The notes under the pieces: model-generated
What the model was told of the DNA's origin: nothing
What the model saw: the letters and a program-made list of their open reading frames with translations, nothing else
The model's database searches: none
Made by a program: the position numbers and the translations under genes
Shown here: piece after piece, positions 1 through 64,000 of the stretch
Position numbering within the stretch: position 1 is the stretch's first letter
How the letters are laid out: each line of letters opens with the position of its first letter
Assembly (NCBI RefSeq): GCF_003568845.1
Contig: NZ_CP030126.1
Coordinates: 472,501 to 536,500 of the forward strand
Direction: 5' to 3'
DNA: 64,000 nucleotides
Source: Indioceanicola profundi
GTDB taxonomy: Bacteria > Pseudomonadota > Alphaproteobacteria > Azospirillales > Azospirillaceae

Positions 1-39
1 GCCAGCGGGGCAAAGTGCGTTTGGGGTCCCACAGATCCC

Positions 40-1563
40 TCACTCCTCCGCAACCGGCTCGACCGGTTCTGGCGGAGTGCCGTTCAGGAAAAGCTCCGCC
101 GCCGGATGCAGGGGGATGGACAGGCCCGTGCGGGCCCTGTGCATGGATATCGCCGATCCGGCGGAACTGCCGGCAGCGACATAGTTGATCTCCCCCATCA
201 TGGTGGAGAGCAGCGTCCTCACCTCCACCTCGGGCATGGAGGCGCGGGTGGCCAGCAGGGCGGTGACGGCCATCGTCGGTACCGGCTGCGCCTGCCTGGG
301 ATATGTGCCGGCGGGCAGGGTGAGCGGAACGAGGCTGGGATTCTCCCCGGCCATGGCGGCGACGGCGTCCCGGTCCAGCGGCACCAGCCTGATCCCCGGA
401 CGGGCCGACAATTGCTGGAACAGTTGGGCCGGCGCGTGGATGACGCCGATCAGGGCGTCGATCCGGCCGGCAGCCAGGGCCTCCGCAGCCTCGACCGGAC
501 CGATTTCCGCCATTTCCCCCAGATCCTCCGGCGCCAAGCCGTGGGCTTGAAGCACGGAAAGGGCCGTCAGGCGTGAGCCGGAGGCCGGAAGGCCGACGCT
601 GACGCGCTTACCACGGAGATCGCCCACTGCCTGGATCGGGCTGTCCGCAGGCACGACCACATGAACGGCCTCCGGGAAGAGGCTGGCCAGGGCCCGCAAT
701 TCCGGGAACGGGCCGGCCTGCTGGAACAGGCCTGCTCCCTGCGCCGCCATGGCGGCGATGTCGTTCTGGACCAGGACGACATCGGCCGAACCGTCGCGGA
801 GGAGACCGAGATTCTCCACGCTGCCGGCGGTGGCGACAGCCGTGGAGCGCAGGCCGCCAGCGGCGATGAAGTCCGCCGTCGTCGTGGCAATGAGATCATA
901 TTCGCCGCCCGCCGGACCGCCGGCAATGACGAAGCTGCGCTGCAACCGGTCCATGCGCAGGGTGATCTGCTGGTAGGCCTGATGGAGCTCCTGCGTGATG
1001 ATGGCCCGCGCCTCGCTGGCCATGCCGGGGGGCGGCCCCTCGAACATGCCCATGATCTGGTCGACCAAGCCGCGGGCGACGGCCGGCGGGCCGGTATTGT
1101 CCAGCGCGGGCGGCTGCTGCAACGGCGGCGGGACGAAGACCGTTGGCTGCCAGTTCCCATCCTCGGCCTGTTGGAACGTGACCGACCCGCGCACGCGCAA
1201 CTGGTCGCCGGCCTTGTTGCCGTCGCGCTCGATCCCCTCCACCCCCCGTTCGGCGGCGCCCAGGATCTGGGCCAGCGAGGCGGGGTTCAGGGACTCCCAG
1301 TCATTGAAGGAATAGTCCCGGAGGAGACGGAGCTGGGCGTTGTAGTAGACAATCTTCCGGGCGGTTCCGTCCGGCTCGTCCGGCAACGGGCTGCTGCCGA
1401 GGCGGGAGAAGGCCTCGATCTCCAGCACCGGTTCCGGGAACGCGCCCTGCAACTGGGATTGGACGGTTTCCCGGACCTGTTCCTCCGTCGGCGTGCGCTC
1501 ACAAGCGCTGAGCGGGATGAGCGCCAGGAGGAGGATGAAGAGGTGGGCCAGTCTGCGCGCCAT
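40..1563 (-). CDS. TAXI-family substrate-binding lipoprotein
   Basis: The 507-residue product starts with a lipoprotein signal peptide with lipobox LSAC (Cys21), so it should be anchored in an envelope membrane. Residues ~210-470 look like a TAXI-type (TRAP-associated extracytoplasmic immunogenic) binding protein, with an AGGPAGGEYDL start and a later GSVENLGLLRDGSADVVLVQ segment. Residues ~25-200 form an N-terminal region that I do not recognise. The gene starts 14 nt after the gltS-type gene, behind a GGGAGAG ribosome site, so the two are co-transcribed. TAXI proteins normally serve DctQM TRAP permeases, and none is visible here. Binding of glutamate or another dicarboxylate for the neighbouring symporter is an inference. 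Confidence 0.85.
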   Translation of the reverse strand: MARRLAHLFILLLALIPLSACERTPTEEQVRETVQSQLQGAFPEPVLEIEAFSRLGSSPLPDEPDGTARKIVYYNAQLRLLRDYSFNDWESLNPASLAQILGAAERGVEGIERDGNKAGDQLRVRGSVTFQQAEDGNWQPTVFVPPPLQQPPALDNTGPPAVARGLVDQIMGMFEGPPPGMASEARAIITQELHQAYQQITLRMDRLQRSFVIAGGPAGGEYDLIATTTADFIAAGGLRSTAVATAGSVENLGLLRDGSADVVLVQNDIAAMAAQGAGLFQQAGPFPELRALASLFPEAVHVVVPADSPIQAVGDLRGKRVSVGLPASGSRLTALSVLQAHGLAPEDLGEMAEIGPVEAAEALAAGRIDALIGVIHAPAQLFQQLSARPGIRLVPLDRDAVAAMAGENPSLVPLTLPAGTYPRQAQPVPTMAVTALLATRASMPEVEVRTLLSTMMGEINYVAAGSSAGSAISMHRARTGLSIPLHPAAELFLNGTPPEPVEPVAEE

Positions 1564-1577
1564 GGCACTCTCCCCGG

Positions 1578-2798
1578 TCAGAAGCCGAACATGGGAAGGC
1601 TCATGAAGCCCTGGATCACCAGGGCGTTCGCAAGGTCGATCAGGAATGCCCCCACCACCGGAATGATGAGGAAGGCTTGGCGCGAGGGGCCGTAGCGGGC
1701 GGTGAGCGCCTGCATGTTGGCGATGGCGGTCGGGGTCGCCCCCATGCCGAAGCCGACATGGCCGGCCGACATCACGGCTGCGTCATAGTTCTTCCCCATG
1801 ACCCGGAAGGTGACGAAGTAGACATAGATCGCGATCGCCACCACCTGGGCCGCCAGGATGGCGAGGATCGGCAGGGCCAGGGCCACCAGTTCCCAGAGGC
1901 GGAGCGCGATCAGCGCCATGGCCAGGAACAGCGAGAGCGAGACCGTGCCCAGCAGCTCCACCGTGTCGTCGTCGATATGCCGCAGCCTGCCGAGGCTGAG
2001 CACATTGCGCAGGAGGACACCGGTGAACAGGGTCCACACGAAGGTGGGCAGCGTGAGGTAGGGGTTGGTGAAGGCCTTGCCCAGCCAGGACCCGATCATG
2101 ATGCAGGCGAGGATGAGGAGCAGGGTCTCCAGGAAGGATTCCGGGCTGAGCGCCCGTCGCATGCCGCTCTCCAGCTCACCCGGGGCGCCGGTCTCATGCG
2201 TGTCGGCAGCCGGCGCCAGACGATGCCGCGTGATCAATTTCTGGGCCAATGGACCGCCGAGCAATCCGCCCAGCACCAGCCCGAAGGTGGCGCAGGCCAT
2301 GGCGATCTCCATGGCGCCCTGAACGCCGTCCACCTCGCTGAAGCGGGTGGCATAGGCCGCACCTGTACCGTGGCCGCCGGACATGGTGATGGAGCCGGCC
2401 AGAAGGCCCGCCAGCGGATGCAGATCCATGCTCATCGCCACGGCAACGCCAACGGCGTTCTGCAAGAGGAGCATCACAACAACGACCAGCAGGAAGATCA
2501 CCACCGCCCGACCGCCCTGCACCAGGGAGCGGAGATCGGCGCTGAGCCCGATGGTGGCGAAGAAGGCCAGCATCAGCGGCGTCTGCAGCGACATGTCGAA
2601 GGTGATCTGCGCCCCCGCCCAGATGTGCAGGGCGGTGATCACGCATGCGGCAAGCAGGCCGCCCACCACAGGCTCAGGAATATTGTAGCGGCTGAGGAAG
2701 CCGATCCGGGAAATCAACGCCCGGCCGATCATCAGCACGATGATGGCAAGGACCAGCGTGGTGACGACGTCGATTTCCAGGGTCACCGTGCCCTCCAT
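1578..2798 (-). CDS. gltS: sodium/glutamate symporter, GltS family
   Basis: The 406-residue membrane protein has about ten hydrophobic segments. It carries the family pattern of GltS: an N-terminal NIPEPVVGGLLAA segment and glycine-rich re-entrant stretches such as MSGGHGTGAAYA and GHVGFGMGATPTA. GltS proteins import glutamate with sodium across the inner membrane. It is the first gene of an operon with the TAXI lipoprotein. The ATG at 2798 follows AAGG closely; a GTG four codons downstream behind GGAGGG is an alternative start. An inverted repeat GAACC-N7-GGTTC lies upstream at 2843-2859 and could be an operator. The true substrate is not shown by sequence. Confidence 0.9.
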   Translation of the reverse strand: MEGTVTLEIDVVTTLVLAIIVLMIGRALISRIGFLSRYNIPEPVVGGLLAACVITALHIWAGAQITFDMSLQTPLMLAFFATIGLSADLRSLVQGGRAVVIFLLVVVVMLLLQNAVGVAVAMSMDLHPLAGLLAGSITMSGGHGTGAAYATRFSEVDGVQGAMEIAMACATFGLVLGGLLGGPLAQKLITRHRLAPAADTHETGAPGELESGMRRALSPESFLETLLLILACIMIGSWLGKAFTNPYLTLPTFVWTLFTGVLLRNVLSLGRLRHIDDDTVELLGTVSLSLFLAMALIALRLWELVALALPILAILAAQVVAIAIYVYFVTFRVMGKNYDAAVMSAGHVGFGMGATPTAIANMQALTARYGPSRQAFLIIPVVGAFLIDLANALVIQGFMSLPMFGF

Positions 2799-2842
2799 CC
2801 TTCATTGCGCGATTGTGAACGCAAGCAGAGGGCAACACGCGA

Positions 2843-2859
2843 GAACCACCTTATGGTTC
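2843..2859. promoter_or_regulatory. inverted repeat upstream of the gltS-type gene
   Basis: GAACC-N7-GGTTC lies 45 bases upstream of the symporter start, in the only gap before it. It also contains one TAAGGTG half-site (minus strand), like those in the TetR operators 750 bases away. It may be an operator; no regulator can be assigned. Confidence 0.25.
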
Positions 2860-2890
2860 CCTACAGATGCTCCCAATCGCGCGGAATGCG

Positions 2891-3547
2891 CTATTCGCGC
2901 ATCGGCGGCGGGCCGATGCCTGCCAGCGCCAGTCCGGCCGGCGTGGTGTAGGGCAGGAACAGGCTCATCACCTGCGCGGCCCCCCAGTCCACATGCTGGC
3001 GCGTGATGTCGGACATGCCGTGGCGGGAGCGGAGATAGTCGATCCAGTAGGTGGAGACGATCCAGGCATTGACCATCAGCCGCTCCGTCTCCTCCGGCGT
3101 CGCACGGATCAGGCCGGCGGCTTTCATGCCGTCCAGCGCCCGCCTGATCTGGTCCTGCCCGTCATCGGACAGGACCTTGAGGCGGGAGCGGAGGGAAGGG
3201 GCCAGGCGGCAGACGGCCCCGCCGTCGCGGTAGAAGAAACGCCATTCCCACATCAGGTTGAACCAGCCGCGCAGATAGTCGGTATAGCGGCGGGGATCGT
3301 CGCCATAGTCCAGGTCAGCGGTCGCCACATCGCGCAGGGCCTGCTCGAACGCTTCGAACAGCGCCTCCAGGATCTGCTCCTTGCGTTGGAAGTGGTAGTA
3401 GAGGTTGCCCTCGTTGATCCCGACGGCGGCGGCAATTTCCGCCGTCGTCACGTCGGCGGCCCCGCGCTCGTTGAACAGCTCCTGGCAGATGGTGAGAATC
3501 CGCGTGCGCGTCTTCGGCCGCCGCTTGGATTCCGCTTCTTCCGCCAT
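2891..3547 (-). CDS. TetR family transcriptional repressor
   Basis: The 218-residue product has a standard TetR N-terminal helix-turn-helix: RILTICQELFNERGAADVTT, then AEIAAAVGINEGNLYYHFQRK. The helical C-terminal half begins LRGWFNLMWEWRFFYRDGG and would bind the ligand. I chose the ATG at 3547 because GGAAGAGG stands about 8 nt before it; an upstream in-frame start adds 20 poor residues. It is divergent from the monooxygenase operon and the gap holds two copies of a palindrome, so it probably represses that operon and itself. The arrangement parallels EthR/EthA of mycobacteria. The ligand is unknown, though a ketone or ester of the pathway is plausible. Confidence 0.88.
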   Translation of the reverse strand: MAEEAESKRRPKTRTRILTICQELFNERGAADVTTAEIAAAVGINEGNLYYHFQRKEQILEALFEAFEQALRDVATADLDYGDDPRRYTDYLRGWFNLMWEWRFFYRDGGAVCRLAPSLRSRLKVLSDDGQDQIRRALDGMKAAGLIRATPEETERLMVNAWIVSTYWIDYLRSRHGMSDITRQHVDWGAAQVMSLFLPYTTPAGLALAGIGPPPMRE

Positions 3548-3595
3548 ACACCGGCCCTCTTCCTTCCGGCTCCTATCCCAAGGAGCATCATCGTC

Positions 3596-3638
3596 TAAGG
3601 TGAACACCTGTTGACGTGCCTAAGGTAAGCACCTTAGG
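3596..3638. promoter_or_regulatory. tandem palindromic operators for the TetR regulator
   Basis: Two copies of TAAGGTnAnCACCT occur 25 bp apart, at 3596-3609 and 3621-3634. The second extends to an 8-bp perfect inverted repeat around AAGC (3619-3638: CCTAAGGT then ACCTTAGG). A TTGACG hexamer at 3611-3616 lies between the two copies and could be the -35 element for the rightward operon. This is the pattern expected for a dimeric TetR repressor blocking divergent promoters. The assignment to this regulator rests on position. Confidence 0.65.
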
Positions 3639-3743
3639 CTTCGAGTATGCCAGCCAAGGCTGGACCAGTCCATCACGCGGGCAACCGGACGGGGCGCATT
3701 GCCCGCAGAAGCCGGGAGCCGCGCAGCATCGGGGAGGCATCGC

Positions 3744-5282
3744 ATGGACATGGCTGTTGGAAGCGCCGCGGCGGAGTCGCCGGCAGAAGCGCCGGGCGCT
3801 CCGGGCGGCGTACAGCATTTCGACGTGCTGATCGTCGGGGCCGGCCTGTCCGGCATCGGGGCCGGCTACTATCTTCAGACCGAATGCCCGAACAGGAGCT
3901 ACGCGATCCTGGAGGGGCGGCACACGATCGGCGGGACCTGGGACCTGTTCCGCTATCCCGGCATTCGGTCGGACTCCGACATGTACACGCTGGGCTACAG
4001 CTTCCGCCCCTGGCTGGGCGGCAAGGCCTTCGCCGACGGGCCTTCCATCCGGGACTATGTCCGTGAGACGGCGGCGGAGCACGGCATCGACCGGAAGATC
4101 CGCTTCGGCCACCGCGTCACGCACGCGTCCTGGAGCACGGCCGATGCGCTCTGGACCGTGCAGGCCGAGGTCGGGCCGGACAACGCCCCGGCCCGCTTCA
4201 CCTGCAACTTCCTTTATGTGTGCAGCGGCTACTACGATTACGACGAGGGCTACATGCCCGGCTGGGACGGCATGGAGCGGTTCGGCGGACGCATCGTGCA
4301 TCCCCAGAAATGGCCGGAGGAGCTGGACTACAGCGGCAAGCGGGTGGTGGTGATCGGGAGCGGGGCCACGGCGGTGACGCTGGTGCCGGAGATGGCGAAG
4401 CGGGCCGCCCATGTCACCATGCTCCAGCGCTCCCCCACCTACATCGTGGCGCGGCCAGGGGAGGACAAGATGGCGCTCTGGCTGCAGAAGCGGCTGCCGT
4501 CCGGGCCGGCCCACCGCATGGCGCGGTGGAAGAACGTGCTGCTCAGCATGTATTTCTACAACATCTCCCGCTTCAAGCCCGACCTCGTGAAGCGCATGAT
4601 CCTGAAGGGGGTGCAGGCGCATCTGGGGCCCGGCCATGATGTGGAGAAGCACTTCACGCCCAGCTACAATCCGTGGGACCAGCGGCTCTGCCTGGTTCCC
4701 GATGCCGATTTGTTCAAATCGATCCGGGACGGCAAGGCGTCGGTGGTGACCGACCAGATCGACAGCTTCACCGAGACGGGACTCCGGCTCCGCTCCGGCG
4801 GGCAGCTCGATGCCGACGTCGTCGTGACGGCCACCGGCCTCAAGCTGAAGATGATGGGCGGCATGCGGATGGAGGTGGATGGCAGGCCGGTGGAGATGCC
4901 GAACACCCTGACCTACAAGGGCATGATGTTCAGCGACATTCCCAATCTGGCGGCGGCCATCGGTTACACCAACGCCTCCTGGACGCTGAAATGCGAGCTG
5001 ACATCGGAATATGTCTGCCGCCTGCTGAAGCACATGGATGCGCGGGGCTATGCCTGGTGCGTGCCGCGCCGCCCGGCGCAGGGGCTGGAGGTGGAGCCGG
5101 CGATCAATCTCAACTCCGGCTATGTGCAGCGGGCCAGCTCCATCCTGCCCAAGCAGGGCACCCGCAAGCCATGGCGGCTCAACCAGAACTATGCGCTCGA
5201 CATGGCGGCGCTGCGCTATGGCACCGTGGAGGATGGCAGCCTGGAGTTCGGCCGCACCGCCCCGGGGAGGCGCGCCGCTTGA
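3744..5282 (+). CDS. EthA-like Baeyer-Villiger monooxygenase (FAD/NADPH)
   Basis: The 512-residue product inserts one oxygen atom into ketones to give esters or lactones. It has an FAD Rossmann motif GAGLSG (residues 32-37) and the segment GGTWDLFRYPGIRSDSDMYT. The Baeyer-Villiger fingerprint FxGxxxHxxxWP is at residues 180-191, and the NADPH motif GSGATA at 205-210. From memory, these and the RLNQNY region near the C-terminus closely resemble mycobacterial EthA. The ATG at 3744 follows GGGGAGG; a TTG 45 nt upstream lacks such a site. The gene heads an operon with a dehydrogenase and a hydrolase, and is divergent from a TetR gene. The natural substrate is unknown. Confidence 0.9.
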   Translation: MDMAVGSAAAESPAEAPGAPGGVQHFDVLIVGAGLSGIGAGYYLQTECPNRSYAILEGRHTIGGTWDLFRYPGIRSDSDMYTLGYSFRPWLGGKAFADGPSIRDYVRETAAEHGIDRKIRFGHRVTHASWSTADALWTVQAEVGPDNAPARFTCNFLYVCSGYYDYDEGYMPGWDGMERFGGRIVHPQKWPEELDYSGKRVVVIGSGATAVTLVPEMAKRAAHVTMLQRSPTYIVARPGEDKMALWLQKRLPSGPAHRMARWKNVLLSMYFYNISRFKPDLVKRMILKGVQAHLGPGHDVEKHFTPSYNPWDQRLCLVPDADLFKSIRDGKASVVTDQIDSFTETGLRLRSGGQLDADVVVTATGLKLKMMGGMRMEVDGRPVEMPNTLTYKGMMFSDIPNLAAAIGYTNASWTLKCELTSEYVCRLLKHMDARGYAWCVPRRPAQGLEVEPAINLNSGYVQRASSILPKQGTRKPWRLNQNYALDMAALRYGTVEDGSLEFGRTAPGRRAA

Positions 5283-5299
5283 GGCGCGGGGAGCGGCGG

Positions 5300-6121
5300 A
5301 TGACCAACATGATGAAGGTTCAGGGCCGCACGGCGGTCATCACCGGTGCGGCGAGCGGGATCGGGCGGGCCATCGCGATATCGCTGGCCCGGCGCGGCTG
5401 CAATTTGGCGCTGGCCGATCTGAACGAGGCCGGGCTTGAGGAAACGGCCCGGCTGGCCGGGAACGGGGTGCGGATCAGCCGCCACCGGCTGGACGTGTCC
5501 GACCGGGCAGCGGTCGCGGCATTTCCGGATTCGGTGCGGGCCGCCCATCCCGGCGTCGACATCCTGGTGAACAATGCAGGCGTGGCCATCGGCGGCACCT
5601 TCGAGCAGGTCGGTGAAGCCGATTTCGAGTGGCTGTTCGAGATCAATTTCTGGGGCGTGGTGCGGATGACCCGCGCCTTCCTGCCCCTGCTGCGGGCCAG
5701 CGACGATGCGCGGCTGGTGAATCTGTCCAGCATCTACGGCATCATCGCCCCGCCGGGCCAGAGCGCCTATTCCGCCAGCAAGTTCGCGGTGCGCGGTTTT
5801 TCCCAGGCGCTGCGGCATGAGCTGGAGGGAACGCATATCGGGGTAACGGTGGTGCATCCCGGCGGGGTCGCCACCTCCATCGCCAAGAATGCCCGGGCGC
5901 CCAAGGATGTGCCGGCGGAGGAAGTCGAACGCCGCCGGGCGGAATCGGATAAGATGCTGACCCTGCCGCCGGAAAAGGCGGGGGAGATCATCGTGACGGG
6001 GATCGAGCGCCGGCAGGCGCGCGTGCTGGTCGGCAACGATGCCAAGATCGTATCGGTGATCGAGCGCTTGAAGCCCGTCACCTATTGGAAGCTCCTGGAG
6101 AAGATGAGGCCGAAAGCATGA
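5300..6121 (+). CDS. short-chain dehydrogenase/reductase
   Basis: The 273-residue product is a classical SDR, with cofactor motif TGAASGIG near residue 14, NNAG near residue 90, and the catalytic Ser plus YSASK (YxxxK) near residue 157. Such enzymes interconvert alcohols and ketones with NAD(P). It starts 17 nt after the monooxygenase, behind GGGGAGCGG. Its stop overlaps the start of the next gene (ATGA), so translation is probably coupled. In this operon it may make the ketone that the monooxygenase oxidises, or process the products. An acidic residue after the second strand (ALADLNE) suggests NAD preference. Confidence 0.9.
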   Translation: MTNMMKVQGRTAVITGAASGIGRAIAISLARRGCNLALADLNEAGLEETARLAGNGVRISRHRLDVSDRAAVAAFPDSVRAAHPGVDILVNNAGVAIGGTFEQVGEADFEWLFEINFWGVVRMTRAFLPLLRASDDARLVNLSSIYGIIAPPGQSAYSASKFAVRGFSQALRHELEGTHIGVTVVHPGGVATSIAKNARAPKDVPAEEVERRRAESDKMLTLPPEKAGEIIVTGIERRQARVLVGNDAKIVSVIERLKPVTYWKLLEKMRPKA

Positions 6122-7065
6122 CCCCCCTGGTGATCGGAGCCGCCGCCGTCGGTGCGGTTTTCGGCGGGCTTGCCATGTTCACGGGCATGACGGCGCGCCG
6201 GATCGAAAAGGCCATGCCGCCGCAGGGGCAGTTCATCGAGGTCGATGGCGCCCGCCTCCACTATCTGGACCGCGGGACGGGGCCGGCCATCGTCATGGTC
6301 CATGGCCTCGGCGGGCAGATGGGGAATTTCAGCCATTCCCTGCTGGACCGGCTGGCGGGCGACTTCCGGGTCATCCTGGTGGACCGGCCCGGTTCCGGCT
6401 ACTCGACCCGGCCTGCCACGGCCTCGGCCAGCCTGCGGGCGCAGGGCGATATCATCGCCGGGTTCATCCGTGCGCTGGGGTTGGAGAAGCCGCTGCTGGT
6501 CGGGCATTCGCTGGGCGGGGCTATTGCGCTGGCCGTGGCGCTGGACCATCCGGACTGCATCGGCGGCTTGGCGCTGATCGCCCCGCTGACCCATGTGCAG
6601 CAGGCGGTGCCGGCCTCGTTCAAGGGGCTCGCCATCGAGTCCAAGCTGGCCCGGCGGATAGTGTCCTGGACACTGGCGACGCCGGCGGCGATCATGAAGC
6701 GCGACCAGGTGCTGGACTTCGTGTTCGGCCCGGACAAGCCGCCGGCGGATTTCGCGACGGCGGGGGGCGGGCTGCTGGGGCTGCGGCCGGGGGCCTTCTA
6801 CGCCGCCTCCACCGACATGGTGTCGATCAATATCGACCTGCCGTCGTTGGTGGAGCGCTATCCCGCCATCACGCTGCCGGTCCGCATCCTCTATGGGCGT
6901 GGCGACCGGGTGCTGGACTGGCAGGCGCATGGCGCCGCCATGAAGGACAAGGTTCCGGGCCTGGAGCTCGAGCTGGTGGAGGGCGGCCATATGCTGCCGG
7001 TCACGGCCCCGGACCTGACGGCGGACTGGGTCAGAAGAGCGGCGAATGGTCTCAAGAAGGATTGA
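6118..7065 (+). CDS. alpha/beta hydrolase, probable esterase
   Basis: The 315-residue product begins with a hydrophobic segment (residues ~3-24) that may anchor it in the membrane. An alpha/beta hydrolase fold follows. The oxyanion motif HGLGG, the nucleophile elbow GHSLGG, an acid near YGRGD and the histidine in EGGHMLP complete a Ser-Asp-His triad. It overlaps the dehydrogenase by 4 nt. Downstream of a Baeyer-Villiger enzyme the obvious role is to hydrolyse the ester product to an acid and an alcohol. That role is inferred from context. Confidence 0.85.
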   Translation: MTPLVIGAAAVGAVFGGLAMFTGMTARRIEKAMPPQGQFIEVDGARLHYLDRGTGPAIVMVHGLGGQMGNFSHSLLDRLAGDFRVILVDRPGSGYSTRPATASASLRAQGDIIAGFIRALGLEKPLLVGHSLGGAIALAVALDHPDCIGGLALIAPLTHVQQAVPASFKGLAIESKLARRIVSWTLATPAAIMKRDQVLDFVFGPDKPPADFATAGGGLLGLRPGAFYAASTDMVSINIDLPSLVERYPAITLPVRILYGRGDRVLDWQAHGAAMKDKVPGLELELVEGGHMLPVTAPDLTADWVRRAANGLKKD

Positions 7066-7121
7066 GGCCGGACGCCGCTCGTCATGTTGCGCCGCGGCGA
7101 GGCTGATGTCATCCTTCGCAC

Positions 7122-7709
7122 ATGCAGAACGCCGGGCTTTCCGTCGCCATTGTCGATGAGAATCAGATGCGGGCGGCGATCCTGGAGGAGGGGCTCGTCT
7201 CCGCCGGGATCAGCCAGGTCACGCTGATTTCCGACACCACCAACCTGCTGCGCCAGTTGGTTGACCTCGCCCCCGACGTGGTCATCATCGACCTGGAGAA
7301 TCCCAGCCGCGACGTGCTGGAGCAGATGTTCCAGGTCTCCCGTGTCGTGGCCCGGCCGGTCGCCATGTTCGTGGACCGCTCCGACAGCTCCATGATCCAG
7401 GCGGCGGTGGATGCCGGCGTCTCCGCCTATGTGGTGGACGGGCTGAGGAAGGAGCGGATCAAACCCATCGTCGACATGGCGATCAGCCGCTTCAACGCCT
7501 TCAGCCGCCTTCAGGACGAGCTGGAGAAGGCCCGCAACGAGCTGGCCGAGCGCAAGGTGATCGAGCGCGCCAAGGGCATCCTGATGAAGACCCGCAAGAT
7601 GTCGGAGGAGGAAGCCTACGCCGCCCTGCGCCGTCTGGCGATGAGCGACAACCGCCGCATCATCGACATTGCCCAAAGCGTCGTGACAGCCGCAAAATTG
7701 CTGGGGTAA
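7122..7709 (+). CDS. nasT: nitrate-responsive antiterminator NasT (ANTAR)
   Basis: The 195-residue protein has an N-terminal receiver-like domain (residues ~7-120) and a C-terminal ANTAR RNA-binding domain (~130-190; ERAKGILMKTRKMSEEEAYAALRRLA). NasT proteins bind paired hairpins in nitrate-operon leaders and prevent termination when nitrate releases them from NasS. The next gene encodes NasS, and a leader with two hairpins and a terminator lies before nrtA. The receiver has DEN where phosphorylated regulators have DD, as expected for control by NasS binding rather than by a kinase. Confidence 0.93.
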   Translation: MQNAGLSVAIVDENQMRAAILEEGLVSAGISQVTLISDTTNLLRQLVDLAPDVVIIDLENPSRDVLEQMFQVSRVVARPVAMFVDRSDSSMIQAAVDAGVSAYVVDGLRKERIKPIVDMAISRFNAFSRLQDELEKARNELAERKVIERAKGILMKTRKMSEEEAYAALRRLAMSDNRRIIDIAQSVVTAAKLLG

Positions 7710-7746
7710 GTGAAGTATGGACGGCACAGCCCCGGAGGACAGGACA

Positions 7747-9003
7747 ATGGCCGGCCCGGACGGCGCGCGGGAGCTGCGTATCGGCTTCATCCCGCTGGTG
7801 GACTGCACGCCGCTGGTGGTGGCGCATGAACGGGGCTTCGCCGCGGCGGAGGGGCTGCGGCTCAATCTGGTGCGGGAAACCTCCTGGGCCAATATCCGCG
7901 ACCGGCTGGTGCTGGGCCATTTCGATGCGGCGCACATGCTGGCCCCGATGCCGGTATCCGCAAATCTGCGCATCGGCTCGCTCCACACGCCCATGTCGGT
8001 GCCGCTGGTGCTGAATCTTGGCGGCAACGCCATCACCGCCTCCACGGCTTTGTGGGCGGAGATGAAGGCGGCCGCCGGGGGGGAGCTGTCCGGCACCGAT
8101 CCGCGTGGGATGGGGGAGGCCCTGGCCGCTGTCGTGCGCGCACGGTCTGCCGCTGGGAGGCCGCCGCCGACCATTGGCATGGTGCATCCCTTCAGCGCGC
8201 ATAATTACGAGCTGCGCTACTGGCTGGCTGCGGCCGGGGTGGACCCGGACGAGGATGTGCGGCTGGTGGTGGTGCCGCCGCCCTTCATGGCCGACGCCAT
8301 GGCCGCGGGGCAGGTGGACGCCTTCTGCGTGGGGGAGCCCTGGAACAGCCTGGCGGTGGAGGCCGGGGTGGGCCGGATCATCACCACCAAGGCGGCGCTC
8401 TGGCGGCAGGGTCCGGAGAAGGTGCTGTCCGTCCGCGCCGACTGGGCGGAGCAGGCGCCGGAAACGCTGGCCGCCCTGCTGCGCGCTCTGGTCAAGGCAG
8501 CGGCCTGGGCCGAGGATGCCGCGAACCGGGAGGAGCTGGCCGCCTTGCTGGCCGATCCCCGCTATCTGGGCGTGGATGCCGGGATCATCGGCCGCGCCTT
8601 GTCCCACCGGCTGGTGCTGGAGCGGGGAGGGGAGCCGGTGGAAGTGGCCGACTTCCTGCTGTTCGAACGCTCCGCCGCCACCTTCCCGTGGCAGAGCCAT
8701 GCCTTGTGGATCTACAGCCAGATGGTCCGCTGGGGCCAGACGGCCGAGACCGCGGAAAACCAGGACCGCGCCCGGCGCACCTACCGGCCGGACATCTACC
8801 GCCGGGTGCTGGGGCCGGAAGGCGTGGCGCTGCCCAATGCCAGCATGAAGGTGGAGGGCGCGCTGAAGGCGCCGACGCCGGTCGCCTCCTCCACCGGGCG
8901 GATGGTGCTGGGGCCGGACGGCTTCTTCGACGGGCTGGAATTCGACCCCGACGATGTGGAGCGCTACATCGCCGGCTTCGCCATTCACAAGCGGAATGCC
9001 TAG
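7747..9003 (+). CDS. nasS: nitrate sensor NasS, NrtA-like
   Basis: The 418-residue product matches the nitrate/bicarbonate-binding protein family (RIGFIPLVDCTPLVVAHERG, VGEPWNSLAVEAG) but has no signal peptide. It is therefore a cytoplasmic sensor rather than a transport protein. NasS holds NasT inactive until nitrate or nitrite binds. I chose the ATG at 7747 because GGAGG stands 8 nt before it; an ATG at 7717 would add ten residues with no good ribosome site. It follows nasT directly and precedes the regulated leader. The paralogue downstream, NrtA, shares the fold but has an export signal. Confidence 0.9.
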   Translation: MAGPDGARELRIGFIPLVDCTPLVVAHERGFAAAEGLRLNLVRETSWANIRDRLVLGHFDAAHMLAPMPVSANLRIGSLHTPMSVPLVLNLGGNAITASTALWAEMKAAAGGELSGTDPRGMGEALAAVVRARSAAGRPPPTIGMVHPFSAHNYELRYWLAAAGVDPDEDVRLVVVPPPFMADAMAAGQVDAFCVGEPWNSLAVEAGVGRIITTKAALWRQGPEKVLSVRADWAEQAPETLAALLRALVKAAAWAEDAANREELAALLADPRYLGVDAGIIGRALSHRLVLERGGEPVEVADFLLFERSAATFPWQSHALWIYSQMVRWGQTAETAENQDRARRTYRPDIYRRVLGPEGVALPNASMKVEGALKAPTPVASSTGRMVLGPDGFFDGLEFDPDDVERYIAGFAIHKRNA

Positions 9004-9037
9004 TGCGCAGGCAAATGCCGCAAGTGCCTGAAAAGCG

Positions 9038-9054
9038 GGCATCTGCATGGTGCG
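9038..9054 (+). promoter_or_regulatory. candidate NtrC binding site
   Basis: GGCATC-N5-GGTGCG matches 9 of 12 positions of the NtrC dyad TGCACC-N5-GGTGCA. It lies about 95 bp upstream of the -24 element, a usual distance for an enhancer-binding protein. It is a single imperfect site judged by eye. Confidence 0.4.
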
Positions 9055-9146
9055 TGCGCCTAGAATCCTCGCATCTGCGAAATCGCTGATTCCCGGCAGT
9101 GCCCTGAAACCCGCAGAGTTCCAGGGAATCCAGCCCGCTCCGGAGT

Positions 9147-9162
9147 TGGCACGCCTCTTGCT
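9147..9162 (+). promoter_or_regulatory. sigma-54 (-24/-12) promoter of the nitrate operon
   Basis: TTGGCACG-N4-TTGCT matches the sigma-54 consensus YTGGCACGNNNNTTGCW at every defined position. GG (9148-9149) and GC (9160-9161) are 10 nt apart, as required. Transcription should begin near 9172-9174, immediately before the first leader hairpin. This implies control of the operon by nitrogen limitation through NtrC. Confidence 0.85.
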
Positions 9163-9173
9163 GATAGGGGAAC

Positions 9174-9220
9174 GCCAGGCGACGTAGCCCGGCACCGAAC
9201 ATAGGGCCCGACGAGGGGCC
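9174..9220 (+). promoter_or_regulatory. ANTAR-type tandem hairpin RNA, NasT target
   Basis: Two hairpins with six-base loops sit 11 nt apart at the start of the predicted transcript. The first pairs GCCAGGC with GCCCGGC (9174-9193, one mismatch) around loop GACGTA. The second pairs GGCCC with GGGCC (9205-9220) around loop GACGAG. Both loops begin GACG. ANTAR proteins bind such paired hexaloop hairpins; the published loop has A at position 1 and G at position 4, and here position 1 is G. A terminator follows 10 nt later. Confidence 0.65.
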
Positions 9221-9229
9221 ATTAGCGAC

Positions 9230-9286
9230 GCCGCTGACCGTTCCCGCGCAACCACTGCGCCGGGAAACGATCAGCGGCTTTTTTTT
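9230..9286 (+). terminator. regulated terminator in the nrtA leader
   Basis: The outer stem GCCGCTGA/TCAGCGGC (9230-9237 with 9271-9278) continues with near-perfect pairing inwards and is followed by eight T residues. It lies between the tandem hairpins and nrtA, so it would stop transcription unless NasT prevents it. Confidence 0.85.
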
Positions 9287-9309
9287 GGCCCGAGCCAGAG
9301 GAGCATGCC

Positions 9310-10680
9310 ATGACAAAGTTCCCTGACGCCGCCCCGCCCAAAGCCGTCCAGGCCGGGTCCGCTATCTCCCCGTCGGCTCCGTCCGCACCGCTGTCGCGGC
9401 GCGGCCTGCTGTCCGCCACCACGCGCCTCGCCGGCGCTGCCGCGGTGATCGCCGCCGCCCGCGCCGCCTTGCCGGCGGGCGCCTGGGCCGCCACGGCCGA
9501 CGCGCCGGAAACCACCAAGGCCATTCTGGGATTCATCGCCCTGACCGACAGCTCCCCCCTGATCATCGCCAAGGAGAAGGGGCTGTTCGCCAAATACGGC
9601 TTGCCGGATGTGGAGGTGCAGAAGCAGGCCTCCTGGGGCACCACCCGCGACAATCTGGAACTCGGCGGCGCTGCCGGCGGCATCGACGGGGCGCATATCC
9701 TGACGCCCATGCCGTATCTGATCAGCGCCGGCAAGGTCACCAAGAACAACAACAAGCTTTCCATGCGCATCCTGGCCCGGCTGAACACCGACGGCCAGGG
9801 CATCTCCGTCCACCGCCGCTACAGCGAGCTGGGCGTCGGGCTGGACGCCGGCGCGCTGAAGGCCGAGTTCGCCAAGCAGAAGGCGGCGGGCAAGGAGGTC
9901 AAATGCGCCATGACCTTCCCCGGCGGCACCCACGATCTGTGGCTGCGCTACTGGCTGGCGGCCAACGGCGTCGATCCGGACCGCGACGTCTCCACCATCG
10001 TCGTGCCGCCGCCGCAGATGGTCGCCAACATGAAGGTCGACACCATGGAGGCCTTCTGCGTCGGCGAGCCCTGGAACGCCCAGCTCGTGAACCAGAACAT
10101 CGGCTACACGGCGCTGACCACGGGCGAGCTGTGGAGCAAGCATCCGGAGAAGAGCCTGGGCATGCGCGCCGACTGGATCGACAAGCATCCCATGGCCGCC
10201 AAGGCCCTCCTGATGGCCGTCCTCGAAGCCCAGCAATGGTGCGACAAGGACGAGAACAAGGAGGAGATGTGCGAGATCGTCGGAAAGCGGGAATGGTTCA
10301 AGGTTCCCGTCAAGGACATCGTCGGCCGGGCGCAGGGCACCTTCGACTACGGCAACGGCCGGGTCGTGGAGGACAGCCCGCATCTGATGAAGTTCTGGCG
10401 CGACCACGCCTCCTACCCTTTCCGCAGCCATGATCTCTGGTTCCTGACCGAGAACCAGCGCTGGGGCTACATGCCCGCCGATCTGGACGCCAAGGCGCTG
10501 ATCGAGGAGGTGAACGGGGAGGCGATGTGGCGCGAGGCCGCCGCCGCCATCGGCGTCGCCGCCGCGGACATGCCGGAAGGCACCTCCCGCGGGAAGGAGA
10601 CCTTCTACGACGGAGCCGTCTTCGATCCGGAGAACCCGTCCGCCTATCTCGCCGCCCTGTCCATCAAGCGCGTCGCCTGA
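9310..10680 (+). CDS. nrtA: nitrate ABC transporter substrate-binding protein
   Basis: The 456-residue protein begins with a twin-arginine-type signal (SRRGLLSATTRLAGAAAVIA near residues 32-50, ending in a WAA-type cleavage region). It should be folded before export to the periplasm. The rest matches NrtA: FIALTDSSPLIIAKEKGLFAK, then VGEPWNAQLV. It captures nitrate for the permease and ATPase that follow. It is the first gene after the sigma-54/NasT leader and has an AGAGGAG ribosome site. It is a paralogue of the cytoplasmic sensor NasS. Confidence 0.93.
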   Translation: MTKFPDAAPPKAVQAGSAISPSAPSAPLSRRGLLSATTRLAGAAAVIAAARAALPAGAWAATADAPETTKAILGFIALTDSSPLIIAKEKGLFAKYGLPDVEVQKQASWGTTRDNLELGGAAGGIDGAHILTPMPYLISAGKVTKNNNKLSMRILARLNTDGQGISVHRRYSELGVGLDAGALKAEFAKQKAAGKEVKCAMTFPGGTHDLWLRYWLAANGVDPDRDVSTIVVPPPQMVANMKVDTMEAFCVGEPWNAQLVNQNIGYTALTTGELWSKHPEKSLGMRADWIDKHPMAAKALLMAVLEAQQWCDKDENKEEMCEIVGKREWFKVPVKDIVGRAQGTFDYGNGRVVEDSPHLMKFWRDHASYPFRSHDLWFLTENQRWGYMPADLDAKALIEEVNGEAMWREAAAAIGVAAADMPEGTSRGKETFYDGAVFDPENPSAYLAALSIKRVA

Positions 10681-10694
10681 GGGGATCGTCAGCC

Positions 10695-11600
10695 ATGACC
10701 GCACTGACCAAGCTCGACCTCTCCGGCGACGAAGCCGCCGCCCAGCCGCGCCGCGCCGAGGCGGTGGTCCACCCGCTGCCGGCGCCGCCCCGCGCCAGCA
10801 TCCCGGCCCGCCTTGGCGGCGCTGCCCGTAGCGCGGCCTCCGCCATCGTGCCGCCCGCCGTCGCCCTGCTTCTGGTGCTGGGGCTGTGGGAGCTGCTGTG
10901 CAGCGGCGAGGGTGCGGCGCTGCCGCCGCCCTCCCAGGTGCTCACCGATACGTGGGAGCTGATCGTCGATCCCTTCTTCGACAATGGCGGCACCGACAAG
11001 GGGATGTTCTGGCACCTCTCCGCCAGCCTGCAGCGCGTCGCCATCGGGTTCAGCCTGGCGGCCGTGGCCGGCATCGCGCTGGGCGTTCTGATCGGGCAGT
11101 CCAGCCTGGCCCAGCGCGGGCTGGACCCGATGTTCCAGGTGCTGCGCACCGTGCCGCCGCTGGCTTGGCTGCCGATCTCCCTGGCCGCGTTCCAGCAGGC
11201 CGACCCTTCCGCCATCTTCGTGATCTTCATCACGGCGGTGTGGCCGATCATCCTGAACACCGCGGTCGGCATCCGGCAGATTCCCAAGGACTATGTCAAC
11301 GTGGCCCGCGTGCTGCGCCTGTCGCCGCCGGAATATTTCTTCAAGATCATGCTGCCGGCCACGGTGCCCTACATCTTCACCGGGCTGAAGATCGGCATCG
11401 GCCTGTCCTGGCTGGCCATCGTCGCGGCGGAGATGCTGATCGGCGGCGTCGGCATCGGCTTCTTCATCTGGGATGCCTGGAACAGCTCGCTGATGAGCGA
11501 GATCATCCTGGCCCTGATCTATGTCGGCCTGGTCGGCTTCATGCTGGACCGCGCCATCGCCCTCATCGCCGTCCGCGTCGGCGGCCGCACCGCAAATTGA
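10695..11600 (+). CDS. nrtB: nitrate ABC transporter permease
   Basis: The 301-residue inner-membrane protein has about six hydrophobic segments. It carries the ABC permease coupling region typical of NrtB/SsuC proteins (RTVPPLAWLPISLAAFQQAD and the EAA-like segment RVLRLSPPEYFFKIMLPAT). Residues 1-45 are a proline/alanine-rich cytoplasmic tail. It starts 14 nt after nrtA and is followed after 11 nt by the ATPase gene, so the importer is encoded as one unit. Confidence 0.92.
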   Translation: MTALTKLDLSGDEAAAQPRRAEAVVHPLPAPPRASIPARLGGAARSAASAIVPPAVALLLVLGLWELLCSGEGAALPPPSQVLTDTWELIVDPFFDNGGTDKGMFWHLSASLQRVAIGFSLAAVAGIALGVLIGQSSLAQRGLDPMFQVLRTVPPLAWLPISLAAFQQADPSAIFVIFITAVWPIILNTAVGIRQIPKDYVNVARVLRLSPPEYFFKIMLPATVPYIFTGLKIGIGLSWLAIVAAEMLIGGVGIGFFIWDAWNSSLMSEIILALIYVGLVGFMLDRAIALIAVRVGGRTAN

Positions 11601-11611
11601 GGAGGGCCGCC

Positions 11612-12412
11612 ATGACCACCCCCTATCTGTCGCTCGAGAATGTCGACATGCACTTCACCGTGGGGAGCAACCGCTTCTGCGCCGTGAAGGGCGTCAACCT
11701 CGGCATCGACAAGGGCGAGTTCGTTTCCATCATCGGCCATTCCGGCTGCGGCAAGTCCACCCTGCTGAACATCGTGGCGGGCCTGAACCGCTGCACCGGC
11801 GGCGGGGTGATCCTGGACGGGCGGGAGGTGGACGAGCCCGGACCCGACCGGGCCGTGGTGTTCCAGAACCACTCCCTGCTGCCCTGGCTGACCGCCTACG
11901 AGAATGTCCGCCTGGGCGTCGACAAGGTGTTCGGGCGCACCAAGTCCAAGGAGGAGCGGCACGACTGGACGCTGCACAATCTCCGCCTCGTCCATATGGA
12001 GCATGCGGCAAAGAAGCGTCCGGACGAGCTGTCCGGCGGCATGAAGCAGCGCGTCGGCATCGCCCGCGCCCTGGCCATGGAGCCCAAGGTCCTGCTGATG
12101 GATGAGCCGTTCGGCGCCCTGGACGCGCTGACCCGCGCCCATCTCCAGGACACGACCATGGAGATCCAGGCCCGGCTGAACACCACCGTCATCATGATCA
12201 CCCACGATGTGGACGAGGCGGTGCTGCTGTCCGACCGCATCGTGATGATGACAAACGGCCCCGCCGCCACCATCGGTCAGGTCCTGACCGTCGACCTTCC
12301 CCGCCCGCGCCGCCGGCTGGAGCTGGCGGACAATCCCGCTTATGTGCGCGCCCGCACCGAGGTGCTGCGCTTCCTGTACGAGCGGCACGCGCCCGCCAGC
12401 GCCGCCGCCTGA
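11612..12412 (+). CDS. nitrate ABC transporter ATP-binding protein
   Basis: The 266-residue ATPase energises nitrate import. Visible motifs are Walker A GHSGCGKST, the Q-loop (VVFQNHSLLPWL), signature LSGGMKQR and Walker B LLMDEPFGALD. It has a single nucleotide-binding domain without the extra binding-protein domain of cyanobacterial NrtC, so it is NrtD-like in layout. A GGAGGG ribosome site precedes the ATG. It is followed by nirB after 13 nt. Confidence 0.93.
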   Translation: MTTPYLSLENVDMHFTVGSNRFCAVKGVNLGIDKGEFVSIIGHSGCGKSTLLNIVAGLNRCTGGGVILDGREVDEPGPDRAVVFQNHSLLPWLTAYENVRLGVDKVFGRTKSKEERHDWTLHNLRLVHMEHAAKKRPDELSGGMKQRVGIARALAMEPKVLLMDEPFGALDALTRAHLQDTTMEIQARLNTTVIMITHDVDEAVLLSDRIVMMTNGPAATIGQVLTVDLPRPRRRLELADNPAYVRARTEVLRFLYERHAPASAAA

Positions 12413-12425
12413 GGAGACCAGAGTC

Positions 12426-14894
12426 ATGCATGGACCCATCCGCAAAGAGCGTCTCGTCGTCATCGGCAACGGCATGGCCGCCGGCCGCGTGCTGGAGGAG
12501 CTGTTCGAGCGCGCCCCCGGCAAGTACGACGTGACCATCTTCGGCGCCGAGCCGCGGGTGAACTACAACCGCATCATGCTGTCCCCGGTCCTGTCGGGGG
12601 AGAAGCAGTACCAGGACATCCTGATCCATGACGAGGACTGGTACCGCCAGAATGGCGTGACCCTGCTGGCCGGCAGGAAGGTCACCGCCATCGACCGGGC
12701 GGCCAAGACCGTCACGGCGGCGGACGGCACGCAGATGCATTACGACAAGCTGCTGCTCGCCACCGGCTCCGACCCCTTCATCATTCCGGTGCCGGGCCGG
12801 GATCTGCCCGGCGTGCTGACCTACCGCGACCTGGACGATGTGGAGGCCATGCTGGCCGTGGCCGGAACGCCGGGACGCCGCGCCGTGGTGATTGGCGGCG
12901 GGCTGCTGGGGTTGGAGGCCGCGGCCGGGCTGAAGGCGCAGGGGATGGAGGTCACCGTCCTGCATCTGATGCCCACCCTGATGGAACGCCAGCTCGACCA
13001 GGCCGCCGGCCATCTGCTGGAGCAGGCGATCAAGGCTCGCGGCATCGACGTCATCACCCGCGCCAACACCCACGCCATCACCGGAACAGCGAAGGTGGAA
13101 GGCGTGCGGCTGGATGACGGGCGGGAAATCCCCGCCGACATCGTGGTCATGGCCGTCGGCATCCGCCCCAGCACCGGGCTTGCCAAGGCGGCGGGGATCG
13201 AGGTGAACCGCGGCGTGCTGGTGGATGACGCGCTGGGCACCAGCGATCCGGACATCTTCTCCGTCGGCGAATGCGTGGAGCATCGCGGCCAGTGCTACGG
13301 CCTCGTCGCGCCGCTCTATGAGATGGGCAAGGTGCTGGCCGGGCGGCTGGCGGGGGACGCGGGCGGGGCCTATACCGGCTCCGTCACCTCCACCAAGCTG
13401 AAGGTCACCGGCATCGACCTCTTCTCCGCCGGCGACTTCGCCGAGGGCAAGGGGCGGGAGGAGATCGTGCTGCGCGACGCCACCCGCGGCGTCTACAAGC
13501 GGCTGGTGATCCAGGACAACCGCATCGTCGGCGTGGTGCTGTATGGCGACACGGCGGACGGCCCCTGGTTCTTCGACCTGCTGCGCTCCGGCACAGACAT
13601 TTCCGACCTGCGCGAAACCCTGATCTTCGGCCAGAGCTATGCGGGGGGCGCCCCCCTCGACCCTATGGCGGCCGTTGCAGCCTTGCCGGATGAGGCAGAG
13701 ATCTGCGGCTGCAACGGCGTCTGCAAGGGCAAGATCGTCACCGCCATCACCGCCAAGGGCCTGACCGATGTGGATGGCGTGCGCGCCGCCACCAAGGCCT
13801 CCGCCTCCTGCGGGTCCTGCACCGGGCTGGTGGAAAAGCTGCTCGGCCTGACGCTGGGCGACGCCTACAAGCCGGCCGCCGTCCAGCCGGTCTGCGCCTG
13901 CACCCATTACGGCCATGACGAGGTCCGCCGCCTGATCGTGGCGCAGGAGCTGAAGAGCATGCAGGCCGTGATGCAGGCCTTGGAGTGGAAGACCAGTTGC
14001 GGCTGCGCCAAGTGCCGACCGGCGCTGAACTACTACCTGCTGTCCACCTGGCCCGGAGAGTACCAGGACGACCAGCAGTCCCGCTTCGTCAATGAGCGCC
14101 TGCACGCGAACATCCAGAAGGACGGCACCTACTCGGTGGTTCCGCGCATGTGGGGCGGCATGACCAGCGCCAAGGAGCTGCGCGCCATCGCCGACGTGGC
14201 GGACAAGTACAACATCCCCAGCGTCAAGGTTACCGGCGGGCAGCGCATCGACCTGCTGGGTGTCCGCAAGGAGGATCTGCTCCACGTCTGGGCCGATCTG
14301 AACGCGGCCGGGCTGGTCAGCGGCCATGCCTATGCCAAGGGGCTGCGCACGGTGAAAACCTGCGTGGGCAAGGAATGGTGCCGCTTCGGCACCCAGGACA
14401 GCACCGGGCTCGGCATCAAGCTGGAGAAGTTCCTCTGGGGCTCCTGGACCCCGGCCAAGCTGAAGCTGGCGGTCAGCGGCTGCCCCCGCAACTGTGCCGA
14501 GGCCACCTGCAAGGATATCGGCGTCATCTGCGTGGACAGCGGCTACGAGCTGCACTTCGCCGGTGCCGCGGGGCTGGAGATCAAGGGCACCGAGGTCCTC
14601 TGCCATGTGAAGACGGAGGCCGAGGTGATGGAGTATGCCGCCGCCCTGACCCAGCTCTACCGCGAGCAGGGGCGCTATCTGGAGCGCATCTACAAATGGG
14701 CCAAGCGCGTCGGCACCGACATGATCCGCGCCCAGATCGTCGAGGATGCGGAGCGCCGCCGCGCCCTCTACGACCGCTTCGTCTACTCCCAGCAGTTCGC
14801 GCAGGTCGATCCCTGGGCGGAGCGGGTGCGCGGCGTGGACGCGCACGAGTTCAAGCCCCTTGCCAACCTTTCCATCCTGGAGGCCGCGGAATGA
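12426..14894 (+). CDS. nirB: assimilatory nitrite reductase, large subunit
   Basis: The 822-residue enzyme reduces nitrite to ammonium with NAD(P)H in the cytoplasm. The order is: an FAD/NAD(P)H reductase domain (~5-290), a BFD-type [2Fe-2S] domain (from ~427, CGCNGVC then CGSC), a second Cys cluster (~489-535, CAC then CGCAKC), and the sulfite/nitrite reductase core. The siroheme-[4Fe-4S] ligands are CVGKEWC near 644 and CPRNC near 685. The ATG at 12426 follows GAGGAGA. Its stop overlaps nirD (ATGA), giving coupled synthesis of both subunits. Confidence 0.95.
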   Translation: MHGPIRKERLVVIGNGMAAGRVLEELFERAPGKYDVTIFGAEPRVNYNRIMLSPVLSGEKQYQDILIHDEDWYRQNGVTLLAGRKVTAIDRAAKTVTAADGTQMHYDKLLLATGSDPFIIPVPGRDLPGVLTYRDLDDVEAMLAVAGTPGRRAVVIGGGLLGLEAAAGLKAQGMEVTVLHLMPTLMERQLDQAAGHLLEQAIKARGIDVITRANTHAITGTAKVEGVRLDDGREIPADIVVMAVGIRPSTGLAKAAGIEVNRGVLVDDALGTSDPDIFSVGECVEHRGQCYGLVAPLYEMGKVLAGRLAGDAGGAYTGSVTSTKLKVTGIDLFSAGDFAEGKGREEIVLRDATRGVYKRLVIQDNRIVGVVLYGDTADGPWFFDLLRSGTDISDLRETLIFGQSYAGGAPLDPMAAVAALPDEAEICGCNGVCKGKIVTAITAKGLTDVDGVRAATKASASCGSCTGLVEKLLGLTLGDAYKPAAVQPVCACTHYGHDEVRRLIVAQELKSMQAVMQALEWKTSCGCAKCRPALNYYLLSTWPGEYQDDQQSRFVNERLHANIQKDGTYSVVPRMWGGMTSAKELRAIADVADKYNIPSVKVTGGQRIDLLGVRKEDLLHVWADLNAAGLVSGHAYAKGLRTVKTCVGKEWCRFGTQDSTGLGIKLEKFLWGSWTPAKLKLAVSGCPRNCAEATCKDIGVICVDSGYELHFAGAAGLEIKGTEVLCHVKTEAEVMEYAAALTQLYREQGRYLERIYKWAKRVGTDMIRAQIVEDAERRRALYDRFVYSQQFAQVDPWAERVRGVDAHEFKPLANLSILEAAE

Positions 14895-15238
14895 CCACGC
14901 CCGTCACCTGGATCGCCATCGGCGCCCTGGCCGACATCCCGCCCCGCGGGGCCCGCACCGTCACCACGCGGGACGGGGAGATCGCCGTGTTCCGCACGGC
15001 GGCGGATGAGGTCTACGCCCTCTACAATGCCTGCCCGCACAAGGGCGGGCCGCTGGCCCAGGGCATCGTGCATGGCCGGGCCGTGACCTGCCCGCTGCAC
15101 AACATGGTCTTCGACCTCGCGACCGGCGAGGCGGGCGGGGAGGAGAAGGCCTGCGCCCGTACCGCACCCGTGCGGCTGGAGGGGGACCGCATCCTTCTCG
15201 GCCTCTCCGCGGAAGCGCTCGGCGTGCGTGCGGCCTGA
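14891..15238 (+). CDS. nirD: nitrite reductase small subunit (Rieske-type)
   Basis: The 115-residue protein is a Rieske-like domain with both ligand boxes intact: CPHKGG and CPLHN. Many NirD proteins lack some of these residues, so this one may hold a real [2Fe-2S] cluster. It partners NirB. It overlaps nirB by 4 nt and is followed by nasA after 11 nt. Confidence 0.93.
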   Translation: MTTPVTWIAIGALADIPPRGARTVTTRDGEIAVFRTAADEVYALYNACPHKGGPLAQGIVHGRAVTCPLHNMVFDLATGEAGGEEKACARTAPVRLEGDRILLGLSAEALGVRAA

Positions 15239-15249
15239 GGGGAGTTTCC

Positions 15250-17913
15250 ATGCCTGATGCATTGCAGCCGCCGGCCTCCGTCAAGACCACCTGCCCCTAT
15301 TGCGGGGTCGGGTGCGGAATCCTGGCGACGCCGGGTCCGGATGGCGGCGTACGGGTTGAAGGCGATCCCGGCCACCCGGCGAATTTCGGCCGGCTCTGCT
15401 CCAAGGGATCGGCGCTGGGCGAGACGGTGGATTTGTCGGGCCGGCTGCTGCACCCGATGGTGAAGGGCAAGCGCACGGGCTGGGATCAGGCGCTGGAACT
15501 GGTTGCCGACACCTTCGCCCGCACCATCGCGGAGCATGGGCCCGACAGCGTCGCCTTCTACGTCTCCGGCCAGATTCTGACGGAGGATTATTACGTCGCC
15601 AACAAGCTGATGAAGGGCTTCATCGGCTCCGCCAACATCGACACCAATTCCCGCCTCTGCATGGCTTCGACCGTGGCCGGGCACCGGCGGGCCTTCGGGG
15701 CCGATGTGGTGCCGGGTTGCTATGAGGATCTGGAGCAGGCGGATACGATCGTGCTCGTCGGCTCCAACCTGATGTGGTGCCATCCGGTGCTGTTCCAGCG
15801 CATCCAGGCGGCGCGCGAGGCGCGGCCGGGGATGAAGCTGGTGGTGGTCGATCCGCGCCGCACCCAGACGGCTGCGGCGGCCGACCTGCATCTGCCGCTG
15901 GCCCCGGACAGCGACACCGCCCTGTTCAACGGGCTGCTGACCCACCTGCACGAGGCCGGCCTGACCGACAGCGCCTTCGTGGAGGCGCATACCGCCGGCC
16001 TGGATGCGGCGCTGGAAGCGGCCCGGCTGAACCTGGGCCGAGTGGCCGAGCTGACGGGGCTCGCCGCAGAGCGGATCGCCGATTTCTACCGGCTCTGGGC
16101 CGGGACGGAGAAGGTGGTCACCGTCTTCTCCCAGGGCGTCAACCAGTCCGGTCACGGTACCGACAAGGTCAACGCCATCATCAACTGCCATCTGCTGACC
16201 GGCCGCATCTCCCGGCCCGGCATGGGCCCGCTCTCCGTCACCGGCCAGCCCAACGCCATGGGCGGGCGGGAGGTCGGCGGGCTCGCCAACCAGCTTGCCG
16301 CGCATCTGACGCTGGAGGAGCCAACGGACAGGGAACTGGTGCGCCAGGCCTGGAATGCCCCCCGCATGGCGGATAAGGCCGGGCTGAAGGCCGTCGACCT
16401 GTTCCAGGGCATTGCCGACGGACGGGTCAAGGCCGTCTGGATCATGGGCACCAACCCGGTGGACAGCATGCCGGCGGCGGATGCCGTGCGGGCGGGGTTG
16501 GCGGATTGCCCCTTCGTCGTCGTCTCCGACGTGATGGCGGAGACGGACACCACCCTGCATGCCGATGTGCTGCTGCCCGCCGCCGGCTGGGGGGAGAAGG
16601 ACGGCACCGTCACCAATTCCGAACGCCGCATCTCCCGCCAGCGCGCCTTCCTGCCGCTGCCGGGGGAGGCGCGGCCGGACTGGTGGATCATCACCCAGGT
16701 GGCCCGCCGCATGGGCTTCGCCGACCAGTTCGCCTATGGGAGCCAGGCCGACATCTTCCGGGAATATGCGGCCCTGACCGCGCTGGCCGCCGCCAGCCGC
16801 CAGCGCCCGTTAGATATCGGTGCTATGGCCGGGCTGGACGATGCCGGCTATGCCGGGCTGGAGCCGGTGCAGTGGCCGGTTCGCTCGAGCGGTGCTGCCG
16901 ACGCGACTAGGCTGTTCGCCGATGGCCGTTTCGCGACGCTGGACGGCCGCGCCCGCTTCGTGCCCACCTGCGTGGTGCGTCCGGAAAGCCTGCCCGTCGC
17001 CCGTCCGTTGGTGCTGAACACCGGCCGCATCCGCGACCAGTGGCACACCATGACCCGCACGGGCAAATCCCCGCGCCTGTCGCAACATTTGGCGGAGCCC
17101 TTCCTGGAAATCCATCCTGACGACGCGGCGGCGGCCGGCATCGTGCCCGCGGGCATCGTCCGGGTGGAAAGCGATCATGGGGAGGCGCTGCTGCGCGCCC
17201 TGGTGACCGACACGGCCCGGCGGGGCAGCGTCTTCGCGCCCATGCACTGGACCGACCGCTACAGTGCCAAGGGCAGGATCGACGCCGTGGTGGCCCCCCG
17301 CACCGATCCGGTTTCCGGCCAGCCGGCGCTGAAGAACACGGCCGTGACGGTCACGCCGGCACCGATGGCCTGGTACGGCTTCGCCGTGCTGAACCGGGAA
17401 CCGCTTGAGCTGGCGGCCGATTATTGGGCCAAGGCCCGCACGCGCAAGGGCTGGCGGGTGGAGCTGGCCGGCGTGGCCGTGCCGGCGGACTGGCTGGCCT
17501 TCGCGGAGCGGCTGTTCGGGGATGGGCAGGGGGAGATCGTGTCATATGGCGATCCCGCCACCGGCCGGCACCGCTTCGCCCTGGTCGGGGCGGACGGTGT
17601 CGAGGCCGTGCTGTTCCTGGCGCCCGAACCGGTGACCGTGGCCCGCACCTGGGTGGTGGACCTGATGTCCCAGCCCGGCGCGGATATCCGCCAGCTTCTG
17701 GCCGGGCGGCCGGGCAAGGCGGGGGCGGATCGCGGGGCCATCGTCTGCGCCTGCTTCGATGTCGGGGCCAAGCAGATCGCGCAGGCGGCGGCGGAGGGCT
17801 GCGAAACCGTTGACGCCGTCGGCAAGCGCCTGCGCGCCGGGACCAATTGCGGCTCCTGCCGCACGGAAATCGGAAGGATTCTCACGCATGCAAAGCCCGC
17901 GCACGCCCAGTGA
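15250..17913 (+). CDS. nasA: assimilatory nitrate reductase catalytic subunit
   Basis: The 887-residue molybdopterin enzyme reduces nitrate to nitrite in the cytoplasm. The N-terminus has a [4Fe-4S] motif CPYCGVGC with the fourth Cys in LCSKGSALG. The middle holds Mo-bisMGD-binding regions (SANIDTNSRLCMAS, MGTNPVDSMP, ERRISRQR). A C-terminal BFD-like [2Fe-2S] domain (residues ~833-880, CACFD and CGSC) probably passes electrons from the reductase partner. No separate NasC-type NAD(P)H reductase gene is visible nearby, so the donor may be encoded elsewhere. Confidence 0.95.
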   Translation: MPDALQPPASVKTTCPYCGVGCGILATPGPDGGVRVEGDPGHPANFGRLCSKGSALGETVDLSGRLLHPMVKGKRTGWDQALELVADTFARTIAEHGPDSVAFYVSGQILTEDYYVANKLMKGFIGSANIDTNSRLCMASTVAGHRRAFGADVVPGCYEDLEQADTIVLVGSNLMWCHPVLFQRIQAAREARPGMKLVVVDPRRTQTAAAADLHLPLAPDSDTALFNGLLTHLHEAGLTDSAFVEAHTAGLDAALEAARLNLGRVAELTGLAAERIADFYRLWAGTEKVVTVFSQGVNQSGHGTDKVNAIINCHLLTGRISRPGMGPLSVTGQPNAMGGREVGGLANQLAAHLTLEEPTDRELVRQAWNAPRMADKAGLKAVDLFQGIADGRVKAVWIMGTNPVDSMPAADAVRAGLADCPFVVVSDVMAETDTTLHADVLLPAAGWGEKDGTVTNSERRISRQRAFLPLPGEARPDWWIITQVARRMGFADQFAYGSQADIFREYAALTALAAASRQRPLDIGAMAGLDDAGYAGLEPVQWPVRSSGAADATRLFADGRFATLDGRARFVPTCVVRPESLPVARPLVLNTGRIRDQWHTMTRTGKSPRLSQHLAEPFLEIHPDDAAAAGIVPAGIVRVESDHGEALLRALVTDTARRGSVFAPMHWTDRYSAKGRIDAVVAPRTDPVSGQPALKNTAVTVTPAPMAWYGFAVLNREPLELAADYWAKARTRKGWRVELAGVAVPADWLAFAERLFGDGQGEIVSYGDPATGRHRFALVGADGVEAVLFLAPEPVTVARTWVVDLMSQPGADIRQLLAGRPGKAGADRGAIVCACFDVGAKQIAQAAAEGCETVDAVGKRLRAGTNCGSCRTEIGRILTHAKPAHAQ

Positions 17914-19336
17914 GGCCGCTCCCGCCCGGATGGCGCCGCTGGCACGCCTGCCGGTCTTCCTGGACCTGAACGGCCGCCGCGCCATCATCGGCGGCGGCGG
18001 AGCGCCCGCGGCCTGGAAGGCGGAGCTGCTGGCCGCGGCCGGGGCGGAGGTGCATGTCTTCGCCGCCGAGCCGGGGGCGGAGATGGCCGCACTGCCCGGC
18101 ATCGCCCTGCACCACCGCGCCATCGTGCCGGCGGACCTGGAGGACGCCGCCATCCTGGTGGCGGACGCCGAGGAGGATGGGGAGGCCGCCTCCCTCTACG
18201 CCATGGCAAAGGCGGCCGGCGTGCCCTGCAACATCATCGACAGGCCGACCTTCTGCGACTTCACCTTCGGCGCCATCGTCAACCGCAGCCCGGTGGTGGT
18301 CGGCATCACCACGGACGGGGCGGCCCCTATCCTGGGCCAGACCATCCGCCGCCGGATCGAGACGCTGCTGCCCCCGGCGCTGGGCGGCTGGACCGCGGCG
18401 GCGAAGGCCTTGCGCGGCCTGATCGCCAAGGCCGTTCCGGACAAGCAGGCCCGCCGCGCGGCTTGGGAGCGGTTCGCCGACCTCGCCATTACCGCCCGCG
18501 GCGCGGCGCCCGGACCCGAGGAGCTGCTGGCCAGGATCACCGAAGGAACGGACAGCGCCACGGGCGGCCGGGTCACCCTGGTCGGGGCCGGGCCGGGCGA
18601 TGCCGAGCTGCTGACCCTGAAGGCCGTCCGTGCCCTGCAGTCGGCGGATGTGATCCTGTTCGACGATCTGGTCAGCGCGGAGGTTCTGGAGCTGGCCCGG
18701 CGCGAGGCCAAGCGCATGGTGGTGGGCAAGCGCGGCGGGCGGGAATCCTGCTCCCAGGCCGACATCAACGCGCTGATGCTCCAGCTCGCCCGGCAGGGCA
18801 AGCATGTGGTGCGGCTGAAGTCCGGCGACCCGATGATCTTCGGCCGGGCCGGGGAGGAGATCGAGACGCTGGAGAATGCCGGGATACCGGTGGAGGTGGT
18901 TCCCGGCATCACGGCGGCCCTGGCCGCGGCCTCACGCCTCGGCGTCTCCCTGACCCACCGGGATGCCGCGCAGTCGGTGCGCTTCCTGACGGGCCACAGC
19001 CGCAAGGGCGTGCTGCCGGAAGGGCTGGACTGGCGCGGGCTGGCCGATCCGGCCACGACGCTGATGGTCTATATGGGAGGACGCACGGCCAGCGAGGCGG
19101 CGGGCCGGCTGATCGCGGAGGGCCTGTCCGCGGATACCCCGGTGCGCATCGTCACCGCCGTGAGCCGGCCGAACGAGAAGGTGGAGCGGACCACCCTGGC
19201 CGGTCTACTGGAAACCAGCGTTCCGACGGACGATCCGGTCCTGATCGCCATCGGTCGGGCGCTCGCCCTTGGACGGCGGGAAGCCGGGGAGACTTTCGTG
19301 GAAGGGCAGGGGACTCAGCGCCGGATCAGGCGCTGA
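17888..19336 (+). CDS. cysG: siroheme synthase, fused CysG
   Basis: The 482-residue protein joins a precorrin-2 dehydrogenase/ferrochelatase domain (~15-220; [22 protein letters not shown]) to a uroporphyrinogen-III methyltransferase domain (~225-470; [34 protein letters not shown]). It makes siroheme, the nitrite reductase cofactor. Its start overlaps the end of nasA by 26 nt and is preceded by GGAAGGA; a start at 17930 is possible. Its end overlaps the convergent glycosyltransferase by 11 nt, so the nitrate operon has no space for a separate terminator. Confidence 0.93.
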
Positions 19337-20522
19337 GCTTCCAGGGCGCGCGGCGCTGCACGGCGGACCAGACCACCTCGGAGCTGCCGCGGTAGCCGCG
19401 CAGGGAGACGAGCTGGCCGGCGAAGCCGAAGCCGGTCTTCATGTCGCCCTCCGCGAACGCCTCCCGCGCCCGCCAGAGCAGGGGCTCGCTGATGATGCGG
19501 ACGGCCGCCTCGCCCAGCGGGCTGCTCTCGGCGAAGGAGCGCAGCCGGCGGCCGATGCCGGTGTTGGTCAGCAATTCCTCACAGCCATATTTGGACATCA
19601 GGAAGCGCTTGCAGACCTGCGCCTCCGGCTCCGTCAGCGGCTCCTCGGGGGCCAGCCACAGGGCGCGGCCGAGATCGGCGAGGGCGAGGTCCCACTGCTT
19701 GCGCCGGGCCATGATGCAGGCGCGCTGCAACAGGGCGGCGCGGGTGCCGATCTGGGTCGGATAGGGCTCCATCCCCGCCGGGGTGAACTCGGTCAGGGGC
19801 ATTTCCGCATGCAGGTCGCGGAAGATCAGCCCGTCATAATGCATCCATTTCTCGAACTGCCGGTCGGCGGAGAACCGCTCCTGCTCCGACCCGCGGTCAC
19901 CCTCATGGATGCGCTGAAGGAAGACCACATGGGGGACATGCACCCCTTCGAACCGGCGGGCCAGCCGGATCGCCATCTCGTAATCCTGTGAGCGCACCAG
20001 ATCGGTCCGGAACGGGCCGACGGCCTCGAAGGCCGACTTGCGCACCAGCATGGCGTTCTGGAACAGGAAGAAATCCTCCATCAGCGTCAGGCGCAGATGG
20101 TTCTCCCCGATCTCCGGCCAATAGCCTGAGTCCAGGACTTCCGGTTTTCCTGTCGCGGGATCGACCTGGAAACGTCTGTACTCGCCGAAGCTGAAGCCGG
20201 CCGAGTTGCCGCGTAGGGCGTCCAGCAGGCGCTCCGCCCCTTCCGGAACCGGCAGGTCGTCGTCGTCGCAGATCCAGATGAACTCGCCCGAGGCGTTGGC
20301 GATGCCCAGGTTCAGCGCCGCGGACTTCCCGCTGTTCTCCTGGCGCAGATAGCGGATCGGCCCGCTCAATCCGGCAACACGCTCCGCCGTATCATCCGAG
20401 GAACCATCGTCGACGATGACAATTTCCTTTACCGGAACTGTCTGACCCATCAGGGCGTCAACAACCCCGACCAGCAGCTCTGACCGGTTGAAGGTCGGGA
20501 TGACGACGGAAATCTGTGCCAT
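19326..20522 (-). CDS. family 2 glycosyltransferase
   Basis: The 398-residue protein has an N-terminal GT-A domain (residues ~1-230): [26 protein letters not shown] and a DDDD box in the metal-binding position. The C-terminal ~170 residues are helical and unassigned. It would transfer a sugar from a nucleotide donor in the cytoplasm. It lies downstream of the GT61 and ABC genes on the same strand with a 144-bp gap, so it may be the last gene of a small glycan cluster. Donor and acceptor are not predictable. Confidence 0.88.
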
Positions 20523-20666
20523 TGAATGGAAACCTCACGCTTCCCGATCTGCTGCGGTGACCGACCGCTTAGGCCGACGTGTGAACGATGGATTAATACT
20601 ACCAGTTCCGTGACCTTTTTCGGCGTTGCAGCAGAACCCGGACGAAGGATATGCGGACGGATGTAA

Positions 20667-21926
20667 TCAGGACACCTCCTCAAGGCTGCCCAGCACCGCC
20701 GCTACCGAAGCGGGATCGACGACAAGATCCTGGTCGAGCGGATGACCGGGCCCGATGCCAGCGCCCCGGATCAGCCAGTAACCAAGCCCCATGGCGCTGG
20801 CCAAGGCATAGAAGTTCGGATTGGGGTAGGAGAGATCGGCGATCTCCACAACCTGGGAACCGGCTGGGCAGAACATCATGTTGGTCAGGCCGGCGCCGTG
20901 CGGAGCCAGCAGCACGGCGGTCTCGGACATCAGTCGCACCTGGGCATCGAACGCCAGCTCTTCCATGAGGACGCGTTCGAACCCAGCCTTCTCCAGCATG
21001 GGCCATAGCTCCGCCTCATTGACCAAGCGGCGTCCTCGGGACTTGGCGCGGCTTATGAAGACGCGCCGCCAGGGGCTGGGCGGCGTTTCACCCACCAGGG
21101 CCGCACGCACCGGGCGCAGCAGTTCGGGCCTGAAGCGGTCTGTGCCGAGGACGGTCAACTCCTCCACCTCCAGCGGAACGTCGGGATCGAACGTCCTGAA
21201 CTCGGCAGGGTCCAGTCCAAGCAGGCGGAGCGAGGCGTCGATGGCGGCATTCCGCCGCTTGGGCAGCATCACATGCTCCAGCCCGCCCAACTCCTTCAGC
21301 AGGCACAGCTTCGGCAGATGCGCGGTCAGCCAGTGGGAATGGTTGTGATAGACCCGCTCGGCGATCCAGGTGGCGCGTTCAACGCGCAGGGGCCGGCGGC
21401 CGCGCCGCAGCGCCTTTCCGTGACCGGGACGGAAGACGATTTCCCGAAGGTGCAGACCCCTGCCATCGCGGTTCAGGATGCCGGGATAGAAGTTGTTCTT
21501 TTCGCCTTCCGTATAGAAGGCCATCCGGCAGTCCGGCAGGGTTGCGATGAAGGTCTCCAGCGACCGCCGGGCGGGCACATCGTGGAAGGAATAACCCCAC
21601 CAGCCTGGGTCCGCCGGTAGCTCGTCCAGATCCCGGACGTTACGAGGCAAGGGATTCCGGGCCACCGACTCTGGATGGATCGTCCGAAAGCTGCCCGCGG
21701 AGCAATCCACCGCGCCGGCGGAGGGGATTTCGGCGCCATGGCGGGCGAAATAGCCCCGCACTGTTTCCTTGGGCGCCCACCGATAGCCCAGCCATCCGGC
21801 CGGCAGGCCGTGTTCCACCAAGCGTTCCGGCAGCCGGTTCAGATGCCAGCGGAATTTCCAGAACAGACGTCTGAACGCCTCGTCGATGCCCTCTCTGGGG
21901 CTGGTGTGCCGGCTTGTCAGAGTCAT
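20667..21926 (-). CDS. family 61 glycosyltransferase
   Basis: The 419-residue protein resembles GT61 (DUF563) enzymes. The conserved C-terminal part reads VFISRAKSRGRRLVNEAEL, then LLAPHGAGLTNMMFCPAGS, then EIADLSYPNPNFYALASAMG. GT61 members transfer pentoses or hexoses in plant and bacterial glycans. I chose the ATG at 21926 because GGAGGA stands 8 nt before it. It lies between the GT2 gene and the ABC flippase gene, all on the minus strand. Confidence 0.85.
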   Translation of the reverse strand: MTLTSRHTSPREGIDEAFRRLFWKFRWHLNRLPERLVEHGLPAGWLGYRWAPKETVRGYFARHGAEIPSAGAVDCSAGSFRTIHPESVARNPLPRNVRDLDELPADPGWWGYSFHDVPARRSLETFIATLPDCRMAFYTEGEKNNFYPGILNRDGRGLHLREIVFRPGHGKALRRGRRPLRVERATWIAERVYHNHSHWLTAHLPKLCLLKELGGLEHVMLPKRRNAAIDASLRLLGLDPAEFRTFDPDVPLEVEELTVLGTDRFRPELLRPVRAALVGETPPSPWRRVFISRAKSRGRRLVNEAELWPMLEKAGFERVLMEELAFDAQVRLMSETAVLLAPHGAGLTNMMFCPAGSQVVEIADLSYPNPNFYALASAMGLGYWLIRGAGIGPGHPLDQDLVVDPASVAAVLGSLEEVS

Positions 21927-22038
21927 CCCGCAATTCCTCCGCTGTTTCCGGGGCCTCCTTTTGCCCGTTTTGTTCGATTCCAGAAATTGTCGGAGCGGCC
22001 GCGCCCGCATGGCCGCTTCGACAGTTGCCCGTCGCCTG

Positions 22039-23838
22039 TCAGCCGGACGACATCAGCCGGAAGTCGGCGTGCCTGTTCTCAAGCTCATCATAATTCCCTG
22101 CCGCATCGATCTGGCCGGCTTTGAGGAAGTAGAGCGTGTCGCAATTGCGCACGGTGGTCAGGCGGTGGGCGATCATGATCACGGTGCGCCGTCCCTTCAG
22201 CGCCTCGACCGCGGCGATGATCGCCCGCTCCGTCGCGTTGTCCAGGGCGGAGGTCGCCTCGTCCAGGATCAGCACCTCCGGATCGTGGTAGAGCGCGCGG
22301 GCGATGCCGATGCGCTGCCGCTCGCCGCCGGACAGGCGCACGCCGCCTTCGCCAATCTGCTCGTCCAGGCCGTTCGGCTGCTTCTCGACGAAGGCCTCAA
22401 GCTGGGCAAGGCGGATGGCGACCCGCAGGGCTTCCTCATCGACATCCTTGTCGTCGATGCCGAGCGCGATGTTGCGCCGGATCGTGTCGTCGAGCAGGTA
22501 GATGGACTGCGGCACGTACCCGATGCTGCGCTGCCAGGAGTTGATGTTCTGGCGAATGTCGGTGCCGTCCACCAGGACGCGGCCTTTCTCCGGCGTCAGG
22601 AGGCCAAGGATCATGTCCACCAGCGTCGACTTGCCAGCGCCCGTGCTGCCGACGAAACCCACCGCCGATCCCGCCGGAATGGTCAGGGAAATGCCGCGCA
22701 GGGCATAGTCCGGGGCATTCTCGTGCCGGTACCAGATATTCTCCAGCTCGATGGACTGGTCCAGCCGCCGGGGCGGGGGAAGTTGGGAGGCCGGCAGGTT
22801 GCGCCAGGGCAGGCCCTTGCCCTCGAGCAGCTTCAGATCGTCATAAACCGGATCGACCGACACTGCGCTGTAGCGCAGGGCCGTCAGGTGGGTCATCGCC
22901 GATCCGATGGTCTGGCGCAGCCGGACCAGGCCGACGACGAAGAGGGACAGGGTGACCAGCACGGATTCCGTCGGGCGCTGCAGAAGCACCAGCGCCGCGG
23001 CGATGACCAGAAGGCCGGCGATGGCCGCGAACTCCGTCACCGGACCGACGGCCTTCTGGGTGAAGTTCTTGAACCGGACCACTCGCGCGATAGCCTCGAC
23101 CGTTTCCCCCACCTTGCGGGCGAAGAAATGCTCGCGGTTGAGGACGCGCGCTTCCTTGATGCTGCCGAAACCCTGGTACAGGGCCTGGACGAAGTTCTTC
23201 CGCTCCTCCTGCTCCTCCAGCCCGTAGCGCTTCAGCTTGGCGCTGACAGCCGATACGCCCAGACCGCCGATGGCGCCGAAGATCACCATCCACCAGAAGG
23301 TGATCCAGGGCTCGGCAATGAACAGGAATGCCAGCACCGCGACCAGGATCAGCGTGTGGGTCATCAGCTCGAGAATGGCGCCGATGACCTGATAGGCGAT
23401 GACGGTCGCCTCGCGGTCGATGTTGCGCAGCAGTTCCGAAGTGTTGCGGCGGATATGGAAGGTGAAGGGCGCCTGCATGTAGGCCTGCGTCAGCCGGCGG
23501 GCGAAATCGACGCGCCGGTTGGAGACATACTTCATCTGAACCCAGTAGTTCAGGATCAGATAGGCGTTCTTGACCGCGAACACGATCACCAGCGCCAACG
23601 CGCCCCAGACAACCAGCTTTTCCGTCGTGGTCAGGCCCAGGTTCTGCAGCATGTTGTAGAGCGCCGGGAATTGCGCCAGCTTGTCCGGATAGACGACGGC
23701 GCTGACAAAGGCCGGCACGGCGGCAACGCCCACCACCTCCAGCGCGGCGCCGGTAACCATCAGCACAAGCAGGATCATGCCATTGCGGCGGTCCCGGGGG
23801 CTGAGAAGCGAAATGAGGTTTTTGAGCTGATCCAGCAT
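22039..23838 (-). CDS. ABC transporter, PglK/MsbA-like lipid-oligosaccharide flippase
   Basis: The 599-residue half transporter has an N-terminal membrane domain (residues ~20-320, about six helices) and a C-terminal ATPase. Walker A GSTGAGKSTL is near 397, signature LSGGERQR near 502, followed by Walker B VLILDEATSAL. From memory, the N-terminal sequence resembles PglK, which flips lipid-linked oligosaccharides. It probably works as a homodimer. The downstream glycosyltransferases support a glycolipid or glycan-precursor substrate. A longer upstream reading frame is low-quality arginine-rich sequence, so I start at the ATG at 23838. Confidence 0.85.
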   Translation of the reverse strand: MLDQLKNLISLLSPRDRRNGMILLVLMVTGAALEVVGVAAVPAFVSAVVYPDKLAQFPALYNMLQNLGLTTTEKLVVWGALALVIVFAVKNAYLILNYWVQMKYVSNRRVDFARRLTQAYMQAPFTFHIRRNTSELLRNIDREATVIAYQVIGAILELMTHTLILVAVLAFLFIAEPWITFWWMVIFGAIGGLGVSAVSAKLKRYGLEEQEERKNFVQALYQGFGSIKEARVLNREHFFARKVGETVEAIARVVRFKNFTQKAVGPVTEFAAIAGLLVIAAALVLLQRPTESVLVTLSLFVVGLVRLRQTIGSAMTHLTALRYSAVSVDPVYDDLKLLEGKGLPWRNLPASQLPPPRRLDQSIELENIWYRHENAPDYALRGISLTIPAGSAVGFVGSTGAGKSTLVDMILGLLTPEKGRVLVDGTDIRQNINSWQRSIGYVPQSIYLLDDTIRRNIALGIDDKDVDEEALRVAIRLAQLEAFVEKQPNGLDEQIGEGGVRLSGGERQRIGIARALYHDPEVLILDEATSALDNATERAIIAAVEALKGRRTVIMIAHRLTTVRNCDTLYFLKAGQIDAAGNYDELENRHADFRLMSSG

Positions 23839-24485
23839 AGTCGCGGTATTTCGTAGGCGGCGATGCCGCGGCACCTGCCTACGCCCTTTCCTTACTGTGG
23901 CGACGAACAGCCTATCCGGCTTCCAAACAGATCCTGGCCGGGGTCCCGGTTCCCGGACCCCCGGATGCCGCCGCTCAAGGCGGAGTCGGGCCGGCGGATC
24001 GCCCGCTTGATCCGATCCACAACAGCGGGCGGTGCAAACCTCCGCCGGCAGTGCCGGAACTTCCGGCCGCCGCGCGCGCCGCAACGATCCGCGCATGGTT
24101 GGCAGGAGCCAGCCGATCCGCAATGGGATGGAGCAGTTCGCAAGAGGCCATCTCGGGCAGTCATCCTCACCATGGGCCCGGCCGTCCGAGCGCGGGCAGG
24201 AGTCCGCAGCGCCCGGTCCAGCCCGTCGCCGCGTCAAGTGAACGCGGTCACGCCGCGGGAAGTTCCAGTGATTAGCCCGTCCGGGCGGGTGACATTATTG
24301 CTACGCAGCATAAGCTGGCGCGCCGTCCCCCGAGGGGAAGCGCCGTATACACCGGATCGTCCGGATTTCCTGTACCGCAAGGGGAGTAGGCGGGCGGTTT
24401 TCCTTGCCTCTCGGGGCACCCCGGCTGGCCGGGTATGCGCGCGCCGGAAGGGACGTTATGAATTGGGCATGGATAGTGAGGGCCC
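23839..24485. other. gene-free interval between the flippase and a response regulator
   Basis: No convincing coding region is seen in these 647 bases; open frames are arginine-rich and lack ribosome sites. The interval must hold the promoters of the leftward flippase cluster and the rightward response regulator. Short inverted repeats occur near 24357 (CCGGA-TCG-TCCGG) and 24418 (CCCGGC-TG-GCCGGG). None has a T tract or a clear promoter match. Confidence 0.5.
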
Positions 24486-24902
24486 ATGAAGATTCTGGTC
24501 GTCGAAGACGAAGAGCTGATCGCAATGACGGTGATCGACGCGCTGGAGGCGGCGGGCTTCAGCGCCGAACACGCCTCCGGCACGGATGAAGCCATCGCCC
24601 TTGCGGCTGTTACGCCATTCGATCTGGCGCTGGTCGATGCCCGGCTGGCCTATGGGGACAGCGGCATCGCCACCTGCCAGATCCTTCTAGAGAATTACAG
24701 CGTCCCGTCGCTGTTGGCCACGGGCCTGGATATTCCCGACCATGTCGGCAGCTTCGCCCTGGGCGTGCTGCACAAGCCCTTCACCGGCGAAGAGCTGGCA
24801 ACCACGGTGCGGGCTGTCGGCAAGCTGCTCTGCGGCGGAAATCCCGGTCAGCTTCCGGACCGGCTCGAGCTGTTCACGGATCGGCTCCGCCGGGTGAGCT
24901 GA
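24486..24902 (+). CDS. single-domain response regulator
   Basis: The 138-residue protein is a receiver domain alone. The acidic pocket is VVEDEE, the phosphoacceptor is the Asp in LVDARL near residue 52, and the conserved Lys is in LHKPF near 99. The last ~20 residues form a short tail. With no output domain it would act through protein contacts, for example in chemotaxis or a phosphorelay. No histidine kinase is adjacent. It is preceded by a gene-free stretch and followed by a hairpin and a possible peptide gene. Confidence 0.85.
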   Translation: MKILVVEDEELIAMTVIDALEAAGFSAEHASGTDEAIALAAVTPFDLALVDARLAYGDSGIATCQILLENYSVPSLLATGLDIPDHVGSFALGVLHKPFTGEELATTVRAVGKLLCGGNPGQLPDRLELFTDRLRRVS

Positions 24903-24961
24903 TAATCCATGCCCGGCGGCGGGCGTGATTTCCTGGGGTGGGTGCTGTTGCCAATCTCCTA

Positions 24962-24986
24962 GGCTCCGCGGTTTATCCGTGGAGCC
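24962..24986 (+). other. 10-bp hairpin upstream of a tiny ORF
   Basis: GGCTCCGCGG and CCGTGGAGCC pair fully (one G-U in RNA) around loop TTTAT. There is no T tract after it, so it is a poor intrinsic terminator. It lies 23 nt before the start of a possible 22-codon ORF with a good ribosome site. It may be a leader structure or an mRNA 3' end. Confidence 0.45.
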
Positions 24987-25009
24987 GGATGCAAATAGGA
25001 GATCTGGTG

Positions 25010-25078
25010 ATGCTCAGGCTATTGGGACGACTTTTCCTTCTTCGCAAGGTTCTTCGGATGGTGCGCCGCGGGCGGTAA
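25010..25078 (+). CDS. possible 22-residue cationic small protein
   Basis: The ORF reads MLRLLGRLFLLRKVLRMVRR plus Gly-Arg and a TAA stop. It has an AGGAGAT ribosome site 6 nt upstream. It contains eight arginines and one lysine alternating with leucine, valine and phenylalanine, so it could form an amphipathic helix at a membrane. It may equally be a leader peptide or chance. I do not recognise a family. It lies in the 313-bp gap between the response regulator and the flavoprotein gene. Confidence 0.35.
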   Translation: MLRLLGRLFLLRKVLRMVRRGR

Positions 25079-25215
25079 GCGCCGGGAACCGGGTGGCCGG
25101 CTTTCGTTGCGGTCGGATGCGCGGGGCCGTCGGCCGTCCATCCGGCATCCGGATATGCGTGGCAGGGCCGGATATGCGTGACAGGGGAGGTGTGCCGGAC
25201 TAAACACGGCGCACC

Positions 25216-26415
25216 ATGTCCTCTCATCATGATGTGATCATCCTCGGGGCCGGCGCCGCCGGTCTCTATGCCGCCATCTTCGCCGGCCGGCGGGGACGCC
25301 GTGTGCTGGTCATCGACCATGCCGACAAGCCGGGGAAGAAGATCCTGATCTCCGGCGGCGGGCGCTGCAACTTCACCAATCTGGGCGTGGAGCCGAAGCG
25401 GTTCCTGTCCGCCAATCCCCACTTCCCCATTTCGGCGCTGAAGCGACACGGGCAGCACGAATTCATCGCCCTGGTGGACCGGCACGGCATCCCTTGGCAT
25501 GAGAAGAAACTCGGCCAGCTCTTCTGCGACCGCTCCGCCCAGGACATCCTCGACATGCTGCTGGCCGAGTGCGCCGACGCCGGCGTCGGCCTCCGCCTCT
25601 CCTGCGCGGTACGGGATCTGGCGCGGGAGGAGGGGGGCGGGTTCGCACTGGAGACATCGCACGGGCGGTTCACGGCCGATGCGCTTATACTGGCGACCGG
25701 CGGCCTTTCCATTCCCAAGATGGGGGCGACCGGCTTCGCGCTGGAGGTCGCTGCCCGGTTCGGACTGCCGGTCGTGGAACCGCGCCCGGCCCTGGTGCCT
25801 TTCACCTTCGCGCCTTCGGACCTCGACAAGACACGCGACCTGACCGGGATCGCGCTGGATGGCACCGTCGCCTGCGATGGAGCTGCGTTCCGGGAGGCGT
25901 TGTTGCTGACCCACCGTGGTCTGTCCGGTCCCTCCATCCTCCAGGTTTCCAGCTACTGGCGGCCGGGCCGGGACATCCAGGTGGACCTCTGGCCCGACGG
26001 GAACGCAGCCGCCGACCTCAAGGCTCTGAAGCGGGAGCGGCCGCGCGCGGAGCTGCGCACTGTGCTGGCGGAACGGCTGCCCCGCCGCTTCGCCGAGCGG
26101 CTGTTCGAGACGGATGTGCTGGGCGAGGCGCTGATCAGCCGCCCCCTTGCCGACATGAAGGATAAGGATCTGGAGCGGGTCGCGTCCCTGCTGCACCGCT
26201 GGACGGTGAGGCCCGCCGGAACGGAGGGGTACCGGACGGCGGAGGTGATGGCAGGCGGCGTTGACACCGCGGCCCTCTCCTCCAAGACCATGGAGGCGAA
26301 ATCCGTGCCTGGCCTCCATGTGGTGGGGGAGGCGGTGGACGTTACCGGTTGGCTGGGCGGCTATAACTTCCAATGGGCCTGGAGCAGCGGATACGCCGCC
26401 GGCATGGCCGCATGA
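25216..26415 (+). CDS. HI0933/YhiN-family flavoprotein
   Basis: The 399-residue protein has an N-terminal FAD motif (ILGAGAAGLYAAIFAGRRG), the family signature KKILISGGGRCNFTN near residue 45, and a C-terminal VTGWLGGYNFQWAWSSGYAAG. The family (YhiN, BaiN) comprises FAD enzymes proposed to reduce or dehydrogenate lipid-like substrates; the physiological reaction is mostly unknown. It is cytoplasmic and monocistronic. It converges with the chemoreceptor gene, leaving 27 bp between them. Confidence 0.88.
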   Translation: MSSHHDVIILGAGAAGLYAAIFAGRRGRRVLVIDHADKPGKKILISGGGRCNFTNLGVEPKRFLSANPHFPISALKRHGQHEFIALVDRHGIPWHEKKLGQLFCDRSAQDILDMLLAECADAGVGLRLSCAVRDLAREEGGGFALETSHGRFTADALILATGGLSIPKMGATGFALEVAARFGLPVVEPRPALVPFTFAPSDLDKTRDLTGIALDGTVACDGAAFREALLLTHRGLSGPSILQVSSYWRPGRDIQVDLWPDGNAAADLKALKRERPRAELRTVLAERLPRRFAERLFETDVLGEALISRPLADMKDKDLERVASLLHRWTVRPAGTEGYRTAEVMAGGVDTAALSSKTMEAKSVPGLHVVGEAVDVTGWLGGYNFQWAWSSGYAAGMAA

Positions 26416-26442
26416 GCCTTGCCGGCGGGTGATCCGGACGGT

Positions 26443-27747
26443 TCAGGCGGCGCGGATGCTGGCCAGGAACTGGTTCAACGCTTGCTCCAACTGCTCCGCC
26501 TGACCGGCGACGGTTCCGGACGCTTCCAGCACGTCTATGGCAGTGTTCCCGGACCGGTTGGCGGCGGACGTGACATCCGCCATGCTGGACGTCACGTCTG
26601 TCGTGACGTCCGATGCTTCGGCGACGTTGCGGGCGATCTCCGTGGTGGCGGAGCCCTGCTGCTCCACCGCGGCGGCAATGCTGGCGGCGATCTGGTTGAT
26701 CTCGTCGATGGTGCCGCTGATCCCGCGGATCACCTCCACCGTCTCTCCCGTCGCTGATTGGATCGCCTGGACCTGCGCCGTGATCTCCTCCGTCGCACGG
26801 GCCGTCTGGTTGGCCAGACTCTTCACCTCGTTCGCAACGACGGCGAAACCCTTGCCGGCCTCACCGGCGCGCGCCGCCTCGATGGTGGCGTTCAGGGCCA
26901 GTAGATTTGTCTGCCCGGCGATGCTGTTGATGAGCTTCACCACCTCGCCGATGCGGGCGGCGGCGGAGGTCAGCCCTTCGATGGTGGCGTTGGTCCGGCG
27001 TGCTTCTTCCGCTGCCCGGCGGGCAATGCTGGACGAGGCGCCGACCTGCCGCGCGATCTCTCCGATGGAAGCGGAAAGCTCCTCCGCCGCGGCGGCGACG
27101 GTCTCCACATTGTGGGCGGCCCGTTCGGCCGAAGAGCCGACGGCGGAAGCCCGGTTCTCGGTCGCCGCGGCCGTGTCGGCCATGGTCTGGGCCGCGGCTT
27201 GGAGCGCCTGGGACGATTTCGCCAACTCCGCCGCCACGCTGTGCATGCTGGCCTCCAGCTTGTCGGCAAGCTGCCCGCGCGCCTTCCTGGCCTCCCCCTC
27301 CGCCCTGGCGATATGAAGGGTCAGGGTCAGGTCCATCTCCGCATACATGATGGTGTTCACTGCGGAAAGCGCGCGCACCAGCCGCTCCGGCTTCCAGCGC
27401 AGCGCCTTGACCAGAATTTCGGCGAAGCAGTTCACCATCTCACAATAGCCGGCGAAATAGTTCTTCAGCTCCATCCTGATGCGCTGGTGCTCGGCGCCGA
27501 GGTCCTGAACCAGTTTCAGATAGCCTGGATCGAAGGTTCCGCGCAGATGCTGCCGGAAGTGAGGAACCAGCAGTTCCGCAAACCGGTCCAGGTCCGCAGG
27601 ATTCGTGACGCCCAGCCGCCGGTAGGTGGTGCGCATGACCTCCGCCAGATGCGGCTCCAGCAGCGGCATGACCTCCGCCATGGCCGCCGCAACCGGCTTT
27701 GCATTGGCCTCGAACTTGGCTTTGAACAGTGCGAGAAAATCCGACAT
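26443..27747 (-). CDS. soluble globin-coupled chemoreceptor
   Basis: The 434-residue protein has no membrane segment. Residues ~10-165 look like a protoglobin/globin-coupled sensor domain, with a candidate proximal histidine in [17 protein letters not shown]. Residues ~185-425 are a methyl-accepting signalling domain with the hairpin tip [20 protein letters not shown] followed by [20 protein letters not shown]. Such HemAT-like proteins bind heme and steer cells by oxygen through CheA/CheW. I chose the ATG at 27747; the longer frame upstream is antisense to the patatin gene. No other chemotaxis gene is in the window. Confidence 0.87.
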
Positions 27748-27966
27748 GCAGCCCCCCGACCCGCGGTTCGTGTTTTTCTGCATATTAGCGTTTGTCCGCA
27801 CCTGCATACAGAGGTGAATCGATTGGGCCGGTTCTTCGCGTAATCGGACAGCCGCGGCTGGTCGGCGGATCGGCCCCTTGTCGCTATGCCGCAGCAGGAT
27901 GAGCGCCGCTGTAACCGAACCGTGCCATGCTGCGCGCAGATGCGGATGAAGGGGCCGAGGGCGGGC

Positions 27967-28938
27967 ATGTCCGGAATGAGGACGAAATCCGGGGTGAAGG
28001 TCGGGCTTGCGCTGGGCAGCGGCGCGGCGCGCGGCTGGGCCCATGTGGGCGTGCTGCGCGCGCTGGAGGAAATGGAGATCGAGCCCCATGTGGTCTGCGG
28101 CACCAGCGTCGGCGCGCTGGTCGGGGCCGCCTATCTGACCGACCAGTTGGACGAGCTGCAGCTCTGGGCGGAGGGGCTTGGGCTGCTTGGCATCCTCAAG
28201 CTGGTGGACATTACCTTCGCCCGCGGCGGGCTGGTGGCCATCGAGAAGGTGTTCGAGCGCTTCCGCAATCCCCGCACCGACATTCCCATCGAGACGCTGG
28301 ACCGGCCCTTCGGCGCAGTGGCGACGGATCTCGCCACCGGTCGGGAGGTGTGGCTGCGTAATGGGCATCTGCTGGACGTGGTCCGCGCCTCCGCCGCCAT
28401 GCCGGGCCTGTTCCCGCCTCTTTTCCAGAATGGGCAGTGGCTGGCGGACGGAGCGCTGGTGAATCCGGTGCCGGTCTCCCTCTGCCGTGCCATGGGCGCT
28501 GAGGTGGTGGTGGCTGTGAACCTCAACTCCGAACTCTCCACTCTGCCGCGTCTGGCGAAACCGGTGGAGCCGCCGGCCCCAGTGGCGGGGCCGGTGCCGG
28601 GCTCATCAGGCGATTCCACATCCCACCCGGTGGCGGAGTTCCTGGCGAAGATCGGGGCCACGGTAGGCGAGCGGACCAGGGCCCTGGCGGCCCAACTGAA
28701 AGGGGAACGTGAGCCTGCGCCCAGCGTGGTCGAGGTGGTCGCCGGGTCCATCGACATCATGCAGGACCGGATTACCCGGTCGCGGTTGGCGGGCGACCCG
28801 CCGGACGTGCTGATCGCACCCCGACTCGGGCATATTGGAATCCTGGATTTCGACCGCGGGAAGGAGCTGGTCGAAATCGGCTATGCCGCAGCCATGGCTT
28901 GCCGCCCGGCCATCGAGCTGGCATTCGGCCCGCGCTGA
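27967..28938 (+). CDS. patatin-like phospholipase, RssA type
   Basis: The 323-residue protein has the patatin catalytic set: oxyanion loop GSGAARG (residue ~17), nucleophile GTSVG (Ser ~46) and DGA (Asp ~160). It should be a cytoplasmic serine acyl hydrolase acting on lipids. An insertion rich in proline and serine (~200-225) separates the core from the C-terminal part. The start is uncertain: ATG 27967 and ATG 27976 are both possible. It is divergent from the chemoreceptor across 219 bp. Confidence 0.86.
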
Positions 28939-28995
28939 AGCCTTTTCCGCTCGACGGGAGGGGCGCCAAAGATGGTGGCAGTAGCCGCGACCGGC

Positions 28996-29937
28996 TCAGC
29001 GCGTCAGCACCCAGGTCAGTTCGTGCTTGTTCACCGACAGGTGCATGAGTTGTGAGCCGGGGATGGCGGCAAAGGCGCGGGCGGTTTCATGGTCCGTCTC
29101 CCCTTGGAATTTCAGGGTGCAGACGAAGTTGCGCGCCATTCCTGTATCCATCCAGCTCCGCACCAGCCGCAGCAGGCGGGCCGGGTAGCAGATGATGTCG
29201 GAGAACAACCAGTCCACCGGACCGACTTCCGCCGGATTCAGGCCGAAAGCGCTTTCCAGCCGCTGGCTCACGCCAGGAAGGCGGGCGATGGCCGGATCGA
29301 TCGGGGCCTTGTCCACGGCGATCACATTGGCTCCCAGCCCTTGCAACACCCAGGTCCAGCCGCCCGGGCAGGCGCCAAGATCCAGGCACAGCTCTCCTGC
29401 CGTCGGCATCACGCCCAGTCGGGTGAAGACCTCCCACAGCTTCAGATACGCCCGGGCCGGCGGCGCGGAACGGTTCTCCACGAATCGCACCTCCCCGTTG
29501 GGAAAGGGGCTGGAGCAGTGCGGGGCGGCGAGGATGGTCGACTCGTCCAGCAGGGTCCAGGACCCCAGCGGAGCGGTTGGCGCCGGCGTATAGAACTCCA
29601 TCGGCTTGGCCGAGACGTGGGGCAGGTTCTCCTGGATCAGGCTGGCCCGACGGTGATGCTGGAAGGTGTATGGCGCCCAGTTGCGTTGGATCGACCGCAG
29701 CGCCTTCGCCCCCTGCTTGATGGAGGCGATGGGGATGACGACCGGATCGTACCAGATGTTCAGTGCCCAGGCGGCCGGCCGCGGCGGTCCGTCGGCAAGC
29801 ACCAGCCGGCCATGGACGTCCCGCACCTCTCCGAGTTCCGCCAGCAGCGGCTCCAGGAACTCCTCATCGGCCAGATAGCCTGTGGCTCCGGTGGGCTGGG
29901 CCTCCGGGGCGTTCTGGGCGGACGGATTGTTCGACAC
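28996..29937 (-). CDS. RlmM-like SAM-dependent methyltransferase
   Basis: The 313-residue protein has an FtsJ/RlmM-like methyltransferase domain, with the SAM loop DLGACPGGWTWVLQ near residue 186, AVDKAPID, and SDIICYP for the catalytic aspartate region. RlmM methylates the 2'-O of a cytidine in 23S rRNA. This protein is shorter than E. coli RlmM and has a different N-terminus, so the exact RNA target is uncertain. The start is GTG at 29937 with GGAGAA 8 nt upstream. Confidence 0.78.
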   Translation of the reverse strand: MSNNPSAQNAPEAQPTGATGYLADEEFLEPLLAELGEVRDVHGRLVLADGPPRPAAWALNIWYDPVVIPIASIKQGAKALRSIQRNWAPYTFQHHRRASLIQENLPHVSAKPMEFYTPAPTAPLGSWTLLDESTILAAPHCSSPFPNGEVRFVENRSAPPARAYLKLWEVFTRLGVMPTAGELCLDLGACPGGWTWVLQGLGANVIAVDKAPIDPAIARLPGVSQRLESAFGLNPAEVGPVDWLFSDIICYPARLLRLVRSWMDTGMARNFVCTLKFQGETDHETARAFAAIPGSQLMHLSVNKHELTWVLTR

Positions 29938-30000
29938 GCGGAAGTTCTCCAGTGGCGGGACGGTTACGGGACCGTCCCGGCGCCTTGGACGCGCGTGCGG

Positions 30001-30663
30001 TCAGGGCAGCAGGTCGGCCGATGCGATGACCGCCTGGGTGCGGTTCCGCACGCCCAGGCTCCGCATCACGGCGGTCACATGGATCTTCACCGTGCCCTCG
30101 GACAGGCCAAGCTCATAAGCGATCTGCTTGTTCGACTTGCCCTCGCGCAGGCAGCGCAGGACGTCGCGCTGCCGTTGGGTCAGGGAGGGGAGGGCGGAGT
30201 TGCCGTTGTTGCTGGAGCCGGCATTGCTGCTCGAGCTGGACGTGCCGTTGCCGACGCCCGGACCCTCGCCCTGGATGGCGGCGGGCGGCACGTAGATGCC
30301 GCCGGAGAAGACGAGGTTCAGCGCGCTCAGCATGATCTTCACGCTGGAGCTCTTGGGGATATAGCCCGAGGCGCCGGCATCGAGAGCGGCGCGGACGTCC
30401 GACTGGCTTTCCGAGGCGGAGACGATCACCACGGGCGTACCGGCCTGCAACTCGCAGATCTGCTGGATGCCCGCAAAGCCGGGCCAGCCCGGCATCTGAA
30501 GATCCATAAGGATCAGGTCGAAGTCCTGGTCGCCCTGCGCGAGTTCCATCACCTCATCGAAAGTACCGGCTTCAGTGAAGTTGGCATCTGTATCCAGCTG
30601 CGTCAGCAGCCGGCAGAGTCCTTCACGGAAAAGGAGATGATCGTCGCCGATGAGGATATTCAT
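30001..30663 (-). CDS. NarL/FixJ-type response regulator
   Basis: The 220-residue protein has a receiver domain (residues ~1-120; IGDDHLLFREG, phosphoacceptor in LILMDLQMPG, Lys in YIPKSS). A low-complexity Ser/Gly/Asn linker (~145-160) follows, then a LuxR helix-turn-helix (LTQRQRDVLRCL, KQIAYELGLSEGTVKIHV). It should bind DNA when phosphorylated. No kinase is adjacent. It closely resembles the regulator at 52141-52785. ATG 30663 is preferred over an upstream start. Confidence 0.88.
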   Translation of the reverse strand: MNILIGDDHLLFREGLCRLLTQLDTDANFTEAGTFDEVMELAQGDQDFDLILMDLQMPGWPGFAGIQQICELQAGTPVVIVSASESQSDVRAALDAGASGYIPKSSSVKIMLSALNLVFSGGIYVPPAAIQGEGPGVGNGTSSSSSNAGSSNNGNSALPSLTQRQRDVLRCLREGKSNKQIAYELGLSEGTVKIHVTAVMRSLGVRNRTQAVIASADLLP

Positions 30664-31007
30664 TCTAATCTCGTGGTCTGTCCACAAAACCGCCCGAAGG
30701 TGGTAACGATTCGGGGTGGCCCCTGAGGCTGCCAGTACGACCGGCGCAATCTATTAACAACATAGTAGTACAAAAGTCCGTGCCCATCTGTCACGAGGTT
30801 TCGTACCTCTTGCCGGGAAGTCGGATCGTTCGGCAGCCTTGGGGCCTAATCCTTCACATTCGCGTCGGAAATTCGCCCGTTCAGCAGGCAGCCGGGGATT
30901 CCGGATGGGGCCGTGGAACCCTTCGCCAGCGTCTGTACGGCTTGCCCCTGGACCGCGGCGCTGCCCATCCCCATTTCAATTCCAAGGCGCTGACGAAGGG
31001 AGTGCGG
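30664..31007. other. divergent intergenic region
   Basis: This 344-bp stretch separates the leftward NarL-type regulator from the rightward VWA gene. It holds an AT-rich island near 30750-30775 and a small inverted repeat GAGGT-N5-ACCTC at 30795-30809. Promoters for both genes are expected here, but no element is a strong match. Confidence 0.4.
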
Positions 31008-31778
31008 ATGGCAGGACGAGACGGAGACGGAACCCGACAGCGAATGCCCGGCCCTGCAATCAAGGCCGGCGACCGGTCCTCCACGCCTCCTGCGGCTGCC
31101 GGGACCGGGGGCGACGTCGCCGCTTTTCTCAGTAAGGTCGCCGCCATGCCCCCGCCCTCCAGGTCGGCGGGAACGAAGGGTCGCCTGATCTTCGCCCTGG
31201 ACGCGACAGCCAGCCGGCAGCCGACCTGGGACCGTGCCCAGCATATCCAGGGTGAGATGTTCGAGGCTGCGGCCGGCCTGGGCGGGCTGGAGGTGCAGCT
31301 GGTCTTCTATCGCGGCTTCGGTGAATGCAAGGCCAGCCCCTGGGTCGGCGATGCCGGAGCGCTGCTCGGCAGAATGACGGCGGTGACCTGTCTTGGCGGA
31401 CAGACCCAGATCGGCAAGGTACTGGCCCATGCGCGGCGGCAGACGGAGGATAAAAGGGTGAACGCCCTGATCTTTGTCGGCGACGCGATGGAGGAGGACC
31501 CGGACCATCTCTGCCATCTGGCGGGGGAGTTGGGGCTGCTCGGCGTTCCGGTCTTCATGTTCCACGAAGGGGGCGATCCGGTAGTGGGCAATGTCTTCCG
31601 CCAGATCGCCAAGCTGTCGCGGGGCGCCTACTGTCCCTTCGACTCGTCCAGTGCGCAGCAGCTCAAGGACCTGCTGCGGGCAGTCGCGGTCTATGCCGCC
31701 GGCGGCCGGGCAGCGCTTCAGGACTGGAGCCGTGGCCGCTCCGGCGCAGTCCGTCTGCTGACCAGCCAGATGGATTAG
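31008..31778 (+). CDS. von Willebrand factor A-domain protein
   Basis: The 256-residue protein has a disordered N-terminus (~1-55) and a VWA-like domain. The MIDAS motif reads DATAS at residues 65-69, preceded by GRLIFAL. Later VWA-like strands include NALIFVGDAMEED and VPVFMFHEGGD. It has no signal peptide. It starts behind AAGGGAG. The J-domain membrane protein gene begins 8 nt downstream, so the two are one operon and probably act together, for example as an assembly or chaperone pair. The function is unknown. Confidence 0.78.
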   Translation: MAGRDGDGTRQRMPGPAIKAGDRSSTPPAAAGTGGDVAAFLSKVAAMPPPSRSAGTKGRLIFALDATASRQPTWDRAQHIQGEMFEAAAGLGGLEVQLVFYRGFGECKASPWVGDAGALLGRMTAVTCLGGQTQIGKVLAHARRQTEDKRVNALIFVGDAMEEDPDHLCHLAGELGLLGVPVFMFHEGGDPVVGNVFRQIAKLSRGAYCPFDSSSAQQLKDLLRAVAVYAAGGRAALQDWSRGRSGAVRLLTSQMD

Positions 31779-31786
31779 GACGGCGC

Positions 31787-32515
31787 ATGCAGTGGCTGAT
31801 CCTGGGCGTCGGGCTGTTGATCGGGACTACCCTGCTGGCGCGGGGGTTTGCGAACGCCGATCCGCGGAAGCTTGCCCGCACCGTCCGCTGGGTCGGTATC
31901 GTCCTGGTAGGGCTGGCGGCGGTCGCGCTGGTGGTAAGCGGGCGACTCGGCCTGGTGCTCTGGCTGTTGCCGCTGCTTCTTCCCTTCATTGTCCGCTGGC
32001 GGATGCAGATGAACCGCGCCAAGGCGGCCGCAGGCCCGGCGCCCGGCCAGACCTCGAACGTGGAGACTGCATATCTCCGCATGTGGCTGGACCATGACAG
32101 CGGCGCGATGGATGGGGAGGTGCTGTCCAGCCGGTTCCAGGGGCAGCAACTTGGACAGCTCAGTCGGGGCGAACTGCTGGAGCTGCGGGAAGAGCTGCGC
32201 TCGGCCGATCCGCAGTCCCAGGCTTTGGTCGAAGCCTTCCTCGACCGCGCATTTCCTGACTGGCGGGACGGGCGCGACGAGGGCGCTGCCCGGCATGACT
32301 ACTATGCTCCGCCTTCCGCTTCCGGCGACATGTCGGTGGAACAGGCGCTGGAGGTGCTGGGCCTGCAACCTGGGGCTGGCGAGGCGGAAATCCGGGAGGC
32401 GCACCGGCGGCTGATGCTGCGCAACCATCCCGACCAGGGTGGGTCTACCTATATCGCGGCGCAGATCAACCGGGCGAAGGACCTGCTTTTGGAGCATTCC
32501 AGGTCCCGAACCTGA
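31787..32515 (+). CDS. membrane-anchored J-domain protein
   Basis: The 242-residue protein has two N-terminal membrane segments (~3-20 and ~34-68). A linker and a C-terminal J domain follow, with the HPD motif at residues 214-216 (LRNHPDQGGS). J domains stimulate Hsp70 (DnaK) ATPase. A J domain at the far C-terminus after a membrane anchor resembles the TIM14/Pam18 layout. It follows the VWA gene after 8 nt. It could recruit DnaK to the inner membrane. Its client is unknown. Confidence 0.82.
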   Translation: MQWLILGVGLLIGTTLLARGFANADPRKLARTVRWVGIVLVGLAAVALVVSGRLGLVLWLLPLLLPFIVRWRMQMNRAKAAAGPAPGQTSNVETAYLRMWLDHDSGAMDGEVLSSRFQGQQLGQLSRGELLELREELRSADPQSQALVEAFLDRAFPDWRDGRDEGAARHDYYAPPSASGDMSVEQALEVLGLQPGAGEAEIREAHRRLMLRNHPDQGGSTYIAAQINRAKDLLLEHSRSRT

Positions 32516-32647
32516 CCAAAATGGTCGAAAACTGCTCGGTTCGGGTGGGTTGTCAGTGTCTCTGACCGTGTGGCACAAGTTGCGGCATCCGGGCCGCTAT
32601 TGCATGGCGGAACTCCGGCAAGCCCTACGATTTTTCCAAGGATCGTC

Positions 32648-33517
32648 ATGCCCCAGAAAGTCCGTAAGGCCGTATTCCCCGTTGCGGGTCTCGGCACCCG
32701 GTTTCTTCCAGCCACCAAGGCGATTCCAAAGGAGATGCTTCCGCTTGCGGACAGACCGCTGATCCAGCATGCGGTCGAAGAGGCGAAGGCCGCTGGCATC
32801 GAAATGTTCTGCTTCGTCACCAGCCGCGGCAAGAGCCCGCTGGAAGACCATTTCGACTACAACTATGAACTGAACGAGACGCTGCGCAAGCGCGGCAAGA
32901 ACGACCTGCTGAAGGTCGTTGAAGATCTCCAGATCGAAAGCGGCAACCTGTCCTATGTTCGGCAGCCGCAGCCGTTGGGCCTGGGGCATGCCGTCTGGTG
33001 CGCGCGCGAATTCATCTGCGATGAACCCTTCGCCGTCATCCTGCCCGATGAGCAGGTGCTCGGGCCGAAGCCGTGCCTTGCGCAGATGATGGACGCGTAC
33101 GAACAGGTCGGCGGCAATCTTCTCTCCGTCTTCGAAGTTCCGCGCGAGCAGACCAACAAGTACGGCATCCTCGACATCGAGAAGGAGGATGGACGCCTGG
33201 TCGCGGTCAAGGGGCTGGTGGAGAAGCCGGACCCGGCCGACGCGCCCAGCAATCTTTCGATTCAGGGCCGTTACATCCTGCAGCCCGAAATCTTCGATCA
33301 TCTCTCCCGGTTCGAGACCGGCGCCGGGGGCGAAATCCAGCTCACCGATGCCATGGCCCGCCTGATCGGGTCCCAGCCCTTTCACGGATTCAAATTCGAG
33401 GGGCGGCGGTTCGATTGCGGTGATAAGTTGGGCTTCGTCCTCGCAAACGTCGCCTACGCCTTGGAGCGGCCGGACATGGCCGACAAGGTTCGTACTGCGT
33501 TAAGGGACATGATCTGA
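32648..33517 (+). CDS. galU: UTP-glucose-1-phosphate uridylyltransferase
   Basis: The 289-residue enzyme makes UDP-glucose. It carries the family motifs AVFPVAGLGTRFLPATKAIPKE, DRPLIQHAVEEA, LPDEQVLGPKP and VEKPDPADAPSNL. The length is normal for GalU. The ATG at 32648 was chosen over an upstream frame that overlaps the leader. The next gene is UDP-glucose dehydrogenase, so the product probably feeds UDP-glucuronate synthesis as well as other glycans. Confidence 0.93.
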   Translation: MPQKVRKAVFPVAGLGTRFLPATKAIPKEMLPLADRPLIQHAVEEAKAAGIEMFCFVTSRGKSPLEDHFDYNYELNETLRKRGKNDLLKVVEDLQIESGNLSYVRQPQPLGLGHAVWCAREFICDEPFAVILPDEQVLGPKPCLAQMMDAYEQVGGNLLSVFEVPREQTNKYGILDIEKEDGRLVAVKGLVEKPDPADAPSNLSIQGRYILQPEIFDHLSRFETGAGGEIQLTDAMARLIGSQPFHGFKFEGRRFDCGDKLGFVLANVAYALERPDMADKVRTALRDMI

Positions 33518-33571
33518 TCCGGCCCGTTCAGGGGCGCTGATCGGGCTTTCGACAGTAGAAGGGCGTATGCG

Positions 33572-34936
33572 ATGAAGATCGCGATGATCGGTACGGGGTA
33601 TGTGGGTCTGGTCTCGGGGGCCTGCTTCTCCGAATTCGGCGTGACAGTGTGCTGCGTCGACAAGGACGCAGGCAAGATCGAGCGGCTGAAGCGGGGAGAA
33701 ATCCCGATCTACGAGCCGGGCCTCGAGGATCTGGTGGAGAAGAACGCCAAGGCCGGACGGCTGAGCTTCACCACCGATCTGGCGGAGGCCGTCCAGGGCG
33801 CCGACGCGGTCTTCATCGCGGTGGGCACGCCGACCCGGCGCGGCGACGGCCATGCCGACCTTTCCTATGTCTATGCCGCGGCCGAGGAGATCGGGCGCGC
33901 GCTGGACCCCAACCGTTACACGGTGGTGGTGACCAAGAGCACCGTGCCGGTGGGGACGGGCCGCGAAGTGGCGCGGGTGATCCGCAAGGCCCGGCCGGAG
34001 GCGGATTTCGATGTGGCCTCCAACCCGGAGTTCCTGCGCGAGGGTGCGGCCATTGCCGATTTCATGCGCCCCGACCGGGTGGTGATCGGCACCGACAGCG
34101 ATCGGGCGCGGGCGGTGATGCGGGCGCTGTATCGGCCCTTGTACCTGATCGAGACCCCGATCGTGCTGACCAGCCTGGAAACCTCCGAGCTGATCAAGTA
34201 CGCCGCCAACACCTTCCTGGCCGCCAAGATCACCTTCATCAACGAGGTGGCGGACCTGTGCGAGCGCGTGGGCGCCGACGTTCACGACGTCGCCAAGGGC
34301 ATCGGGCTGGACGGCCGGATCGGCAAGAAGTTCCTGCACCCGGGCCCCGGCTATGGCGGATCGTGCTTCCCCAAGGACACGCTGGCCCTGGTGCGTACGG
34401 CCCAGGATTACGGTGCGCCGCTGCGCATCATCGAAACGGTGGTCGAGGTCAATGACCAGCGCAAGAAGGCCATGGCCGGGCGCATCATCGAGGCCTGCGG
34501 CGGCAGCGTGAAGGACAAGCGCGTCGCCGTTCTGGGCGTGACCTTCAAGCCCAACACCGACGACATGCGCGACGCTCCGTCGCTGGACATCATTCCGATG
34601 CTTCAGGAGGCCGGGGCGCAGGTCTACGCATACGATCCTGCCGGCATGCACGAGGCGCGCCGGATGCTCCCGGGTGTGACTTGGTGCGACGATGCCTATG
34701 CCCCGCTGGAGGAGGCCGACTGTGTCACCATCCTTACGGAATGGAACGAGTTCCGCGCGCTCGACCTTCGCCGCGTCCGCTCGCTGCTGAAGGCGCCGGT
34801 CATGGTCGATCTGCGCAACATCTATAATCCGGAAGAAATGGACATGGCCGGTTTCGAGTACTACTCGATCGGACGCCCGTCCCGCCTGCCGCACGCGACA
34901 ACAACGCGCGAACCCCAAGAGACGGCGCTGATCTGA
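33572..34936 (+). CDS. ugd: UDP-glucose 6-dehydrogenase
   Basis: The 454-residue enzyme oxidises UDP-glucose to UDP-glucuronate with two NAD. It has the NAD motif GTGYVGLVSGACFSEFG, the substrate segment NPEFLREGAA, and the catalytic cysteine in GPGYGGSCFPKDT. A C-terminal domain includes GVTFKPNTDDMRDAPS. It starts 54 nt after galU and ends 12 nt before the phosphohexomutase, so the three form an operon for capsule or exopolysaccharide precursors. Confidence 0.95.
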   Translation: MKIAMIGTGYVGLVSGACFSEFGVTVCCVDKDAGKIERLKRGEIPIYEPGLEDLVEKNAKAGRLSFTTDLAEAVQGADAVFIAVGTPTRRGDGHADLSYVYAAAEEIGRALDPNRYTVVVTKSTVPVGTGREVARVIRKARPEADFDVASNPEFLREGAAIADFMRPDRVVIGTDSDRARAVMRALYRPLYLIETPIVLTSLETSELIKYAANTFLAAKITFINEVADLCERVGADVHDVAKGIGLDGRIGKKFLHPGPGYGGSCFPKDTLALVRTAQDYGAPLRIIETVVEVNDQRKKAMAGRIIEACGGSVKDKRVAVLGVTFKPNTDDMRDAPSLDIIPMLQEAGAQVYAYDPAGMHEARRMLPGVTWCDDAYAPLEEADCVTILTEWNEFRALDLRRVRSLLKAPVMVDLRNIYNPEEMDMAGFEYYSIGRPSRLPHATTTREPQETALI

Positions 34937-34948
34937 TAGGTGCTTTCA

Positions 34949-36346
34949 ATGACGCTTGCCCACCAGTTCCATCCCACGGTTCTGCGCGAATACGACATCC
35001 GCGGGATCATCGGTAAGACTCTGACCGCCGACGACGCCCGCGCCATTGGCCGCGGCTTCGGCACCATCGTGGCCCGCGCCGGCGGAAGGCGCGTGGCCAT
35101 CGGCTATGACGGCCGCCTGTCTTCGCCGGAACTCGAGGCGGCCTGCGTGGAGGGGCTGGTCTCCACCGGCCTGTCCGTGGTGCGCATCGGCCTGGGCCCG
35201 ACGCCGATGCTGTACTTCACCGTGCGGCACATGAATCTCGATGCCGGCGTCATGATCACCGGCTCCCACAACCCGCCGGACTATAACGGCTTCAAGATGA
35301 TGCTGGGCAAGGCCCCCTTCTTCGGGGAGCAGATCCTGCAGATCGGGAAGCTGGCGGCGGAGGGCGACTTCGTCACCGGCCAGGGTTCGTCGGAACAGAT
35401 CGACGTCAAGGACGCCTATGTCGACCGCCTGCTTCAGGACTATGACGGCACCACGCCGCTGAAGTGCGCCTGGGATGCCGGCAACGGCGCGACGGGTGAG
35501 ATCCTCCGGCGGCTGGTGGCGCGCCTGCCGGGTGAGCACATCACCCTGTTCGACGAGATCGACGGCAACTTCCCGAACCACCATCCGGACCCCACGGTGC
35601 CCGAGAACCTCGAGGACATCACAGAAACGGTCCATAAGGAGAAGTGCGCGCTGGGCATCGCCTTTGACGGCGATGGCGACCGTATCGGCGCCATCGACGA
35701 GAAGGGCCGCATCGTCTGGGGCGACCAGCTGGTGGCCATCTACGCCATGGATGTCCTGAAGGATCATCCGGGCGCGACCATCATCGCCGACGTCAAGGCC
35801 AGCCAGACCTTGTTCGATGAGATCGAGCGGAATGGCGGCAAGCCGCTGATGTGGAAGACCGGCCACTCCCTGCTGAAGGCGAAAATGGCGGAGACCGGCA
35901 GCCCGCTGGCGGGTGAGATGTCCGGCCATATCTTCTTCGCCGACAAATATTACGGCTTCGACGACGCCCTGTACTGCGGCATCCGCCTGCTGGGGCTGGT
36001 CAGCCGCATGGGCCCGCTTTCCGCCCTGCGGGACCGGCTGCCGCCGGTGCTGAACACGCCGGAAGTCCGCTTCCAGGTGAATGAAGAGCGGAAATTCGCC
36101 GCCATTGACGAGATCAAGGCGCGGGTGAAGGCCGATGCGGCTGGCAACCCCGACCTTCAGGTCAACGACATCGATGGCGTTCGGGTGAAGACCCCGGACG
36201 GCTGGTGGCTGCTCCGCGCGTCCAACACCCAGGACGTGCTGGTGGCCCGCGCCGAGGCGTTCAGCGAGGAAGGGCTGGAGCGGCTGAAGGGCTTCATCAA
36301 GGAGCAGCTCAAGGCCAGCGGGATCGAAGCGCCCGCCGGCTTCTGA
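34949..36346 (+). CDS. phosphomannomutase/phosphoglucomutase
   Basis: The 465-residue enzyme interconverts hexose 6- and 1-phosphates (AlgC/ManB/ExoC group). The catalytic phosphoserine lies in [12 protein letters not shown], the metal loop is DGDGDRIG, the sugar loop GEMSGHIFF, and the C-terminal phosphate site is [14 protein letters not shown]. It supplies glucose 1-phosphate to GalU or mannose 1-phosphate to GDP-mannose synthesis. I prefer the ATG at 34949 to a GTG three codons earlier. A strong terminator follows. Confidence 0.92.
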
Positions 36347-36373
36347 TCCAAGCGCTCTGCTCGGAAAGAAAAA

Positions 36374-36406
36374 CCCCCGCATCGTAGGATGCGGGGGCTT
36401 TTTTTT
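36374..36406 (+). terminator. bidirectional intrinsic terminator
   Basis: A 10-bp perfect stem (CCCCCGCATC with GATGCGGGGG, loop GTAG) is followed by eight T residues, and preceded by five A residues that act as a T tract on the other strand. It closes the sugar-nucleotide operon and also serves the convergent carboxypeptidase gene. Confidence 0.93.
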
Positions 36407-36449
36407 GCAGGTGCCGACCGGAAGGCCCGGCCGGCCAACAAACCTAAGG

Positions 36450-37769
36450 TCAGCGTCCTGCCGGAGGAACCGTCAGGCAGCCCAGGCCGGCGCGGGAGAG
36501 TTGGGCGCAGACGGTGCGCGCGCTCTTCTCGTCCAGGCCCATCAGACGGGCGCGGTACAGCCTGCCGCCGTCGGTCGGCACTTCCACCACATGGGGGATG
36601 GCGGCGTTCAACAGGGCTGGCGCCCGCTCGGACGCGCTGGCGACGGCCTTCTGGCTGGCGGCCTTGTTGTTGAAGGCGCCGACCTGGATGCCCCAGCCGC
36701 TCGGCTCCCGCGCAGGGTTGGGAGCCGCGAGGGTTCCGGCAATGGCCGGCTTGGCCAGGGCCAGTTCACCGGCCCCGCTGGCGATCGCTCCGGCGGCAGC
36801 GGCGACGACCGACGCCACGTCGTTCTCCGATCCGTCGGGCTTGCGGCTGGGAACCGGCATGTCTGCAGCGCGCCGGCCGGCCGCGCCCACCGCCGCCACC
36901 AGCATCGGCGTGGTGGTGCCATTGAACGCTTCGTCCAGCAGGTCCGCCATGTGGTTGTCGCGCCATGCCGCGGTCTCGCCGCCGAACACGACTCCGATCA
37001 GCCGCCGCCCGTCGCGCACGGCGGAGGAGACGAGATTGAAGCCGGAGGCACGGATATATCCGGTCTTCAGACCGTCCATGCCCTCGTATCGGGCCATCAA
37101 CCGGTTGTGGCTGCGGTGCGTGACGCCGCGGAAGCTGAAGCTGCGGGTGTTGAAGTAGGGGTAGTACTTGCCCTGATCCTGGATCAGCGCCTGGGCCAGC
37201 CGGGCCATGTCCCGCGCGGTGGAGAGCTGGCCGGCATTCGGAAGGCCGGAAGCGTTGCGGAACGTGGTGCGGGTCATGCCCAGCTTGCGGGCGCGCTCCG
37301 TCATCATCCGGGCGAACTCGATTTCCGTTCCGCCGATCGCCTCGGCCAGCACGACGGCCGCATCATTGGCGGACTTGGTGGCGAGGGCGCGGATGCACTC
37401 CTCCACCGTGATGGTCTGACCGCGCCGCAGGCCGAGCTTGCTGGGAGCCATGCCCTCGGCCCGGGCGGAAACCGGAAGACTCTGGTCGAGCTTCAGCTTC
37501 CCGCGCTCCAGCGCCTCGAAGGTCATGAACAGCGTCATCATTTTGGTGAGGGACGCTGGGAAATTGCGGGTATCCGCATTGGCGGCGTGCAACACCTGTC
37601 CGCTTTTCGCGTCGATGACAATGGACGCGTACTTGGCCAGGGCGGGGAGGGGCGCCAGGACCAGCAACGCCAGCAGTGCCAGAGGCATCAGCAGCGCGGC
37701 CCGGAGATGCCCCACGCGGGAAGGAGCATCGGCGGTTGAGAACATGGAAGGTCGACGCGCTGATGTCAT
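36450..37769 (-). CDS. D-alanyl-D-alanine carboxypeptidase with SPOR domain
   Basis: The 439-residue protein has a signal sequence ending near LPALA. The penicillin-binding catalytic domain (~45-290) carries the SLTK, SAN and KTG motifs. An alanine-rich linker and a C-terminal SPOR domain (~360-435; WGIQVGAFNNKAASQKAV, YRARLMG) follow. It trims terminal D-alanine from peptidoglycan in the periplasm. SPOR domains bind denuded glycan at division sites, so it may be septal. The start at 37769 is uncertain; ATG 37745 is also possible. Confidence 0.92.
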   Translation of the reverse strand: MTSARRPSMFSTADAPSRVGHLRAALLMPLALLALLVLAPLPALAKYASIVIDAKSGQVLHAANADTRNFPASLTKMMTLFMTFEALERGKLKLDQSLPVSARAEGMAPSKLGLRRGQTITVEECIRALATKSANDAAVVLAEAIGGTEIEFARMMTERARKLGMTRTTFRNASGLPNAGQLSTARDMARLAQALIQDQGKYYPYFNTRSFSFRGVTHRSHNRLMARYEGMDGLKTGYIRASGFNLVSSAVRDGRRLIGVVFGGETAAWRDNHMADLLDEAFNGTTTPMLVAAVGAAGRRAADMPVPSRKPDGSENDVASVVAAAAGAIASGAGELALAKPAIAGTLAAPNPAREPSGWGIQVGAFNNKAASQKAVASASERAPALLNAAIPHVVEVPTDGGRLYRARLMGLDEKSARTVCAQLSRAGLGCLTVPPAGR

Positions 37770-37989
37770 GGTCACGGTGCAAGGCCCCCCTCGAAGCAGC
37801 CATTCCGGCTCTGCTCCGCTAAGCTAAATTCGAATGAAATCAGTGTCTACCGGAGATTCGTTGAGAAGACGTTTCGGCTTGGCCCATTTCCGCCCCATTG
37901 TGATGCCCAAACGGGTATTTCGTTCGGGACAGCCTATCGGGCTTGACAGCCGCCTCGCTTGGATGATTGGGGGCGACTATGTTCAGGGG

Positions 37990-38574
37990 ATGGGCCAGAG
38001 ACGCAGAACCCTGACGACCCGCCTGTCCGCCGCGTTGCTCGCGGCTGGGCTTGTGACGGGCTGCGCGGGTGCGTCCGATCCGGGGCGGATGGCCGCCGGC
38101 AAGGCGGCGCAGAGCGCCGGCGGGCTCACTTGGGCCGGCTATCTCTATGGCGAGGATCTGCGCGACGGCTGCCGCGAGGGCACGGCTGACCGGTACCGGC
38201 TGATCTTCAACGCCGGCCTACCGGGCCAGTCGGTGCGCATCCTGGAACTTGCCGGCCGACCGGACAAGGGCGGGACCATGACGGTGTGGCAGCTTGCCGT
38301 CAGCAATGTCTCCCAGCTCGGCCCCGGCGACCCGGCCCTGCCGGCGCAGGGCGTGCCGGGCAACGTCGCCTCCCTCTCCGCGGAACAGTTCCAGGCGGTG
38401 GCCCTGCGTCTCGCCCGAGGCGGGGTCTTCCTGCCGCCACATTCCCAACTCGACCTCGGCGCTTCCAAGCTCCGCTGGTTCGCGACCGGCTGCTTCGACG
38501 GGTTCTATTTCCTGTCCGCCTATACGGCGCAGCCGGGCGCGCGCCAGGACATCAGCTTTATTCCGCAGCCGTAA
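37990..38574 (+). CDS. hypothetical lipoprotein
   Basis: The 194-residue product has a lipoprotein signal with lipobox LVTGC in the first ~27 residues. The mature part has two further cysteines (DGCREG and TGCFDG) that could form a disulfide, and no family I recognise. The start is uncertain because the ribosome site before ATG 37990 is too close; ATG 37963 is an alternative. It converges with the Anbu gene and their ends overlap by 17 bp. Confidence 0.65.
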   Translation: MGQRRRTLTTRLSAALLAAGLVTGCAGASDPGRMAAGKAAQSAGGLTWAGYLYGEDLRDGCREGTADRYRLIFNAGLPGQSVRILELAGRPDKGGTMTVWQLAVSNVSQLGPGDPALPAQGVPGNVASLSAEQFQAVALRLARGGVFLPPHSQLDLGASKLRWFATGCFDGFYFLSAYTAQPGARQDISFIPQP

Positions 38575-39307
38575 CGATGTTGCGCGGCGTCAGCAGCCGG
38601 TCGGCCCAGGGCGAATCCGGAAGTTCAGTGGCAAGCTTCGTGATGTGCTTGTTCCACCATTGCCGCTGCTCGACCAGATCGTCGTAATCGTACTGCGCCT
38701 CCCGCCAGGTCCGGTCGGCATTGCTGTAGGTCACGAGATCCACGGGGAAGCCCACGTCGGCGCTGCTGTACCGGCTGCTGTCGAACGAAAGGTAGGCGAT
38801 CTTCAGGGCCGTCTGCATCGGGGTATCGTGGGACAGGGCCCGGTCCAGGATCGGCTTGCCATAAGCTGTGGCGCCAATGGAGAGATAGGGCGTCCGCTCA
38901 TCCACCTCGATCCAGTTGCCTTCCGGATAGACCAGGAACATGGTCGGTTCGGTGTCGCCCGGCAGGCGGCCGCCGATGATGGCGTGCAGGTTGAAGGCCA
39001 GCTTGGACGCAGCCAGCGCATCCTTGTCCTCCGCCGTGACCTGCCGCAGGCAATCGGAGAAGGCCGTTACCGCGTCCAGCATGGTCTCGAACGGCTTGGC
39101 ATCGGGGCGGCTCCGCTCCCGCCGTAGATAGGCCAGTGTCTTGTCCCGCACGCTGCGCAGGCCGGACGTCATGATGAAGAAGCGGTCGCCGCCGGACCCG
39201 AGCAGCGTCACTTTGCGGGCCACGGAAACCTGGCTACCGCTGGTGATGCGGCCATCGGAGAGTCCGATGAGTCCGTCGCGAATCTTGATGCCGAGGCAGT
39301 AGGTCAT
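38558..39307 (-). CDS. Anbu-type proteasome-like peptidase
   Basis: The 249-residue product starts MTYCLGIKIRDGLIGLSDGR, the typical beginning of Anbu (ancestral beta subunit), with Thr2 as the likely N-terminal nucleophile after Met removal. Anbu assembles into rings related to HslV and the 20S proteasome. In many genomes Anbu lies with a transglutaminase-like protein, an alpha-E protein and a circularly permuted ATP-grasp protein; none is in this window. ATG 39307 exposes the Thr correctly; an upstream start would not. Confidence 0.88.
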   Translation of the reverse strand: MTYCLGIKIRDGLIGLSDGRITSGSQVSVARKVTLLGSGGDRFFIMTSGLRSVRDKTLAYLRRERSRPDAKPFETMLDAVTAFSDCLRQVTAEDKDALAASKLAFNLHAIIGGRLPGDTEPTMFLVYPEGNWIEVDERTPYLSIGATAYGKPILDRALSHDTPMQTALKIAYLSFDSSRYSSADVGFPVDLVTYSNADRTWREAQYDYDDLVEQRQWWNKHITKLATELPDSPWADRLLTPRNIVTAAE

Positions 39308-39497
39308 TGTCTTGCCCTGGACGGTGGAACGAGGCGCCGGCAAGCCTCGGGATTGCCCGGCCAGAGTAGAGGTGAAAAGTTGACATCTCCGTTGCGCGCA
39401 ACGTCAACGCCTGCGGCATCCTGTCACGCCCCGCCGATTCTCTCAAGCGATCCGGGCAGTTACCAGCGTCTGATGTTGCGGTGCACAAAAGTGCCGG

Positions 39498-39527
39498 TTG
39501 ACCCCGCGTCTGTCGAGTCGATATAAC
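39498..39527 (+). promoter_or_regulatory. phasin promoter, sigma-70 type
   Basis: TTGACC (39498-39503) and TATAAC (39522-39527) are separated by 18 bp, each one mismatch from consensus. The predicted start near 39534 gives a ~160-nt leader before the phasin gene. This lies in the 390-bp gap between Anbu and the phasin; I see nothing else of note in that gap besides the PhaR-like site. Confidence 0.75.
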
Positions 39528-39532
39528 GGTGC

Positions 39533-39549
39533 ATGTTGCATTGCAGCAT
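39533..39549 (+). promoter_or_regulatory. candidate PhaR operator
   Basis: TTGC-N3-GCAG at 39536-39546 is one mismatch from the PhaR site CTGC-N3-GCAG known from other alphaproteobacteria. It sits in a larger imperfect palindrome (ATGnTGCAnTGCAnCAT) covering the predicted transcription start. PhaR represses phasin genes until PHA granules titrate it away. Confidence 0.5.
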
Positions 39550-39697
39550 GGCGGGGCCGGAAAATTCGGGCCGCTGGATCGGCCCGGGCGCCGCGGTCTG
39601 CCCCGGATCGGAGCGATGCGGCTGAGCAGACCGGAGCGGCAACCCGGTGCCGGGGCCGATCTGGACCGGCATCCGAATGAGCGCAAGGAGATGAACC

Positions 39698-40225
39698 ATG
39701 GCGATCCGTGCCAGAACCCCGAAGGTCGCAGCAGCCGTGGCGCCAGCCACGGAAGCGGCCGAAACGATCCAGACCAATGCGCAGGCGGCCCCGGACACGG
39801 CCGTAAAGAATGTGGAGCAGGCCATGGCCTATGCGAAGGAACAGGTGGATAAGATGGGCAAGCAGGTTTTTCAGGCTTATGACGATGTCGCCGGCCAGTA
39901 CAAGGCGAACGTGGACGCGCTGATGCAGTCCAGCACCGTCGTGGCCAAGGGTTTCGAGACCCTGTCCAGGGCCATGATGGCCTATACCCAGGCCCAGTAC
40001 GAGCAGGGCGTCACCGCCGCCAAGGCCATGATGGCCGTGAAGACGATGCGCGAGCTGGTCGATCTGCAGACCGAATATGCCCGCACCAGCTTCGACGCCA
40101 TGGTCGCGGAGGCCACCAAGGTCTCCGAAATCTCCGTGAAGGTGGCGAGCGAGGCGGTCGAGCCGATCTCCGCGCGCATCAACGCGACGGTTGAGAAGCT
40201 TGCGAAGCCGGGCCTCGCAGCCTGA
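39698..40225 (+). CDS. phasin family protein
   Basis: The 175-residue protein is almost wholly alpha-helical and alanine-rich, with the phasin pattern (QAYDDVAGQYKANVDALMQSS, LSRAMMAYTQAQ, MRELVDLQTEYARTSFDAMV). Phasins coat polyhydroxyalkanoate granules and control their size. It has an AAGGAG ribosome site, its own promoter with a PhaR-like site, and a terminator just after it, so it is monocistronic. No PHA synthase gene is in the window. Confidence 0.9.
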   Translation: MAIRARTPKVAAAVAPATEAAETIQTNAQAAPDTAVKNVEQAMAYAKEQVDKMGKQVFQAYDDVAGQYKANVDALMQSSTVVAKGFETLSRAMMAYTQAQYEQGVTAAKAMMAVKTMRELVDLQTEYARTSFDAMVAEATKVSEISVKVASEAVEPISARINATVEKLAKPGLAA

Positions 40226-40293
40226 TCTCGCATCCGCGGAAGCGGCGGCGGCAGGACCCGGACGGGGCCGCCGCCTGTCGCCTGCGGTGGGCC

Positions 40294-40327
40294 AAGGGTC
40301 CGGTGGTTCGCTCCGCCGGACCCTTTT
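40294..40327 (+). terminator. intrinsic terminator after the phasin gene
   Basis: GGGTCCGG pairs with CCGGACCC (40296-40303 with 40316-40323), extended inwards by a G-U and two G-C pairs, and is followed by TTTTCTGTTT. It lies 70 nt after the phasin stop. Confidence 0.85.
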
Positions 40328-40557
40328 CTGTTTCGCCGGAAGCGGAAATAGGGCTAGCTGTTCGCGGATGGGCTAAGCCGCCGGGGACAGGACTCTGCCG
40401 GTGCGACGCTGGTCCTGCCGGAACCGCGGCGGGGGTGGGGCCATTGGAAAGCGGTGGGGAAAGCGGATGAACCTAAATGTCGCCCCTTCCAACCTGCGCC
40501 CCCGATTTCATATGATTGAGCGTAGGATGACCTTGAGTGACGACGATACCTGAAGCC

Positions 40558-40884
40558 ATGGCCGATCAGGACAAGACTGGAGACGGGGGTACGGGAACCG
40601 GCGTGGTCGTCAAGGCCAAGCCGAAGACCAAGAAGCCTTCGATGTACAAAGTCTTGATGTTGAATGACGACTACACGCCGATGGAGTTTGTCGTCCACGT
40701 GTTGGAGCGTTTTTTCAACAAGAACCGCGAAGAGGCCACCCGCATCATGTTGCATGTGCACAGGCGCGGGGTTGGTGTCTGCGGGGTCTTCACCTACGAG
40801 GTGGCGGAGACGAAAGTGACGCAGGTCATGGACTTCGCCCGCCAGCACCAGCACCCTCTGCAGTGTACTCTTGAGAAGGATTAG
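40558..40884 (+). CDS. clpS: ATP-dependent Clp protease adaptor ClpS
   Basis: The 108-residue adaptor delivers N-degron substrates to ClpA. A disordered, charged N-terminus is followed by the core from ~25: [20 protein letters not shown], and [21 protein letters not shown]. The start may be ATG 40558 or a GTG at 40537 with AGGA upstream; the family tolerates both. A -10-like TATGAT lies at 40511. clpA begins 6 nt after the stop, so adaptor and unfoldase are made together. Confidence 0.95.
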
Positions 40885-40890
40885 CCCGGC

Positions 40891-43188
40891 ATGCTCTCGC
40901 GTAACCTCGAGCAGACGCTCCACCGAGCCCTGGCCTTCGCCAACGAGCGCCGCCACGAGTACGCTACCCTCGAACACCTCCTGCTTGCCTTGACCGAAGA
41001 CCAGGACGCCGTGGCGGTCCTGCGTGCTTGCGGGGTGGAAATTCAGAAGCTCCGCACGGAGCTTGTCGAGTACCTCGACAACGAACTGACAAACCTGATC
41101 ACCAACCGGCCCGACGACGCCAAACCGACTGCAGGCTTCCAGCGCGTCCTGCAGCGGGCGGCGATCCACGTCCAAAGTTCGGGCCGTGAAGAGGTGACGG
41201 GAGCCAATGTGCTGGTTGCCCTGTTCTCCGAACGCGAGAGCCACGCAGTCTATTTCCTGCAGGAGCAGGAGATGACCCGGTTCGACGCGGTGAACTACAT
41301 CTCTCACGGCATCGCCAAGGCGCCCGGCCGCACTGAAACAAAGCGTGTCTCCGGAGCTGACGACGACGCCCAGGCGGAGAAGGTCGTGAAAAAAGGCACT
41401 GAGGCCCTCGAAGCGTACTGCGTCAACCTCAACAAGAAGGCGGCCAGCGGCAAGATCGACCCGCTGATCGGCCGGGAGCAGGAGGTCGAACGGACCATCC
41501 AGATCCTGTGCCGCCGCTCCAAGAACAACCCGCTCTATGTGGGTGACCCCGGCGTCGGCAAGACCGCCATCGCGGAAGGCCTCGCCCGCCGCATCGTCCA
41601 CGGCGAGGTGCCGGAGGTGCTGAAGGACAGCACCATCTTCGCCCTCGACATGGGTGCGCTGCTGGCCGGCACCCGCTACCGCGGCGACTTCGAGGAGAGG
41701 CTGAAGTCCGTCGTCTCCGAACTGGAGGCGCTGGAAGGTTCGATACTCTTCATCGACGAAATCCACACGGTGATCGGCGCCGGCGCCACCAGCGGCGGAG
41801 CCATGGATGCGTCCAACCTGCTGAAGCCGGCCCTGGCCTCGGGCTCGCTGCGCTGCGTCGGCTCCACGACGTACAAGGAGTACCGGAACTACTTCGAGAA
41901 GGACCGGGCCCTGGTGCGCCGCTTCCAGAAGATCGACGTCAACGAGCCGACAATCGATGACGCGATCAAGATCCTGGAAGGCATCAAGACTTACTACGAG
42001 CAGTATCACAAGGTCCGCTACACCAAGGACGCCATCAAGTCGGCGGTGGAGCTGTCGGCCAAGTACATCGGGGACCGAAAGCTGCCCGACAAGGCGATCG
42101 ATGTGATCGACGAGGTCGGCGCCGCCCAGGCCCTGCTGCCGGACAGCAAGCGGAAGAAGACCATCGCCCAGAAGGACGTGGAGGCGGTGATCGCCAAGAT
42201 CGCCCGCATCCCGCCCAAATCCGTCAGCCGTGACGACAAGGAAGTGCTGCAGAACCTGGAACGCGACCTGAAGACCATGGTCTTCGGCCAGGACCAGGCC
42301 ATCGACGCCCTTGTCTCCGCCATCAAGCTGGCCCGTGCCGGCCTGCGCGATGCGGAGAAGCCGATCGGCAACTATCTGTTCTCCGGCCCGACCGGCGTCG
42401 GCAAGACCGAGGTGGCCAAGCAACTCGCCCGCACGCTGGGGATCGAGCTGACCCGCTTCGACATGTCGGAATACATGGAGCGGCACACGGTCAGCCGCCT
42501 GATCGGCGCCCCTCCGGGCTATGTCGGGTTCGACCAGGGCGGTCTGCTGACCGACGCTGTGGACCAGCACCCGCACTGCGTCCTGCTGCTGGATGAGATC
42601 GAGAAGGCCCATCCGGACCTTTACAACATCCTGCTGCAGGTCATGGATCACGGGAAGCTGACCGACCACAACGGCAAGACGGTGGATTTCCGCAACGTCA
42701 TCCTGATCATGACCACCAATGCCGGCGCTGCCGACATGGCCAAGGCCGCCATCGGCTTCGGCCGGGAGGTCCGGATCGGCGAGGATGAGGAGGCGATCAA
42801 GAAGATGTTCACGCCGGAATTCCGCAACCGGCTGGACGCCATCGTGCCCTTCGCCGGTCTGAAGGAAGAGACGGTGGCCCGCGTCGTGGACAAGTTCGTG
42901 ATGGAGCTGGAAGCCCAGCTCAGCGACCGCGGCGTGACCATTGAGCTGTCCGACGAGGCCCGCGAGTGGCTGGCCAAGAAGGGCTACGACCCGATCATGG
43001 GCGCCCGTCCGCTGGCCCGCACCATCCAGGAGCATGTCAAGAAGCCCCTGGCGGAGGAACTGCTGTTCGGCCGTCTCACCAAGGGCGGTGCGGTCACGGT
43101 GGTGGTCAAGGACAACCACCTGGACTTCACCTACGCGGAGCCGAAGGGCGGCCGCGAGGACGAGAAGGTGCCGGAGATGGTGGAGTAA
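40891..43188 (+). CDS. clpA: Clp protease ATP-binding subunit ClpA
   Basis: The 765-residue AAA+ unfoldase feeds substrates to ClpP. It has an N-domain (~1-145), an AAA-1 domain with Walker A GDPGVGKT (~217) and an AAA-2 domain with GPTGVGKT (~500). The IGF loop for docking on ClpP is at 621-623 (AAIGFGRE). It follows clpS and ends with an intrinsic terminator. clpP is not in the window. A long open frame on the opposite strand is a codon-bias artefact. Confidence 0.97.
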
Positions 43189-43210
43189 TCTCCGCCGTCA
43201 CCGGATGGAG

Positions 43211-43242
43211 AAAAGCCCTGGGAGCGATCCCGGGGCTTTTTT
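43211..43242 (+). terminator. bidirectional terminator after clpA
   Basis: AAAAGCCCTGGG pairs with CCCGGGGCTTTT (one G-U) around loop AGCGAT, followed by more T residues. The A/T flanks let it work in both directions between clpA and the convergent MFS gene. Confidence 0.9.
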
Positions 43243-43294
43243 CTTTAGGCGGTCGGTTGCTGGATCAGCGCTACGCTGTGCGGGCGAGCCGATC

Positions 43295-44530
43295 CTACTC
43301 CGCGGGCACTGCGACCGGCATCCGCCCCAGCACCCGCCGGGCGATGAGGAATGCCGCTCCCAGGCTCGCCGCGCCGAACAGGAAGGGGATGCCGGGCAAG
43401 GGCAGGGCGGCGGCCGGTCCGGTGAAGCCGGCGAAGAGGCCGGCGCCGATCATGGGCGCTGCGATGAAGGTCAGGTTGTTCAGGCTGGTGATCGCCCCCT
43501 GGACGGCGCCCTGCCGGCCCGGGTCGACCGAACGCGTGATAAGCCCCTGCATGGTGGGAGAGGCGACCCCGCCCAGCGTATGCATCAGAATAGCCGCGCA
43601 GAAGACGACTCCTGCGGGAGCCAGCCCGTAGGCCACATAGGCCAGCAGCATCGTCCCGATGCCGCCCAGAATGGTTCTCCGGTCCCCCAGCCGCTTGACG
43701 ATGGGGGATAGCAGCGCGCCCTGCACCAGGGCGGTGGCGAAGCCGACCAGCGTCAGGCTTAGCCCGTTCTCCAAGGGCGACCAACCGAAACGTTCCGCGG
43801 TGGAAAGTACCCAGACCGATTGGAGCACGCCGAAGGCCAGCATCAAGCAGACCAAGGTGCCGGCCAGCCCCATTACCGTCGGGTTCTCCCGTAGGGCCAG
43901 CAAGGATGCGGCCGGGTTCGCCTGGCTCCAGCGGAATGGCCGCCGATGCTCCGCCGGCAGACTTTCGGGCAGGACCAGGAAGCCGTAGATGAAGCTCAGG
44001 CCCGCCAGCCCGGCCGCGACCATGAAGGGAAGGCGGAGGTCGATCCCGCCCAGGACTCCGCCGATGATCGGCCCCAGGACGAAGCCCAGCCCCAAGGCCG
44101 CGCCCAGCAGACCGAAGCCGCGGGCCCGATGCTCCGGCGGGGTGATGTCGGCGATATAGGCATTCGCCACGGGAAAGCTTGCTGCGGTGACGCCGCACAG
44201 CATCCGGCCGACCAGCAGCCACCACACGGTGGGCGCGAAGACCACGACCAGATGGTCCAATGCCGCCCCGAAGGCGGAGGCCAGCAGAATCGTCCGCCTG
44301 CCGAACCGGTCGCTCAACGCCCCCAGGATCGGCGCGAACACGAACTGCATGAAGGCGAAGCCCGCCATCAACAGCCCGGTCCACCGGGCTGCCAGATCGG
44401 CGCTTCCTTCGGTCATCTGCCGGATGATCTCCGGCAGCACGGGAATGGCGATCCCGAAGGCCAGCACATCGAGGAAGATCGTGACCAGGATAAAAGGAAC
44501 AGCGGCGGAGCGCGAACCGGGCAACGGCAT
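43295..44530 (-). CDS. MFS transporter, TetA-like
   Basis: The 411-residue inner-membrane protein has about 12 hydrophobic segments. Its loop 2-3 motif [16 protein letters not shown] is the major-facilitator signature, and the N-terminus [20 protein letters not shown] resembles the TetA/drug:H+ antiporter group. It probably exports a drug-like compound with proton exchange. Calling it a tetracycline pump would go beyond the sequence. It is monocistronic and convergent with clpA. Confidence 0.87.
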
Positions 44531-44706
44531 CTGAACAGGACCAGGAAGGATGGGACGGTGCCGGGCGGCGCTCCGCGCGCGGACGATGCACCAGACTGTC
44601 AGCTTTTGGAAGCAGGAGCCTGCAACCTGCGTCCGACCACTTCCGCGAGGGTGCAGCGGGGGTTATACACTTCCTGGAAGGTAATCCGATATCTCCGCGG
44701 GCCGAC

Positions 44707-45213
44707 GTGAAACGCACCTATACGAAAACAGAAGTCCAGGCCCTGATCGCGGCGCTTGAACGCCAAGCCCGGGATGCGGTGGCGCTCGCGAAACTTGCGG
44801 AAGAGGAAGCGGCCAAGGACAGCTTCAAGGTCTATAACGAGTTCCGGAGCAAGGTCGGGGAGTTCCGGGCGCTCTGCATCCTGATCGAGGGGCGCTTCAA
44901 GGTCATCGATACGGCTTGGGTCAACGAGCTTCGGGAGGAATATGCCCGGCTGGACATGCTGATGCTTGGCGTGCTCGTGCGGGCCAGCATGCGCTTCTTC
45001 TTTGTTCTTTCGGCCAAGACGACGCTGCCCATGGGAGCCCGCGAAATCTTCGTGCAGGAGCTGCGCATCCTCTACGAGGCGGCGGAGAAGCTGAAACGCC
45101 CCGAATATGCCGACAAGCTGGGCGACAAGCTCAAAGCGGATCTGGAGACGGCGGAGATGATCCTGGAGGAGATCATCCACAAAGCGCCCGCACTCCTGAG
45201 CTTCGGGAATTAG
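44707..45213 (+). CDS. hypothetical helical protein
   Basis: The 168-residue product is predicted to be nearly all helical, with long charged heptad-like stretches at both ends (LIAALERQARDAVALAKLAEEE and ELRILYEAAEKLKRP). A more hydrophobic middle reads LDMLMLGVLVRASMRFFFVL. No signal peptide or known motif is seen. The start is GTG at 44707 with no strong ribosome site, so the N-terminus is uncertain. I do not recognise a family. Confidence 0.6.
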   Translation: MKRTYTKTEVQALIAALERQARDAVALAKLAEEEAAKDSFKVYNEFRSKVGEFRALCILIEGRFKVIDTAWVNELREEYARLDMLMLGVLVRASMRFFFVLSAKTTLPMGAREIFVQELRILYEAAEKLKRPEYADKLGDKLKADLETAEMILEEIIHKAPALLSFGN

Positions 45214-45302
45214 GACAGTCCGGCTCCGCGGTCGGAGCTTAATCACCGCGATCATGTTGCCGCTGGCAGGCCTATCCACAGAGTCGGGACCCGCGCCAGC
45301 AA

Positions 45303-46139
45303 ATGCCGCTTCTGATCCGGTTGTTCAGCATCGTCGCTCTCCTCATCTGCATGACCGGGCCGGCAGCGGCCCTCTGGGACGAGGAATGGAGCAAAGAGCG
45401 CAAGGCGTTCCATCTCAATGTCGGCGCCGGTGCTTCCGTTCTCGCCTGGGGCGCTTTCGCCTGGGACTGGGGCTCCGGTGGTCCGCGTTTTCAGGATGAG
45501 GGCTGGTTCAGCCGCACGACGACGGAGGGTGGCGCCGACAAGCTCGGCCATGGGTGGAGCGGCTATGCCCTCGGCCATCTCTTTTCCCGCCAGTACGAGC
45601 AGTGGGGATTTACGCAAAGGGAGGCGGCCCGGTATGGGGCATTCTCCTCCATCGGCATCATGGGGCTGGTGGAGCTGGGCGACTCCATCAGCGACGATTA
45701 CGGCTTCTCATATCAGGACATGCTGTTCAACGTCGCCGGGGCGGCCCTTGGCTACGTCCTCTGGGACTATCCGGACCTGGCGCGGAAAATCGATTTTCGG
45801 GCCGAGTACGACCCGTTCCGCGGCGGTCCGTTCCAGACCGACGTGTTCACGGATTATGAGCGGCTGAAATATCTGCTGGCCATCAAGGCGGAGGGCTTCG
45901 ACGCGATCCAGAACCCGGCGCTGCGCAGCCTAGAACTGCATCTCGGCTTCTATGCCCGCGGGTATCGGGATTACGACCAGTTCCAACCCGAGCAGGATGA
46001 GCGGCGGCGGCACGTCTATGTCGGGATCGGCCTGAATGTTACCCGGCTTCTGGGGGCGAGGGCGGATGTCGGCAGGGTCTTCAACTACATCCAGGTGCCC
46101 TATACCTACGTGTCGCACGGCTGGAACGTCGACCGTTGA
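45303..46139 (+). CDS. YfiM/DUF2279-like envelope protein
   Basis: The 278-residue protein has a signal peptide ending near PAAA. The following domain resembles the DUF2279 (YfiM) family: DKLGHGWSGYALGHLFSRQYEQ, then FSSIGIMGLVELGD, and DYGFSYQDMLFNVAGAALGYVLW. The C-terminal ~110 residues look strand-rich (RRHVYVGIGLNVTRLL), suggesting an outer-membrane or periplasmic location. The function of the family is unknown. Confidence 0.75.
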   Translation: MPLLIRLFSIVALLICMTGPAAALWDEEWSKERKAFHLNVGAGASVLAWGAFAWDWGSGGPRFQDEGWFSRTTTEGGADKLGHGWSGYALGHLFSRQYEQWGFTQREAARYGAFSSIGIMGLVELGDSISDDYGFSYQDMLFNVAGAALGYVLWDYPDLARKIDFRAEYDPFRGGPFQTDVFTDYERLKYLLAIKAEGFDAIQNPALRSLELHLGFYARGYRDYDQFQPEQDERRRHVYVGIGLNVTRLLGARADVGRVFNYIQVPYTYVSHGWNVDR

Positions 46140-46252
46140 GAGGCTTGGCAGCCACCGGGCGCATGTGCACCGCTCCTCTGGCCTGGGGCGGAGGCATGTT
46201 CTATGGTCGCCCCGGTGATTGCACCGTTCCTGAACGACTTGAGACCCGCCTT

Positions 46253-46726
46253 ATGACCGACGATCTCGCCTTCCTTCGCCGCTCGGCGGAACTGTCCCGG
46301 CATGGAATGCTGACCGGCGCCGGGGGGCCATTCGGGGCGGTGATCGTGCTGGACGGGAAGGTGGTGGGGGAAGGGTGGAACCAGGTCACCTCCACCAACG
46401 ATCCCACCGCCCATGCCGAGGTGGTGGCGATCCGCAAGGCCTGCGCGGAGCTTGGCCGGTTCGATCTTCGCGGAGGCGTGATCTATGCGAGCTGCGAACC
46501 CTGCCCCATGTGCCTCGCCGCCATCCATTGGGCGCGGCTGGACCGGATCGTCTTCGCCAACAGCCGGGACGAGGCGGCCTCCATCGGGTTTGACGATGCT
46601 CTGATCTATGGCCAGATTCCTCTGGCTCCGGAAGATCGTGATCTGCCCTGCAAGCACGTCCCCCTGCGGGAGGCGCTGGACGTGTTCAAGGAGTGGACGG
46701 CGAAGGCGGACCGGGTTCCTTACTGA
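46253..46726 (+). CDS. guaD: guanine deaminase, CDA superfamily
   Basis: The 157-residue zinc enzyme carries the cytidine-deaminase motifs HAE (His54, Glu56) and PCPMC (Cys84, Cys87). From memory, it follows Bacillus subtilis GuaD closely: GGPFGAVIV, NDPTAHAEV, SCEPCPMCL, AGFDD-type loop and an aromatic C-terminal Tyr. It deaminates guanine to xanthine, which frees nitrogen. The ATG at 46253 gives the normal family length; a longer upstream frame overlaps the preceding gene. It converges with the next gene, 10 nt apart. Confidence 0.87.
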   Translation: MTDDLAFLRRSAELSRHGMLTGAGGPFGAVIVLDGKVVGEGWNQVTSTNDPTAHAEVVAIRKACAELGRFDLRGGVIYASCEPCPMCLAAIHWARLDRIVFANSRDEAASIGFDDALIYGQIPLAPEDRDLPCKHVPLREALDVFKEWTAKADRVPY

Positions 46727-46736
46727 CCGGAGGAGC

Positions 46737-47909
46737 TCAACTCTCCCCGTCCTTGCGGTAGGGGCTCTCCTCCGCCAGCAGCGCGATCTCCTCCTCCATC
46801 TCCTCACGCTCACGATCCAGGAAGTCGGCCACGGCCGTCCGGAAGCTCGCATTGGGTATCCAGTGGGCGCTGTAGGTCGGCACCGGCAGGTAGCCGCGCT
46901 GGATTTTATGCTGCCCCTGCGCCCCGGCCTCCACCCGCGCCAGCCCACGCTCAATGGCGAACTCGATTGCCCGATAATAGCAGGCCTCGAAATGCAGGTA
47001 GGGATAGTCGCCCCTGCTGCCCCAGTTGCGGCCATAGAGCGTATCGCCGCCCAGCAGGTTTAATGCGCCCGCCACCCAGCGCCCATTGTCGCGCGCCATG
47101 ACCAACACGACCTGATCCGCCATTTCGGCCCCCAGAAGATGGAAGAACTCGTGGGTCAGATAGGGGGAGCCCCATTTACGGTCGCTGGTATCGATGTAGA
47201 AGCGGTAGAAGACATCCCAGTGCTCCGGCTTCAGCTCGGCGCCGGTCAGGGTCAGCAGCTCCAGCCCGCTTTCGGCCACCGTCCGCCGCTCCTTCTTCAC
47301 GGCCTTGCGTTTGCGCGATGAGAAGGTGGCCAGGAAATCGTCGAAGCTGCCATAGCCCCGGTTTTCCCAGTGGAACTGGACGCCGGTGCGCTGTAGCCAG
47401 CCGGCCTTTCCGAAGGCGTCGAATTCCGCCTTGGTGGGGAAGGTCACATGGGCGGAGGAGAGGCGGTTGTCGCCCGTGATCTTGGCCAGCGCGGCCATCA
47501 TCAACTCAAGCGTTCCCTCCGGCGCGCCGGCGCTCAGCAGCAGACGGCGGCCGGTCACCGGCGTGAAGGGAACTGAGAGCTGGAGCTTGGGGTAGTAACG
47601 ACCGCCGGCCTGCTGCCATGCATTGGCCCAGCCATGGTCGAAGACATATTCCCCGTAGGAATGGGACTTCAGATAGAGCGGCGCGCAGGCCACCAGCCGT
47701 CCATTGCCGTCCCGCACCGCCATATGGTGGGGAGACCAGCCGGTGCCGTCGCCAACGGACCCGCTTTCTTCAAGAATGCGTAGGAAGCTGTGGCTGGTGA
47801 AGGGCGCGCCGGGGCCGTTGCAGGCATCCCATTCCGCCGCCGGTATGCTGGCGATGCTGGTTTCCAGCCGGATGGAAAGGCGTGCGTCCTGATCTGATCC
47901 GTCGGGCAT
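46737..47909 (-). CDS. FemAB/GNAT-like N-acyltransferase (COG3146 type)
   Basis: The 390-residue protein resembles the COG3146 (DUF482) group, predicted acyltransferases of the GNAT fold. Recognisable segments are PFTSHSFLRILEESG near residue 36, FSSRKRKAVKKERRTV, YGRNWGSRGDYPYLHFEACYY and EAGAQGQHKIQRGYLP. The family is sometimes annotated as peptidoglycan-biosynthesis-related, but the substrate is not established. It has no signal peptide. A GGAG site precedes the ATG. Confidence 0.82.
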   Translation of the reverse strand: MPDGSDQDARLSIRLETSIASIPAAEWDACNGPGAPFTSHSFLRILEESGSVGDGTGWSPHHMAVRDGNGRLVACAPLYLKSHSYGEYVFDHGWANAWQQAGGRYYPKLQLSVPFTPVTGRRLLLSAGAPEGTLELMMAALAKITGDNRLSSAHVTFPTKAEFDAFGKAGWLQRTGVQFHWENRGYGSFDDFLATFSSRKRKAVKKERRTVAESGLELLTLTGAELKPEHWDVFYRFYIDTSDRKWGSPYLTHEFFHLLGAEMADQVVLVMARDNGRWVAGALNLLGGDTLYGRNWGSRGDYPYLHFEACYYRAIEFAIERGLARVEAGAQGQHKIQRGYLPVPTYSAHWIPNASFRTAVADFLDREREEMEEEIALLAEESPYRKDGES

Positions 47910-47993
47910 ACTGGCTCCGCGGCTTCGGGCGGGTCAGGTGCCATGTAGCACACCCGACCCGCTGGGCAAGCTTCGCAGGCGCAGCGCGGATTG

Positions 47994-48461
47994 TCACGCC
48001 ACTTCGAGGATCGCCTCCACCTCGACCGCCACGCCGAGCGGCAGGCTGGCCGCGGAAACGGCGGAGCGGGCGTGGCGGCCGGCATCGCCGAAGACTTGGC
48101 TCATCAGCTCCGAAGCGCCGTTGATCACCTTGGGCTGGTCGGTGAAGTCGGGCGTGGAGTTCACGAAGCCCACCAGCTTCACCACGCGGACGACCCGGTC
48201 CAGATCGCCGTCCAGGGCCGCTTTGGCCTGGGCGATGATGTTGATGGCGCAGGTCTTCGCGGCCTCGTAGCCCTGCTCCACGCCGTAATCGGCGCCCAGC
48301 TTGGCCTTGTGCTTGACCTCTCCATTCACCAGCGGGATTTGGCCGGAGATGAAGAGCTGGTTGCCCGTGCGCACGAAGGGCACATAGGCGGCGACCGGGG
48401 CGGCGGCCTGCGGCAGCTCGATCCCCAGTTCCTTCAGTCGTGCGTCGATACGTCCGGCCAT
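47994..48461 (-). CDS. RidA family protein (YjgF/UK114)
   Basis: The 155-residue protein matches the RidA fold, with FISGQIPLVNGE, NIIAQAKAALDGDLDRVVRVV and SAVSAASLPLGVAVEVEAI. In canonical RidA an Arg near the C-terminus (R-x-A/C-x-x-V) binds the imine; here the R is in GRHARSAVSAASL. This longer subgroup is less studied. It may hydrolyse enamine/imine intermediates. It has an AGGAGG ribosome site. Confidence 0.88.
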   Translation of the reverse strand: MAGRIDARLKELGIELPQAAAPVAAYVPFVRTGNQLFISGQIPLVNGEVKHKAKLGADYGVEQGYEAAKTCAINIIAQAKAALDGDLDRVVRVVKLVGFVNSTPDFTDQPKVINGASELMSQVFGDAGRHARSAVSAASLPLGVAVEVEAILEVA

Positions 48462-48518
48462 GGTTTCCTCCTGTTGTTCCGGTCTGGATGGTGGGCGTCG
48501 GATGCGCCCGCCTTCTGG

Positions 48519-50198
48519 TCAGTTGTCCGATACGGGTTTCGCGCGGTACAGGCGCAGCACCGCCTCATGCCCGCGGGAATAGTTGAAGCCGCTCATGGTC
48601 TCAAGCAGTTCCGCCTCGGCTCCGAGGGTCTGTAGCGCCTGCTCGAAATCAGCTTGGTCGCGGCCCTCCACCAGCCCCAGGGCGCAGGCGGGGTCGGCGG
48701 CCAGATGCTCCGCCACCATGCCGGGACCGCCCAGCTTCGTAGCGGTGCCGACCAGGAACACCATGCTGGGCTCCGTATAACCGGAAGCCGCCAGCAGCAT
48801 GCCGGGGCATGGGGCATGGCTGTCCACGGCCTGTTTCACCGTGCGGCTCAGCCACATCGGTTCCAGCCGGGGCAGCACGATGCCATGCACGGTGCCGTAG
48901 GTCAGGGCGGCCCCGATCACCAGCCCGGCCATCAGGCGGTTCGGCTCCCGCATCCTCTCCAGCACCACGGCGGCGATGCCGGTGGCCAGGATCAGCACCC
49001 CGCCCAGAACGGCGAAGGGCTGCACCTGCCGGGTGAGTTGATAGGGGAAGCCAACGATAACGCCGGCAAAGGCGATGGTGACCAGCAGGAAGAAGGCGGC
49101 TGCCAGCCAGAAGCCGATGCCGCGCCGGGCCTGCATCGCCTCGAACCGCTCCAGCGCCGCGGCCACGGTCAGCAGGGCGATGGCGGGGAAGACGATGACG
49201 GTGTAGTGGGGCAGCTTGGTGACCACGATCTCGAAAATCACCCAGCTCGGCACGATCCAGGCCAGGCAGAAACGCACCGCCGCGTCCCCCCGGTTCCGCC
49301 ACACCCAGGGCAGCGCCAGCACCGCGGCCAGGGAGAAGGGCCAGAATGTCAGCCAGAAGGTCAGCAGGTAGTATCCCGGCGGGCCGCCATGGTTCTCCTG
49401 CTCCGCATGGGCCTTGCCCAGGAACTCGTGCCCGATGGCGTAGCTGAAGAACGCGCCCTCGGTCTTCAGCCCGATGGCGACCAGCCAGGGCAGCACGATG
49501 GCGAGCAGGACCGGCACGCCGATGCCGAAGCGGAGGTCGCGGACCCAGCGGATGTCCCGGTCCATGGCCCAGAGGGCCAGGATGGCGCCAGCAACCGGCA
49601 TCAGGATCACCGGCCCCTTCACCAGGATGCCCAGCCCTATCGCCGCCCAGAAGGCGAGCGCCAGCGGAAGCGGTGTCTTCCCCGGCTTCGCCGCATCCAG
49701 ATAGATCCGGGCCAGTGCGCCCTGCGCCGCCACGACCGTGGCCAGCAACACGGCATCGGTCTTGGCCATCCGGGCTTCCACGCCCAGGATCACCGTCACG
49801 GCCATGATCAGGCCGGCCGCCGCGCCCACCGTGGCCCCGAACAGCCGCGCACCGGCCCAGGCGGTCAACAGCACCGCGGCCACCGCGCCGAACAGGGAGG
49901 GCAGCCGGTACATCCAGATCGGCCCGTGGGTGTCGCCGCCGGTCAGCAGGGAAACGGCGCCGGCCTGCATCCAGTAGATGCCGACCGGCTTCTTGTGGCG
50001 GGCCTCGTCCTGATAGCGGATATCGACATAGTCGCCGGTCTCCAGCATCTGATGACTGGCCTGGGCGTAGCGGCTCTCATCCCGGTCGAAGGGCGGGATG
50101 GTGAAGAAGCCGGGCAGGAACGCCACCAGACTGACGACCAGAAGCAGGGCGAAGTGGACCGGCCGCAGCACGGTCAGGCGGGCAGGCGGGCGGCTCAT
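48519..50198 (-). CDS. ArnT-like family 39 glycosyltransferase
   Basis: The 559-residue membrane protein begins with a helix and the loop FTIPPFDRDESRYAQASHQM, the catalytic DE region of GT39/PMT-family enzymes, followed by about 11 hydrophobic segments. ArnT-type enzymes transfer a sugar from undecaprenyl phosphate to lipid A or proteins on the periplasmic side. Its ATG overlaps the stop of the LAB_N gene (ATGA). With the ArnC-like GT2 it forms a complete make-and-transfer unit. The sugar is unknown. Confidence 0.85.
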   Translation of the reverse strand: MSRPPARLTVLRPVHFALLLVVSLVAFLPGFFTIPPFDRDESRYAQASHQMLETGDYVDIRYQDEARHKKPVGIYWMQAGAVSLLTGGDTHGPIWMYRLPSLFGAVAAVLLTAWAGARLFGATVGAAAGLIMAVTVILGVEARMAKTDAVLLATVVAAQGALARIYLDAAKPGKTPLPLALAFWAAIGLGILVKGPVILMPVAGAILALWAMDRDIRWVRDLRFGIGVPVLLAIVLPWLVAIGLKTEGAFFSYAIGHEFLGKAHAEQENHGGPPGYYLLTFWLTFWPFSLAAVLALPWVWRNRGDAAVRFCLAWIVPSWVIFEIVVTKLPHYTVIVFPAIALLTVAAALERFEAMQARRGIGFWLAAAFFLLVTIAFAGVIVGFPYQLTRQVQPFAVLGGVLILATGIAAVVLERMREPNRLMAGLVIGAALTYGTVHGIVLPRLEPMWLSRTVKQAVDSHAPCPGMLLAASGYTEPSMVFLVGTATKLGGPGMVAEHLAADPACALGLVEGRDQADFEQALQTLGAEAELLETMSGFNYSRGHEAVLRLYRAKPVSDN

Positions 50199-50551
50199 TC
50201 CGTGACGATCTCCCGCACGGATTCGGTCCGCGCATCGACGCAGCCGAGCCGCCGCTTCTCCCGCCGGATCAGGACGATGTTGCGGGAATAGACCACAAGC
50301 GCCGGAAGCTGGCCGAAGATGATGACGATGTCCGGCCGCAGCACGCCATAGACCACCAGCATCAGCCCGCCGGCCAGGCTGAAATACCAGAAGGTTTCCG
50401 GCACCACGCTGCGCTTCGCCCGCTCGCTGCTGACCCACTGGATCACGAAGCGCATCATGAACATGGTCTGGGCGGCCAAGCCGAACACGACCAGCCAACC
50501 CTTGTCGGCGACGGCCGCAGCCCACCAGGCTTCGATATGGGTCCAGATCAT
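50195..50551 (-). CDS. LAB_N domain membrane protein
   Basis: The 118-residue protein has about three hydrophobic segments and matches the lipid-A-disaccharide synthase N-terminal (LAB_N) domain as a stand-alone protein: VFGLAAQTMFMMRFVIQWVSSERAKRSVVPETFWYFS, then PDIVIIFGQLPALVVYSRNI. It overlaps both neighbours by 4 nt, so it is tightly coupled with the ArnC-like and ArnT-like genes. A role in moving or presenting the lipid-linked sugar is an inference. Confidence 0.85.
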   Translation of the reverse strand: MIWTHIEAWWAAAVADKGWLVVFGLAAQTMFMMRFVIQWVSSERAKRSVVPETFWYFSLAGGLMLVVYGVLRPDIVIIFGQLPALVVYSRNIVLIRREKRRLGCVDARTESVREIVTE

Positions 50552-51303
50552 CGGGCTTCTCCAGCAACGGACCCGTTCCGGTCCTGATGCTCCACTTCAG
50601 TGACGGCGGGCGGCAGGGTCGTGCGCCGCAGCAGCCACATGACGCCATACAGGTCGAACAGGCCGGTCATGGCGCGGCCGAGATTGGTGTACTTGCTCTG
50701 CCCCGCGCGCCGGGCGCGGTCATTGATCGGCACGTTCACATAATGCAGTCCGCGGCTGCGGACCAGGGCCGGGAAGAAACGGTGCATGCTGTCGAAGAAG
50801 GGAAGCGCCAGGAACACGTCCCGGCGGATCGCCTTCAGTCCGCAGGCCGTGTCCGGGCAGGCATCATGCAGCAGGGCGCGCCGGATGCCGTTGCCGGCCC
50901 TGCTGGCCAGCCGCTTGGCCAGAGTATCGTCGCGCTTGCGCCGGTTCCCGGCCGCCAGAACCGTGCGCGGGTCGGCGCCGACGGCTTGCAGCAGGGCGGG
51001 GATGTCGCGCGGATCGTTCTGCCCGTCGCCATCCATGGTGACGATCCAATCGCCCTTCGCCGCCTTCACCCCGGTCAGCAGGGCGGCACTCTTGCCGGAT
51101 CGGCGGGCATGGCGGACCAGACGCAGCCGGGGAAAACGGCCCGTCGCTTCGGCCAGCCGGTCGCAGGTCGCGTCGGTGGAGCCGTCATCGACGAAGACGA
51201 CCTCGTAATCCCCGTCGCCAAGGACACCGAACAGCTCCTCGGTCAGCGGCAGGATGTTGTCCTGCTCGTTCAGGACCGGGATGACGATCGAATAATGCAA
51301 CAA
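50548..51303 (-). CDS. ArnC/DPM-like family 2 glycosyltransferase
   Basis: The 251-residue enzyme has a GT-A fold (HYSIVIPVLNEQDNI, VFVDDGSTDAT, MDGDGQNDP) and the conserved NDRARRAGQSKYTNLGRA segment of polyprenyl-phosphate glycosyltransferases. It would load a sugar onto undecaprenyl phosphate on the cytoplasmic face. I chose a TTG at 51303 because GAGG lies 6 nt upstream and the protein then begins at the fold; GTG at 51354 is the alternative. It is the first gene of the three-gene operon. Confidence 0.85.
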   Translation of the reverse strand: MLHYSIVIPVLNEQDNILPLTEELFGVLGDGDYEVVFVDDGSTDATCDRLAEATGRFPRLRLVRHARRSGKSAALLTGVKAAKGDWIVTMDGDGQNDPRDIPALLQAVGADPRTVLAAGNRRKRDDTLAKRLASRAGNGIRRALLHDACPDTACGLKAIRRDVFLALPFFDSMHRFFPALVRSRGLHYVNVPINDRARRAGQSKYTNLGRAMTGLFDLYGVMWLLRRTTLPPAVTEVEHQDRNGSVAGEAR

Positions 51304-51438
51304 ATCTGTCCTCAGGCATGAAGGTCCGGCCGCGGGCCGCCTCCGCGCGCGCACTTATCCTGAAAGCGCATGCTCTGCGCCAGTGACGGTTTCGAAACCG
51401 CCCGGCTCCCTGGACGCATGACAGGGGCGGGGAACGGC

Positions 51439-52077
51439 TCAGGTGGCCACGTCCCCGCTCTGCACCAGGGTGACGCCGGCCGCATTCAGCCGGTCCAGCG
51501 CCGCGGCCAGGGAGCCGCCCTGGTCGATGGCGCGGCAGCCATCCATCACCATCACGGCCTCGAACCCGTTCCGCACGGCGTCCTCCGCCGACCAGGCGAC
51601 GCAGTAGTCGGTGGCGAGACCGGCGAAGAAGATCCGTCGGGTTCCGCGTTCCCGCAGATAGCCGGCAAGTCCCGTGGTGGTCTGCCGGTCATTTTCGCGG
51701 AAGGCGGAATAGCTGTCTATCTCGGCCCGGAAGCCCTTGCGGATGACCAGATGGGCGCGGCCGGTGTCCAGGCCGGGATGGAACCCGGCGCCCTCCGTCC
51801 CCTGGATGCAGTGGTCGGGCCACAGCACCTGCGTCCCGTAGCTGAGTTCGGTGGTCTGGAACGGGGCCTTGCCGGGATGGGCGCTGGCGAAGCTGTGATG
51901 GCCGGGCGTGTGCCAGTCCTGGGTCAGAACCACGATGGGGAACAGGCCGGCCAGCCTGTTGGCCACGGGCACTACCTCGTCCCCCTCCGCCACGGCCAGC
52001 GCGCCGCCGGGGCAGAAGTCATTCTGGATGTCCACCAGCACCAGGGCGTCGCCGGATTGTGCTTGGATGCGGGGCAT
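51439..52077 (-). CDS. pncA: nicotinamidase
   Basis: The 212-residue enzyme hydrolyses nicotinamide to nicotinate in NAD salvage. The triad is visible: Asp16 in LVDIQNDF, Lys in VIRKGF and Cys in LATDYCVAWSAEDA. The metal-site segment is TQDWHTPGHHSFA. The length is normal for PncA. It stands alone on the minus strand upstream of the ArnC-like operon. Confidence 0.94.
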   Translation of the reverse strand: MPRIQAQSGDALVLVDIQNDFCPGGALAVAEGDEVVPVANRLAGLFPIVVLTQDWHTPGHHSFASAHPGKAPFQTTELSYGTQVLWPDHCIQGTEGAGFHPGLDTGRAHLVIRKGFRAEIDSYSAFRENDRQTTTGLAGYLRERGTRRIFFAGLATDYCVAWSAEDAVRNGFEAVMVMDGCRAIDQGGSLAAALDRLNAAGVTLVQSGDVAT

Positions 52078-52140
52078 GGCTGGGGCTCTCCATCGGTCAG
52101 GACGGGCCCACCATGGCGCAGCTCGCGCGGAATCGGAAGG

Positions 52141-52785
52141 CTAGAGCACCAGCAGCGCCGCCTGGGTGCGGTTGCGGACCTTCAGCACCTTCATCAGCGC
52201 CTTGACGTGGTTCTTGACCGTTCCCTCGGACATGCCGAGTTCCAGGGCGATGTCGCGGTTGGAATAGCCCCGCCGGATGCAGTCTAGCACCTCCGCCTGC
52301 CGCCGGGTCAGGCCGGCCCGCGCCGCTTCCCTGCCATCGGCCCGGTTCTCGTTCGCACCATTGATCGCAACCGCGCCGGCGGGGGGCTGCTGCCAGGGGA
52401 AGTCTGGCACGAAGACGCCGCCAGCCCAGATGGTCTCCAGCGCCGCCTGCAGCACGTTGGACCCGCTCGCCTTCGGGATGAAGCCGCGTGCGCCGTTGCG
52501 CAGCGCCTCCGCCACCGTGTGCTGGTCCGTGCGGCCGCTGACCGCGACCAGAGTATAGTTCGGGGCGCGGCGGCGGAGTTCCGCGAACACGGAATTGCCG
52601 GGCGAGCCCGGCATGTGCGGGTCGAGCAGGACCATGCCCGTCCCCTCATTCTCCAATCTGGCGAAGAGTTCGGAACAGGTAGGGACGGAAGAAACCTGGG
52701 CGCTCCCGCCGACCAGGTCCCTCAGGATCAGGACCAGCCCCTCGCGCATCAGTGCGTGGTGGTCCGCGACTAGGATGCTAGGCAT
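52141..52785 (-). CDS. NarL/FixJ-type response regulator
   Basis: The 214-residue protein has a receiver (phosphoacceptor in MVLLDPHMPG, Lys in FIPKAS) and a LuxR helix-turn-helix (LTRRQAEVLDCI, RDIALELGMSEGTVKNHV). In the acid pocket the second Asp is replaced by His (ADHHALMREG), which may alter magnesium binding or phosphorylation. It is a close relative of the regulator at 30001-30663. No kinase is adjacent. A 267-bp gap upstream probably holds its promoter. Confidence 0.88.
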   Translation of the reverse strand: MPSILVADHHALMREGLVLILRDLVGGSAQVSSVPTCSELFARLENEGTGMVLLDPHMPGSPGNSVFAELRRRAPNYTLVAVSGRTDQHTVAEALRNGARGFIPKASGSNVLQAALETIWAGGVFVPDFPWQQPPAGAVAINGANENRADGREAARAGLTRRQAEVLDCIRRGYSNRDIALELGMSEGTVKNHVKALMKVLKVRNRTQAALLVL

Positions 52786-52989
52786 GCGATTGTGTGTCTC
52801 TTCGCTGGTTAGGGAGAGACTATGTCGCAAGCAAGCAATGCGTCAATGGAACCAATGTCGAGGTTCGATGAGTCTCTTGGGAGGGAGGCGGCACCCAAAA
52901 GGCCGGGGAAAAGTTAACCTATTAACACCGAATGAATGGGCGCGGCGAAGTCTGCGAATGCAGTTGAAAACGGAAAGAATATGTCTGTC

Positions 52990-53018
52990 GGCGGCATTGT
53001 TAACTACAAGGTGCCGCC
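52990..53018. other. hairpin in the gap upstream of a response regulator
   Basis: GGCGGCA and TGCCGCC flank an inner TTGT/ACAA pairing around TAACT. There is no T tract in either direction. It may end the acetyltransferase mRNA or bind a regulator. Confidence 0.3.
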
Positions 53019-53052
53019 CTGAAATCGTGAATTCATGCCCGGATCGTTCCAT

Positions 53053-53673
53053 TCACCGCGGCAGCGGCTTGCGCATGACCCACTGGTTCAGCGGGATGCG
53101 CCGCACCTGGCCGGTAGGGCTGCGATAGCTGTATTCGCCATCCGCATTGCCGGAGGTGCGATAGCCCAGCCGCTCATAGAAGCGCTTGGCCCCCGGATTC
53201 GAACGTTCCACGGTCAGGGCGAGTTCGTCATAGCGGCGGCCGCGGACGATTTCCTCCGCCGCCAGCATCAGCTTCTCGCCGATGCCCTGATTGCGAAGCG
53301 GCGGCAGAACCCTCACGGCCCAGAGGGATGCGCTGATCTTTCCCTCTTCGGTACGCGGGGTGGGGCGGAAATCTATCCAGACCTGACCGATCGGGAAGCC
53401 TTCCAGATCGGCCAGCAGCATGACCAGCTCGCCAAGGCGCTGCCGCTCAAAGGCGGCGCGGATGATTTCCCGGTGTTCGCTGAACTGCCCCCACCATTCC
53501 AGCGCTTCCAGATCGTCCCGCCGACAGCGTCGGAACTCGATCTTCAGGTTCAGGCGGAATCCCTGGAGCCGGTCGATCTCGGACCCGTCCGGAGTCATCA
53601 GCCGCTGGACCCGGTCGGGGCTACCCTGTTCGTCCGCCGCAGTATTCCGCCTTGCCATCCGATCGCTGCCCAT
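53053..53673 (-). CDS. GNAT family N-acetyltransferase
   Basis: The 206-residue protein has a GNAT domain in the C-terminal ~155 residues, with the acetyl-CoA loop VLPPLRNQGIGEKLMLAAEE and the later NPGAKRFYERLGYRTSG. The first ~40 residues are polar and probably disordered. The ATG at 53673 was chosen because GGAG lies 5 nt upstream; later in-frame ATGs also exist. The acceptor is not predictable. Confidence 0.82.
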   Translation of the reverse strand: MGSDRMARRNTAADEQGSPDRVQRLMTPDGSEIDRLQGFRLNLKIEFRRCRRDDLEALEWWGQFSEHREIIRAAFERQRLGELVMLLADLEGFPIGQVWIDFRPTPRTEEGKISASLWAVRVLPPLRNQGIGEKLMLAAEEIVRGRRYDELALTVERSNPGAKRFYERLGYRTSGNADGEYSYRSPTGQVRRIPLNQWVMRKPLPR

Positions 53674-53757
53674 ACCGCTCCGCCCTTGTGATCCGGTCTT
53701 TCGACGCCGGGTCAACTGGCGGGGGCCGGGCCGGGTTCCGGCGGGCAGAGCTGGAGT

Positions 53758-54339
53758 TCAGGGCAGGTCCAGGTGCTCCACCTCCCGCCCACGCCCGACC
53801 TCGCGGAAGAAGCGCGCCTTCTGCGGCTCGGCCTTCGCGGCGCGGGCATAATGGTCGCGTGCCGCGGCAACCATTTTTCCGTCAAGGCCCAGCTTCTGGT
53901 CGCCGATTTCCAGGATGCGGAGGTTGGGCCAGGTCTGCGGACGGATACGCACGACTTCCGCCAATGCCTCCGCCGGATCGCGGTCCGGCCGGGACTGGGC
54001 CAGGATCAGCGCCATGCTGGCGGTGGAGCGCGAAACACCCATGTGGCAATGGACCAGCAGGTGGGCGCCCGGGCTTTCCGCCAGGAGTTCCTGACCGAAC
54101 GCGAGAACCGCATCCACATGCTGCGGCTCCGGCAGGGTCTTGCCGGGGATCGGGTCGATGATGTCGTCAAACCGCAGATCCAGGCGGACATGCTCCCCGA
54201 AGCTGCCGAAGGCAGGCGGCGGCGGCAGGCCGGGGTCCAGAATGGACAGCACATGGCTGACGCCGACATCGCAATGGCCGGGCAGCTCGTCAATGCCGCA
54301 GACGGTGATACGGAAGGGCGCGAATCCGGTTTCGCTCAC
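53758..54339 (-). CDS. protein-tyrosine-phosphatase-like protein
   Basis: The 193-residue protein has the cysteine phosphatase signature CHMGVSRS (CX5R) preceded by LLVH, plus an upstream Asp-rich loop (LRFDDIIDP) that may supply the general acid. It resembles compact dual-specificity phosphatases found in alphaproteobacteria. It is cytoplasmic. The start is GTG at 54339 with GGAGAG 8 nt upstream. The substrate is unknown. Confidence 0.83.
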   Translation of the reverse strand: MSETGFAPFRITVCGIDELPGHCDVGVSHVLSILDPGLPPPPAFGSFGEHVRLDLRFDDIIDPIPGKTLPEPQHVDAVLAFGQELLAESPGAHLLVHCHMGVSRSTASMALILAQSRPDRDPAEALAEVVRIRPQTWPNLRILEIGDQKLGLDGKMVAAARDHYARAAKAEPQKARFFREVGRGREVEHLDLP

Positions 54340-54453
54340 GGGGATGCTCTCCTGGTGGTGGATGGGCGGATCATGTGGGCATGAAGATAGCCGGCCCGGT
54401 CCCGGCCGCCACCCGGAACCCGTCCGGAGGCGCGCTGGAAGGGCGACAAGGTC

Positions 54454-54840
54454 TCACTCGGTCGATGCTTCCTCACTGCCGCGCGGGGGAAGCCGCTGGA
54501 TATCCTGCACGGGAATGCGCAGCCCGTCGGCAAGGATGCGGCCGCCGCGGCTACACAGCCGGCCGGCGATATCCGGCACGATCCCGATGCGGGAGGAGCT
54601 GCGCAGCCCGGCGGATTCGGCGATGGTTCCCAGCTCGACGAGATAGCGGTCGCGGGCGCCGACCCGGAGTTCCACGGTGCGGTCGCCGGCTACGGTCCAG
54701 CCGTTGATCCGGTCCACATCGACGCAGACCCGCCGACCCTCATCCGGCTCTTCCGGCGCCTGCGCCAGTCCGGCGGCAGGCAGGGTGAGCAGGGCGATCA
54801 GGGCAGCGGCGGGCAGCAGGAGGGCAGGATGGTGGCGCAT
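54454..54840 (-). CDS. small secreted protein, possibly DUF6491
   Basis: The 128-residue protein has a clear signal peptide ending near GLAQA. The mature part reads [20 protein letters not shown] then [10 protein letters not shown], which resembles the DUF6491 family, with a later Cys in RLCSRGG. It is probably periplasmic with one disulfide. The ATG at 54840 follows GGAGG. The function is unknown. Confidence 0.7.
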
Positions 54841-54956
54841 GGCGGCCTCCGAATGGCGGAACGGGACCGGAGATCGGCACCGGCACTTCCGCCAACATGC
54901 ACCGGCAGCATGGCGTTTCAATGACGGACAGAGAAGTGCCCAGGTCCGGAAACGAC

Positions 54957-54986
54957 GAAGGGCCGCTGGAAGACCAGCGGCCCTTC
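54957..54986 (-). terminator. 13-bp perfect hairpin, probable end of the tRNA-Pro transcript
   Basis: GAAGGGCCGCTGG pairs perfectly with CCAGCGGCCCTTC around loop AAGA, 16 nt downstream of the tRNA on its own strand. The following sequence is only weakly T-rich (GTCGTTTCC), so termination may be imperfect or the hairpin may be a processing or stability element. Confidence 0.55.
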
Positions 54987-55001
54987 TGTGCCGAAGCTTT
55001 T

Positions 55002-55078
55002 TGGTCGGGGCGAGAGGATTCGAACCTCCGGCCTCTGCCTCCCGAAAGCAGCGCTCTACCAGGCTGAGCTACACCCCG
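55002..55078 (-). tRNA. tRNA-Pro (CGG)
   Basis: A 77-nt cloverleaf is readable on the minus strand. The acceptor stem pairs CGGGGTG with the CGCCCCG region, the D arm is AGCTCAGCCTGGTAGAGC, and the T arm contains GGTTCGAATCC. The anticodon loop is TTCGGGA, giving anticodon CGG for proline codon CCG. The 3' CCA is encoded. Confidence 0.95.
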
Positions 55079-55195
55079 TCAGGCTTCGGCCCCGGCCCGG
55101 CAGTGGCTGCCGTGCGGGGTGGGCGGCTATATAGCGCCCTCCAGCGGACACTGCAAGCAGTCTGTAGCGTCCATTCGGGCGGAGATGCATTTTTC

Positions 55196-56251
55196 TCAGA
55201 AGTCGCGGTTCACGACGAAGTCGATCACGTCCAGCAGGGCGCGCTTGACCGGCGAGGAGGCGAACAGGCCCAGGCTGTCGCGGGCAACGGCGCCATAGTG
55301 GCGCGCCCGCTCCACGCTGTCGCGCAGGGCGTTGTGCCGGTTCATGATCTCGATGGCCCGCTCCAGGTCGCCCTCCTGCTGGTCCATCTCCTCCATGGTC
55401 CGACGCCAGAAGGTCCGCTCCTCCTCATCGCCGCGGCGGAAGGCCAGCACGACGGGCAGGGTGATCTTGCCCTCGCGGAAATCGTCGCCGATGGTCTTGC
55501 CCAGACGGGCCTGAACGGCGGAATAGTCCAGCACGTCATCCACGAGCTGGAAGGCGATGCCGAGATTAAGGCCATAGGCGCGCAGCGCCTCCTCCTCCGC
55601 ATGGGGGCGCTCGGCCACCACGGCGCCGATGCGGCAGGCGGCAGCGAACAGCTCCGCCGTCTTGGCGCGGATGACCTCCAGATAGGCCTCCTCGCTCGTC
55701 TCCGTATCGTTGGTCGTGGTGAGCTGCAGCACCTCCCCCTCGGAGATCACCGCCGAGGCGTTGGACAGGATGCGCAGCACGTCCAGCGAGCCGTCCTCCA
55801 CCATCACCTGGAAGGCGCGGGCGAACAGGAAGTCGCCGACCAGAACGCTGGCCTTGTTGCCGAACACGGCATTGGCGCTGGCGCGGCCGCGGCGCAGGTC
55901 GCTTTCATCCACGACATCGTCATGCAGCAGGGTGGCGGTGTGGATGAATTCCACACAGGCCGCCAGCGGCTTTTGCCGGTCGCCCTTGTAGCCGCAGAGC
56001 TGGGCCGCGGCGAGGGTCAGGATCGGCCGCAGGCGCTTGCCGCCGCCCGCCACGATGTAGCCGGCAAGCTGGGGAATCAGTTCCACCGGCGAATGCATGC
56101 GGGAGATGATGACGTCGTTGACCGCCTTCAGCTCGTCGGCGACCAGCGCCGCCAGCGCGTCCAGGGGATCGTCACCGGATTTGCGGCGTTTGGTATCCAG
56201 GTTGGTCACAACGGCCACGTGCGGGCACTCCTGCAGAACGGCGACAGACAT
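55196..56251 (-). CDS. ispB: polyprenyl diphosphate synthase (octa/decaprenyl)
   Basis: The 351-residue enzyme condenses isopentenyl diphosphate into the long ubiquinone side chain. Both Asp-rich motifs are present: DDVVDESDLRRGR and DDVLDYSA. Other family segments are GGGKRLRPILTLAAA and KTAELFAAACRIGA. The start at ATG 56251 is uncertain because no strong ribosome site is seen. Chain length cannot be read directly from sequence; alphaproteobacteria often make Q10. Confidence 0.92.
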   Translation of the reverse strand: MSVAVLQECPHVAVVTNLDTKRRKSGDDPLDALAALVADELKAVNDVIISRMHSPVELIPQLAGYIVAGGGKRLRPILTLAAAQLCGYKGDRQKPLAACVEFIHTATLLHDDVVDESDLRRGRASANAVFGNKASVLVGDFLFARAFQVMVEDGSLDVLRILSNASAVISEGEVLQLTTTNDTETSEEAYLEVIRAKTAELFAAACRIGAVVAERPHAEEEALRAYGLNLGIAFQLVDDVLDYSAVQARLGKTIGDDFREGKITLPVVLAFRRGDEEERTFWRRTMEEMDQQEGDLERAIEIMNRHNALRDSVERARHYGAVARDSLGLFASSPVKRALLDVIDFVVNRDF

Positions 56252-56443
56252 CCAGGCGCGGGACTTGCCGGCTTGACCGGCCGGCACCCGTCCGCGAGCA
56301 TAGCCGCGGTCCCCCGGCGGTCAAGTCTTCGGCCTCTCATGGGGGGCGCCGCATGGCTCCCATGCCGGGAACCGGCCGCCGGAAAAGCGCGTCGGTGATG
56401 CTACGGTCGAGATAGGAACGGAACCGGACATGGACGATGCGGC

Positions 56444-56659
56444 ATGAAGGCGCTGATGCGCAGCAACAATCTGGTGGAACTGTCCTTTTGCCGCGCGCTG
56501 CTGGCCGATGCCGGGATCGCGACGGTGCTGCTGGATGAGCACACATCCGTCCTCGAGGGCTCCATTGGCGCGATTCCCCGGCGTCTGATGGTGGATGAGG
56601 AGGATTGGGAGCAGGCCCGCGACATTCTTGCAGATGCGGATATCCGGGCGGCGGACTGA
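56444..56659 (+). CDS. DUF2007 small protein
   Basis: The 71-residue protein has the DUF2007 pattern, an alpha-beta ferredoxin-like fold: LVELSFCRALLADAGIATVL, then GAIPRRLMVDEEDWEQARDIL. The family is sometimes called putative signal-transducing; the role is not known. Its stop overlaps the methyltransferase start by one base (TGATG), so they are translationally coupled. Confidence 0.8.
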   Translation: MKALMRSNNLVELSFCRALLADAGIATVLLDEHTSVLEGSIGAIPRRLMVDEEDWEQARDILADADIRAAD

Positions 56660-57438
56660 TGCGGGAACCAGCCGTGGAGCCCATGGAAGTGACGGAAGAT
56701 TCGCTGCTGGGCGGCAGGGTACGGCTGCTGCAGCCGCGCCACGGCTACCGCGTGGCGGTGGACCCGGTTCTTCTGGCGGCGGCCGTTCCCGCAAGGGCGG
56801 GGGAAAGCGTGCTGGACCTCGGCTGCGGCGTCGGGGCGGCAGCCCTGTGCCTGGCTACGCGGGTGCCCGGCGTGCGGGTGGAGGGGCTGGAGCTTCAACC
56901 GCTGAACGCGGAACTGGCGGTGCGCAACATCGGGCTGAACGGCCTTGCGGAGCGCGTCGCAGTCCACCAGGGGGACCTGTCGGTTCCACCGGCCGGGCTG
57001 GCCGCACGCCGGTTCGACCGCATCATGATGAACCCGCCGTTCCACCCCGCCGGCCGCCACACTCGCTCCCCCTTCGCCCACAAGGCGGTCAGCCATGGGG
57101 AAGGGGCGGCCGGGCTGGCGGATTGGGTGCAGGCGGCACTGCGCCTGCTGAGTGCGCGGGGAACGCTGACCATCATCCACAGCGCGGAACGGCTGGACAG
57201 GGTGGTGGCATTGCTGGAAGGCCGATTCGGCGGAATCAGCATCCTGCCTCTCTGGCCGCGCGCCGGGGAGCCGGCCCGCAGGATCATCGTCCATGCCCGC
57301 CGGAATGTAAGAAGCCCGTCCGTTCTGCTGCCCGGCCTGATTCTGCATGCGGAGGGCCAGCGCTATTCGGCGCAGGCGGAGGCGGTGCTGCGCGACGGCG
57401 CGTCGATTTCCGTCGTTTCCGATCCCAATGCCGCCTGA
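56659..57438 (+). CDS. TrmN6-like adenine N6-methyltransferase
   Basis: The 259-residue protein has the SAM motif VLDLGCGVGAAALCLATRVP and the NPPFH motif of N6-adenine methyltransferases. From memory, the N-terminal LLGGRVRLLQPRHGYRVAVD matches the TrmN6 group, which modifies A37 of tRNA-Val. It is coupled to the DUF2007 gene upstream. The exact RNA target is inferred from the family. Confidence 0.85.
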   Translation: MREPAVEPMEVTEDSLLGGRVRLLQPRHGYRVAVDPVLLAAAVPARAGESVLDLGCGVGAAALCLATRVPGVRVEGLELQPLNAELAVRNIGLNGLAERVAVHQGDLSVPPAGLAARRFDRIMMNPPFHPAGRHTRSPFAHKAVSHGEGAAGLADWVQAALRLLSARGTLTIIHSAERLDRVVALLEGRFGGISILPLWPRAGEPARRIIVHARRNVRSPSVLLPGLILHAEGQRYSAQAEAVLRDGASISVVSDPNAA

Positions 57439-57484
57439 TGACCGCATCTGGCAAGGCGGGCAGGCCGCCACCATTTATATCTGC

Positions 57485-58348
57485 ATGATGATGCGTCGCT
57501 TCCGCAGGCTGTTCGGCCTGGAAAACCCACCCGTCGTTTCCCTGATCCGCCTGTCCGGCGTCATTGCCGCCGGGGGCGGGCCCTTGCGCCAGGGCGGTCT
57601 GAACATCGCCGGCACAGCGCCGCTGCTGGAGCGGGCCTTTGCCCCGGCCGGGCTGGCGGCCGTCGCGATCGTGATCAACTCCCCCGGCGGCTCGCCCGTG
57701 CAATCCGCCCTGATCGGAAAGCGGATACGCGCGCTGGCGGAGGAGAAGAGGGTTCCCGTTATCGCCTTCGTTGAGGATGTGGCAGCCTCCGGCGGTTACT
57801 GGATCGCCTGTGCCGCCGATGAGATTGTTGCCGACCCCAGCTCCGTCGTCGGCTCCATCGGCGTCATTTCCGCCAGCTTCGGGTTCACCGAGGCGATCCG
57901 GAAGCTGGGCGTCGAGCGGCGTGTCTACACGGCCGGCGAGAACAAGAGCATTCTCGACCCTTTCCAGCCGGAGAAGGAGGAGGATGTGGCCCGGCTCAAG
58001 TCCCTCCAGCTCGAAATCCACGACGCTTTCAAGCAATGGGTCGGCCAGCGCCGTGCCGGAAAGCTGAACGGGGATGCGGCGGAACTGTTCTCCGGCGCCT
58101 TCTGGACGGGAGCCAAGGGGCTGGAACTCGGGTTGGTGGACCGGCTGGGCGATGCCCGCACCGTCCTGCGCGAGCGGTTCGGAAACAAGGTCGTGATCCG
58201 CGGAATCGGTCAGAAGAAGTCGCTCTTTTCCCGCCTGCGGTTCAGCGTCGTGGCGCCGGAAATCGGCTCCGACCTGCTGTCGGACCTGCCGTCCGGCCTG
58301 ATGACGGCCATGGAGGACCGGGCCATGTGGGCGCGGTACGGGCTGTAG
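57485..58348 (+). CDS. S49 family peptidase (SohB/SppA-like)
   Basis: The 287-residue protein has the S49 core: IVINSPGGSPVQSALIGKRI, then the catalytic Ser in VEDVAASGGYWIACAADEI, and a Lys in AGENKSILDPF. It is the short, single-domain form. The N-terminus is basic, with a weak hydrophobic stretch, so membrane attachment is uncertain. It may degrade signal peptides or membrane-protein remnants. The start at one of three consecutive ATGs (57485-57491) is approximate. Confidence 0.87.
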   Translation: MMMRRFRRLFGLENPPVVSLIRLSGVIAAGGGPLRQGGLNIAGTAPLLERAFAPAGLAAVAIVINSPGGSPVQSALIGKRIRALAEEKRVPVIAFVEDVAASGGYWIACAADEIVADPSSVVGSIGVISASFGFTEAIRKLGVERRVYTAGENKSILDPFQPEKEEDVARLKSLQLEIHDAFKQWVGQRRAGKLNGDAAELFSGAFWTGAKGLELGLVDRLGDARTVLRERFGNKVVIRGIGQKKSLFSRLRFSVVAPEIGSDLLSDLPSGLMTAMEDRAMWARYGL

Positions 58349-58448
58349 GATTTCCGGGCCGCGGGGCAGGCGGGGCAACAGACGGCTTCACGCAGCAGGC
58401 ATCGGCCGATACTCTCCCTTCCAGGAAATTCCGAAGGGAGTCAGTCAG

Positions 58449-59855
58449 TTGCGCAAGGTGATCATCGGGGCCGCGTCTGCGGTTCTCATGGGCTGGGCCG
58501 CCATGGCCCATGCCGAACCGGCCAGCATCCCTGCCGATCAGGGCGCCATCGTTTCCAACCTGCAGAAGAAGGCGCTGGCCGGGTCCGGCGCTTACGCCAT
58601 CGTCGAGTCGCTGACGACGGAAGTCGGGCCGCGGCTGGTCGGAACGCCGGCCGACAAGGCGGCGGTGGACTGGGCCATCGCCAAGCTGAAGGAACTGGGA
58701 TTCGAGAACGTCCGGGCCGAGCCGGTGCAGGTCGAAGGCTGGATCCGGGGCGAGGAGCGGGCGGAAGTCACCGCCCCCTATCCGCAGCCGCTGCACGTCA
58801 CGGCGCTGGGCGGCTCCGTCCCCACCGGCCCTGACGGGGTGGAGGCGGAGATCGCGTGGTTCCCGACCTTCGACGCCATGCTGGCGGCACCGGAGGGGGC
58901 ACTGAAAGGCAAGATTGCCTTCATCGCCCAGCGCACGGCGCGGACCCAGACCGGGGCCGGCTATGGCTATGCCGTGCGGATGCGCGGGGCAGGCGCGGTC
59001 GAGGCGGCAAAGCGCGGCGCGGTAGCGGTGCTGATCCGTTCGGTCGGCACCGACGACCATCGGTTTCCCCATACCGGCGTGATGCGCTATGCCGAAGGGG
59101 TGGAGAAGATTCCGGCCGCCGCCCTGTCCGTCGCCGATGCCGAGCAGCTGGAGCGGATGTTGGACCGCGGCAAGCCGGTTCGCGTGAGGCTGCGCATGAC
59201 GCCGGAGTTCCCGGGCGCGGTCACCAGCCACAACGTGATCGGTGAAGTCGTGGGAGCCGAAGCGCCGCAGGAGATCGTGATCCTGGGCGCGCATCTGGAC
59301 AGTTGGGACCTCGGCACGGGCGCGGTGGATGATGGAGCCGGCATCGGCATCGTGACCAGTGCTGCGAAGCTGATCATGGACAGCGGCCAGCGGCCCCGCC
59401 GCACCATCCGCGTCGTGCTGTTCGCGGCGGAGGAGGCCGGTCTCATCGGCGCCAAGGCCTATGCCGCCGCACATAAGGACGAGATGGCGAATCACGTCAT
59501 CGGGACGGAAGCGGATTTCGGTGCCGGCCCGGTCTATGCCTTCGGCACCCGCGTCCACCCCGATGCCAAACCCGCCACAGACCTGATCATGGGCCATCTG
59601 GCCCCGCTCGGCATCCTGCCCAGCGGTGAGCCGGCCAGCGGCGGGCCGGATATGATCCCCCTGCGTCAGGTCGGCATGCCGGTGGTCGATCTGGAACTGG
59701 ACGGGACCGACTATTTCGACGTCCACCACACCGCCGACGACACGCTGGCGCGGGTCGATCCGGCGAAGCTGGACCAGTCCGTCGCGGCCTATGTCACCTT
59801 CGCCTGGCTGGCGGCGCAGGGCAGGGGCAGCTTCGGCCCGATCCCGGCGGAGTAA
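58449..59855 (+). CDS. secreted M28 family zinc peptidase
   Basis: The 468-residue protein has a signal peptide ending near AHA, a PA-like inserted domain (~130-260) and an M28 catalytic domain. The dinuclear zinc ligands are in GAHLDSWD, AVDDGAGIG, FAAEEAGLIGA and DVHHTADD. It should be a periplasmic or secreted aminopeptidase/carboxypeptidase. The start is TTG at 58449 behind AAGGGAG; a GTG three codons later is an alternative. Confidence 0.88.
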   Translation: MRKVIIGAASAVLMGWAAMAHAEPASIPADQGAIVSNLQKKALAGSGAYAIVESLTTEVGPRLVGTPADKAAVDWAIAKLKELGFENVRAEPVQVEGWIRGEERAEVTAPYPQPLHVTALGGSVPTGPDGVEAEIAWFPTFDAMLAAPEGALKGKIAFIAQRTARTQTGAGYGYAVRMRGAGAVEAAKRGAVAVLIRSVGTDDHRFPHTGVMRYAEGVEKIPAAALSVADAEQLERMLDRGKPVRVRLRMTPEFPGAVTSHNVIGEVVGAEAPQEIVILGAHLDSWDLGTGAVDDGAGIGIVTSAAKLIMDSGQRPRRTIRVVLFAAEEAGLIGAKAYAAAHKDEMANHVIGTEADFGAGPVYAFGTRVHPDAKPATDLIMGHLAPLGILPSGEPASGGPDMIPLRQVGMPVVDLELDGTDYFDVHHTADDTLARVDPAKLDQSVAAYVTFAWLAAQGRGSFGPIPAE

Positions 59856-59937
59856 GCCCGCGGACGATTACGCTTGCACGGGCGGGGCGGATCGCCATGC
59901 TGGTCCGACCTGCCCGCCAGCCTACCTGAATTGGCCC

Positions 59938-60162
59938 ATGCTTTCGAAACTTCTCGTCTTCATCGTCCTGGTTCTGGCCGTCTGGTACGGCTTCAAGGTC
60001 ATGGGCCGCATCCAGAAGCAGCGGGCCAGGGCGGAGATGGAGAAGGCCCGCAACCCGGCCCGTGTCTCGGCCGAGGACATGGTCCAGTGCAAGGCCTGCG
60101 GCGTCTATGTTCCGGCCGTGGGCGCGATGAAGTGCGGTCGCCCTGGCTGTCCCCAGGGCTGA
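59938..60162 (+). CDS. PP0621-like small membrane protein with Cys cluster
   Basis: The 74-residue protein has one N-terminal membrane helix (~5-22), a basic linker and a C-terminal metal-binding-like cluster CKACGVYVP...CGRPGC. It resembles the PP0621 family of single-pass proteins with a short zinc-ribbon end, but the second half of the ribbon is shortened. The function is unknown. Confidence 0.72.
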   Translation: MLSKLLVFIVLVLAVWYGFKVMGRIQKQRARAEMEKARNPARVSAEDMVQCKACGVYVPAVGAMKCGRPGCPQG

Positions 60163-60281
60163 TGACGGCGTTTGAGGCCGGCAACGCGTCGAATGCTTCC
60201 GGCCCTGGCAGACCCTGCCCGCATGGGTGCTGATAGTCATTCTCATTTGCTCGCATCCCGCCGGCATGGCAATCATGGGCC

Positions 60282-60944
60282 ATGATCCTGCCCGTCGCCG
60301 ATATCCTTACGCCCGACCAGGTCGCGGCCATCCTCGATCGCCTGTCCGCTGGCCGTTTCCAGGACGGCAAGGCGACGGCGGGCTGGCACGCCAAGTTGGT
60401 CAAGCACAACGACCAGCTCAGCGCCGCCGACCCCGCCCATGCCGATCTGCGTGCAGAGGTGGAGAAGGCGGTGCGGGCGCATCCCGTGGCCGCCATGGCG
60501 ACGCGGCCCAAAAGCTTCGGTCCCATCCTGTTCAGCCGCTACGGCGGCGGCCAGACCTATGGCAGCCATGTCGACGATGCGCTTATGGGCGGCGTCCGCA
60601 CCGACGTGTCCTTCACAATCTTCCTGGCCGATCCGGACAGCTACCAGGGCGGGGAGCTGGTGATGGAGACCGCGGCGGGGGAAATGGCCTTCAAGCTTCC
60701 GGCGGGCGCGGCCATCTTCTATCCCTCGACCACCCTTCACCGGGTTGAACCGGTCACCGGCGGTCAGCGGATGGCCGCGGTGGGATGGATACGGAGCTAT
60801 GTCCGCGATCCCGCGGACCGGGAACTTCTGTTCGACCTGGACACCGCCCGGCAGTCCTTGTTCAAGGCGCAAGGCAAAACCGCGGAGTTCGACCTCTTGT
60901 CCAAGTGCCTGTCCAATCTGCTCCGCAAATGGATGGAAGACTAG
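60282..60944 (+). CDS. PKHD-type Fe(II)/2-oxoglutarate dioxygenase (YbiX/PiuC-like)
   Basis: The 220-residue enzyme has the facial triad His96-x-Asp98 and His153 (YGSHVDDALM, TTLHRVEPV) and an Arg for 2-oxoglutarate (GQRMAAVGWIRS). The C-terminal helical part follows YbiX/PiuC proteins, which are linked to iron uptake and often sit by TonB receptors. No receptor gene is nearby here. The hydroxylated substrate is unknown. Confidence 0.9.
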   Translation: MILPVADILTPDQVAAILDRLSAGRFQDGKATAGWHAKLVKHNDQLSAADPAHADLRAEVEKAVRAHPVAAMATRPKSFGPILFSRYGGGQTYGSHVDDALMGGVRTDVSFTIFLADPDSYQGGELVMETAAGEMAFKLPAGAAIFYPSTTLHRVEPVTGGQRMAAVGWIRSYVRDPADRELLFDLDTARQSLFKAQGKTAEFDLLSKCLSNLLRKWMED

Positions 60945-60966
60945 GAAACCTGTGTTCTGTGCGCAT

Positions 60967-60991
60967 CGCCTGTGAGATTTCCGCACAGGCG
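60967..60991 (+). other. hairpin downstream of the dioxygenase gene
   Basis: CGCCTGTG pairs with CACAGGCG around a nine-base loop, 23 nt after the dioxygenase stop. It lacks a T tract. It may be an mRNA 3'-end element. Confidence 0.3.
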
Positions 60992-61137
60992 TGAGACCGG
61001 TCACAGCCTTGGCAATCGACCTTGGCGTATCCATCATTTACCGTCCTGGCAACAAAGGGCCGATCCGGGCCTGCCAGGACAAGGGATCATCGGGTCCGGC
61101 GTCCTCCGCCGGACCTGCTTCAGATGGGTAGACACCA

Positions 61138-61902
61138 GTGAAAGCGATCATCCTCAGCGCCGGCCAGGGCAAGCGCCTGATGCCGCTCACCGCCGATCGG
61201 CCGAAATGCCTGATCGAGCTGTCCGGCCTGTCCCTGCTGGAATGGCAGATCCGCGCCCTGGCAGCCAACGGCGTGGCCGAGGCGGTGGTCGTCACCGGCT
61301 TCGCCGCCGACATGGTGGACCGCGCCATCGAGCGCATGGCCGTGCCCGGTATTTCCGTGCGCACGCTGTACAACCCCTTCTATGCGCTGGCCGACAACAC
61401 GGCGAGCTGCTGGGTCGCCCGGCATGAGATGCAGGGCGAGTTCCTGATCCTCAACGGCGACACGCTGCTGGAGCCGGCGGTGGTGAAGCAGCTGCTGACA
61501 CGTGCCACGGCCCCGATCACCGTCACCATCGACCGCAAGGACGATTACGACGCAGACGATATGAAGGTGCAGGACGTGGACGGCGCGCTGCTGGCGATCG
61601 GCAAGACGCTGCCGCTGGATATCGTGACGGGCGAGAGCATCGGCTTCCTGCGCTTCAGCGCGGAAGGCGGCCGCCTGTTCCGGGAAGAGGTAGAGCGCAC
61701 CATGCGCACGCCGGAAGGTCTGCGCCGCTGGTACCTGTCGGTGATCGACACGATCGCCAAGCAGACCGGCGCGGTCGGCACCGTTTCCATCGAAGGGCTG
61801 GAGTGGGGCGAGATGGATTTCCCCGCCGATGTGGCCCGCAACAAGGAGCTGACCTCCGGCTGGCTGGCCCGTGCCAACCAGCGTGAGAAGGTCCGGGTCT
61901 GA
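61138..61902 (+). CDS. sugar/choline-phosphate nucleotidyltransferase (LicC-like)
   Basis: The 254-residue protein has a nucleotidyltransferase fold with the signature SAGQGKRLMPLTADRPKC, then FLILNGDTLLEP for the metal-binding Asp. It resembles LicC-type CTP:phosphocholine cytidylyltransferases and related sugar-phosphate enzymes (the NTASCW segment and EWGEMDFPADV near the end). Start is GTG at 61138. No choline or sugar kinase is next to it, so the substrate is open. Confidence 0.8.
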   Translation: MKAIILSAGQGKRLMPLTADRPKCLIELSGLSLLEWQIRALAANGVAEAVVVTGFAADMVDRAIERMAVPGISVRTLYNPFYALADNTASCWVARHEMQGEFLILNGDTLLEPAVVKQLLTRATAPITVTIDRKDDYDADDMKVQDVDGALLAIGKTLPLDIVTGESIGFLRFSAEGGRLFREEVERTMRTPEGLRRWYLSVIDTIAKQTGAVGTVSIEGLEWGEMDFPADVARNKELTSGWLARANQREKVRV

Positions 61903-61923
61903 CATCCTGAGCGGAAGCGCCGG

Positions 61924-62850
61924 TCAGCCGGCCGACGCTTCCGCCCGCACCCTGTCGAAGTCTTTCGCGATCTCCGCTGCGGGGAAGAATTCCTGCGCCT
62001 CCCGGCGCACGGCCTCGGGATCATAGCGGCTGGACTGGTGGGTCAGCAGCAGCCGGCGCACCTCTGCCCGCTTGGCCAGCTCGCAGGCATCGCGCACGGT
62101 CAGATGACCGCGGCTCCGGGCCGTTCCCTCGTCGGCGGTGACATAGGTGGCCTCGATCACCAGCAGGTCGGCCCCGCGGACAGGTTCGACGAGATCGTCG
62201 ATGCGCTCCGCATCCCCGACCACAGCCAGCCGGGCGCCCCGCTCCGGTGGGCCGAGCACATCCTCCAGACGCACCGTGCGCCCATCGGGCAGGTCGATGC
62301 TGCCCTTCTCCGTCAGGCGATGCCGATCCGGCCCTGCGGGAACGCCCAACTCCTCCAGCTTACCGACATCCATCGGCCGCCGCCCGGCCTCCTCGAACAG
62401 ATAGCCGAAGCTGTGCGTCTCATGATGACGGACGGGAAAAGCGGTGATGCGGAGCCCGTTCTGGTCCAGCACCGGGCTGTCGCGCTTGACCTCCTGGTAC
62501 TCGACCCGAATGGCCGGCCCATCCTCCGGCCAGACCACCTGGTCCAGCAGCGTGCGGGCGACCTGCAAGGCGGTGTCGCTGCCATGGATGGTGAGGCCGC
62601 TTGCCTGGTCCCACAGCTCCAACGTGCTCGCGATGCCGGCAAGCCCCAGCACATGGTCCAGATGCCCATGGGTCAGCAGCACCCGATCCAGGCGGCGCAT
62701 GCCCAGATGGGCCTTGCGGATCTGGCGCAGGGTGCCCTCGCCGCAATCCACCAGGACGCGCGTCGCCTCATGCTCCACCATCAGGGAGGACAGGCCGCGG
62801 TCGGCCGAGGGCACGGTGGCCCCGGTGCCAAGGAAAGTGACCTGGAACAT
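61924..62850 (-). CDS. rnz: ribonuclease Z
   Basis: The 308-residue metallo-beta-lactamase-fold enzyme trims tRNA 3' ends. It has the zinc motif [12 protein letters not shown]-terminal [18 protein letters not shown], and the later [10 protein letters not shown] and [11 protein letters not shown] segments of the RNase Z family. The length is typical. A small acidic-protein gene lies 11 nt upstream and is probably co-transcribed. Confidence 0.92.
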
Positions 62851-62861
62851 GGGGTCGTGCT

Positions 62862-63101
62862 TCAGCCCTGGCCCGCGAACCGGGTCAGCATCTTGCGGAT
62901 TTCCGCCAGTTCCGACCGTATGCCTTCCAGGCTGTCGGCAATGCGGGCCACATTGGTGGCTTCGGCCTCGCCGGGACCGGCGGTCGGGCCGGTGTTGAAG
63001 AACCCGCCCGGAGCGGGGCCTGGCGCGTCGGTATTCACCTCATCCGGGTCGGGCAGATCATCCGTCTCCACCTCGACCCCCAGCACCTTCCTGCGGCTCA
63101 T
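62862..63101 (-). CDS. small acidic protein of unknown function
   Basis: The 79-residue product has a basic start (MSRRKVLGV), an acidic and proline/glycine-rich disordered middle, and a C-terminal helix ([23 protein letters not shown]) that could form a short coiled coil. It ends 11 nt before rnz on the same strand. I do not recognise a family. Confidence 0.62.
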
Positions 63102-63173
63102 GACGGTATCCCTCTCGCTCAGCTGTGCCGTTCGAACAGCGGCGGGGCAGGGGCGTTCCGCCGTCCCGCGCGG

Positions 63174-63872
63174 TCAGAGGCCGCGTGAGCTGGTGTTGCC
63201 GAGCACCATGGCGCGCTGTTGCGTCCGGGACGTCTCCTCCTGTGAGCGGATCAGGCCCCGCCGGGCGGCAACCGCCACGGACAGTGCGTAGGACGACCAG
63301 AAGGCAAAGGCGAAAATCTCCAGATAATCCTCAAGACCCACTCCCAGCGGCCGGATGCCGAGCTGGTCCTCCGCCGTGGACAGCGCCAGGAAGCACATTG
63401 CCAGCCCCAGCAGCAGGAAGGGCGTGCGCAGGAACAGCCTCACATTCATGCCGGCGGCAAGCAGCAGCACCAGACCATAGAACGCGTAGACATGCTGTTC
63501 CGTGAGCCGCCAGTAGAAGAACCCGGCAGACTCATGGAGCATCAGGATGTCGTCGAGCCCCAGCAGGACCGTCAGACCCCCGAAAAGCAGCAGGAAGCGC
63601 GTCACGCCCCTGTCCAACAGACGGCCGGCCGCCCCCTCATACAGAAGCACGGCCCCCGACATCAGCAGCATGGCCCCGGTCGCGATTTCCAGGACGCCAT
63701 AATAGAAGGGCTGTCCGGCGATGGCATTCGCGTCCCTGTACAGAAAGGACATGCGAACGCCAGTCCGCGCATGGAAGTACATGCCGAGCAGAATGCAAAG
63801 AATGACGATCGAAAGTGATATCGCGCACCAGAGAGGAGTAGCCTTGTTGGCACTTCGCAGGGCTGCGATCAT
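63174..63872 (-). CDS. six-helix membrane protein of unknown function
   Basis: The 232-residue protein has about six hydrophobic segments. Charged residues lie close to or within several of them: LGLDDILMLHE after helix 3, LSTAEDQL after helix 5, and LEDYLEIFAF in helix 6. This Asp/Glu/His pattern could bind metal or protons. A GGAGG site precedes the ATG. I do not recognise the family. The final 128 bases of the window upstream of it hold no gene. Confidence 0.65.
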   Translation of the reverse strand: MIAALRSANKATPLWCAISLSIVILCILLGMYFHARTGVRMSFLYRDANAIAGQPFYYGVLEIATGAMLLMSGAVLLYEGAAGRLLDRGVTRFLLLFGGLTVLLGLDDILMLHESAGFFYWRLTEQHVYAFYGLVLLLAAGMNVRLFLRTPFLLLGLAMCFLALSTAEDQLGIRPLGVGLEDYLEIFAFAFWSSYALSVAVAARRGLIRSQEETSRTQQRAMVLGNTSSRGL

Positions 63873-64000
63873 TCTCCCGACCCTCCATGCAATAGTTCTG
63901 AAATAAGACTGTCATCGAAATGTCATGAGGGTCAACCGCCTTGGCCGCTCGAATGTTGCGGGTGGGCAGGAGCTTTTCGCGCAAACCATTATTGATCCGC

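Follow-up and report, generated by a model that had tools for sequence, protein, structure and literature searches.

The 64-kb window (the whole stretch of DNA analysed here) contains a gene for a TAXI-type binding lipoprotein directly downstream of a gene for the Na+/glutamate symporter GltS, and this pair is a further example of the published TAXI-GltS systems, not a new kind of transporter. Both genes lie on the minus strand, with the 406-aa GltS encoded at positions 1578–2798 and the 507-aa lipoprotein at positions 40–1563. In the sequence, the start codon of the lipoprotein gene follows the stop codon of gltS after 14 nt (positions 1564–1577, minus strand). The gltS product belongs to the ESS family (GltS), matching NCBIfam TIGR00210 with an E-value of 3.4e-148 and a score of 493.7 bits that exceeds the equivalog cut-off of 310.75; it also matches Pfam PF03616 (E = 2.9e-140). 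Residues 200–492 of the lipoprotein match NCBIfam TIGR02122 (TRAP_TAXI) with an E-value of 9.9e-69 and 231.6 bits, the cut-off being 84.35, and the protein matches Pfam PF16868 (NMT1_3; E = 1.3e-56). The coordinates and the two NCBIfam matches bear out the first-pass annotation of this DNA, which had described a TAXI lipoprotein gene and gltS on one strand, 14 nt apart.

That annotation left undecided whether such a pairing had been reported before. It had, since Jaques et al. (Commun Biol, August 2025; PMC12344293) described "TAXI-GltS" BP0402/BP0403 from Bordetella pertussis, and because the pairing was already in print in 2025 we regard the window pair as real but not as a new transporter kind. 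BP0403, a lipoprotein, has about 500 residues in three domains; it dimerises via its helical domain and becomes monomeric with the substitution L201R. Its isolated TAXI domain binds L-glutamate with a Kd of 180 nM, and binding becomes 167-fold weaker with the substitution Y219A and 250-fold weaker with Q263A. The B. pertussis gltS gene lies directly upstream of BP0403, with a 3-bp overlap. The same paper reports gltS-TAXI linkage in other bacteria and TAXI-GltS fusions in Lachnospiraceae, and notes that for most GltS proteins no binding protein partner is known (PMC12344293). Azospirillum, Skermanella, Cupriavidus and the Alphaproteobacteria go unmentioned in its main text. A literature search of open-licence PubMed Central papers, preprints lying outside its scope, found no second report of a TAXI-GltS pairing.

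The window pair and BP0402/BP0403 have in common a lipoprotein of about 500 residues with an alpha/beta N-terminal domain, a helical domain and a C-terminal TAXI domain, a gltS gene directly upstream, a key Tyr and Gln with a spacing of 44 residues, and a neighbourhood in which no TRAP permease gene was detected. The two pairs differ at the gene junction (a 14-nt gap versus a 3-bp overlap) and in their hosts, which belong to different classes of Pseudomonadota. They also differ in the nature of the evidence, binding and dimerisation having been measured on the BP0403 protein, whereas the window lipoprotein is known from sequence and models. Four of the six features of TAXI-GltS systems of the elongated BP0403 type are found in the window pair: the TAXI domain, the adjacency to gltS, the extra domains and the key Tyr/Gln. 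The other two features of the type are a PilO-like fold of the N-terminal domain, and dimerisation by the helical domain together with nanomolar L-glutamate binding, as measured for BP0403. The window pair represents a TAXI-GltS outside Bordetella in which coupling could be studied. The stand-alone GltS of E. coli (ESS family 2.A.27) is of the same symporter family as the window GltS, but GltS of this type has no known binding protein partner.

We used AlphaFold2 models to delimit the domains of the lipoprotein. The full-length model (10 sequences; mean pLDDT 73.2, pTM 0.54) contains an alpha/beta domain up to about residue 145, helices at residues 161–175 and 182–208, and then the TAXI fold; confidence is low (pLDDT <50) at residues 145–177 and 201–207. 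This three-domain model matches the published architecture of BP0403, and the lipoprotein is thus predicted to have the extra N-terminal alpha/beta and helical domains of the elongated TAXI-GltS type. On the minus strand of the window, the putative signal peptide is encoded at positions 1501–1563 and ends in a lipobox-like L-S-A-C, recognised by eye, of which Cys21 is the expected lipidation site; all 11 proteins in the alignment have this Cys. The predicted alpha/beta domain (approximately residues 22–145) is encoded at positions 1129–1500, and the predicted helical domain (approximately residues 146–208) at positions 940–1128. The TAXI substrate-binding domain (residues 209–493) occupies positions 85–939 and is assigned from Foldseek matches as well as from its two invariant binding residues. 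Among solved structures, it comes nearest to two TAXI proteins with L-glutamate, 1us4 (Foldseek E = 3.3e-24) and 8u79 (E = 3.7e-24), and it also matches the structure of the Vibrio cholerae protein VcGluP (8s4j; E = 2.5e-22).

The N-terminal part was analysed separately. A Pfam search with the 187 residues after Cys21 gave zero matches at E <= 0.01, and the earlier description of an N-terminal part of about 190 residues as unassigned therefore stands. An AlphaFold2 model of the N-terminal and helical part alone had a mean pLDDT of 78.3, and Foldseek returned zero matches to the N-terminal domain model at E <= 0.001. VIA-align gave similarities that are all weak (Z <8), the best being to the NTF2-like protein 3ub1 (Z 6.4, rmsd 2.7, 82 aligned), with PARC6 (Z 6.0, rmsd 4.5, 94 aligned) and PilO 2rjz (Z 4.7, rmsd 4.7, 86 aligned) below it. 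Because all of these Z-scores are under 8, no fold is assigned to the domain, and the similarities may reflect merely a common arrangement. A PilO-like fold was reported for the N-terminal domain of BP0403 (PMC12344293); our model is slightly nearer to NTF2-like than to PilO folds, both resemblances being weak.

The two residues that dominate glutamate binding in VcGluP and BP0403 are conserved in the window lipoprotein. Tyr222 and Gln266 are invariant in 11 of 11 proteins (the window protein and ten aligned homologues) and likewise in a second alignment (n = 10) that adds six Cupriavidus proteins. In the HMMER alignment they coincide with the key Tyr and Gln of VcGluP (8s4j), Y45 and Q93, and their spacing of 44 residues equals that between Y219 and Q263 of BP0403. 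Mutations of Y45 and Q93 are those most harmful to glutamate binding by VcGluP (PMC11574862). Weaker contacts of VcGluP were mapped by reading the alignment. All 11 proteins retain its E125; at the position of Y200 the window protein has Gly and the homologues have Ser, Gly, Gln or His, and at that of M201 all 11 have Val. The presence of Gly and Val at these two positions means that ligand preference could differ from that of VcGluP. VcGluPQM of V. cholerae (PMC11574862) is a TAXI-TRAP glutamate transporter that resembles the window pair in its TAXI fold and two dominant ligand residues, but differs from it in having a fused TRAP permease as partner and a binding protein of conventional size. 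Residue 204 is Leu in 10 of the 11 proteins and Met in the window protein; it was equated with L201 of BP0403 by numbering, assuming a constant offset of 3.

Conserved adjacency in relatives had been set beforehand as a test of the pairing, and it was found. All 18 distinct loci carrying the elongated lipoprotein have gltS as the neighbour directly upstream, in the same orientation. Besides the window, these loci come from five genomes of a second genus in its family, two other members of the class, three of the phylum, and seven Cupriavidus records. Two of the five genomes match Skermanella records, and NCBI assigns Skermanella to the Azospirillaceae. With at least one possible start codon, the two genes overlap or sit no more than about 30 nt apart at all of these loci except one (L079). 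At L079, from Cupriavidus necator UYPR2.512, the reading frame of the lipoprotein is interrupted close to the start, which may mean a pseudogene or a sequencing error; this locus is included among the 18. Since gltS is directly upstream in every case, the adjacency is not due to chance, and this strict gene order strengthens the case for the two proteins working together. A contig search with the full-length lipoprotein found no relative, and one with the N-domain alignment found 10 loci, three of which (L072, L073 and L074) overlap loci already counted and were counted once. The elongated type of TAXI lipoprotein is rare. It is present in 6 of the 35 genomes of the window's family, its own included, and absent from 29, and the N-domain profile matches four of the 385 genomes sampled from the class and four of the 398 from the phylum, the window's own genome being among the four in each set.

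The gltS genes were also considered independently of the lipoprotein. A gltS gene over the cut-off was found in 17 of the 385 class genomes, six weaker matches below the cut-off having been left out. Four of these 17 genes have the elongated lipoprotein. For the other 13, tblastn and the elongated-family HMM, the TAXI part of which also finds conventional TAXI proteins, detected no TAXI gene within about 1.5 kb, or within less on one side of L097, where the flank is shortened by a contig end. GltS in general therefore needs no TAXI neighbour. In a GltS tree of 31 rows, the TAXI-linked symporters fall on one side of a branch, requiring 1 change compared with a shuffled mean of 10.2. The branch that separates them is weakly supported (59/47) and appears in 62% of bootstrap trees, and the tree, which contains several long branches, does not decide whether TAXI-linked GltS had a single origin.

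TRAP permeases, the partners of TAXI proteins in TAXI-TRAP systems, were sought around the pair and elsewhere in the genome. Twelve DctM or fused TRAP permease sequences, used as tblastn queries (E <= 1e-3), had no match in the 64-kb window or in the readable part of its flank, in agreement with the earlier observation that no DctQ or DctM gene is near the pair. The combination of a TAXI gene with a fused TRAP permease gene, by which a TAXI-TRAP system is recognised, was thus not found at the pair within that searched region. TRAP permease genes were likewise absent, by tblastn at E <= 1e-3, from 16 of the 17 relatives' loci (8–16 kb each). At the Skermanella aerolata locus (L046, approximately positions 1501–6239), the gltS-lipoprotein pair is directly preceded by DctP and DctM genes, so that TRAP genes are not always missing from the neighbourhood; these genes include their own DctP-type binding protein. 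TRAP permease genes were thus found near the elongated lipoprotein in 1 of 18 loci. In the window's own genome (5.37 Mb, 4 contigs), one gltS gene was found; eight TAXI proteins exceed the family cut-off, as do three fused TRAP permeases theirs, and the genes of these three are away from the pair. Three TAXI proteins of this genome other than the window lipoprotein (L005, L006 and L010) also exceed the family cut-off but have no over-cut-off fused TRAP permease beside them, and are possible orphans.

By analogy with B. pertussis, the two genes would form a TAXI-GltS glutamate uptake system, and we consider the lipoprotein likely to catch glutamate and deliver it to GltS, the Na+-coupled symporter. 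The lipoprotein would be anchored by its N-terminal lipid on the outer face of the inner membrane. Based on what was measured for BP0403, it would probably dimerise through its helical domain, and its C-terminal TAXI domain would be expected to bind L-glutamate. The glutamate would then be handed to a dimeric GltS, presumably an elevator-type transporter, and this hand-over may raise the affinity for scarce substrate. The first-pass annotation proposed a secondary transporter that is assisted by a binding protein and lies outside the TRAP family, which is also the published reading of the B. pertussis pair (PMC12344293). Its suggestion that the N-terminal region could serve in docking has been published in part: the helical portion of this region is what dimerises BP0403, and the alpha/beta domain of BP0403 has been modelled touching the transport domain of GltS (PMC12344293). 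The docking itself, like the delivery of glutamate to GltS and transport by the pair, is something we infer for the window pair and for BP0402/BP0403 alike.

A potential concern with this interpretation is that adjacency of the genes might have a basis other than direct delivery. The lipoprotein could bind glutamate in a sensing or regulatory role towards GltS, or simply keep ligand close to the membrane, with GltS transporting alone. Such a role would be in keeping with the 13 of 17 sampled gltS genes that have no detected TAXI gene nearby, and coupling is unproven in Bordetella too, Jaques et al. stating that functional coupling of TAXI and GltS awaits experimental verification (PMC12344293). 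Direct delivery is a better fit, however, to the tight gene order conserved in all 18 loci and to the published TAXI-GltS fusion proteins (PMC12344293), and we consider a purely sensory, regulatory or ligand-holding role improbable. We consider it very improbable that the partner of the lipoprotein is a TRAP permease from another part of the genome and that the lipoprotein gene shares no more than regulation with gltS. The genome does encode three fused TRAP permeases and eight TAXI proteins, and DctP and DctM genes adjoin gltS in S. aerolata; nevertheless, the lipoprotein is beside gltS at every one of the 18 loci and, with the search at the window's own locus covering the readable flank, was found near a TRAP permease at only one, where a DctP-type binding protein is already present.

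An additional question concerns the ligand. The pair could be a binding-protein-dependent symporter for a glutamate-like compound other than L-glutamate, an explanation that shares its mechanism with delivery of glutamate to GltS and differs in substrate only. The replacement of VcGluP residues Y200 and M201 by Gly and Val in the window lipoprotein would be consistent with another ligand, and TAXI systems for other ligands are mentioned by Jaques et al. (PMC12344293). The invariance of both dominant binding residues, Y222 and Q266, and the score of the window GltS above the TIGR00210 equivalog cut-off argue for L-glutamate, and a different substrate seems to us unlikely. Returning to the preferred reading of glutamate delivery, an extension of it can be proposed tentatively and with some doubt, in which the GltS of this lineage became dependent on the lipoprotein. 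The TAXI-linked symporters would then be one clade that arose once and was passed between the Alphaproteobacteria and the Cupriavidus side. Stand-alone transport would have been lost or weakened, and the N-terminal domain would dock onto the mobile transport domain.

Two other parts of the window were examined. The TetR gene upstream of the pair (positions 2891–3607) was considered as a member of the system and set aside, because no homologue was detected at E <= 1e-3 near the pair in the 17 other loci. Further along the window, on the plus strand, Pfam matches identify an ANTAR response regulator gene (positions 7122–7709) followed by a gene for an NMT1_2-type binding protein (positions 7717–9003), an arrangement that we take to resemble the NasT/NasS nitrate-sensing pair.
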